Shown: positions 1 through 33,549 of the stretch, piece after piece
How the letters are laid out: every line of letters starts with the position of its first letter
Numbering within the stretch: position 1 is the stretch's first letter
IMG/VR virus record: IMGVR_UViG_3300050343_000051
Coordinates: 1-33,549 of that record
Direction: 5' to 3' (one strand)
Source of the DNA: a virus
Length of the DNA: 33,549 nt
The notes under the pieces: generated by a model
What the model was told of the DNA's origin: nothing
The model's input: only the letters and a program-made list of their open reading frames with translations
Databases searched by the model: none
Program-made: the position numbers and the translations under genes

Positions 1-1140
1 CTGGTGATACCAGAGTCTCAATGGCTGACAACGGCACACAACTTCTTGTCTTAGTTCCTAATGGGAACGGATACATATACAACCACGTTGCGGACACATT
101 CGCCCAAATCACAGATTCAGACTTTACTGCGAACGGAAATCCTCAACTGGTTGTTTATATTGACGGCTTCTTCTGTCTTACGACTGACAGCAAGAAGTTC
201 ATTGTCAGCGCGTTGAATGACGGACTTAGCTATAACGCTTTAGATTTTGGTACTGCCGAGTCTGATCCTGATGAGATTGTTGCTCCTATTGTTTTTAAGA
301 ATCAGCTATTTATAGGAGGTTCGCAGACGATAGAAGCATTTCAGAACATTGGCGGCGCTGACTTTCCTTTTCAGAGAACAGGTTTGTTCTTATCTAAAGG
401 TATTGCTAGTCCGTTTAGTATTCAGTCCTTGCAAGGCACGTTTGTATTCATCGGATCTGGTCAGAACGAATCGCCAGCAATCTGGGCTTTTGAAGGCAAT
501 GATGCGGTTAAGATATCTACAACTGCGATAGACAAAGAGCTAAGCAATCTCACGCAAGACCAAGTGACCTCTATTTACTCGTGGGGATACGCCGAGAAAG
601 GCGCTTACTTTGTTGGGTTTGCACTGCCTAGCAGCACATTAGTTTACGACATCATCACCAAGCGCTGGCACGAGAGGAAGTCTGTTGTTGAAGGCGATCT
701 TGGCGGCTTTCGTGTTACTGCTTTGGTCAGAGCCTACAACAAGATTTGGGCGGGTGATTTAGTAGACGGCAGGATAGGTAACCTAGATCCTGACTTTTAC
801 ACAGAATACGGCACAGAGATTAGACGCTCTATAGTAACGCAGCCTTTCCAGAACAACATGGAATCCTTTGTAGTTCCTGAGATAGAACTAACCGTTGAAA
901 GCGGTGTTGGTAATGCCTCTGCTCCTGATCCTCAAATTGGCATGGCTCGCAGTCGTAACGCTAAGACTTGGAGTGACACTCGCTTCCGTAGCATTGGTAA
1001 GGTCGGTGAGTATAACCACAGACCTATTTGGCGCAGAAACGGCAGAGCGGCTAGATTTGAGCTTATTCAGGTTTACAATGAGCGATCCTGTAAAGCCTGT
1101 GATTATCCAAATGACTGCTGACATAGAAGGTGTGCAGTGA
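1..1140 (+). CDS. Packaged DNA stabilisation protein, P22 gp10-like (5' partial, frameshifted near 3' end)
   Basis: In P22, gp10 is a tail accessory factor that joins the portal/gp4 ring to the tail needle and keeps packaged DNA inside the capsid. The frame is open to the left edge of the window: residues GDTRVS precede the first Met at 21, so roughly 90-100 N-terminal residues are missing compared with P22 gp10 (about 470 aa). The recognisable core includes the MADNGTQLLVLVP segment, the YDIITKRWHER segment and a C-terminal run of beta-strand-like sequence. Around 1065-1075 the main frame slips and would end at 1121 with a non-family tail. The next frame instead gives RFTMSDPVKPVIIQ and ends at 1140, which is the expected family C-terminus. 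Its TGA overlaps the GTG start of the next gene. The call rests on family recognition by eye and on position directly after the gp4 fragment if the genome is circular. Confidence 0.85.
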
Positions 1141-1390
1141 GCTATAAGTTAAATGTTGCTCAGCCCATAATAGAGCCTAATGGGACTATGAGTCAGGCGT
1201 TTAGACAGTTTACGCAAGAGGCTACCTTGAGCATTCCAATAGTTGGAGTCGGGAGTCCAGAAGGTGTTATAGAGGCTGTGCAGTATAGTCTCTACTTAGA
1301 TAGCACTGGAGCTCTGCTGGAGCTATCCAGTACAGGAAGATGCTTCCTAGTATTGGCGGTGACAGAAAGCAGGGCTGGATTCTTGCTTGA
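1137..1390 (+). CDS. Small conserved phage protein downstream of gp10 (frameshifted)
   Basis: Function unknown. It starts at GTG 1137, overlapping the gp10 stop by four bases (GTGA), which suggests translational coupling. The N-terminus reads MSYKLNVAQPIIEPNGTMSQ. The reading frame slips at about 1290-1330. After the slip the other frame gives YRKMLPSIGGDRKQGWILA and stops at 1390, which is a more natural end than the run-on to 1406. The corrected protein is about 84 aa, with no membrane segment or signal peptide. It occupies the position of the P22 tail needle gene 26 but is far too short and lacks the long coiled coil of gp26, so it is probably not that protein. It may be a small head- or tail-completion protein, judged only from location. 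Confidence 0.65.
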
Positions 1391-1852
1391 TTACCAGAAC
1401 GGTTGACGCTGACTTCATAAGATCATTCGTCACCGGATCTGATGTGTTTGATGAGATCAGCGAGGATAACTTCTCACGAGATGAGTGGTATCCAGATATG
1501 CACAGCAGGTTGGTTTCTTCATACAGAAGATGATCAGGTCTGCGGCCTCTGGATGGCTGAGATGCGAAACGGCATCACTATAGAGATCCATCCAATGATC
1601 TTAAAAGAGTTCAGAGGAAAGAAAGCGTACAAAGGCGCTAAAGAATTTTTTACTTGGATAACAAAAAACACCAAGTATGAGAAGGTAAACGCAGAGATCG
1701 CCACTTGCTTTCCTAATGCCAAGATGTTTGCGGTACAATGCGGCATGAAGTTAGAAGGCACAATTAGACGGTCTTTTAAGAAGAACGGCGAGATACATGA
1801 CCAATGGTTACTAGGCATCACTAGAGAAGAACTAGAGGCGAGATATGAGTAA
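1387..1852 (+). CDS. P22 gp14-like protein with GNAT-type acyltransferase fold (frameshifted)
   Basis: P22 gene 14 encodes a virion-assembly/ejection-associated protein (DUF2824), and relatives resemble N-acetyltransferases. The likely start is TTG 1387, overlapping the previous stop, giving LITRTVDADFIRSFVTGSDV. That frame stops at 1531-1533. The next frame carries the rest: WFLHTEDDQVCGLWMAEM, IEIHPMILKEFRGKKAYKGA, VNAEIATCFPNAKMFAVQCG and MKLEGTIRRSF. This order (beta hairpin, a charged loop in the acetyl-CoA position, then NxKMFAxxxGMKxEG) is the typical GNAT C-terminal pattern. Corrected length is about 154 aa. Position after gp10 matches P22 (10-26-14). Whether it binds acetyl-CoA or acetylates anything is not known. 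One slip lies near 1500-1530. Confidence 0.7.
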
Positions 1853-2446
1853 GTTAGTCAAATCACTATTCGGCGGCGAGTCTGATGAAGGCATTGAACG
1901 CGCAAGAGAAAAGCAACCAGCTTTTACGAGAGACTTCCTTGCTCAGAGCGCAGGATATGGCTCGTAGGCAGAGCTGATATCCGCAAAGGCGATGCCTAGC
2001 CAGTATGGCTGCTATGACATGCTGGCACAGCAGGCTGGACTTTAGATGTTTACGGTCAAGCCATGCCTCAGCAGGCTAATGCGTTTGTCGGCGGCAACGT
2101 GGCAAACTCAAGCAAGCATTGCTTAGCTGGGATGCCCATGTATGAGCAGGCAATGCGTGGCAGTGGATGTTAGATTACGCTGCTTTGCAGCCGTACCAAG
2201 GCAGCTACGATATGGCTTTCACTCAGCAGCAGCTACCTGACTGCGGTGAGCTAATCCTGCCTACGCAGCCGAAGCGACGACAATTGATCCAAGTAATGCA
2301 GCACCTAACTCCTGAGTACCAAGGACCAGCAAGCTCAATTCATGCAGATGGGTGGTCAGGCTCAGAATCCGACAGCTAACGCATTGGCTGGCATGGGCAT
2401 AGACGAAGCTGCTTTGGCTGAGCTGCACGCAATGGGGCGACCATAA
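1845..2446 (+). CDS. Putative virion protein, heavily frameshifted
   Basis: The start ATG 1845 overlaps the previous gene and gives MSKLVKSLFGGESDEGIER, after which the frame breaks repeatedly. Recoverable pieces in order are AQDMARRQS (near 1955), DVYGQAMPQQANAFVGGN (near 2045), GMPMYEQAMRG (near 2130), LQPYQGSYDMAFTQQQLP (2190-2240), TPEYQGPAS (near 2315) and QMGGQAQNPTANALAGMGI ending at TAA 2446. The corrected product is about 200 aa, rich in Gln, Ala and Gly, with no membrane segment. It sits where P22 has gene 7 (ejection protein), so an ejected or internal virion protein is plausible, but no family is recognised. At least five indels in 600 bases make this the worst stretch of the left part. 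The stop overlaps the ATG of the next gene by one base. Confidence 0.5.
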
Positions 2447-4761
2447 TGGCTAGACAAGATGACGAACGCGCAATGGCAGAAGCTCTTAGCGGTGTAGGAG
2501 TTAATATTCCTAGCGCTGAAGACACGGTTGTTCAATTTGTTCAAAGCAATCCAAACGCCTCCTTGGAGGACATTGCTTCATTGATTCAGTCAACTGGCGC
2601 GAATCTAGGCTCTGTAGCTAACACTCTTGGTGTTCCTATGGCTGAGGCTCAAAGAGCTTTTGATACGGCTATAGCGTCTCAAAGTGCTGCTCAGACTGCC
2701 GCTAACGAAGCTCAGGCAGCAGCAACAACAGCAGCCAAAGAAGAAGTGGTTGATACGGTTGTAGCTGAGAAAACTGGTCTTGATAACGTCATTGATTATA
2801 TCAATTCAGGTCAAGCAACTACCGATCAAGATGTTTACCGTGAAATGACTAAGCAAGGTATCGGTGTTGAGCAAGTGGCTCAATCACTAGGCGTACCAAT
2901 GGACGAGGCTACAACTCGTTATACCCGCGCTCAAGAGATGGTAGAAATAGAAAACATTGTTGCTGGCGGTTTAGAGCAAGCAAAGAAAGATTTTCCTAAC
3001 GGCATTCCAGATAACCTATTAAAGCGCTACGCCTCTGAGACTAATCAGTCTATAGAGCAGATAGCCACTAACATGGACAACTTTGGTGTCTCTGTTGATG
3101 ACATGGCTCGCGCTACTGGCATTCCTTTGGCTGAGGTTCAGTCTGCTTACAATAGAGCAAAAGACGGCGCTGTAACTGGCGGCACAGGCGGTACAGGAAA
3201 CACAGTTGCAGGAAACGAAGTAGCTGGTGGAACTGGAGCAGGAGTCAGCTCTGGAACAGGCTCTGTAGCTTCTTCAACGGCTGTAGGAGGACGCGCAGGA
3301 GCAGGTGGTCAAACTGGCTTGGCTGGAGCGGAAAGAGCGCTAGCAGGCGGTGTGACGGCTGCTGCACAGGCTATTGAGTCAGGAGCTGGTCAAGCTAGAG
3401 CAGATCTTCTTGGTGGCACTCAGATTGCTCGTCAGGACTTAACTCAAGGCGCTCAAGAAGCTGGCGGTTTAATTCAGTCAGGCACTGGATTGGGATTAGA
3501 AGCTCTTGGCACGGGTCTTGGTGCTGCAAGACGAGATATTATGGGAGGCGCACAAGCTGGACTTGGCGCGTTGTACCAAGGTCTTGGCGGCGCTAGAACA
3601 GATCTTCAAGCAGCTCAGCAGGCAGCTAGTCAACAATACGGAGCAGGTCTTGGAGATATCACAGCAAGCTCGTGATACTTGCGTCTCAGCAAGTTGGTCA
3701 AGCCTTTGGTCAAGCTGGTCAGATGTTTGATCCTTATCGTCAGGCAGGCGCTGCGGCAACACAACAACAGGCGGCGTTATCAGGCGCTTTAGGCCAAGAT
3801 GCTTTCAATCAGGCTTTCCAAACAAGTCCTCAGCAGCAATTCTTGCGAGAGCAAGGTGAGCGAGCGGCGTTACGCACAGCGGCTGCAAGAGGTGGTGTAG
3901 GTGGCGGTAACGTCATGAAAGAGCTGTCTAGGTTTAATACTGGACTTAGCGTCTCAAGATTTACAGAATCAAATTGCCAACCTTCAGCATCTTTAGGCGC
4001 TCAAGGTCTTGGCGCTAGTGGCAGCGCAGCGCAATTTGCTGCTCAAGGCGGTGCTGCTCAAGGCAGATTTGCAAACGCAAGCAGCTCAGCAACTTGCAGC
4101 ACAACGCGCTCAAATAGCGCAGTCTCAGTTAGGCACAGGTTCGCAGCTTGCAGGACTAGGCACACTGGCAGGACAGCAAGGACTCAGCACTCTCACAGGC
4201 GCTGGGCAACAGCTAGGAAATCTTGGCGTTACTGGCGGCACTTTGGGAATGCAAACTCTCACAGGTGCGGGTTCTCAATTAGCTGACATAGCCAGTGGCA
4301 GGTCTTTAGCGCAATCTCAACTAGCGTCTCAAGCAGGCCGTGGCCTTGGTGACATAAGCATGACCGGAGGAATGACTGTTGGTGATTACCTCTATGGAAC
4401 TGGTGGCGCTCTGGCTCAAAACAGAATGCAAGCAGGCCGTGACATTGCTGGCAACATAACCAACCAGATAAATGCTTTGGCTCAGTACCAAGGCGATCAA
4501 GGTATTGGTATGTCTGATCTAATCGGTCAGCAGGCAAATATACTAGCAGGCATCCAAGGCGGTGCAGGTGCTGGAATGTCTGGCATGATTGGTGGCACTG
4601 CTGGTCAGCTTGCAGGAATAGCTACAGGAACTGGTGCTGCTTACAATCCAACTGGACTAGGCCAGACAAGTCAGGTTAGTGGAATCCTTAACAGAGCAAC
4701 AGGATCTGACGGCAACATGGCTGGCTCTGTTATAAACAGGCTTCCTGTTCTTGGTGGTTAG
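2446..4761 (+). CDS. Large Gly/Ala/Gln-rich putative ejection or internal virion protein (frameshifted)
   Basis: Corrected length is about 770 aa, read in three frames: 2446 to about 3660, about 3672 to 4075, then to TAA 4761. Residues 1-240 hold three imperfect repeats of a short helical unit, each ending in a GVPMAEAQ-, GVPMDEAT- or GIPLAEVQ-like motif followed by a hydrophobic/Arg helix (about 2540-2690, 2790-2940 and 2990-3165). After a Gly/Thr-rich linker the rest is low-complexity, with repeated GAGxxLAGLG, GxxQLGNLG and AQSQLASQAG units, resembling long amphipathic helices of internal virion proteins. Slips occur near 3660-3675 and 4070-4090. It lies in the late virion block in the place of the P22 ejection genes (7, 20, 16). 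The function is inferred from position and composition only. Confidence 0.6.
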
Positions 4762-4783
4762 CGAATAATTTATAGGTATAAAA

Positions 4784-6100
4784 ATGGCTGAAATGACTGA
4801 AAAAGAAAGGCTTGATAAAGAAAGATTTCAAGCAATGATGGCTGGTCTTCCTGAAAGAAACCAACAGCCGACTATGCGACAGCCTTCAATAAGCTCTGGA
4901 ATGAATCAGGCTTTTAATGTTCCGACTCCAAAACGAACAATTAAAGATAGATTTCAGGACTATGGCGCTGCTGTTTCTTCTGACATGACAGGAAAACAAG
5001 TAGTCTCTCCATATCAGCGTAGGCAGCAACAGCTACTTCAAGGCACTATAATGGACGCTCAGGCTATCCAGCAGGCTATACAAGGCGAGAATATGCCTAA
5101 AGCTGTAGATGTTCTTGTTGATCGCATGAATGTTCTTGAGAAATTAGGAGAAGATACCTCTGACACAAAGATGCTCAGAGATGCTCTTGTAGGCGGCAGG
5201 CCAGACATAGTTATGGGAGAGATCAACACTTTCCTAAGTTCTTTGCCTAAGCAAACCATTGATCCAGAGATGATTACAGGTCAAGGCCAGATGATTACTC
5301 AAAGATTGGGTGGCGCTCCTACTGCTCAGACTGTTGGTGGTTATCAGCCTGCCGAAAGTTATCGTGCTATGACGGATGAGGAAAGAACTTCATTCGGAAT
5401 ACCTACAGGAGTTCCTTCTAGGATGAATGTTCAAACAGGAAAACCTGAAACAATGGGTTCTGGCGGGATAAACATTAACACTGCTCCAGATACTCCTGCG
5501 TTTAGCGACCAAATGCGACAGCGAACTATGGAAGGCTTTATTCCAACCAGAGAGTCTTTAAACGAGCAAAGAATGGCTATTACTACTTTTGGAAAAGTAG
5601 AGCAAATGGCAAATTCTTTAAACGCTCAAGATATGAGTGGAGCTGAAAAGGTACTTAGAAGTATGTTCCCAGATTTAAGCATATCTTTAGCTGATCCAAA
5701 TGGATTCTTGGCAGTAGCAGACTCACTAAGAACTCAAGTTGCTCCACAAATGAGAGTGGCAGGATCTGGTAGTACCTCTGACATAGAATTTAAAGCATAC
5801 TTAGGCTCATTGCCAAGTCTTCTTCAGTCAGTGGAAGGAAGGCAAGTTCTTGTAGAATCTTTCAGACCAGCAGAGGAAAGAGCAAAACAAAAGATAGAGC
5901 TTGCTCGCAAGTTTGCAATAGGTCAAATGACATTTCAGGAATACTTAGATCAAGATTTAGCGCTTGACGAAGGAAGCCTTTACAGCGATGCACAGAAACG
6001 AAAGATAAATAGAATCGCAGGCCAAGTTATTTTTGATTTGGGTACACCTGTATTCACTCCTCCATTAGATGGCTCTATAACTCCAGCGGGTGCAGAATAG
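4784..6100 (+). CDS. Putative virion/ejection protein of unknown family
   Basis: A 438-residue protein with an intact frame, starting at ATG 4784 after a 22-base gap that has only a weak ribosome site (AGG in TATAGGTATAAAA). It is not recognised. The first 80 residues are charged and Gln/Met/Pro-rich (EKERLDKERFQAMMAGLPER) and look disordered. Residues about 85-165 are predicted helical with acidic patches. A Pro/Gly/Thr-rich middle follows at about 165-245, then a helical C-terminal half with KVLRSMFPDLSISLADPNG. There is no signal peptide or membrane segment. It lies between two candidate ejection proteins in the same direction, so a role in the virion or in DNA delivery (the gp20 slot) is the best guess, made from location alone. 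Confidence 0.6.
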   Translation: MAEMTEKERLDKERFQAMMAGLPERNQQPTMRQPSISSGMNQAFNVPTPKRTIKDRFQDYGAAVSSDMTGKQVVSPYQRRQQQLLQGTIMDAQAIQQAIQGENMPKAVDVLVDRMNVLEKLGEDTSDTKMLRDALVGGRPDIVMGEINTFLSSLPKQTIDPEMITGQGQMITQRLGGAPTAQTVGGYQPAESYRAMTDEERTSFGIPTGVPSRMNVQTGKPETMGSGGININTAPDTPAFSDQMRQRTMEGFIPTRESLNEQRMAITTFGKVEQMANSLNAQDMSGAEKVLRSMFPDLSISLADPNGFLAVADSLRTQVAPQMRVAGSGSTSDIEFKAYLGSLPSLLQSVEGRQVLVESFRPAEERAKQKIELARKFAIGQMTFQEYLDQDLALDEGSLYSDAQKRKINRIAGQVIFDLGTPVFTPPLDGSITPAGAE

Positions 6101-6108
6101 GTTAATAC

Positions 6109-8409
6109 ATGGCTGAAAATACCGCTTTTATAACACTAAAAGGCTTAGATGGCGCTGATTATAACGTAACTCTAAGAGAAGGCGAGAGCCAAGCGCAAGC
6201 TCAACAAAGGCTTGATTCTTCCTTCTCTTCTGGGCAACCTTCTGGCGCATCAAGCAGAGAGTCTTCTGGATTTCCTGATATTCCTTCTGACTATGCGTTG
6301 CAAAAAGTTGGAGACGAGCCTTATGGCGCTGATCAAGGATATATGTATCAAGCTCCTGATGGGACTATGGGTTACTTCGACCCAGCTTATTCAACAACAG
6401 ACCAAGATGAAGTTTTAAAAATATACAATGGAATAAGTCCGTCCTCTATGTATAAAGAACGTCAGTACGAGGACATAGTGCAAATGAATCCTGCCACGGT
6501 TAGAGCGCAAACAGCGTCTCGTGGTATTCCGTTTGTTGGCGAATTTATTGATGAAGCTGCTGGTCAATTTGTTTCTCCAAGCAGGCAAGCAGATATACGT
6601 CTAGGCCGAAAGGCAATGGAAGAAACAAGACCTGTTGAAAGTATGGCTTTAGAGATAGGAACAGGAATAGCAACCGGAGCGCCAGCTTTAGGAGCTGCCA
6701 GAACAACGGCTAAAACAGGCGGCGGGTTAATAGCAAAAAGGTTTCTTCAAGGAGCTGCTGCTGGATCTGTTGAAGGAGGACTTTCAGGATATGGCGCAGG
6801 AGAGACTCCAGAAGAAAGAGCGCGGATGGCAAAGTTTGGCGCTGGCTTTGGTGGAGTTCTAGGAGGAGCTGGAGGATCTGTTGGAGGATTCCTTGAAGCA
6901 GGACTTTCTCGTAAGTTTGCCGCTGTTGATGTTTATGATTTAGCTCAAGAATTAAATATAGATATAGATGCCGCTAGGATACTTAAAGATCAAGCATTGT
7001 CTGCTTCAAACCCAGAAGACATAAGAAGAAACATGGCTAGAATGGGAGCCGATGCCAGAGTTATTGATGCTAGTCCCAACGCATCACGGCTTTTAGATGT
7101 AACACGGACGAAAATGGGTGACGCAGTAGAAACTGCAAACAGAGGAATGATTGATCTTTCTCGCGCCAGAGGCAGACAATTTAGGCAGTCATTAACAAAT
7201 ATATTTGAGCCATTTACTGATGTTGATGATGCTCAGGATATTATCACTAGAATAAACAGACAAACAGCTCCTCAAAGAGAAGACGCTTATAAAGCCGTAT
7301 ACAATACGCTTATTGATTACAATACTAGGCAAGGAAAAAATATACAGAAAGTATTAGATTCAATTCCTGAAAACGTAAAAAAAGAAGCTATAGAAAAAGC
7401 CAATATAAGCCTTGCTGCTGGAGATGATTTAGCTCCTCCTATAGCCTTTAGAACTTTTTTGAATGATGCTGGAGAAGAAACTTTTGAGTTGCTACCAGAT
7501 CAAACGCCTATTCATCTTGATTATTTAAAACGTGCTTTAGGAGACATGGCTTTTGACCCGAAATACAGAGGAACTCAAACAGGCACAGATATGCTTTCGT
7601 TTGCTAGAAAGCTAAAAAAGTCTATGCAAGAAGCTATTCCTAGATATAGAGAAGCATTAAGACTAGGCATGGATACAATACAAGAAAGAGAATCTATTGA
7701 GATAGCTCAAAATTTTCTTTCTAAAGATGTGACTGTTGGGACTATTTCCAGATTCCTTGGTTCTGTAAAAGATAAAAAGCAAAGAGAAATATTGCAAGAG
7801 TCTCTTAGAAAGATGCTTGGTTTTGAAATGGAACAATCAATGGCAAGAATAAGAGGAACTCTTGCAGATCCTTTTGCCAGCGAAGAAAGCATAAGAGCTG
7901 CTATGAAATCGGTGAGAGAGTACGGCACTGCGGAAAATCTGAATAAAATGCGCTTAATTATAGGCTCTGAAAGATTAGGAGAATATAGAAAAACTTTAGA
8001 AAGATTGGCGCAACAAGTATCCAGAGAAGGAGACATGGCTTTAAATTCTAAAACAGCATTTAGAACTCAAGCTATTGGTCAGATTGAAGAAATTACTGAA
8101 GGTGGAGTTGGTAGATCGGCTAGAGAGCTTGCGCCTATAGACGCAGCTCAAGAATTTGGAAGGTCTTATCTTGGTAAGCTAGGAGAAGAAACAGTAGATT
8201 CCACTCCAAGAATACTTAATCAAGTTGCCGAAATTCTTATACAAGAAGGCGGCGAAGATGCCAACAGAATAGTAGAAACCATAATGAGAATAAAAGCTAA
8301 CGAATCGGTGACTGACGCTGAGGCAAGGCGATTAGCTTCTTATATAAGCGCATACCTTCCTGTTGGCATATACCAAACAGGCGAAACCATAGGAACAAGA
8401 GAGCAATAG
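6109..8409 (+). CDS. Putative DNA ejection/internal virion protein with glycine-zipper segment
   Basis: A 766-residue protein with an intact frame. The N-terminus (FITLKGLDGADYNVTLREGE) is a short beta-rich domain found at the front of several phage and tail proteins. Residues about 178-265 form a long Gly/Ala-rich hydrophobic stretch (GTGIATGAPALGAA, then GAGFGGVLGGAGGSVGGF) with small residues spaced as in glycine zippers, a hallmark of ejection proteins that insert into the envelope. The remaining 500 residues are charged and predicted mostly helical. Position as the last large gene before the tail fibre, and size (P22 gp16 is about 609 aa), fit the gp16 role, in which the protein leaves the capsid and helps carry DNA across the inner membrane. 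Homology to gp16 is not visible by eye, so this is inference from architecture and order. Confidence 0.6.
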   Translation: MAENTAFITLKGLDGADYNVTLREGESQAQAQQRLDSSFSSGQPSGASSRESSGFPDIPSDYALQKVGDEPYGADQGYMYQAPDGTMGYFDPAYSTTDQDEVLKIYNGISPSSMYKERQYEDIVQMNPATVRAQTASRGIPFVGEFIDEAAGQFVSPSRQADIRLGRKAMEETRPVESMALEIGTGIATGAPALGAARTTAKTGGGLIAKRFLQGAAAGSVEGGLSGYGAGETPEERARMAKFGAGFGGVLGGAGGSVGGFLEAGLSRKFAAVDVYDLAQELNIDIDAARILKDQALSASNPEDIRRNMARMGADARVIDASPNASRLLDVTRTKMGDAVETANRGMIDLSRARGRQFRQSLTNIFEPFTDVDDAQDIITRINRQTAPQREDAYKAVYNTLIDYNTRQGKNIQKVLDSIPENVKKEAIEKANISLAAGDDLAPPIAFRTFLNDAGEETFELLPDQTPIHLDYLKRALGDMAFDPKYRGTQTGTDMLSFARKLKKSMQEAIPRYREALRLGMDTIQERESIEIAQNFLSKDVTVGTISRFLGSVKDKKQREILQESLRKMLGFEMEQSMARIRGTLADPFASEESIRAAMKSVREYGTAENLNKMRLIIGSERLGEYRKTLERLAQQVSREGDMALNSKTAFRTQAIGQIEEITEGGVGRSARELAPIDAAQEFGRSYLGKLGEETVDSTPRILNQVAEILIQEGGEDANRIVETIMRIKANESVTDAEARRLASYISAYLPVGIYQTGETIGTREQ

Positions 8410-8412
8410 ATT

Positions 8413-10992
8413 ATGGCTAGATTCGGTGAAATTAACGCACAATACTTTGATGACGCTGGCGCTCCATTAGGCAGCGGCAAGCTGTATTTCTATGAGTCTG
8501 GCACTACCACTCCGAAGAATACTTACGCTGATATTAACTTAACTATCCCTAACACCAATCCTGTCATCCTTACTGCGGCAGGCCGTCAGCCTAACATCTT
8601 CTTTAACGGTAATGCCAAAGGCATACTAGCTGACAAAAATGATGTACAGATCCTTGTTAGAGATCCTATTGGTGAGACAGGCACTAACTTTGGTGATGCT
8701 TGGGTAGCGACTACCATATACTCAGCAAACGCTGTGGTTATAGGCAGTGATGGCGTTTACTACAGGTCACTAACTAACGGCAACCAGAACAACAATCCCA
8801 CTACTACGTCTGGATTCTGGACGCTTTTGTACTCGGTAGAGTGGAATGCTGGCATTACCTATAGTGTTGGAGATGTTGTCACTTACGGATCAACACAGTA
8901 CCAATCTTTACAGAACACTAACCTGAATCAAAATCCATCTACTCAGACTGCTTATTGGGTTTCTCTTGCGTTTGCTTGGCTCTCGACTAGAACCTACGCA
9001 ATAAATGAGAACGTGGTCGGTACAGACGGTATTCTCTATACGTCTTTGCAAAATTCTAATATAGGCAATGTTCCTGCAAGCTCTGCGGCTTATTGGGTCG
9101 GCACAAGTGCAGCGGCAGCGGCTAGTGCAGTAGCAGCGGCGGCGAGTGCGGCAGCGGCCTTGGTCAGCGAGAATGCAGCCGAACTTGCAGAGACTAATGC
9201 CGAGACAGCTCAGGTGGCAGCGGAAGCAGCTCAGGCAGCGGCAGAGACTGCGGAAACCAATGCCGAGACAGCCGAAACCAATAGTGCGGCAAGTGCTGCA
9301 TCATCGGCAACTAGCGCCAGCGAGAGTGCTACTTCGGCGGCAGCGGCCTTAGCAAGCCAAAATGCTGCGGCAACATCTGAGACGAATAGTGCGGCGAGTG
9401 CTGCGGCAGCGGCCTCTAGTGCCTCTGGGTCTAGCGGTAGCGCAAGTGCGGCAGCGGCTTCAGCGGCAGCGGCTTTGGTTAGTGAAAATGCTGCGGCGGC
9501 TTCTGCTAGTTCTAGTGCGGCAAGCGCTGCGACCAGTACCTCAAAGGCAGCGGATAGCGCGGCTTCAGCGGCAGCAAGTGCGTCAAGTGCAACTGCCTCG
9601 GCGGGAAGTGCAACTGCGGCAGCGGGAAGTGCTACAGCGGCAGCAGGATCAGCTACAGCGGCGGCAAGCTCAGCTACAGACGCAGCCACAGCGGAAACCG
9701 GAGCAGAAGCAGCTCTGGAAGAGTTTGAGGAGCTTTATCTTGGCGCTAAATCCACGGCTCCTACGGTAGATAATCAAGGCAACCCACTGCAAGCAGGTGC
9801 TTTGTATTTCAACACCGTGTCTAACACGATGTTTGTCTACTCAGGCTCATCTTGGGCAGCAGCAGGTAGTGCAGTAAATGGTACAGCAGAACGTCAAGAG
9901 TATGTCGCTACGTCAGGTCAGACTAACTTCTCAGCTACCTACGATGTTGGCTTTGTTGATGTCTACCTGAATGGTTCTAAGTTAATCCCTACTACAGATT
10001 TTACAGCTACCGATGGTGCTACGATTGTCTTAGGCACAGGCGCTACCACTGGTGACAATGTTTCTATCATCGCCTACGGTGCGTTCAATGTAGCCGATGT
10101 GTACACACAGGCTCAGAGTGATGCTCGATACACACAGAAGTCTAATAACCTTTCTGATCTGGATGACGCAGCCACAGCTCTAACCAACCTTGGCCTTACA
10201 GCTACGGCTACAGAGCTAAACTACACAGATGGTGTTACATCTAACATTCAGGCTCAACTTGATGCAGCGGGTGTAGGCTCTGTTACCTCGGTAGGAGGCA
10301 CAGGATCAGTTAGCGGATTAACTCTGACAGGAACAGTAACAAGCTCAGGAAACTTAACGCTTGGCGGTACGCTTGATGATATTAACTTAGCTAGTGGAGT
10401 CACAGGAACGCTACCTGCCGCAAACGGCGGTACAGGAATTACAGCAGCAGGAGCTAGTGGCAATGTATTAACGTCTACTGGTTCGGGTTGGGCATCAACT
10501 GCTCCTGCGGGTGGTGCAACTTCAACATCCAATGTAGGTTTGAATGGCTCTTCTACTTTAACAATTACAGGTATTCCTTCTGGGGTATCTCATATATGGG
10601 TTAATGTTTACCAAATGAGCAACGACAATTTTGGAGATACAACGAATCAAATTCAACTCGGAACTTCTGGCGGTATTCAAACAACGAGCTACAAAAGTGC
10701 AGCAGGAGCATATAGAACATCAGGCGATACTTTTATTAGCGACATAAATACTGCTTTAGCTTTCTTTTTTAGCGAAAGTCAAAGTAATCGAGTTTTTGCG
10801 GGTTCGGTTCATTTAGCTAAACTTAGTGATAATAAGTGGGTTATGTCATCAATTGGCGCTACAGATGACACTTCTGGTCAGCAATACACAGGAGGCGGTA
10901 TGGTTCAACTAAGCGGAGATTTGACTCAGATTAAATTGCTAACGGATGGTAATGGATGGGATTCGGGCTTTGTAAACATTAGTTATATGTAG
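8413..10992 (+). CDS. Tail fibre with carbohydrate-binding-like repeats and Ala-rich shaft
   Basis: An 859-residue receptor-binding candidate. Residues 1-95 (GEINAQYFDDAGAPLGSGKL, ESGTTTPKNTYAD, NPVILTAAGR) form the common N-terminal virion-attachment domain of phage fibres. Residues about 97-230 contain three repeats of a CBM5/12-like unit: an aromatic start, YxxxxxVxxxGxxYxSLxNxNxxxNPxxxxxYW, then a short linker. Residues about 230-435 are almost pure Ala/Ser/Thr/Glu heptad-like sequence (SAAAAASAVAAAASAAAA), as in the shaft repeats of lambda side-tail fibres. The C-terminal part has a beta-structured module (LYFNTVSNTMFVYSGSSW), a DVYLNGSKLIPTTDFT module common in fibres, and a Gly/Thr-rich end. 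It starts four bases after the preceding stop and is followed by a tail assembly chaperone, the usual pairing. Confidence 0.85.
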   Translation: MARFGEINAQYFDDAGAPLGSGKLYFYESGTTTPKNTYADINLTIPNTNPVILTAAGRQPNIFFNGNAKGILADKNDVQILVRDPIGETGTNFGDAWVATTIYSANAVVIGSDGVYYRSLTNGNQNNNPTTTSGFWTLLYSVEWNAGITYSVGDVVTYGSTQYQSLQNTNLNQNPSTQTAYWVSLAFAWLSTRTYAINENVVGTDGILYTSLQNSNIGNVPASSAAYWVGTSAAAAASAVAAAASAAAALVSENAAELAETNAETAQVAAEAAQAAAETAETNAETAETNSAASAASSATSASESATSAAAALASQNAAATSETNSAASAAAAASSASGSSGSASAAAASAAAALVSENAAAASASSSAASAATSTSKAADSAASAAASASSATASAGSATAAAGSATAAAGSATAAASSATDAATAETGAEAALEEFEELYLGAKSTAPTVDNQGNPLQAGALYFNTVSNTMFVYSGSSWAAAGSAVNGTAERQEYVATSGQTNFSATYDVGFVDVYLNGSKLIPTTDFTATDGATIVLGTGATTGDNVSIIAYGAFNVADVYTQAQSDARYTQKSNNLSDLDDAATALTNLGLTATATELNYTDGVTSNIQAQLDAAGVGSVTSVGGTGSVSGLTLTGTVTSSGNLTLGGTLDDINLASGVTGTLPAANGGTGITAAGASGNVLTSTGSGWASTAPAGGATSTSNVGLNGSSTLTITGIPSGVSHIWVNVYQMSNDNFGDTTNQIQLGTSGGIQTTSYKSAAGAYRTSGDTFISDINTALAFFFSESQSNRVFAGSVHLAKLSDNKWVMSSIGATDDTSGQQYTGGGMVQLSGDLTQIKLLTDGNGWDSGFVNISYM

Positions 10993-11000
10993 GATTAAAC

Positions 11001-11285
11001 ATGAACAAAATATTAGATCTAAATACAGATGTAATTACTGAGATTCCTCTGACTGAAGAAGAGCAAGCTGCGTTAGATGCAAAGGAAGCTGCGTGGGCAG
11101 CAGGTGCAGACGATAGAGCTGCTGCCGAAGTTCGTAAAGAGCGTGACGCTAAACTAGCTGCTACAGATTGGACAGCATCTACTGACGTTACAATGACTGC
11201 GGAGATGACTGCGTACAGACAAGCCTTACGAGATGTTCCCGCTCAATCGGGATTTCCTAATACAATAGATTGGCCAGAGGTATAA
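11001..11285 (+). CDS. Phage tail (fibre) assembly chaperone
   Basis: A 94-residue acidic helical protein. The C-terminal half carries the signature RDAKLAATDWTASTDV, then MTAYRQALRDVPAQSGFPN and IDWPEV, seen in tail-assembly chaperones that accompany fibre genes in many phages (Phage_tail_APC-like). The N-terminus (LTEEEQAALDAKEAAWAAG) is a coiled-coil-like helix. These proteins help fold or trimerise the fibre and are not in the mature virion. The gene lies eight bases after the fibre stop, with an AGGATT element upstream, and two bases before the next tail protein, so all three are probably co-translated. The family call is by signature. Confidence 0.8.
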   Translation: MNKILDLNTDVITEIPLTEEEQAALDAKEAAWAAGADDRAAAEVRKERDAKLAATDWTASTDVTMTAEMTAYRQALRDVPAQSGFPNTIDWPEV

Positions 11286-11287
11286 CG

Positions 11288-14200
11288 ATGAGCAAGTCAC
11301 GAGACATAGCCGATAGCGCGGCAACGATTAACTACATTGACAATGTTACCTCTGACGTACAGTCTCAGCTTAATACACTGGACACTGCGCTAGATAACAT
11401 CTCTGTCACCAGTGGCACACTAACCAAGACCTTCACAAGCGGCGAGTCAGCTTCAATCTCCCTGACTAGCTCTGTGCTTGCGCCTGTAGTTTCTGTGACT
11501 AAAGAAGTTCCACAGTCAGGCGTGACTAACAACAATTGGGATGTTAACTCGACTACAGAGAATTACACGCGATTGAACTCTGCGCCTGCGACTACGTTGG
11601 ATTTTGTTGGGTTTGATGTAAGCACGGTTAGTTTTGTTGATAGTTTTAGTGTTGCTGCTCAAGATGCTGCGCCGACAGGTGTAACATTTAACACCGATGG
11701 AACTAAAATGTTTATTGTCGGAGCTATTGGAGGCAGCATAAATGAGTACACACTAAGCACAGGCTTTGATGTTTCTACAGCAAGTTTTGTAGATAGCTTT
11801 TCTGTATCAGCTCAAGACGCGACACCAAGAGGAATTGCTTTTAACACTGATGGCACGAAAATGTTTGTTCTTGGCGATGTTGGGGCAGATGTAAACGAAT
11901 ACACATTGTCTACTGGATTTGATGTGTCAACTGCGTCTTTTTCTCAAAACTTTTCAGTATCCGCGCAAGAAACATTTCCATCGGGAATTGCTTTTAATAC
12001 TGATGGAACGAAAATGTTTGTTTCCGGAGTTTCGTCTGATTATGTAAACGAGTACGACTTGTCCACAGGATTTGATGTATCTACAGCATCTTTTTCTCAA
12101 TTTTTTTCTATAGGTTTGCAAGACGGTCAATCTCACGGATTAGCTTTTAATACTGATGGCACGAAAATGTTTATTGTTGGCTATAATACTGATGCAGTAT
12201 ATCAATATACATTATCTACAGGTTTTGATGTATCTACAGCATCCTACTCTAACGTAAGTTTTTCTATAGCTTCTCAAGAAACAGAGCCTCGAGGAATTGC
12301 TTTTAGTGCCGATGGAACAAAGATGTTCATTGTTGGAAATGCAGGTGATGATGTAAACGAATACGATATTACATCAGTTTCTGTAACACTCGGCACAGGC
12401 TCATTCGCCTCAGCAGACGTAGGCAAGACAATTGAAGCTAACTCAGGTGAGTTTATCTTAACAGCCACAGACGGTAGCTATGTAGAAACTACAGCGCCTA
12501 CATCATACGCTCAGGTCGCCAGTGGCTCTTGGTCTATGTACGGTGTTGTCTACAATGCTGCGGATGGGGATTTGGAGCTCAGTAGTTACATTGGCGCAGG
12601 ATTTGATATAAGTGGTTCAGCTTATACCGGAGTTAGCGTTCAAACTGCTCAAGATAACGGTTCTCAAGGTGTCGCGTTTAGCGCAGATGGCTCAAAGCTG
12701 TACTTTATTGGGATAAATACTGACAAAATATATCAGTATTCTTTACCTACTGCGTTTTCATTATCCGGTGCAACATATGACAGCGTATCATTTAGTGTTG
12801 CATCTCAAGACGGAGTTCCGTACGATTTTGCATTTAATCCTGCGGGAACTAAACTTTTCGTCCTTGGAGAACAAACAGGCTATGTGTATCAATACTCACT
12901 ATCAGCTGCCTTTAATATTGGAACTGCCAGTTATGATAGCGTTGCTTTTAATATTGGGCCGCAAGAGTCAGCCCCACAAGGATTAACTTTTAATCCAACT
13001 GGCACTAAGATGTTCATTTGTGGCGCTTCCGGACAAGACGTAAACGAGTACACATTATCAAGTGCTTTTAATCTTGCAACTGCTTCATTTGTAGATTCGT
13101 TTTCTGTATCAGCGCAAGACACATTCCCATCTGCATTAGCTTTTAATACTGATGGAACAGTGATGTTGGTACTGGGTCAAACAGGAGATGCCGTATATTC
13201 TTACTCGCTGACAAGTGGCTTTGATGTTTCGACAGCCTCTTTTTCTAATAGTTTTAGTGTCAGCAGCCAAGCTTCCGCGCCAACAGGTATAGCATTTTCG
13301 GCAACTGGCAGTAGTTTTATTATATGCTGTAGTTCAACTGATTACATTTATGAATATACTTCTCAATCAGTAAACTTTGTAACAGGCTACCAACCAGTAC
13401 ACACCACAGCCTCAACAGACACTACCTACTGGACAGACATCAACTCAATGACGGCTGACCAAAACGCAGGTGACGGTGAAGTCTACTACGCTATCTCTAC
13501 AGACGACCGTACTACTTGGACTGTCATTGATAACACTGATGGCGAGAGAGATATTGTCAGGAGCAACTCAGGGACTTGGCAGTACAACTCTAACGGTACA
13601 TACGCTTCAGAGACTTGGGTAAACGGCGCTACGAATACAGAGTTAGCTACGTTGGCTGAGGCTATGGAGGGTGCTACAACACCATATTCTATGCAAGGCG
13701 CTGCATACGATTCTGTTAGTTTAGATATATCAGCACAAATAACGCAGGTCAAAGGAATGACCTTTAATAATGATGGAAGCAAAATGTACATTGTAGATAA
13801 TAGTGGAGATGGTGTTAGAGAATATGAAATGTCTAGTGCTTATAGTCTTAGCACTGCTTCTTATGCTCGTTTTTTCTCTACATCAGCACAGGAAACTACA
13901 CCTAACTCAATTGCTTTTAATTCTGACGGAAGCAAAATGTTTATTGTTGGCACTACCGGAGATGATGTTGGTGAATATGCTTTAAGCACTGCCTTCAATG
14001 TTGCAACAGCTTCGTTTACTCAAAACTTTTCAGTAGCTACTCAAGATACTTCCCCATTTGGCATTGCGTTCAATACCGATGGAACTAAAATGTTTATTTC
14101 TGCTGATGGTTCAAACTCTATTCTTGAGTACGGATTAAGCACAGGCTTTGATATTAGCACTGCTTCGTATTCTCAGAATTTTTCTGTAACAGATACTAAC

Positions 14201-14713
14201 CCAAGAGACATACAATTTGCTTCTAGCGGAACTGTAATGTTTCTTTTAGGAGCAGGCTCTGACAAAGTATACAAATACTCTTTAAGCACTGCTTTTGATA
14301 TTAGTACCGCATCGTTGGGAGAGTCTTTTAGCGTTAACAGCCAAGCCGCTAATCCTCAAGGAATGGCAATCAGTGCTGATGGCGAAACAATGTTTATATC
14401 AGACGATAGTAGCGATTCTGTTTATCAGTATTCTACTGTTCTTTACACAAACCAAATGGACAAGACTCAACTAGACGCAGTAACAGACCCGAACCACATA
14501 GCTCTTGGTGACGATCTTGATCTAGCGATTATCTTCAACATGACATCGGGTTCTACAGTACCTTCGTCAGACGGTGTAGCGATTAACTACGATGCTAACG
14601 TGTTGAACAAAGGTGCTGTCTTAGGAACTGACTATGACTTCGATGCTCCTGCTCAGAACTCTGTAAGGATTAAGGCGTTGGCAGGGAATAACCTTAAAGT
14701 CAGGGTTGTTTAA
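11288..14713 (+). CDS. Giant tail-associated protein with fifteen beta-propeller-blade repeats
   Basis: A 1,141-residue protein from ATG 11288. An in-frame TTG at 11270 lies inside the preceding gene and is not favoured. The N-terminus (TINYIDNVTSDVQSQLNTLD) looks like a short coiled coil as in fibre attachment regions. The body consists of about 51-residue repeats of the form GFDVSTASFxxxFSVxxQDxxPxG, FNTDGTKMFIVG and DVNEYTLST. I count fifteen, in three groups of five: about 11609-12378, 12595-13369 and 13695-14434. They are separated by two different linkers, the second with a beta-rich insert (DRTTWTVID, SGTWQYNSN). The end is a unique 95-residue domain (DPNHIALGDDLDLAIIFN). The repeats fit four-stranded propeller blades. 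A host-surface or glycan-binding role is inferred from position among the fibre genes. Confidence 0.75.
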   Translation: MSKSRDIADSAATINYIDNVTSDVQSQLNTLDTALDNISVTSGTLTKTFTSGESASISLTSSVLAPVVSVTKEVPQSGVTNNNWDVNSTTENYTRLNSAPATTLDFVGFDVSTVSFVDSFSVAAQDAAPTGVTFNTDGTKMFIVGAIGGSINEYTLSTGFDVSTASFVDSFSVSAQDATPRGIAFNTDGTKMFVLGDVGADVNEYTLSTGFDVSTASFSQNFSVSAQETFPSGIAFNTDGTKMFVSGVSSDYVNEYDLSTGFDVSTASFSQFFSIGLQDGQSHGLAFNTDGTKMFIVGYNTDAVYQYTLSTGFDVSTASYSNVSFSIASQETEPRGIAFSADGTKMFIVGNAGDDVNEYDITSVSVTLGTGSFASADVGKTIEANSGEFILTATDGSYVETTAPTSYAQVASGSWSMYGVVYNAADGDLELSSYIGAGFDISGSAYTGVSVQTAQDNGSQGVAFSADGSKLYFIGINTDKIYQYSLPTAFSLSGATYDSVSFSVASQDGVPYDFAFNPAGTKLFVLGEQTGYVYQYSLSAAFNIGTASYDSVAFNIGPQESAPQGLTFNPTGTKMFICGASGQDVNEYTLSSAFNLATASFVDSFSVSAQDTFPSALAFNTDGTVMLVLGQTGDAVYSYSLTSGFDVSTASFSNSFSVSSQASAPTGIAFSATGSSFIICCSSTDYIYEYTSQSVNFVTGYQPVHTTASTDTTYWTDINSMTADQNAGDGEVYYAISTDDRTTWTVIDNTDGERDIVRSNSGTWQYNSNGTYASETWVNGATNTELATLAEAMEGATTPYSMQGAAYDSVSLDISAQITQVKGMTFNNDGSKMYIVDNSGDGVREYEMSSAYSLSTASYARFFSTSAQETTPNSIAFNSDGSKMFIVGTTGDDVGEYALSTAFNVATASFTQNFSVATQDTSPFGIAFNTDGTKMFISADGSNSILEYGLSTGFDISTASYSQNFSVTDTNPRDIQFASSGTVMFLLGAGSDKVYKYSLSTAFDISTASLGESFSVNSQAANPQGMAISADGETMFISDDSSDSVYQYSTVLYTNQMDKTQLDAVTDPNHIALGDDLDLAIIFNMTSGSTVPSSDGVAINYDANVLNKGAVLGTDYDFDAPAQNSVRIKALAGNNLKVRVV

Positions 14714-14714
14714 T

Positions 14715-15892
14715 ATGAGTCTAGTAGACTACGCAAAGACAGACCGTCATCGCGAAGCAATGCAAGTTTGGGAAGAGTGTGGTCGCAATAGTGCAAGAGC
14801 TGCTGGGATACTAGGTATCTCGCAGTCTACCATGCGCGACTATGTTTCTATCACTAAGAACACTGCGGCGGCGGCAGGGATACTCGGAAAACTGGGATGC
14901 GACTCGTCACGTTCCAGAAGGTGAGTTTGTCATTGGTCGCTCTATTTATACCTCTGATGATGATGGTAACAAGGCTTGGCTAAAGACTAAACGAACCATG
15001 ACCGAGGCAGCGCGAGATAAAGCTCTGCAAGGTTTTGTTGATGGTCTTGTTAAAGGTCTTAAACCGTACAAGCCTAAAGCCAAGCCAAAAACTAAGAAGT
15101 TTGCTGATGACTTATTACCTAGCATTGTCATAGGTGACGCACACTTCGGCATGAGGGCTGACGCTAGAGAGACTAAGGAACAGGACTATGATACCAAGAT
15201 AGCGGCTAAGTCTCATCTTGAGGCTATAGATTACTTAACAAGTGTATCTACAGCTTCTGAGCATTCCTTGCTGGTAAACGTGGGCGATTTTATACACGCC
15301 AATGGATAGCAGGAACTACCTTTGGCGGCACTCGGTTAGACGTAGATACAAGAATTGAGGTGGTGCTAGAGATAGCAGCGCAGACTTTTATCTTCGCCAT
15401 TGAGAAATGCTATCAAAGCATAAGAATGTCAGTGTGATTATTGCTCGAGGTAACCACGATTCGGACACGGCTATTGCTTTAGCTTTAATACTAAAGTTTT
15501 ATTACCAGAAAGAGAAAAGAGTCAACATACTAGATCCTCACGGATTTTTTCATACGCTGGTATTTGGAAAGACCTGATTGCGGTACACCACGGCGATAAA
15601 ATTAAAGCGCCTAAACTAGGCAGCGATTCTGCCAAGGATGTTACCAGAGCAATGGTCGTCCACTAACTACCGCAAGTGGCTAGTAGGACATATCCATCAC
15701 CAGAACGCGATAGAGACGGATAACGGTGTTTTTGTGGAAGCCTTTGGGACGTTGGCTTTTCCAGATTCTTACCACGCAAGTCACGGCTATGGCGCATCTA
15801 GTGTAATGACGCAATTACATTTCATCGTGACGGAGGAGAGGCGCTTCGTCACGTTTACAAAATCAGAGACTCGCGTAAAGTCCCTGACCTGA
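14715..15892 (+). CDS. HTH-calcineurin-like metallophosphoesterase (frameshifted)
   Basis: Corrected length is about 390 aa. The N-terminal 60 residues carry a helix-turn-helix (NSARAAGILGISQSTMRDYV), then a linker (YSENWDATRHVPEGEF), then a metallophosphoesterase core with all its metal ligand motifs visible across frames: GDAHFG near 15135, GDFIHAN near 15285, GNHD near 15452, VHHGDK near 15580 and GHIHHQ near 15682. Such enzymes hydrolyse phosphodiesters, and phage members are often called DNA repair exonuclease-like. At least five indels break it (about 14873, 15303, 15405, 15573 and 15625). The start ATG is two bases after the propeller protein stop. Its place between tail and lysis genes is unusual for a DNA enzyme. 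A late DNA-processing or virion-associated role are both possible. Confidence 0.75.
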
Positions 15893-15907
15893 CATTATAG
15901 GTGTAGT

Positions 15908-16129
15908 ATGGATTATCAAGTCATGTTCAACGTAACAATAGCCGTAGCAGGATTTGTTGTTGGATGGTTGGTCAATCGAGTCTTTGCATTATTGGATAGG
16001 ATTGATGCTGACATGAAGTCCATACCTATTATGTATGTAGCGAAAGAAGATTATCGTGATGACATACGCGAAATCAAAGAGATGCTTGGTGCGATCTTTA
16101 AACGACTTGATACCAAAGCTGACAAATAA
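15908..16129 (+). CDS. Small membrane protein of the lysis cassette
   Basis: A 73-residue protein. Residues about 5-27 (MFNVTIAVAGFVVGWLVNRVF) form one membrane helix. The rest is a charged helix (YRDDIREIKEMLGAIFKRLD) that looks cytoplasmic or periplasmic and coiled-coil-prone. It lies immediately before three other lysis-type genes, so it may be a holin-like or spanin-like component. It lacks the lipobox or long periplasmic helix of a typical spanin pair, so the exact role is not assigned. GTG or AGG elements just upstream (ATAGGTGTAGTATG) could serve as ribosome site. Confidence 0.7.
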   Translation: MDYQVMFNVTIAVAGFVVGWLVNRVFALLDRIDADMKSIPIMYVAKEDYRDDIREIKEMLGAIFKRLDTKADK

Positions 16130-16138
16130 GGAGCAACT

Positions 16139-16261
16139 ATGAAATACGTTAAAGTAATAGGAAAGTTTGCCAAAGCTAAATTTATGGGTGCAACTGACGA
16201 GCAAGCTACTGTAGTAGTAATTATGGCTGTTATTGTTTTTATTGCTTTAGCGGTTAATTAA
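16139..16261 (+). CDS. 40-residue single-pass membrane peptide
   Basis: ATG 16139 is preceded by a strong TAAGGAG ribosome site that uses the stop codon of the previous gene, and the stop TAA at 16259-16261 abuts the next ATG at 16262. The peptide has a basic N-terminal half (MKYVKVIGKFAKAKFMG) and a C-terminal hydrophobic helix (VVVIMAVIVFIALAV). This layout, together with its position between a membrane protein and a holin, suggests a lysis accessory such as a small holin, antiholin or pinholin-like peptide. The tight spacing and strong ribosome site argue that it is truly translated despite its size. Confidence 0.7.
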   Translation: MKYVKVIGKFAKAKFMGATDEQATVVVIMAVIVFIALAVN

Positions 16262-16642
16262 ATGCTGTCTTCGCTTACGTCTTTAATAGGCCCAGTAGCA
16301 AATCTTTTAGACCAGTTTGTTGAGGATAAAGACAAGAAGAACGAGCTTGCTCACCAGATAGCTACAATGGCTGATAAGCACCATCAAGAAATCATGCTGG
16401 CGCAAATCGCTGTCAACCGTGAAGAGGCTAAAGGCAACTGGTTTCAGTCTTCTTGGAGGCCAGCAACTGCTTGGGTCTGCGTAGCAGGTTTTGCGGTAAA
16501 CTTTCTTATTTCTCCTCTTGCTGCGCCTTTTGGCATAGAAGTACCACAGGCTGATACTACGGTGATGCTTCCGGTGCTTATGGGTATGCTTGGTTTAGCT
16601 GGCGCTAGAAGCTACGAGCGCGTCAAGCAAGTAGGTAAGTAA
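16262..16642 (+). CDS. Holin, 3-TM family (GTA-type)
   Basis: A 126-residue protein with the family signature GNWFQSSWRPATAWVCVAG. Residues 1-60 form an amphipathic charged helix (DKDKKNELAHQIATMADKHH). Hydrophobic segments lie at about residues 68-92 and 100-117. This is the holin family found in gene transfer agents and many phages. It makes the membrane lesion that lets endolysin reach peptidoglycan or collapses the membrane potential. It starts directly on the stop of the 40-residue peptide and overlaps the lysozyme start by one base (TAATG), forming a classic lysis pair. Confidence 0.9.
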   Translation: MLSSLTSLIGPVANLLDQFVEDKDKKNELAHQIATMADKHHQEIMLAQIAVNREEAKGNWFQSSWRPATAWVCVAGFAVNFLISPLAAPFGIEVPQADTTVMLPVLMGMLGLAGARSYERVKQVGK

Positions 16643-17064
16643 TGAAAAACTTAATTAAGATCCTCAAGCGTCACGAAGGCGCAGAGAATTTTGTTTATCT
16701 GTGTACTGAGAACAGGTACACAATAGGCGTAGGACGCAACGTGGACAGCCGTGGCGGTATTGGCTTGTCTGAAGATGAAATAGACTACCTTCTGTCTAAT
16801 GATATTGTAAGATGTGTTAAAGAGATCAACAAAGAGTACCTGTGGTTTGGCGATCTTGATGAGGTTAGAAGTGAAGCAGTGATATCTGCTTTCTTCTGTT
16901 TAGGTGCGACAAGGTTTCGTGGTTTCCACAAAATGATAGAGGCGTTTGAAAGAGCTGATTATAAGGAAGCTGCAACTCAGCTTTTAGATAGTCGCTTTGC
17001 AGAGCAAACAGGAAACCGAGCTACGGAACTGGCTGAGATGATCGAGACCGGAAAGTATGCATAA
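16642..17064 (+). CDS. Endolysin, T4-type lysozyme (GH24)
   Basis: A 140-residue muramidase that cleaves the MurNAc-GlcNAc bond. The catalytic region reads HEG, then VYLCTENRYTIGVGRN. Glu12, Cys21 and Thr27 are spaced as E-8aa-C-5aa-T, aligning with Glu11, Asp20 and Thr26 of T4 lysozyme. Cysteine in the second position is a known functional variant of this family. The C-terminal half contains SEAVISAFFCLGATRFRGFH, the usual substrate-cleft helix region. There is no signal peptide or N-terminal anchor, so export depends on the holin just upstream. It is the last gene of the rightward late run and ends three bases before the convergent leftward operon. Confidence 0.92.
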   Translation: MKNLIKILKRHEGAENFVYLCTENRYTIGVGRNVDSRGGIGLSEDEIDYLLSNDIVRCVKEINKEYLWFGDLDEVRSEAVISAFFCLGATRFRGFHKMIEAFERADYKEAATQLLDSRFAEQTGNRATELAEMIETGKYA

Positions 17065-17067
17065 TAC

Positions 17068-17283
17068 TTAGTGCAAAGCGCCTCCATAGTAATGCGTTGT
17101 TTGATAGTTTAGAAATTTATCACAGACCTCATCATTGCTGAATATGAACTCATCCATATTGGCTAAGTTAAAAGCAATGGTAGCTATGTAGTTCAAGTCA
17201 TTCTCAGACATTCTGCCTTCTACTTCCTCAAGCCATTCTTCTATTTGTTCTTGGCTCTTTATATCAAATTCTATTCTTTTCAT
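17068..17283 (-). CDS. Small acidic hypothetical protein
   Basis: A 71-residue acidic protein with no recognised family. It is predicted helical (SQEQIEEWLEEVEGRMSEND, then IATIAFNLANMDEF) with no membrane segment. It is the last gene of the leftward recombination operon, and its ATG overlaps the stop of the nuclease gene upstream (ATGA, 17280-17283). Only three bases separate its stop from the lysozyme stop on the other strand, leaving no room for an ordinary terminator between the two transcripts. Confidence 0.65.
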   Translation of the reverse strand: MKRIEFDIKSQEQIEEWLEEVEGRMSENDLNYIATIAFNLANMDEFIFSNDEVCDKFLNYQTTHYYGGALH

Positions 17284-17798
17284 TTCAACGCCTCCAAAAG
17301 CAGTGGCAAACCGTAGATACTGGTCAAGTGCTTGTATTTTAATATTCTAGCATCTTGTTTTATCTTTCTTACGGATATTTTTTCGCCTGCTTTGTAGTCC
17401 TTACCGCAGTCTGTTTCCCAAAACCAAAACTTAGCGCAACAACCCATAATTCTTGCGATATTATCTGTTTTGCAAGTTGCTACAAATATGTAAGCATCGC
17501 ATTTTTGATTCCGCAAATAGTCAGTCAGCATTGCGTTGTTGCTGTTTTTTATTGGCCCATAATTAAAATTAGTAGTTTTTACGTCTATTCGTATACCTTC
17601 AGCAAGGAAGTCGTAGTCATAAGTATCTTCATGGCTGTGCGCTATACCGAGGCTTGCTAGTGCCTGAGATACAGCCAATTCGCCTATAACTCCAGTAGCA
17701 TAGGAGTTCTTATTAACAGACCGTCCATTAAGCGAATCAGGGCTGTCATCGGCAATCTCTCGCCATAGCGGATCTATCTCAAGGATTGCTTTTTTCAT
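17280..17798 (-). CDS. PD-(D/E)XK nuclease-like protein
   Basis: A 172-residue protein with a recognisable restriction-endonuclease-like active site: Glu40 in GVIGELAVSQAL, an acidic YDYDF near residues 60-64, and DVKTT with Asp72 and Lys74. This order (E, then D, then DxK) is that of the PD-(D/E)XK superfamily, which includes Holliday junction resolvases, nicking enzymes and restriction enzymes. In this operon, after NinB and NinG, a junction-resolving or end-processing function is plausible. The start at 17798 overlaps the NinB end by 20 bases. The specific substrate cannot be told from sequence. Confidence 0.7.
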   Translation of the reverse strand: MKKAILEIDPLWREIADDSPDSLNGRSVNKNSYATGVIGELAVSQALASLGIAHSHEDTYDYDFLAEGIRIDVKTTNFNYGPIKNSNNAMLTDYLRNQKCDAYIFVATCKTDNIARIMGCCAKFWFWETDCGKDYKAGEKISVRKIKQDARILKYKHLTSIYGLPLLLEALK

Positions 17799-18207
17799 TC
17801 ACAGGCCATGGCACATGAATGCCCATTTTGTCACCAAAGTGACGGTTTAAGGTCTCATAGACTTTAACGTAGTCCACTTTCTCGGCCTCCGCTGTAGAGT
17901 CTTTGCCTGTCATAGCTTCCTGAACTGGCTTCCACAGGTGTTCTTTAACGCCTGCCATCGTCCAATCAATGGATGCTTTATGCTCTAAGACCTTCTCCAT
18001 TCCCAAGCCAGCAGAGTTTAGCTCGTCAGCCATGAGCTGACACCAAACGTGGAGCGCGGAGTTCTGTTTTAAGCTGCGCTGTTTACCAGTAGCCCATTTG
18101 ATTACTAGGTACTTGTCCTTGGCATACAGCTCGTCCATATGCTCCTTAAACATCTTCATTGTGTGGTCTGAATTAACTATCCAGTGTTGGCCTTCATTTA
18201 TACTCAT
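17779..18207 (-). CDS. ninB: NinB-like recombination protein
   Basis: A 142-residue protein matching the lambda NinB (Orf) family, which binds single-stranded DNA and SSB and can substitute for RecFOR in recombination. Signature regions are LVIKWATGKQRSLKQNSALH and VWCQLMADELN, then a conserved KxxLWKPVQEAMTGKDSTAE segment. The chosen start, ATG 18207 (MSINEGQHWIVNSD), leaves one base after the NinG stop. An in-frame ATG at 18243 (MTEESNS) would overlap ninG and has an AAGG element two bases upstream, so it cannot be excluded. Earlier in-frame starts lie deep inside ninG and are rejected. Confidence 0.85.
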   Translation of the reverse strand: MSINEGQHWIVNSDHTMKMFKEHMDELYAKDKYLVIKWATGKQRSLKQNSALHVWCQLMADELNSAGLGMEKVLEHKASIDWTMAGVKEHLWKPVQEAMTGKDSTAEAEKVDYVKVYETLNRHFGDKMGIHVPWPVNEKSNP

Positions 18208-18208
18208 A

Positions 18209-18628
18209 TCAAATATACCCAATGAATTCGATTCTTCCGTCATTACCTTCTGCTCGCGCTGCTTGGATGAGTGCAAATTGCTCACGGTAGTGCCTAGCAA
18301 CGTCTTTAAGGTTCTTCTTATAATCTTTAGCAAGACCAATGTTTTCACGCTTCTCACGCAATATGCCAATGGCCTGCTCGCCAAGATGAGCCTCTGCCCA
18401 TCGTTGGAAGTCATCAGGATTGCTACCTAGCTTCTGGTGACAGCCAAAACAATGGGCAAAAGCGTTCATAGGATCAAAGCGCACAGCGTAGGCTCTGCGC
18501 CCGAAGTAGTGGCTACAGTGAAGTCCTTGCGATCCTTCCTCATACTGTGTGCCGCAGGCTTCGCAGCACCAGTTAGTTCTGGATCTGACGCATTTACTAA
18601 ACATAGTATCTGCCGCAGTTATCTTCAT
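18209..18628 (-). CDS. ninG: NinG-like recombination protein (Rap family)
   Basis: A 139-residue protein of the lambda NinG/Rap type, which binds and cuts branched DNA such as Holliday and D-loop junctions. It shows the family zinc-binding pattern: WCCEACG (Cys22, Cys25), LHCSHYFGRR (His37, Cys38, His40) and AHCFGCHQKLG (Cys60, Cys63, His64), an HNH-like arrangement. Next comes a helical tail (ENIGLAKDYKKNLKDVARHY). It is shorter than lambda NinG (about 204 aa) at the N-terminus, as is common. The start overlaps the end of the upstream gene by four bases, and NinB follows after one base. Confidence 0.85.
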   Translation of the reverse strand: MKITAADTMFSKCVRSRTNWCCEACGTQYEEGSQGLHCSHYFGRRAYAVRFDPMNAFAHCFGCHQKLGSNPDDFQRWAEAHLGEQAIGILREKRENIGLAKDYKKNLKDVARHYREQFALIQAARAEGNDGRIEFIGYI

Positions 18629-18864
18629 GCTCTGACCTTCAAGACTAAGTAGCGTCTTGCTCCTTGATCTGAGAACTGTTTCACCTTGTACATATCCTCA
18701 TTTTTACGCAAGAAGCTGTTAATGGAATGATAAGCAGTCCTCATGTCATCGTAGTCATCAAACGACAGAGCTTCGGTTTCGTCCATATCAAGCCATCGCA
18801 CAACATACTTGCTGCGCGATGCTACTCTCTTGATACCTTCTTCTTTTAGGTTGATTACCTTCAT
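18625..18864 (-). CDS. Hypothetical protein in recombination operon
   Basis: A 79-residue basic and acidic mixed protein with no recognised family. It has an alpha/beta-looking sequence (YVVRWLDMDETEALSFDD, then INSFLRKNEDMYKVKQFS) and no cysteines, membrane segment or signal. It overlaps the SSB-like gene upstream by one base and ninG downstream by four, so it is translated as part of the operon. Small proteins at this position may modulate the exonuclease or annealing protein, but nothing in the sequence shows this. Confidence 0.65.
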   Translation of the reverse strand: MKVINLKEEGIKRVASRSKYVVRWLDMDETEALSFDDYDDMRTAYHSINSFLRKNEDMYKVKQFSDQGARRYLVLKVRA

Positions 18865-19142
18865 TAGAATGGTATGTCCTCAAAGTTGGCTGGAGCTGCT
18901 GGAGCTGCTGGAGCGCTGTCCATAGGCTTAGACCACTTCATTGAGATGTACGGCTCACCGCCGCCTTCAGGAGTGTTCTTCCATCCTTTCAAGGCTATCT
19001 TGCCGCCTTTGTTTAAAGATACCTGACCGTTCTCCAGAGCTGTTACAAGCTCTCGTAGGACGGTTGGGTCAATCTGACCGTAGTATCCGTCATCATAGCT
19101 AGACTTATTTACACTAGTTAGTGTGGTGAATGCGTTGCTCAT
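18864..19142 (-). CDS. SSB-like protein with acidic EDIPF C-terminal tip
   Basis: A 92-residue protein ending in FEDIPF after an Ala/Pro-rich linker (APAAPAAPAN). This is the layout of bacterial single-strand DNA-binding proteins, where a flexible linker leads to a D-D-I-P-F tip that recruits partner enzymes. The body (residues 20-70: ENGQVSLNKGGKIALKGWKN, then EPYISMKWSKP) is beta-rich with aromatic residues, but shorter than a complete OB-fold SSB (about 110 aa). It is encoded between the exonuclease and ninG, a usual place for a phage SSB. I call it SSB-like by tail and context. The OB fold itself is not proven. Confidence 0.6.
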   Translation of the reverse strand: MSNAFTTLTSVNKSSYDDGYYGQIDPTVLRELVTALENGQVSLNKGGKIALKGWKNTPEGGGEPYISMKWSKPMDSAPAAPAAPANFEDIPF

Positions 19143-19755
19143 TTAACTTCTCCGTTTCAGTTTTAACAATGTTGGCTGCTGCTATAAGTATTTCGGCAGC
19201 TTTATCTATCAGTTCATTATCGCGTTTTACTTCAATAATTATGGGCTTCAGGTCTGGGTGGTAAGACATGAAGTAATAAACGTCAAAACCCATGATATAC
19301 ATGGTGGATTGCACTTGTTGGATGTACTCAGTAGGCAGCTTTTTCGAGCGCATATACCTAACGTGAGTGTTTGCCTTTGGACATTTGATTTCAACTCCGG
19401 TCTCTATTTTCCCATCAAGAGTAAATAATCCGTCTGGAGAGCATCCGATGTCATGATCATCGTGCATATGGAAACCAACTTCTTGAACGGTAACGTCCAA
19501 GTACATCTCAAAGTTAGCTCTGGCCTGAGCTTCAAGCAAAGTGCCACGCTCCATATCGTAGCTTTGGAACGTATCCATAGGCTTTTGCATAAGGCGCTCA
19601 GCTATCACTTGATTCAGGTAGGTCTCTCTCACGCCCGATGCTGTCTTTTCGCCTCGACTCGTAAACAAAGATTTCATATTTGAGCTGCTGATAATACCGC
19701 ACCGCGCTTGATGCCATTCTGGACTTCCTTGATCGCAATAAATCACTCTGGTCAT
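19114..19755 (-). CDS. YqaJ/lambda-type recombination exonuclease
   Basis: A 213-residue PD-(D/E)XK exonuclease that resects 5' strands to make 3' tails for the annealing protein. Motifs are GSPEWHQARCGIISSS at residues 10-25, ERGTLLEAQARANFEMY (Glu75 region), GCSPDG with Asp108, GVEIKCPK with Glu122 and Lys124, and EYIQQVQSTMYIMG with the conserved Gln. Length is close to lambda exonuclease (226 aa). ATG 19755 has GGAGAG nine bases upstream. The 3' end overlaps the SSB-like gene by 29 bases and the 5' part overlaps the zinc-ribbon ORF. It pairs with the Erf annealing protein encoded upstream. Confidence 0.9.
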   Translation of the reverse strand: MTRVIYCDQGSPEWHQARCGIISSSNMKSLFTSRGEKTASGVRETYLNQVIAERLMQKPMDTFQSYDMERGTLLEAQARANFEMYLDVTVQEVGFHMHDDHDIGCSPDGLFTLDGKIETGVEIKCPKANTHVRYMRSKKLPTEYIQQVQSTMYIMGFDVYYFMSYHPDLKPIIIEVKRDNELIDKAAEILIAAANIVKTETEKLNEQRIHHTN

Positions 19756-19873
19756 AACGTACTCTCCATAAAGAATTAGCCAAACAATGCAAAGCTATAC
19801 ACTCTTTGCACCAGCGATTGCTGCGCGGCTTAGACTTCGCGCAGACATCGCAGGTAGTTTCGGTCTTGTTCAT
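19598..19873 (-). CDS. Small zinc-ribbon protein, overlapping the exonuclease gene
   Basis: A 91-residue open frame beginning with ATG 19873, which overlaps the erf stop by four bases (ATGA). The first 30 residues contain CDVCAKSKPRSNRWCKECIA, a CxxC-x10-CxxC zinc-ribbon motif, then a helix (LHCLANSLWRVRYD). Only the first 39 codons are outside the exonuclease gene; the rest runs 158 bases into it in another frame and is basic and low in hydrophobics. The zinc ribbon and the coupled start support a true gene. The long overlap suggests either an unusually deep out-of-frame overlap or an indel that removed an earlier stop. Confidence 0.5.
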   Translation of the reverse strand: MNKTETTCDVCAKSKPRSNRWCKECIALHCLANSLWRVRYDQSDLLRSRKSRMASSAVRYYQQLKYEIFVYESRRKDSIGRERDLPESSDS

Positions 19874-20442
19874 TGAGCCTTCTTGTTGATGATAGCCATT
19901 TCAAGCTGATCAGCCTGATCAAGACTCAGTATCCAAGTCTCAGCTGCGACAAGTTTTAAGGCTCGCTCTTCAGTGATCTTAATCTCTGCGAGGTCTTTCT
20001 TGATCTTTGCTATGCGAGAGTCAGAAGCAATCTTTGGCTTTTGCTTGCGGTCACCGTGAGTGGCGCGGTCAGCATCATCATCCAATTTCGGATCTGAAAT
20101 TAGAAAAAGGCTCGCGAGAAGATAGCGCTTTGCGTAGGTGTAGCAGCCGCCACAGGATTGCGCGTCACGCGCTTTCTTATCTACCACGCAGTCCTGAGTG
20201 AACTGTTGGCCGCTAGGCATATGGTGCATCCATATTCGAGTTCCAGCGGTCTCATCAGAGTTAATGTCTTCAAAGTGAAAGAATATATCTTGCTCAGATA
20301 AGACGCTGTGTACAGCAGGCAATAGGTCTTCTAGCTTGTGGTACTTGTGACCATTGGCAAAGCCGTTAATGCCTGACTTCTTGGGAGAAGTGAAGTTTGA
20401 TTGCGCGGCAAAAAATGCCGTCCAGAAGTGATGTTTTTCCAT
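19870..20442 (-). CDS. erf: Erf-family single-strand DNA annealing protein
   Basis: A 190-residue protein of the ERF family (P22 Erf), a ring-forming annealer that pairs single strands during recombination and circularisation of incoming terminally redundant DNA. The signature is seen: GHKYHKLEDLLPAVHSVLSE (the KYxxLxDIL region), a beta segment (GTRIWMHHMPSGQQF), then DAQSCGGCYTYAKRYLLASL at residues 93-112 and SDPKLDDDADRAT. The C-terminal part is basic and helical. It is the first gene of the leftward operon and the promoter candidate at 20476-20504 lies just upstream. The leader TTGACGGA precedes the ATG at 20442. Confidence 0.88.
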   Translation of the reverse strand: MEKHHFWTAFFAAQSNFTSPKKSGINGFANGHKYHKLEDLLPAVHSVLSEQDIFFHFEDINSDETAGTRIWMHHMPSGQQFTQDCVVDKKARDAQSCGGCYTYAKRYLLASLFLISDPKLDDDADRATHGDRKQKPKIASDSRIAKIKKDLAEIKITEERALKLVAAETWILSLDQADQLEMAIINKKAQ

Positions 20443-20475
20443 TTTAAGATTCCGTCAAGAATGAATGAGACTAGA

Positions 20476-20504
20476 AGTGTACAGAGGTTATTTATAGGTG
20501 TCAA
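20476..20504 (-). promoter_or_regulatory. Leftward sigma70-type promoter for the recombination operon
   Basis: On the minus strand there is a perfect -35 hexamer TTGACA (20499-20504) and TACACT (20476-20481, four of six matches to TATAAT), with the optimal 17-base spacing. It lies 34 bases before the erf start and points at it. No other gene precedes erf on this strand. The box itself is seen directly; activity is inferred. Confidence 0.6.
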
Positions 20505-20908
20505 CAAAGTAGGTGTGCAGACAGCCCGAAGGAGAAACGGCTTGCTGACGGAGGACAAGATATAGTGGCATTCACTACATACTGCCTGCACATATGGGTA
20601 TTGTATCTCACCAGCAAAGTGGAGTACACTGGCAATCCGGTGTGATAAATCCTGACCGTAACTCAGCGATATGGCCTATGGGTAGCCTGAAACGCCCAGA
20701 TAGCACAAGGTTTCCGAGATTGATGGGATCGCGCCTGAGCAGCAGAGTGATGGCGACAAACCAGTTTAGCGGACACGATGGTGACTTGACTCAGTAATCA
20801 CGGATGATGAAGAGTTCTGGCAATTGAAACCTGTGGATCATGCTCCTGTAGGATACTAAGGTGTCCCAAACCATCTAAATGACTTTTTTCTTCAGATAAG
20901 TGTGAAAG

Positions 20909-20937
20909 TTGTGGACACTGTGTGTGATTACTGTAAA
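20909..20937 (+). promoter_or_regulatory. Candidate rightward early promoter
   Basis: TTGTGG (20909-20914) and TGTAAA (20932-20937) are separated by 17 bases and lie 50 bases before the first rightward early gene at 20987. The hexamers match the sigma70 consensus only partly (TTG in the -35, T.TAA in the -10). The position is right and no better candidate is seen in the last 100 bases, so it is listed with low confidence. Confidence 0.3.
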
Positions 20938-20986
20938 ATGCTTTACATGGAGTCGCACAACGCTGCTCATCTGACGGAGATACAAC

Positions 20987-21556
20987 ATGATTACTAAGAC
21001 TTACTTTACTGTTGAGGCAAAGGTTTTTAATTCACCTAAAGGTTTTGGTGTTTGGGGATGGACTAAAAGATCAAAAGAAACAACTGATCGCGCTGAAGCA
21101 CAGCGTTTGTTAAAAGAAGAGGCAGAGCGTTCAGCTAAATGGATAGCTAAAGAATTATCAGAAACCACGGATCAAGATAAGATCGACCATCTTCTTGAAA
21201 TACAAAAAAACGAAGAGTTTCGCATCGTAGAAGAAGAAAAAACATTCACACACGTTTCTTATTACGGATACAGTGATGTTCATGCTTACGAGATAGTTAA
21301 GGTAATCAGTGACAAGACCATTGAGGTCAGGAAGATGGATACTGAGCATGACATCTCTCATCTCAAGCAGTATGCAGGCGGTTTTGCTGGACACGTTGAA
21401 GGTCAGCGCAATCAAAAAGTGACCTACGCAAGCAACCCAAATGCTGGGGTGATCCGAATTAGGCGTAAGAAAAACAACCCAGAAGAATGGGGCCACGGAG
21501 GTCTACGTTTTGGCCTGACAGAGAAGCCTTACGCTTTTTACGATTACAACTTCTAA
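20987..21556 (+). CDS. Hypothetical early protein
   Basis: A 189-residue protein and the first rightward early gene, with TGACGGAGA seven bases before ATG 20987. The family is not recognised. The N-terminal third (TYFTVEAKVFNSPKGFGVWG) is beta-like, followed by a highly charged helix (EAQRLLKEEAERSAKWIAKE). The C-terminal half contains YYGYSDVHAYEIVKVISDKT and GVIRIRRKKNNP, a segment resembling small phage proteins of unknown function that share a YSDxxxYxIV motif. There is no membrane segment. An early host-takeover or replication accessory role would fit the location but is not shown. Confidence 0.65.
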   Translation: MITKTYFTVEAKVFNSPKGFGVWGWTKRSKETTDRAEAQRLLKEEAERSAKWIAKELSETTDQDKIDHLLEIQKNEEFRIVEEEKTFTHVSYYGYSDVHAYEIVKVISDKTIEVRKMDTEHDISHLKQYAGGFAGHVEGQRNQKVTYASNPNAGVIRIRRKKNNPEEWGHGGLRFGLTEKPYAFYDYNF

Positions 21557-21562
21557 CCAACC

Positions 21563-21580
21563 GCGCCTCTCCGGAGGCGC
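21563..21580 (+). other. Perfect GC-rich hairpin between early genes
   Basis: GCGCCTC and GAGGCGC form a perfect seven-base stem around a TCCG loop, seven bases after the stop of the preceding gene. It is followed by ATAACTCTTG rather than a T-run, so it is not a classical intrinsic terminator. It could protect mRNA ends, attenuate readthrough or form part of a processing site. Nine bases later the TGACGGAG leader of the next gene begins. Confidence 0.45.
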
Positions 21581-21588
21581 ATAACTCT

Positions 21589-21607
21589 TGACGGAGAAAA
21601 ATTATGT
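21589..21607 (+). repeat. 19-base leader repeat, copy 1
   Basis: TGACGGAGAAAAATTATGT is identical at 21589-21607 and 21898-21916, each ending in the ATG of a small early gene. Related shorter copies (TGACGGAG) precede 20987 and 20565, and TTGACGGA precedes erf on the other strand. It contains a GGAG ribosome-site core eight bases before the ATG, but conservation extends beyond it. Confidence 0.6.
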
Positions 21608-21858
21608 TTGATGTCTATTGTCCACATTGCGGCGAACCTTATGATCAAGACGTATTCCACGAGCCAGAGGCTTACGATGCGCCAGAAGGCAGCTATCAGC
21701 AGTCTGCTGCGCTTTTCAAGGTCAACGGCTGCGGTATGTTCCAAGCTGACCCAGCGATCTGCACACGCAAGCCTATAGAGCCTGCTGACCGCATGGAGCT
21801 TATCAAGGCTGGCATGAATCTTAGCGAGCATCCTGATGAGTGGTTGATGTTCCTTTAG
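21604..21858 (+). CDS. Small zinc-ribbon protein
   Basis: An 84-residue protein starting MFDVYCPHCGEPYDQDVFHE. The CPHCGEPxD knuckle plus cysteines in NGCGMFQ and AICTRK could form a zinc-binding site. Similar small CPHCGE proteins are frequent in phages and have no assigned function. The rest is acidic. The leader TGACGGAGAAAAATTATGT immediately before the start is identical to that of the next gene. It could bind nucleic acid or a host protein; the sequence does not decide. Confidence 0.65.
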   Translation: MFDVYCPHCGEPYDQDVFHEPEAYDAPEGSYQQSAALFKVNGCGMFQADPAICTRKPIEPADRMELIKAGMNLSEHPDEWLMFL

Positions 21859-21897
21859 TCAAGGACAAATCAGCCGAAAAAACCTTTGAATTTGTCC

Positions 21898-21916
21898 TGA
21901 CGGAGAAAAATTATGT
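21898..21916 (+). repeat. 19-base leader repeat, copy 2
   Basis: The exact second copy of the leader at 21589-21607, overlapping the ATG at 21913. The flanks differ: CTTGACGG at copy 1 and CCTGACGG at copy 2. Confidence 0.6.
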
Positions 21917-22236
21917 CTTTTAGCTATAACCAGATCGTTTCTAAAGTAGAAGAGCTTGGCCTAGATCCTTACTACGATATGGACTCTTTGCCCGAATCTG
22001 ACCGAGATGACATCCTTGACCATCTTTTCCTAGCCTGTGATGCGGCTGATAACCTTGACGCTGCTCTGTTTACGTTCATGGACGGCTCTGACGCTGCGCG
22101 CATGATTGTCTCTCTTGCCTATGGCAACCTCGAAGAAGTAGGCAAGGCTCAGAAAGTCTTGCAGAAAACCTTGATGGACACAGCCGCAGCTTACCTAAGA
22201 ACAGCCGTTCGCAAACATTATCAGTTGGAGAAGTAA
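21913..22236 (+). CDS. Hypothetical early protein
   Basis: A 107-residue acidic, mostly helical protein with no recognised family (FSYNQIVSKVEELGLDPYYD, then AADNLDAALFTFMDGSDAAR). There are no membrane segments; one cysteine is seen. It starts after the same 19-base leader as the upstream zinc-ribbon gene. Its stop TAA is followed one base later by the ATG of the next gene. The C-terminal helix (TAAAYLRTAVRKHYQLEK) is basic. Confidence 0.65.
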   Translation: MSFSYNQIVSKVEELGLDPYYDMDSLPESDRDDILDHLFLACDAADNLDAALFTFMDGSDAARMIVSLAYGNLEEVGKAQKVLQKTLMDTAAAYLRTAVRKHYQLEK

Positions 22237-22237
22237 C

Positions 22238-22483
22238 ATGATGGAATTTAACTTAGACCAAACAAACGAGCTGCTAGACGCATTGGTCATGGGTAGCATG
22301 GTTGCGAACTATCCTGAGTTCGTTGAGTCTTACGGTCACGAAGTTGCTGACCAAAAGCTAGGCCGTATGTTCAGCCGTGATTGGGATCGTCTCAAGGAAG
22401 AGGTCTGGCAGGCAACTTATCCTGCGTATCACGCCAAGATGTATGCTCTGGCAGCACAGGAGGACGCACGATGCGGAATCTAA
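22238..22483 (+). CDS. Hypothetical early protein
   Basis: An 81-residue helical protein, not recognised (QTNELLDALVMGSMVANYPE, then FSRDWDRLKEEVWQATYPAY). It starts ATG 22238, with GGAGAAG in the end of the previous gene as ribosome site. The 3' end overlaps the next gene by 13 bases, where AGGAGG lies within the coding sequence and serves the following start. It appears to be one member of a tightly packed early operon. Confidence 0.6.
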   Translation: MMEFNLDQTNELLDALVMGSMVANYPEFVESYGHEVADQKLGRMFSRDWDRLKEEVWQATYPAYHAKMYALAAQEDARCGI

Positions 22484-22701
22484 CTGGTATAGCTGCTGGA
22501 CTGCTTGTTATCGTAGGATTTCTTATGGCTGGAGGCTCAGACTTTGAGGAGGCTAAGGCTGCTGAGTTTCGCTACTGCTCTGACGTTGCGCTCTGGCGTA
22601 CTTATCAAATGGCTGACGGCTCAAGCCGCTACGGTCATCCAGATTACAAAGGCATCTATGATGATGTCTGTAAGGAGCTAGAGCCTCATGATCAGCCTTA
22701 G
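22471..22701 (+). CDS. Small exported or membrane-anchored early protein
   Basis: A 76-residue protein from ATG 22471, chosen because a strong AGGAGG lies seven bases upstream. The longer in-frame extension to 22381 lies in the previous gene and is not needed. Residues 1-20 (MRNLTGIAAGLLVIVGFLMA) form a hydrophobic helix, either a signal peptide with a possible cut after KAA near residue 31 or an anchor. The remainder is polar with two cysteines (YCSDVAL, DDVCKEL) that could form a disulphide in the periplasm. Such small early envelope proteins often act in host takeover or exclusion of other phages, but nothing specific is visible. Confidence 0.65.
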   Translation: MRNLTGIAAGLLVIVGFLMAGGSDFEEAKAAEFRYCSDVALWRTYQMADGSSRYGHPDYKGIYDDVCKELEPHDQP

Positions 22702-24193
22702 ACCTCATCAGATGGTAGCCATTGACGCGCTCAGAGACAGCCTTAAAGCTGGCAACAAGCGAGTCATCCTCAGTGCGCCTTGTAGCATGGGCAAGACCAT
22801 TATCGCCTGTTACATAGCTATGAAGGCCGTCAAGAAGAACCCAAAGGTCAGAGTGGCGTTTTTTTGCGACAGGTTGAAGTTGCTAAGCCAGACAGAGGAG
22901 ACCTTCAAAAGCCTTGGAGCAAGCTACTCAGTGCTTCAAGGCGACAGCCCGAAGTACGATCCAAATGAAAACATTCAGATAGTCAGCACAGCCACAGCCG
23001 TTAGGCGCAACCACTTCACTTATGACTTAGCAATCATAGATGAGGCTCATAATATGTATAAAGGCTTGCTAGACCAGATGAGGCGCTATAATGCCTTGAC
23101 CTTCATAGGCTTAACAGCCACACCTTATAGCCGTGGTATGGCTTCTGAAGGTTTATGGGAAGACCTGATAGTCACTACCACTCCGCAAGATTTGATAGAC
23201 GCTGGCTGGCTTTGCCCGACTGACTATTATCACGGCAGGACTGTTGATGTCTCTGACCTGAAGCTGAAGAAGTCACACACAGGCGATCATGATTATGATG
23301 CTGAAGACTTAGGCAAGCGTATGCAGGAAGATGACACGCTGGCTGGTGATATTGTGGATAACTACGTCAAGCACTCTGCTGGCCTGACCAAGCGAGCCGT
23401 ATGCTTCGCGCCATCTATAGCCTACAGCAAGAGCCTCGTAGAGCGATTCAATCAGACGCTAGGCCAAGAGATAGCTGTACACATTGACGGCTATGACGAT
23501 CAGGCTACTAGAGAGCTGAAGTATCAAGACTTTGAGGATGGTGTATACAAGGTGATGATTAACAGTCGCATCTTGAATACAGGCTGGGATGATTCTGGCG
23601 TGGAAATTTTGATAGACACATTCAGGACTCGCAGCCTTACTACTTGGATTCAGCGCATAGGACGCATCTGGCGCATTCATGCTGATAAGGAGCGAGCGAT
23701 TGTGCTTGATCACGCTGGCAATCTGGCTCACTTCAACGCTTATCCTGAGTCTTTTGTGCCTTCAGAGCTGCACTCTGGTGATAGGAACTACCAAGAGCGG
23801 AAGCAAACCAAGACTGAGCCTAAAGAACCTATCCTTCACAACTGCAAGCAGTGCAGCGGTGCGTTTACAGGACTTCGTTGTAAGTGTGGATGGGAGCTTC
23901 CTATAGGCACTCCAACGCTCAAAGATGACGGCACACAGCTCGTCAAGGCAGAGAACCTATCGCCTGCCGAGACAAGGCGCAAGACGCTGACCAAGGAGCA
24001 GAAGCAGGAATGGTACTCATCTTTGCTGCATTACGGTTACGAGCATAACTACAAGAAAGGCTGGGCGTACCATAAGTACATTGAGTGCTTCTCTTGCGCT
24101 CCTAATGGCTTGAAGCAGATAGGCCGACAACCAATCCCAGAAGCACTAAGCTGGATCAAGAGCCGTCAGATAGCATGGAGTAAGCGAGCATGA
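22688..24193 (+). CDS. SF2 DEAH helicase
   Basis: A 501-residue superfamily 2 helicase. Visible motifs are RPHQMVAID (Q-like), APCSMGKT (Walker A, residues 30-37), DEAH (118-121), TATP (143-146), NTGWDDSGVEILI (motif V region) and QRIGRIWR (motif VI; the common form is QRIGRAGR). After the motor there is a zinc-binding knuckle (CKQCSGAFTGLRCKCGW) and a C-terminal domain rich in aromatic residues (WYSSLLHYGYEHNYKKGWAY), resembling phage RecQ/UvsW-like replicative helicases. It probably unwinds DNA at the phage origin or branch points. The start overlaps the previous gene by 14 bases and its end overlaps the primase-like gene by four. Confidence 0.9.
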   Translation: MISLRPHQMVAIDALRDSLKAGNKRVILSAPCSMGKTIIACYIAMKAVKKNPKVRVAFFCDRLKLLSQTEETFKSLGASYSVLQGDSPKYDPNENIQIVSTATAVRRNHFTYDLAIIDEAHNMYKGLLDQMRRYNALTFIGLTATPYSRGMASEGLWEDLIVTTTPQDLIDAGWLCPTDYYHGRTVDVSDLKLKKSHTGDHDYDAEDLGKRMQEDDTLAGDIVDNYVKHSAGLTKRAVCFAPSIAYSKSLVERFNQTLGQEIAVHIDGYDDQATRELKYQDFEDGVYKVMINSRILNTGWDDSGVEILIDTFRTRSLTTWIQRIGRIWRIHADKERAIVLDHAGNLAHFNAYPESFVPSELHSGDRNYQERKQTKTEPKEPILHNCKQCSGAFTGLRCKCGWELPIGTPTLKDDGTQLVKAENLSPAETRRKTLTKEQKQEWYSSLLHYGYEHNYKKGWAYHKYIECFSCAPNGLKQIGRQPIPEALSWIKSRQIAWSKRA

Positions 24194-24642
24194 TTGAATG
24201 GTATCAGCCAGTATTAGATCGGCTAGACAAGGTAAGACAGCTAGGAACTCACAAGTGGACTGCCTGCTGTCCGGTGCATGATGACTCCAATCCTTCTATG
24301 TCAGTCACCGTAGCGGACACGCCTGAAGGCCAGAAGCTCCTATTCTATTGTTTTGCTTGCAGCGCAAAAGGTGATAATGTGGTAGAATCCATAGGACTCA
24401 AAATAGGAGACCTGTTTGAGCGCAGCAAAGAATTTACTCCAGATCGTCACTATCTACTTCAAAAGACTGTAGATTCTGACGATTTTACCATTTTGATCTA
24501 CGAGACTGATAAGGCCAAAGGCCGCAAGATTCGGTACAAAGATCACAAGGAGTATGTAGCAGCGATAGCTCGTAGAGAGCTGAGGACTGCACTGGACATT
24601 CCACAGACAATTATTGAAGTTAAGACGGACGGTTTCTTGTAA
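24190..24642 (+). CDS. CHC2 zinc-finger primase-like protein
   Basis: A 150-residue protein containing the DnaG-type zinc-binding domain: ACCPVHDDSNPS with Cys27 and His30, and YCFACSAKGD with Cys54 and Cys57. This domain recognises priming sites on template DNA. The TOPRIM catalytic domain of a full primase is absent; the C-terminal 80 residues (RHYLLQKTVDSDDFTILIYE) are unrelated. It may guide the host primase or the neighbouring helicase to the phage origin. Position directly after the helicase with a four-base overlap (ATGA) supports a joint role in replication initiation. Confidence 0.85.
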   Translation: MIEWYQPVLDRLDKVRQLGTHKWTACCPVHDDSNPSMSVTVADTPEGQKLLFYCFACSAKGDNVVESIGLKIGDLFERSKEFTPDRHYLLQKTVDSDDFTILIYETDKAKGRKIRYKDHKEYVAAIARRELRTALDIPQTIIEVKTDGFL

Positions 24643-25007
24643 TGACTAAGCCAATGAGAGTGCTAACAGAAGATGAAATTGCAACTATTCAGAGACTTGC
24701 GCCTTCACTTACTAAAGAGCAGTTAGCTCATCATTTAGGTATGTGTTTCAATACCTTAGACAGAATAATGGAAAGAGACAGCAGAGTAAGTGAAACTTAT
24801 AACAGGTCTCGAATGGAAGCTGGCACTAGGATGATAGAAGCTCTCTATCGTAAAGGACTAGATGAAGGTGATTTCCAGTCTATGAAACTTTATTTGTCTC
24901 AAGTTATGAACTGGACAGAGAAGAGCAGGACAGAACATACAGGCGCTGATGGCAAGCCTATCCAGATGGACGTTGATACTCACTGGACTATTGAGGTGAT
25001 GGAATGA
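24642..25007 (+). CDS. Terminase small subunit
   Basis: A 121-residue DNA-binding packaging protein. The N-terminal half contains a helix-turn-helix (SLTKEQLAHHLGMCFNTLDR at residues 22-41) that would recognise the packaging site. The C-terminal end (LYLSQVMNWTEKSRTEHTGA) is a typical small-terminase tail. It forms the packaging motor with the large subunit encoded 240 bases downstream. It overlaps the CHC2 gene by one base (TAATG) and the next ORF by four (ATGA). Confidence 0.8.
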   Translation: MTKPMRVLTEDEIATIQRLAPSLTKEQLAHHLGMCFNTLDRIMERDSRVSETYNRSRMEAGTRMIEALYRKGLDEGDFQSMKLYLSQVMNWTEKSRTEHTGADGKPIQMDVDTHWTIEVME

Positions 25008-25210
25008 GCACAGGCGCATGGGAAGGCGGTAAAGGATCAAGGCCAAGGCCGTACAGCGTAAGTCAGAAAGAATTCCAAGCAAACTTTGAGAGGATATTTG
25101 GAAATGCCACTACAGAAAGGCAAGAGCAAAAAGACCATCTCCAAGAACATCAAGACAGAGATGGCGGCAGGCAAGCCACAGAATCAGGCAATCGCCATAG
25201 CAATGGCTAA
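25004..25210 (+). CDS. Small hypothetical protein next to terminase
   Basis: A 68-residue open frame from ATG 25004, coupled to the terS stop. The first 35 residues ([20 protein letters not shown], then [13 protein letters not shown]) match a recurrent small phage protein found beside terminase genes. The C-terminal half lies in another frame over the start of the next gene (25104) and is polar and Gln/Glu/His-rich. Family members usually end shortly after the FxxIFG motif, so the real product may be shorter if an indel is present, or the two genes may truly overlap by 107 bases. Confidence 0.6.
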
Positions 25211-25247
25211 GGCCAAGCAGAAAAAGAATACTGTGAAGTACGAATAA
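25104..25247 (+). CDS. Small basic phage protein ([15 protein letters not shown] type)
   Basis: A 47-residue protein that starts at ATG 25104 with GAGAGGA twelve bases upstream, and ends TAA 25247, overlapping the terL ATG by one base. The sequence [20 protein letters not shown], then [19 protein letters not shown], closely resembles a small Lys-rich protein common near packaging genes in many phages. It is almost entirely basic and helical with an amphipathic [10 protein letters not shown] helix, which suggests nucleic-acid binding. It lies out of frame within the previous ORF. The family resemblance makes it the more secure of the two. Confidence 0.75.
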
Positions 25248-26677
25248 TGCCCAAGATGCAGATACCCAAGAAGATGCTTCCGTTCTTGCAGCCTAAGCGC
25301 TACAAGATTTGCATCGGAGGCCGTGGCTCAGGCAAGAGCATGACTATGGGTGATCTGTGTCTACTGGCAGCTCAGACGCAAGGCATCAAGACTCTCTGCG
25401 CTCGTGAGTTCCAAGCCAGCATTGACGACTCCATTCATACGCTGCTGTGTGCTGAGATAGAACGGCTAGAGTTAAAAGGCTTTGAGATACAGCGTAACGA
25501 GATCCGCTACGGCGGCGAGACTGCGTTCAAGTATATCGGGTTAGCTCGCTCACCAGAAAGTGTAAAATCGTATCACGGCTTCAGCAGGGTATTTGTGGAC
25601 GAGGCTCAGACAATATCCGAGGCCAGCCTCAAGGCTCTTACTCCTACGCTCAGAACCGCAGGCTCAGAGATCTGGATGGCAGCTAACCCAAGGTCTGCCG
25701 CTGATCCATTCTTCCTACGATTCGTCAAGCCGTTTGAGAAAGAACTACGGCGTGACGGTGTGTACGAGGACGAGCATCACACGATTGTTTGGATGAACTA
25801 CAATGACAATCCTGCGTTCCCAGAAGTCTTAGAGCAAGAGCGAGCCTATGACCAAGCGCATATGTCTCCTTCTCTGTACTCTCACGTTTGGGAAGGCGAG
25901 ACGTATGATGAGAACGAAGACTCAATCATTCCAGTGCCGTGGTTCTTGTCGGCAGTAGATGCACACATAAAGCTAGGTTGGAAGGCTGAAGGCGCTATCA
26001 TTGCGTCTCACGACCCATCGGACGAAGGCGGTGACAGCAAAGGCTTTGTACTCAGGCACGGCAACGTGATCCTAGATGTCTGCGAGATGGTGACAGGCGA
26101 TGCTGGCGAAGGCATGGATTGGGCGCTAGACAAGGCGTTGAAAGCTAACGCTGACCACTTCCTATGGGATGCGGACGGCTTAGGTGTCTCTCTCAAGCGT
26201 CAGGTAGATCAGGCGCTGGCTGGCAAGAACGGTATCACTTACTCAATGTTCAAAGGCTCAGAGGCAGCAGAAGACCCAGAGATGCCGTACACCAGCGGCG
26301 GCACTGAGCGCAACAAGACTAACCGTGAGACCTTTAGAAACAAGCGAGCGCAGTTCTGGTGGCGGCTAAGAGATAGGTTCGAGGCTACCTACCGCGCAGT
26401 TGAGAAAGGCGAGTATGTGAACCCAGAGGATATGATCAGTCTGTCCTCTGAGATAGCGGTGCTGGATCAGCTCAGAGCTGAGGTCTGCCGCATACCGCTG
26501 AAACGCAACAATGCTGGTAAGATACAGATATTAAGCAAAGCGGAGATGGCTAAGCCTCCGTATCGGTTACCGAGTCCCAACATGGGTGATGCGCTGATGA
26601 TGTCGCTGCACTCACCTAAAGCACTAAACAAACAGAAAGTTGTCCTCAACTTCAGCGGCTGGAAGCATCATGGATAA
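25247..26677 (+). CDS. Terminase large subunit
   Basis: A 476-residue packaging motor. The ATPase part has GGRGSGKS (Walker A, residues 24-31), VFVDEAQ (Walker B with catalytic Glu, 115-121) and the coupling motif MAANPR (144-149). The C-terminal RNase H-fold nuclease shows SHDPSDEG (first acidic ligand), WDADGLG (second) and PNMGDALMMSL (third Asp). It translocates DNA into the procapsid and cuts concatemers. The sequence type is that of PBSX/P22-like headful terminases, which would give circularly permuted ends, in line with the contig break lying elsewhere in the genome. The gene overlaps the portal start by eight bases. Confidence 0.95.
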   Translation: MPKMQIPKKMLPFLQPKRYKICIGGRGSGKSMTMGDLCLLAAQTQGIKTLCAREFQASIDDSIHTLLCAEIERLELKGFEIQRNEIRYGGETAFKYIGLARSPESVKSYHGFSRVFVDEAQTISEASLKALTPTLRTAGSEIWMAANPRSAADPFFLRFVKPFEKELRRDGVYEDEHHTIVWMNYNDNPAFPEVLEQERAYDQAHMSPSLYSHVWEGETYDENEDSIIPVPWFLSAVDAHIKLGWKAEGAIIASHDPSDEGGDSKGFVLRHGNVILDVCEMVTGDAGEGMDWALDKALKANADHFLWDADGLGVSLKRQVDQALAGKNGITYSMFKGSEAAEDPEMPYTSGGTERNKTNRETFRNKRAQFWWRLRDRFEATYRAVEKGEYVNPEDMISLSSEIAVLDQLRAEVCRIPLKRNNAGKIQILSKAEMAKPPYRLPSPNMGDALMMSLHSPKALNKQKVVLNFSGWKHHG

Positions 26678-28874
26678 AAACGATTACGAATACGAGAAAG
26701 ACTCCAAGAAAGAGTATGGCGAAGATGTCTATGACTCTACTAAGTATGATGATCACGAATATGTTTCAAACCTTCTAGCTGCATCTCAGGAAGCAGACCA
26801 AGACCTGCGCGACAATGCTCGTGAGGCTGCGCTGTTCGTTGATAAGCGTGACGGTCAATGGGAGCCGTACTGGTACAACAATGCTGCTGAGAGCAAGTCT
26901 CCACGCTACAGCTTTGACATGGTGAACCCGATCATTGATCAGGTTTGTTCCGAGATTGACCAAGCATCGTTTGATGTCTCTGTCTCGCCTGCTGGCGGCA
27001 ACAGCACCAAGGACATAGCAAACACCTACTCAGGCATTGTTAGAAACATTGAGTCTATGTCTGATGCCAGTGAGGTCTACAACCACGCTGCTCGCAACAT
27101 GGTGACCACTGGCTTTGGCGCTTGGCGTGTTGTGCATAAGTATGTGAGTCAGGACAGCTTTGACCAAGACCTGTTCATTGAGCCGATTGGCAACTCCATA
27201 GACCGTGTATGGTTTGATCCTGCGGCAGAGAAGCAAGACAAGTCGGACAGCCGTTATTGCTTTGTCCTTCACGCGATTGGCAAGGATGAGTATGAGAGGC
27301 GCTGGCCTGAAGCATCTGGTGAATCAGTTGATGAAGGCCGTGATGGCGAGGCTTACTATGACAAGGCTGAGGTCGTAGTCATTGGTGAGCTGCTGTACTG
27401 CGAAGAAGAAGAGCGCGAGCTAGTCATGATGTCCAATGGGCAGGTTCATGAGGCTGATGATGACTTTAAGAAGATAGCTGATGAGCTTGAATCCATTGGC
27501 GTGACAGAAGTCCGCAGGCGCAAGCGTGTCAAGAAGTCGGTCTGTTCACGGTTATTTGACGCTAGTGATTGGCTTGAAGAGAAGAAAGAAACAGTCTTCA
27601 ACATGATTCCGGTTGTGCCTATCTACGCTAACTACAAGATCTTTGAGAACAAGACGATCTTCTGGGGACTCGTAGAGAAGCTGATGGACTCACAGCGAGT
27701 GCTGAACTACTCAGTCAGCCGTGAGGTAGCCGAGACTAGCCTTGCGCCACGAACCAAGTATTGGATGACAATGAGTCAGGCTGCTGGTCATGAGTCTTCA
27801 CTACAGACCCTGAACACTAACCACGATCCGGTTCAGTTCTTCAACGTAGATCCTGAGTTCCCGCAAGTACCTCAGCAGCAAGGCGGCGCACAGATCAACC
27901 CAGCGCTACGCACAATGTCTGAAGCTATGCGAGGCATGATTACTTACGCCTCTGGGATGTTCTCCAGCAACATGGGTGACAATCCACAGAACCAATCTGG
28001 CGTGGCAATCAATGCGCTACAGAACAAAGGCGACAACTCTACGATCAAATACTTCAAAGCCTTGGAGTATGGCATCCGTGCTACTGGTCGCATCTTGGTA
28101 GCCGCTATCCCAGAGATCTACGACTCAGCGCGTACTGTAAGGCTGCTGAAGGAAGACAACACCTATGACGTTGCTGACATCAACCAGAAGGTCATAGACC
28201 AGCAGACAGGCGATGTGGTGGTTGTGAACGATCTGTCGGTCGGTAACTATGACGTACAGGTCAAGGCTGGTGCGAGCTTCAAGAACCGCCAACAGGAGAC
28301 CATTGAGACAATCATTGAGATTGCCAAGGTCGATCCAAGCATCCTCCAGATCGCTGGTGATGTCCTGCTGGACAACGTAGCCACTGCCTCAGCTCAGCAA
28401 ATCTCTGACCGCAAACGCGCACAGATGATTGCGGCTGGCCTGATTCCTCAAGACGCAGATGACTCGAAGAAGAGTTGGCGGCAGGCGCAGCAGCAGCAAG
28501 GCGAGCCACAGCAAGATCCCAACATGGTCTTGGCGCAGGCTGAGCAGATGAAGGCTCAGGCCGAGATGCTGCGAGCGCAGATAGAGCAGGCCAAGCTACA
28601 GAACGAGCAGATGAAGCTACAGCTAGAAGCTCAGAAGCTCCAGACGCAGATGCAGGGCGACCAGGCTGAAAGCCAGATTGACTTCTTCAATGCCGAGACT
28701 AAGCGCATGGACACTCAGATCAAGGCTCAGCAGGCAGGTGCTACGATTGACAGGACAAGCGCTCAGGCAGTAGGCGAGCAGCTCAACAACCAAGAGAAGA
28801 TGGCTGACATCAGCGACAGGCAGCGCGCCGAGGCTCGAGACGTATGCGAGCCGAAGCTCAACGCCGAGCCATGA
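26670..28874 (+). CDS. Portal protein, P22 gp1-like
   Basis: A 734-residue dodecameric portal (P22 gp1 is 725 aa). The start ATG 26670 (MDKNDYEYEKDSKKEYGEDV) is preferred over an upstream TTG in terL. Recognisable regions are DKRDGQWEPYWYNNAAESKS, RYSFDMVNPIIDQVCSEIDQ, FGAWRVVHKYVSQDSFDQDL and MFSSNMGDNPQNQSGVAINA. The C-terminal 150 residues are a Gln/Ala-rich coiled coil (EQMKAQAEMLRAQIEQAKLQ), corresponding to the long barrel of P22 portal. The frame is intact until the last few dozen codons; the final residues (RAEARDVCEPKLNAEP) may reflect an indel. It forms the DNA channel at the capsid vertex. Confidence 0.93.
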   Translation: MDKNDYEYEKDSKKEYGEDVYDSTKYDDHEYVSNLLAASQEADQDLRDNAREAALFVDKRDGQWEPYWYNNAAESKSPRYSFDMVNPIIDQVCSEIDQASFDVSVSPAGGNSTKDIANTYSGIVRNIESMSDASEVYNHAARNMVTTGFGAWRVVHKYVSQDSFDQDLFIEPIGNSIDRVWFDPAAEKQDKSDSRYCFVLHAIGKDEYERRWPEASGESVDEGRDGEAYYDKAEVVVIGELLYCEEEERELVMMSNGQVHEADDDFKKIADELESIGVTEVRRRKRVKKSVCSRLFDASDWLEEKKETVFNMIPVVPIYANYKIFENKTIFWGLVEKLMDSQRVLNYSVSREVAETSLAPRTKYWMTMSQAAGHESSLQTLNTNHDPVQFFNVDPEFPQVPQQQGGAQINPALRTMSEAMRGMITYASGMFSSNMGDNPQNQSGVAINALQNKGDNSTIKYFKALEYGIRATGRILVAAIPEIYDSARTVRLLKEDNTYDVADINQKVIDQQTGDVVVVNDLSVGNYDVQVKAGASFKNRQQETIETIIEIAKVDPSILQIAGDVLLDNVATASAQQISDRKRAQMIAAGLIPQDADDSKKSWRQAQQQQGEPQQDPNMVLAQAEQMKAQAEMLRAQIEQAKLQNEQMKLQLEAQKLQTQMQGDQAESQIDFFNAETKRMDTQIKAQQAGATIDRTSAQAVGEQLNNQEKMADISDRQRAEARDVCEPKLNAEP

Positions 28875-28910
28875 GGTATATGTCTGACTCTGAGATAGCG
28901 AGAATGCAGA

Positions 28911-30920
28911 ATGGCTGAACCAAGGTATAGGTACGGAGGAGACAGCGCCATAGGTGCGCTGCTCCTGCCTGAGCGCCGAGAGATCCTGCAAGAAGAGCAG
29001 AACCAGTTCATCGGCTATGATGACCGTGGTCAGGCCATAGTCCAGACGATCTACCTGCCCAGTACGGAGAGTCTGAAGTAGACTTCTCATACAGTCCTAT
29101 AGTCAGAGGCGCTAAAGCTACTGGCTCTTTCCTCAGTGACATCTTCTTTGGTGATGCTAACGAGCAGTCAGAAGCTGCTGGCAGAGCTGTCAGCGCAGTC
29201 CGTGGAGTGGTAGGAGGCTCTAGGAGATTACGCCTCTGATCAATATCAGGCAGGCATGGCTGGCGGTACTACCTATGATCCTGAGACTCGGCAGATAACT
29301 GAGTTTGATCCTGCTTTAGTTATGGGAGGAGGCTCTAGCGGTGGAGGCTCAGCGTTAGCCTCTGGCTTTAGAAGGTCAGGCGGCAACAGGACAGAACAAA
29401 GCGCTAGGATGCAGAGAGCGCAAGACCTTGGTTTTGATACTAGCCAGTCCTTTGTATCACTCGACCAATTCTTCGTTTGACTCTTTTGAAGTACCGGAAG
29501 ACGGTTTTTTAAAGTATGGGAAAGGCGTTTATACCACGCCAAATGCACAATATTCCGACAGATATATTAGACAAAACAGAGACTTAGAGTCAGCGTACAA
29601 GGAAGGCGCTAACGTCATGCCTTTGTATGCGCGAGGCAGGATTGGAACAGAGGAAGATTGGGAGGCAGCAAGGCAAGAAATGTTAGCTGAAGGCGTAAAT
29701 CCATCAGGCTACAATCCTATGCAAGAAGAAATAAAAAGGCGGCTACAGGAAAAAGGTTTTGATGGCCTTAATATGTTCGGCAATGAAGTTATTATTTACG
29801 ATCCCAAAAACCTTCGCTCTATTAACGCAGAGTTTGATCCTGCAATGTCTGACAGCGATATGCTTTTATACTCAGGCGGCGGCAGGCAAGGCACAGCAAT
29901 AGCTGGCGGCTCGGCGCTGCGCGAGTCTTTTCGTATCGGAGATGAAGGCTTTGATCCAAGGTTTGACAGCCGAGCGAGAGAACAACAGCGCATATTGGAT
30001 ACAGAGCTAACGTATGAAGGTTCGCCTATAGTGCGTCCGGAAGTAAGCATTTTTGACTATGAAGGCAAGCCATTCAGAATAACTATGGCAGACAGGACAA
30101 AAGCTGGATCGCGCCTATCACTGGAGTCGAAGGTGTTGATTATGACCTGCCCGTAGAGCTGCAAGGCGGCCAAGACTTCATGTTTGCCAATCCAACAGGC
30201 AGAGAAGGCCAGGTCTGGGCGCAGGATAGAGGAGCAACATCGGCTTTCTTGAATTCATTTATGGGATTGGATGGCAAGCCAATAGCTGATGAGGTGCTTG
30301 ATGCTGCCTTACCGGATGGCTCCGAGTGGTGGAGACTTCTCTACTATGACCGGAGAGGTAATGGTTACTCACGCTAGGAATGCCGTGTCAAAAAGAGCCA
30401 AAGCGGCAGGCTGACACGACTATTAAAGAATTCTATCCAGCTTGGAAAGGAATAGATAATCCTGAAAGCATAGACCAAATTAGAGAAATGACAGGCGATC
30501 CTAGAAAATCTTTATTACAGGTTATGGACAGGGATTTAAGAGACGAAGGCGGTCTTGGGTATAGGCCAAGCTAGGCTCGCTGTAAGTGATCGCGCTCAAT
30601 ACAACGCTCCTGACTTTAATCTGCAAAATGTTGGTGTTGCTAATCCGTATGGCGATTCAAGGTTTGAAGTGTCTGGGCATCGCACCTATGGTCAAGGATT
30701 GGCTGGCAGGCCTGAAGGCATTTTGAGAGAGCAAGACATAAATGTTTTTGAGTTAATGCCCGATCTTGTAAGCGCCAGAGGATTTGACAGCGTTGATTCT
30801 TTGCTTAGAGCTGATCCAGCTACCTTGGCAAAAGAGCAATACACGTTGCGCCGAGGCACTAGAGGCGGCGTAATAACTGAAGAGATGCTGAGAGATATAG
30901 AGGCTCGTAGAGCAAATTAA
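28911..30920 (+). CDS. ADP-ribosyltransferase-like polyvalent protein between portal and scaffold (frameshifted)
   Basis: Corrected length is about 670 aa from ATG 28911 (MAEPRYRYGGDSAIGALLLP). A short frame 28871-28918 (MRYMSDSEIARMQNG) precedes it and may be its true N-terminus. The first 170 residues include a Gly/Ala/Ser-rich segment. From about 29450 an ART-like domain appears: LYHSTNSSFDSFEV, KYGKGVYTTPNAQYSDRYI and NEVIIYDPKNLRSINAEFDP. The YHxT, GxGVYxT and (E)xxxxDPxxLRSxxAxFDP order is that of ART domains of phage polyvalent and MuF-type proteins. The last 290 residues (KPFRITMADRTKAG, ELQGGQDFMFANP, KEFYPAWKGIDN) form a second unrecognised domain. About seven indels break the frame (near 29060, 29215, 29445, 30105, 30335, 30395 and 30550). 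Such enzymes may be virion-carried and modify host targets. Confidence 0.65.
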
Positions 30921-31123
30921 AAAAAGTTTATGGAAGCGTAATAGTGGTTCAATTCCACAGGCGATAATCTATAGGAGCCTTGCTAGGTAGCCGCTTCCGC
31001 CATATTTTAAGAAAAGTATTGCTTTTTACCAAATTGTGGTATATTTGACCACTAGCGCACTCCACGCTTTCTTGGAGGCACGGAACGTCACCGTTTATTT
31101 GACGGCATTACAGTAGGTATAAG
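30921..31123 (+). promoter_or_regulatory. Leader region upstream of scaffold and coat
   Basis: A 203-base non-coding gap. Besides the tRNA-like element it contains nested inverted repeats (TACCA-AATTG-TGGTA at 31027-31041, and GTGGT-ATATTTG-ACCAC over 31036-31052), TATATT at 31040-31045 with TTGCTT 15 bases upstream as a possible promoter, and CGTCA...TGACG (31086-31104) as a hairpin before the scaffold start. A dedicated promoter for the highly expressed scaffold-coat pair would make sense, but the hexamers and spacing are not strong. Confidence 0.3.
30932..31002 (+). other. tRNA-like element with 7-bp acceptor-type stem and GCCA end
   Basis: GGAAGCG (30932-30938) pairs perfectly with CGCTTCC (30992-30998), followed by G and CCA exactly as in a tRNA 3' end. 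Inside, GTGG-TTCAATT-CCAC (30944-30958) is a stem with a T-loop-like TTCAA sequence, but it lies near the 5' side rather than before the 3' acceptor strand. AGGC...GCCT (30959-30980) and GCTA-GG-TAGC (30982-30991) are further small pairings. The total, 71 bases including CCA, is a few bases short for a tRNA, and no normal anticodon arm is visible. It may be an indel-damaged tRNA gene, a tRNA-mimicking element or coincidence. Confidence 0.3.
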
Positions 31124-31503
31124 ATGCAACCAGACGATATGGTCGATGAGACTCAAGATATTGAGTTTGAAGACATAGAGGATGTAGATCAGGAAACTGA
31201 TTCCGATTCATCAGCGGATACTGACGAAGGTCAGGAGAAATCTACTAGACCTGTTTTTAACGAAGAACAGCAGAAGGCTTTTGACAAGGCTATGGCTGAG
31301 AAGACTTGGAAGGCGCGAGAAGCAGAGCGTCAGGCCGAGGACTATCGCAAGCGCCTTGCAGAGCTTGAGGCTAGGCTTCCCAAAGAACAGCCGCCTGAAG
31401 TGCCGAAAGTGCCTGACTTCTATAGTCTTTCAGATAGAGAGATACAGGAGCAGCTCCGACAGCGTGATGAGGCGATTGCCAAACGAGCTGAGTTTGATGC
31501 ATC
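31124..31503 (+). CDS. Scaffolding protein, truncated and fused toward coat
   Basis: ATG 31124 starts a very acidic N-terminus (ETQDIEFEDIEDVDQETDSD), then a charged coiled coil (AEKTWKAREAERQAEDYRKR) and PKVPDFYSLSDREIQEQLRQ. These are typical of podovirus scaffolding proteins, which direct coat assembly and leave the procapsid. The sequence reaches FDA at about 31500 and then runs, with no stop and no spacer, into the ATG of the coat gene. P22 scaffold is 303 aa and only about 126 residues are present here. The C-terminal coat-binding helix-turn-helix, the stop and the coat ribosome site are all missing, so an internal deletion or a misassembly is likely. Confidence 0.7.
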
Positions 31504-32770
31504 ATGGCTAACAATCTCAATAGTAACGTCACACGGAAAGTCGCTCGCGTCTTTCTAGATGCCTTTGAAGCATCACGAGTAGTAACAAAGACAGTCAACA
31601 CTCAGCTTCTAAGCGGCAAGTTCAACCCTTCAAGCGGTTCTAATGTAGACTTCAAGCGTCCGCATGACTACAACTCTATCCGTACTTCTGGCGGTGACAT
31701 CAGCGGTTCTGATAAGTCGGACATCATTGCAGGCAAGGCAACTGGTACAGTTCAGGACTACTTCACAGCGGCCACTGAGTGGGGCAACGTGGAAGAGGCT
31801 CTTGAGCTAGACCAACTTGACCAGATCCTTGAGCCTATGGCCCGTCGCATTGTGACTGACCTGGAGCTTAGACCTTGGTCGCGTACATGCAAGAACGCAG
31901 CACTTGAACTATGGTGATCGCGGCACTGCTGTTGATGCTTGGTCAGACGTAGCTGGTGCTGGTGCACTGATGGATTCTGTCGGCGTTCCAATGAGCAGAC
32001 GAGAAGTATTACCTCATGAACCCATTCACTACTACTGCGCTGTCTTCAGCTCAGAACGGTTGAATGCGTCTGACGGCCTTGTTCGTACAGCATGGGAAAA
32101 AGCGCAAATCAGCCAGAACTTTGGTGGCATGATGGCGCTTACTTCTAACGCTCTAAGCAGCTACACTTCAGGTTCAACTACTGATCGTGCAGGTACTTTG
32201 AATGGTGCTCCTAACGCCACTTATGTTGCAGCTAAGGACACTATGCAGCAGACTCTTGTTCTGAACGGTCTGGGTACTGGTACTATCAAAGCTGGCGACA
32301 GGTAACTATTGCAGGCGTTAATCGTCTCAACGTAGCTACTCGTGAAGCGATCCTTGACAGCGCTGGCGCACAAGTTCCTTGGACAGGCACTGTACTCGAA
32401 GATGTGACTATCTCTGGCAACGCTGCGACTATTACTGTCTCAGGTGCGGCTATCTACGAGGCTAACGGTCAGTACAACAACGTAGACGCAGCTCCTGCTT
32501 CTGGCGCGGTTGTGACTATCCTTGGTGCTGCTTCAACTCTGTACCAGCCTAATATGTTCTACACCAAGCAAGCGTTTGGTCTCGGAACTGTTAAGCTACC
32601 TAAGCTCTACTCTACAGACACTATTGCTACTACTAGCGATGGTATGTCAATCCGAGTATCTAAGTACGCAGACGGTGACGCGAACACGCAAAAGATTCGT
32701 TTCGATCTCTCTGCCGGCGTACGCGACCTTCAACCCGCTGTTTGCGGGTCAAGGGCTTTACGGAAAGTAA
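31504..32770 (+). CDS. Major coat protein, P22 gp5-like (frameshifted)
   Basis: Reconstructed length is about 422 aa (P22 gp5 is 430 aa), HK97 fold with a telokin-like insertion expected. Pieces in order are MANNLNSNVTRKVARVFLDA, FNPSSGSNVDFKRPHDYNSI, AATEWGNVEEALELDQLDQI, NYGDRGTAVDAWSDVAGAGA, YYLMNPFTTTALSSAQNG, LVLNGLGTGTIKAGD, VTIAGVNRLNVATREAILDS and LPAYATFNPLFAGQGLYGK, ending TAA 32768-32770. Slips lie near 31880, about 32000 and 32063 (a compensating pair), 32298 and about 32710. No ribosome site precedes ATG 31504 because of the upstream junction. It is the capsid shell protein and is followed by an intrinsic terminator. Confidence 0.85.
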
Positions 32771-32785
32771 CACTGACTGGAGGAT

Positions 32786-32810
32786 GGGGGCTTCGGCCCC
32801 CTGATTCTTT
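32786..32810 (+). terminator. Intrinsic terminator after coat
   Basis: GGGGGC and GCCCCC form a perfect six-pair stem closed by a TTCG tetraloop (32786-32801), an unusually stable hairpin, followed by TGATTCTTT. It lies 15 bases after the coat stop. The next gene starts at 32811, directly after the T-rich tail, so partial readthrough is needed to express the downstream small genes. It would lower their level relative to coat. Confidence 0.8.
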
Positions 32811-33081
32811 ATGGCAAAACCAAGTAAAGGCAAGGCTAAAGTAAAGGTCACCGCATCTGGCAAGAAGGTCTCCTATGGGCAGGCTGGAAAGGCAAGTGAC
32901 GGTGGGCCTCGAGTACGCGCTGGCACAAAGCAAAGGCGACTCATATTGCGCTAGGTCATTAGGCATCAAGAAAGGATTGCCTAAAGAGAAGCAGAATGAT
33001 CCTAATACGCCTAACAACCTAAGTCGCAAGCGCTGGAAGTGTAAAGGCGCTAAATCTATGCAAGGTGCTAATTATGAATGA
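32811..33081 (+). CDS. Small basic virion-region protein (one A-run frameshift)
   Basis: The start ATG 32811 gives MAKPSKGKAKVKVTASGKKV, then SYGQAGKASDGGPRVRAGT. There the frame breaks, and the next frame continues SKGDSYCARSLGIKKGLPKE, DPNTPNNLSRKRWKCKGAKS and stops at 33081. The corrected protein is about 89 aa, Lys/Gly-rich, with two conserved cysteines. Similar proteins with the SKGDSYCARS and NLSRKKWKC motifs are common near coat genes of aquatic phages; function unknown, possibly DNA-binding or decoration. The slip falls in the AAA of GGCACAAAGC (32923-32932), where one A fewer restores the frame. Confidence 0.7.
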
Positions 33082-33236
33082 AGGTCTATACGAAAACATC
33101 CACAAGAAACGCAAGCGAATCAAGTCTCAGAAGGCCGCTGGCAAGACGCCTGAAAGAATGCGGAATGCAGGCTCTAAAGCGGCCTACCGCTAAAGCGTTT
33201 AGGCAATCAGCTAAAACAGCCACAACGAGTGAGGTG
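33074..33236 (+). CDS. Small basic hypothetical protein (frameshifted)
   Basis: ATG 33074 overlaps the preceding gene by eight bases and gives MNEGLYENIHKKRKRIKSQK and RMRNAGSKAA, stopping at 33193 in that frame. The next frame continues PTAKAFRQSAKTA, the usual end of this small Lys-rich protein type (MNEGLYxNIxxKRKRI...PTAKAFxQSAKTA), so an indel near 33180 is likely and the true end is somewhere between 33220 and 33236. Length is about 50 aa. Function unknown; it travels with the preceding and following small genes in related phages. Confidence 0.55.
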
Positions 33237-33240
33237 ATTT

Positions 33241-33358
33241 ATGCCAATGGTTGACGGTAAGAAATTCCCCTACACGAAAGAAGGCAAAGCAGCGGCTGCA
33301 AAAGATGAAGAAGTCTATGAAGGGCAAGTCTTCTAAAGGACCAAGCTACATACGAATA
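33241..33358 (+). CDS. Small Lys-rich hypothetical protein (frameshifted)
   Basis: ATG 33241 follows GAGGTG (eight to thirteen bases upstream) and reads MPMVDGKKFPYTKEGKAAAA. The frame would continue to a stop at 33339, but after the A-run at 33300-33303 the next frame gives KMKKSMKGKSSKGPSY, which better fits the basic character of this small family (MPMVxxKKFPYTKxGxAAA). One missing A restores it. The corrected frame then runs on into the gp4 start at 33359 without a stop, so a further indel near 33340-33355 is probable. About 35-40 aa; function unknown. Confidence 0.55.
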
Positions 33359-33549
33359 ATGGCTACTGTCGCTCAAGTTGCAAAGCATCGCTACAGAGGA
33401 TACTTGGTACAAGCTAGTGAAGCTCCACTTAGAGCCAGACGAGTACCAAGACTTTATCTTCTCTATGAATAATTACATGGCTGAGCTAGATGCCCAAGGC
33501 ATTCAGCTTGGTTATACCAGTTGTGACTGAGCCTTGGTGATGAAGTAAC
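33359..33549 (+). CDS. Tail accessory factor, P22 gp4-like (3' partial, frameshifted)
   Basis: ATG 33359 gives MATVAQVAKH, then LVQASEAPL. In the next frame follow EPDEYQDFIFSMNNYMAELD and AQGIQLGYT, then VVTE and LGDEV in further frames up to the window edge. This is the N-terminal half of gp4-type head-completion proteins, which dock on the portal and accept gp10. Slips lie near 33390, 33418, 33520 and 33533, four in about 150 bases. P22 gp4 is 166 aa, so about 100 residues lie beyond the contig. The order coat-small genes-gp4 and a left edge inside gp10 indicate that the two edges are neighbours. Confidence 0.8.

What the first reader, a model, noticed from the sequence alone, without database searches (positions are those of the whole stretch)
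28911..30920. ADP-ribosyltransferase-like polyvalent gene inserted between portal and scaffold
In P22 portal is followed directly by scaffold. Here a 2-kb gene carries YHST, YGKGVYTT and NEVIIYDPKNLRSINAEFDP, the pattern of ART domains in phage polyvalent and MuF-type proteins, plus a second unassigned C-terminal domain. Position in the head operon suggests packaging into the virion and injection with DNA, giving an effector delivered at infection.
Basis: partly seen in the sequence, partly recalled or inferred. Interest (0 to 1): 0.6.

Follow-up and report, generated by a model that had tools for sequence, protein, structure and literature searches.

The report
Swappable ADP-ribosyltransferase cargo in phage head operon
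In an uncultured marine P22-like phage, a gene wedged between two head-building genes carries a probable ADP-ribosyltransferase enzyme fused to a new, widespread phage protein domain; sister phages carry different enzymes in the same place, so it looks like an exchangeable payload that may be packed into the virus and injected into the bacterium.

Summary
One 2-kb gene (28911-30920) lies between a P22-type portal and the scaffold. In the window indels split it over several frames; relatives at 96-99% identity encode an intact 666-aa protein. The indels fall in the error-rich last ~5 kb of the contig and look like sequence errors. The ART fold itself could not be modelled. The 'unassigned' C-terminal part is a discrete domain: confident AlphaFold model (pLDDT 91), no PDB, Pfam, PHROG or NCBIfam match, 451 IMG/VR stretches, usually beside terminase or portal genes where checked. 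Beyond the finding: the portal-scaffold interval is a polymorphic slot. In near relatives the flanking DNA is about 90-93% identical while the ART cassette is replaced by another ART-like cassette (42% identity), by ART plus methyltransferase, or is missing. In a coat-anchored survey 41 of 43 loci had a slot gene, in 27 sequence clusters, including SAM-lyase and LPD23 polyvalent domains. Packaging and injection remain inferred. I file it as a new variant of known phage polyvalent effector proteins; it is not a MuF toxin.

The parts
26640..28874 (+). P22-type portal gene, upstream border of the slot (its last codons are also disturbed in the window)
   Evidence: Pfam P22_portal E 1.3e-145; in L002 the portal and slot ORFs overlap by 8 bp
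28911..30920 (+). slot gene: polyvalent-type protein (666 aa in intact relatives), split over several frames in the window
   Evidence: intact at 96-99% identity in L002, L003, L004; about 8 indel events against L002 in the slot gene
28911..29436 (+). N-terminal region (~175 aa): shared by cassette-swapped relatives, low-confidence model, no family match
29437..29853 (+). ADP-ribosyltransferase cassette, ART-PolyVal type (residues 175-313 of L002)
   Evidence: Pfam PF18760; hhalign 99.3%; alignment A8
29458..29460 (+). His of motif I (LYHST), predicted NAD-binding
   Evidence: invariant in A7 and A8; position read
29530..29532 (+). Tyr of motif II (GKGVYTT)
   Evidence: nearly invariant in A8
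29785..29787 (+). predicted catalytic Glu of motif III (NEVIIYDP)
   Evidence: nearly invariant in A7 and A8
29890..30917 (+). C-domain: new conserved phage domain (~340 aa), model pLDDT 91.4
   Evidence: A4/A6; model; no PDB match; 17 BFVD matches; no Pfam/PHROG/NCBIfam family
30926..31001 (+). ~75-90-nt cloverleaf-like element just after the slot gene, present in some relatives and absent in others
31124..31558 (+). scaffold gene, downstream border of the slot; lacks about 433 bp against L002 and runs into the coat gene

Best explanation
The gene encodes a polyvalent-type effector carried by an uncultured, probably marine, P22-like podovirus. A conserved N-terminal region and a conserved C-terminal domain frame an exchangeable enzyme cassette, here an H-Y-E ADP-ribosyltransferase. 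Most likely it is translated with the portal, enters the prohead through its portal/terminase-linked C-domain (and/or N-region), is ejected with the DNA, and ADP-ribosylates a host macromolecule (RNA polymerase, translation or defence factors, or nucleic acid) in the first minutes of infection. Shown by computation: gene order, ART family membership, new domain, cassette exchange, polymorphic slot. Inferred: NAD-dependent activity, packaging, injection, target.
For: ART-PolyVal. Low dN/dS of the ART cassette (0.05, L002/L006) and C-domain (0.04), so both are under purifying selection. Cassette exchange: L002 vs L009 is ~93% identical before, 42% inside, ~90% after; L010 lacks the cassette. Slot survey anchored on coat: 41 of 43 loci occupied; pairs with coat >92% average 0.95 coat and 0.13 slot identity. 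Other occupants: LPD23 polyvalent domain, SAM lyase, methyltransferase, DUF3990/ART. C-domain next to Terminase_3, Terminase_6 and P22 portal genes in distant phages. Published precedent: ARTs in polyvalent proteins and near terminase-portal genes, predicted to be head-packaged (PMC5512222, PMC9503650); T4 Alt is packaged and injected (cited there).
Against: No virion proteomics for any member. The ART fold was not confirmed (model pLDDT 39). Nearest isolates by portal lack the gene, and slots can be empty (L223, L229), so it is dispensable. A late structural position does not prove packaging. L002 itself scores below Pfam's cut-off.
Confidence: 0.6

Rival explanations
1. The ART is made late in infection and acts inside the producing cell (host shut-off, superinfection exclusion or anti-defence) without being packaged; the slot is simply a tolerated insertion point in the late operon.
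For: Slot genes are dispensable (two empty slots) and variable; no proteomics; inserted genes can be expressed anywhere in a late operon.
Against: The C-domain stays beside terminase or portal genes in divergent phages with different terminase families, and it is present without ART in most members, which suggests a virion-linked role rather than a random insertion.
Confidence: 0.25
2. The protein is mainly a structural or assembly factor (portal or scaffold accessory); the ART-like cassette is catalytically dead or only binds.
For: The C-domain is the most widespread part and often occurs without an enzyme cassette; a fold relative in Flavobacterium phage elemoC is named 'structural protein', basis of that name unknown.
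Against: His and Glu stay conserved across divergent cassettes; cassettes are exchanged for other enzyme-like ones; slots can be empty, so it is not needed for assembly.
Confidence: 0.1
3. A polymorphic toxin of the MuF kind, used by a prophage-bearing host against rival bacteria.
For: Same place (after the portal), variable enzymatic cassettes, ARTs among MuF toxins (PMC5576092, PMC9503650).
Against: No MuF domain; the variable part is central, not C-terminal; no immunity-gene ORF in the 114-204 nt before the scaffold in most relatives; no integrase in the contig; no C-domain relative confirmed in 84,980 prokaryote genomes by the pattern scan.
Confidence: 0.03
4. The window copy is a true pseudogene, decaying in this phage.
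For: Several frameshifts within the gene.
Against: The portal end, coat and scaffold, essential genes, are broken too, and mismatches and indels against L002 climb only in the last ~5 kb of the contig: contig-end error.
Confidence: 0.05

Closest known systems
ART-PolyVal (Pfam PF18760), ADP-ribosyltransferase of phage polyvalent proteins
   Same: Same profile, same three motifs (YH-T, G-GVY, E-DP), same multidomain setting
   Different: Window copy is a divergent member below the cut-off; embedded between an N-region and a new C-domain in a P22-like podovirus
Phage polyvalent proteins (Iyer et al. 2017, PMC5512222)
   Same: Multidomain, encoded among head genes, mosaic effector domains including ART and LPD domains; architectural mosaicism was described there for jhp1044-like proteins
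   Different: Medium size (about 300-1100 aa), fixed slot between portal and scaffold, a C-domain that no library held here contains
MuF polymorphic toxins (Jamet et al. 2017, PMC5576092)
   Same: Gene next to the portal with variable enzymatic parts
   Different: No MuF domain, no immunity gene seen, no integrase in the contig, cassette central
T4 Alt
   Same: Phage ART proposed to ride in the head and act at injection
   Different: No Pfam match to Alt-type families; different phage type; packaging not shown here

Membership tests
ART-PolyVal (PF18760) | Profile match over the curated cut-off | tested here: met
   Close relatives L120 31.3, L123 32.1, L006 31.2 (equal to cut-off); L002 and window themselves 19-22 bits, below it
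ART-PolyVal (PF18760) | H-Y-E type motifs in order | tested here: met
   A8 with confirmed members L050 and L137; hhalign 99.3%
ART-PolyVal (PF18760) | ART fold with NAD pocket | tested here: inconclusive
   AlphaFold of N+ART pLDDT 39.4, alignment of 16 rows
ART-PolyVal (PF18760) | NAD+-dependent transferase activity | not testable with these tools
   needs enzymology
Phage polyvalent proteins | Several effector or associated domains in one polypeptide | tested here: met
   ART + C-domain; ART + methyltransferase + C-domain in L020; LPD23 and SAM lyase in slot relatives
Phage polyvalent proteins | Encoded next to virion or packaging genes | tested here: met
Phage polyvalent proteins | Packaged and injected | not testable with these tools
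   no virion proteomics held for any member
MuF polymorphic toxins | N-terminal MuF domain | tested here: not met
   no MuF match at E<=1 in full-length members
MuF polymorphic toxins | Temperate phage, toxin C-terminal, immunity gene | tested here: not met
   cassette central; 114-204 nt intergenic in most relatives; no integrase in the contig, which may be a fragment

The most novel reading that the evidence does not exclude
The C-domain is a previously undescribed phage packaging/ejection carrier module with a fold not represented in the PDB, and the portal-scaffold interval of these P22-like phages is a dedicated payload bay in which injected effectors (ARTs, SAM lyase, methyltransferase, unknown ones) are exchanged by recombination at the flanks.
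Probability: 0.4. Interest if true: 0.78.

Novelty: new variant of a known kind. Interest (0 to 1): 0.57.

Why it matters
Head-packaged phage effectors are mostly known from T4-like and large phages; NAD/ADP-ribose components were reported in only 18% of podoviruses, against most myoviruses (PMC9503650). Here is a short-tailed, P22-like group in which one small fixed interval carries a different probable effector in almost every relative. It offers a catalogue of candidate injected anti-host enzymes at a known address, and a new, confidently modelled domain common in aquatic phages that may act as the carrier. If the domain targets proteins into heads, it could be tested directly in a P22-type laboratory system.

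Tried and rejected
MuF membership (no profile match). Pseudogene reading (errors limited to the contig end, essential genes also broken). AlphaFold of N+ART: failed, so not used for a fold search. PDB sequence search with the ART profile: only weak hits, one of them to the PARP-like domain of ZAP (4x52, E 0.68), not counted. PDB sequence search with the C-domain: nothing. PHROGs and NCBIfam: nothing useful. Genome scan for the C-domain: none. Genome scan for the coat: one gammaproteobacterial MAG contig, probably a binned phage; weak host hint. The second ART-like cassette (L008 type) is only weakly linked to ART (hhalign 15%), so it is called ART-like. Literature search for elemoC proteomics found none. 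ARAGORN and Rfam on the cloverleaf-like element: nothing. Promoter/terminator scan around the gene: no more sites than in shuffles.

Full report
WHAT IS THERE. The window is an IMG/VR virus record of 33,549 bases. Between a P22-type portal (Pfam PF16510, E 1.3e-145) and the scaffold gene lies one gene, 28911-30920, which in the window is broken into segments in three frames. Three records at 96-99% identity (L002, L003, L004) carry it as a single 666-aa ORF; its start lies inside the last 8 bp of the portal ORF. Against L002 the window is free of mismatches over terL and the first part of the portal gene; mismatches and indels start in the portal gene and grow towards the contig end, the scaffold lacks about 433 bp, and the coat gene is also broken. 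I read the frameshifts as contig-end sequence error, not as gene decay.

THE ART PART. The segment with LYHST, GKGVYTT and NEVIIYDPKNLRS matches Pfam ART-PolyVal at E 4e-4 (21.6 bits, cut-off 31.2). Relatives of the same cassette reach or pass the cut-off (L006 31.2, L120 31.3, L123 32.1 bits), and the more distant L137 scores E 2.5e-12. A profile of four window-type cassettes against three other members (L050, 72.8 bits to Pfam; L137, 48.2 bits; L139, not scored separately against Pfam) gives 99.3% probability over 126 columns. The AlphaFold model of N+ART failed (pLDDT 39), so the fold itself is not shown.

THE C-DOMAIN. The rest, about 340 aa, is a separate conserved family (A4, A6). A scan of IMG/VR found 451 stretches that encode it; a pattern scan of 84,980 prokaryote genomes confirmed none. 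It matches nothing convincing in Pfam, PHROGs or NCBIfam. Its AlphaFold model is confident (pLDDT 91.4, pTM 0.89); Foldseek finds no PDB structure (best E 0.46) but 17 phage proteins in BFVD with E <= 6e-5, followed by a sharp drop. It occurs mostly at the C-terminus, sometimes in the middle or at the N-terminus of larger proteins, and often without ART. In distant phages its gene lies beside Terminase_3, Terminase_6 or P22-portal genes: seven of ten neighbours tested matched such a family.

CASSETTE EXCHANGE. Relatives share the N-region and C-domain but differ between them. L002 against L009 is ~93% identical in DNA up to about 4300, 42-45% across 4427-4850 and ~90% afterwards. L009-type proteins carry another cassette with HGT and GxGFYG motifs, only weakly linked to ART. 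L020 carries a third ART-like cassette plus a methyltransferase domain. L010 has no cassette (526 aa). L006 ends in ART and lacks the C-domain. dN/dS is 0.05 for the ART cassette (L002/L006) and 0.04 for the C-domain.

THE SLOT. To avoid choosing loci by the gene itself, I sampled the phage group by its coat protein (best 80 of 428 kept). In 43 loci both portal and scaffold were visible; 41 had a slot gene and two had an empty interval of 223 and 302 nt. Seventeen of the 41 contain the C-domain and about 16 match an ART profile, some partially. The 41 slot proteins form 27 clusters at 80% identity against one cluster for coat; among pairs with coat identity above 92% the mean slot identity is 0.13. 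Other occupants carry LPD23 (a Pfam large-polyvalent-protein domain), a SAM lyase domain, DUF3293, or DUF3990/ART. SAM lyases are known from phage T3 as anti-restriction enzymes (my own knowledge, not looked up here).

HOW IT PROBABLY WORKS. Iyer and colleagues described ARTs as the commonest modifying enzymes of polyvalent proteins and noted ART genes near terminase and portal genes, predicted to be head-packaged (PMC5512222, PMC9503650). The same logic applies here: a gene overlapping the portal gene, beside packaging genes, with a conserved carrier-like domain and exchangeable enzymes. I therefore favour a head-packaged, injected effector that modifies a host target early in infection. Packaging, injection, catalysis and target are inference.

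WHAT IT IS NOT. It has no MuF domain, its variable part is not C-terminal, most relatives have no room for an immunity gene before the scaffold, and no integrase was found in the contig. Isolates with the nearest portals, Pseudoalteromonas phage H6/1 and Vibrio phage 234P9, lack the gene.

NOVELTY. Polyvalent ARTs near head genes are known. The fixed, highly polymorphic portal-scaffold slot in P22-like phages and the widespread C-domain without PDB, Pfam or PHROG match are new as far as the libraries and papers searched here show.

Noticed in passing
window 30926-31001; L003, L004, L008, L010, L012, L014, L141, L159, L160, L163: A short element right after the slot gene, present or absent between near relatives and kept even where the slot gene differs. 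It folds into a cloverleaf with outer stem GGAAGCG/CGCTTCC and a tRNA T-arm-like hairpin GTGG-TTCRAWT-CCAC, but ARAGORN and Rfam do not recognise it and the folding z-score is only about -1.
   Followed up: partly
window 31124-31917: The scaffold ORF lacks about 433 bp relative to L002 and runs into the coat start; with the many indels after about 28840 this marks poor sequence at the contig end.
   Followed up: yes
L245:2065-5364: The slot protein of this relative (1099 aa) carries a Pfam S-adenosylmethionine lyase match (E 9.6e-7) plus the C-domain: a candidate anti-restriction payload.
   Followed up: no
L020:4945-7836: 963-aa slot protein with an ART-like cassette, a methyltransferase-like domain (E 2.9e-4) and the C-domain.
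   Followed up: no
L183:888-2582, L186:3839-5563, L230:3358-5352: Slot proteins with the LPD23 large-polyvalent-protein domain and no ART or C-domain match, about 500 aa of unassigned sequence each.
   Followed up: no
L249: A 49.6-kb contig in a gammaproteobacterial MAG holds a coat 77% identical to this phage group and an occupied slot with a weak C-domain match (E 1e-11): a hint at gammaproteobacterial hosts, or a binned phage.
   Followed up: partly
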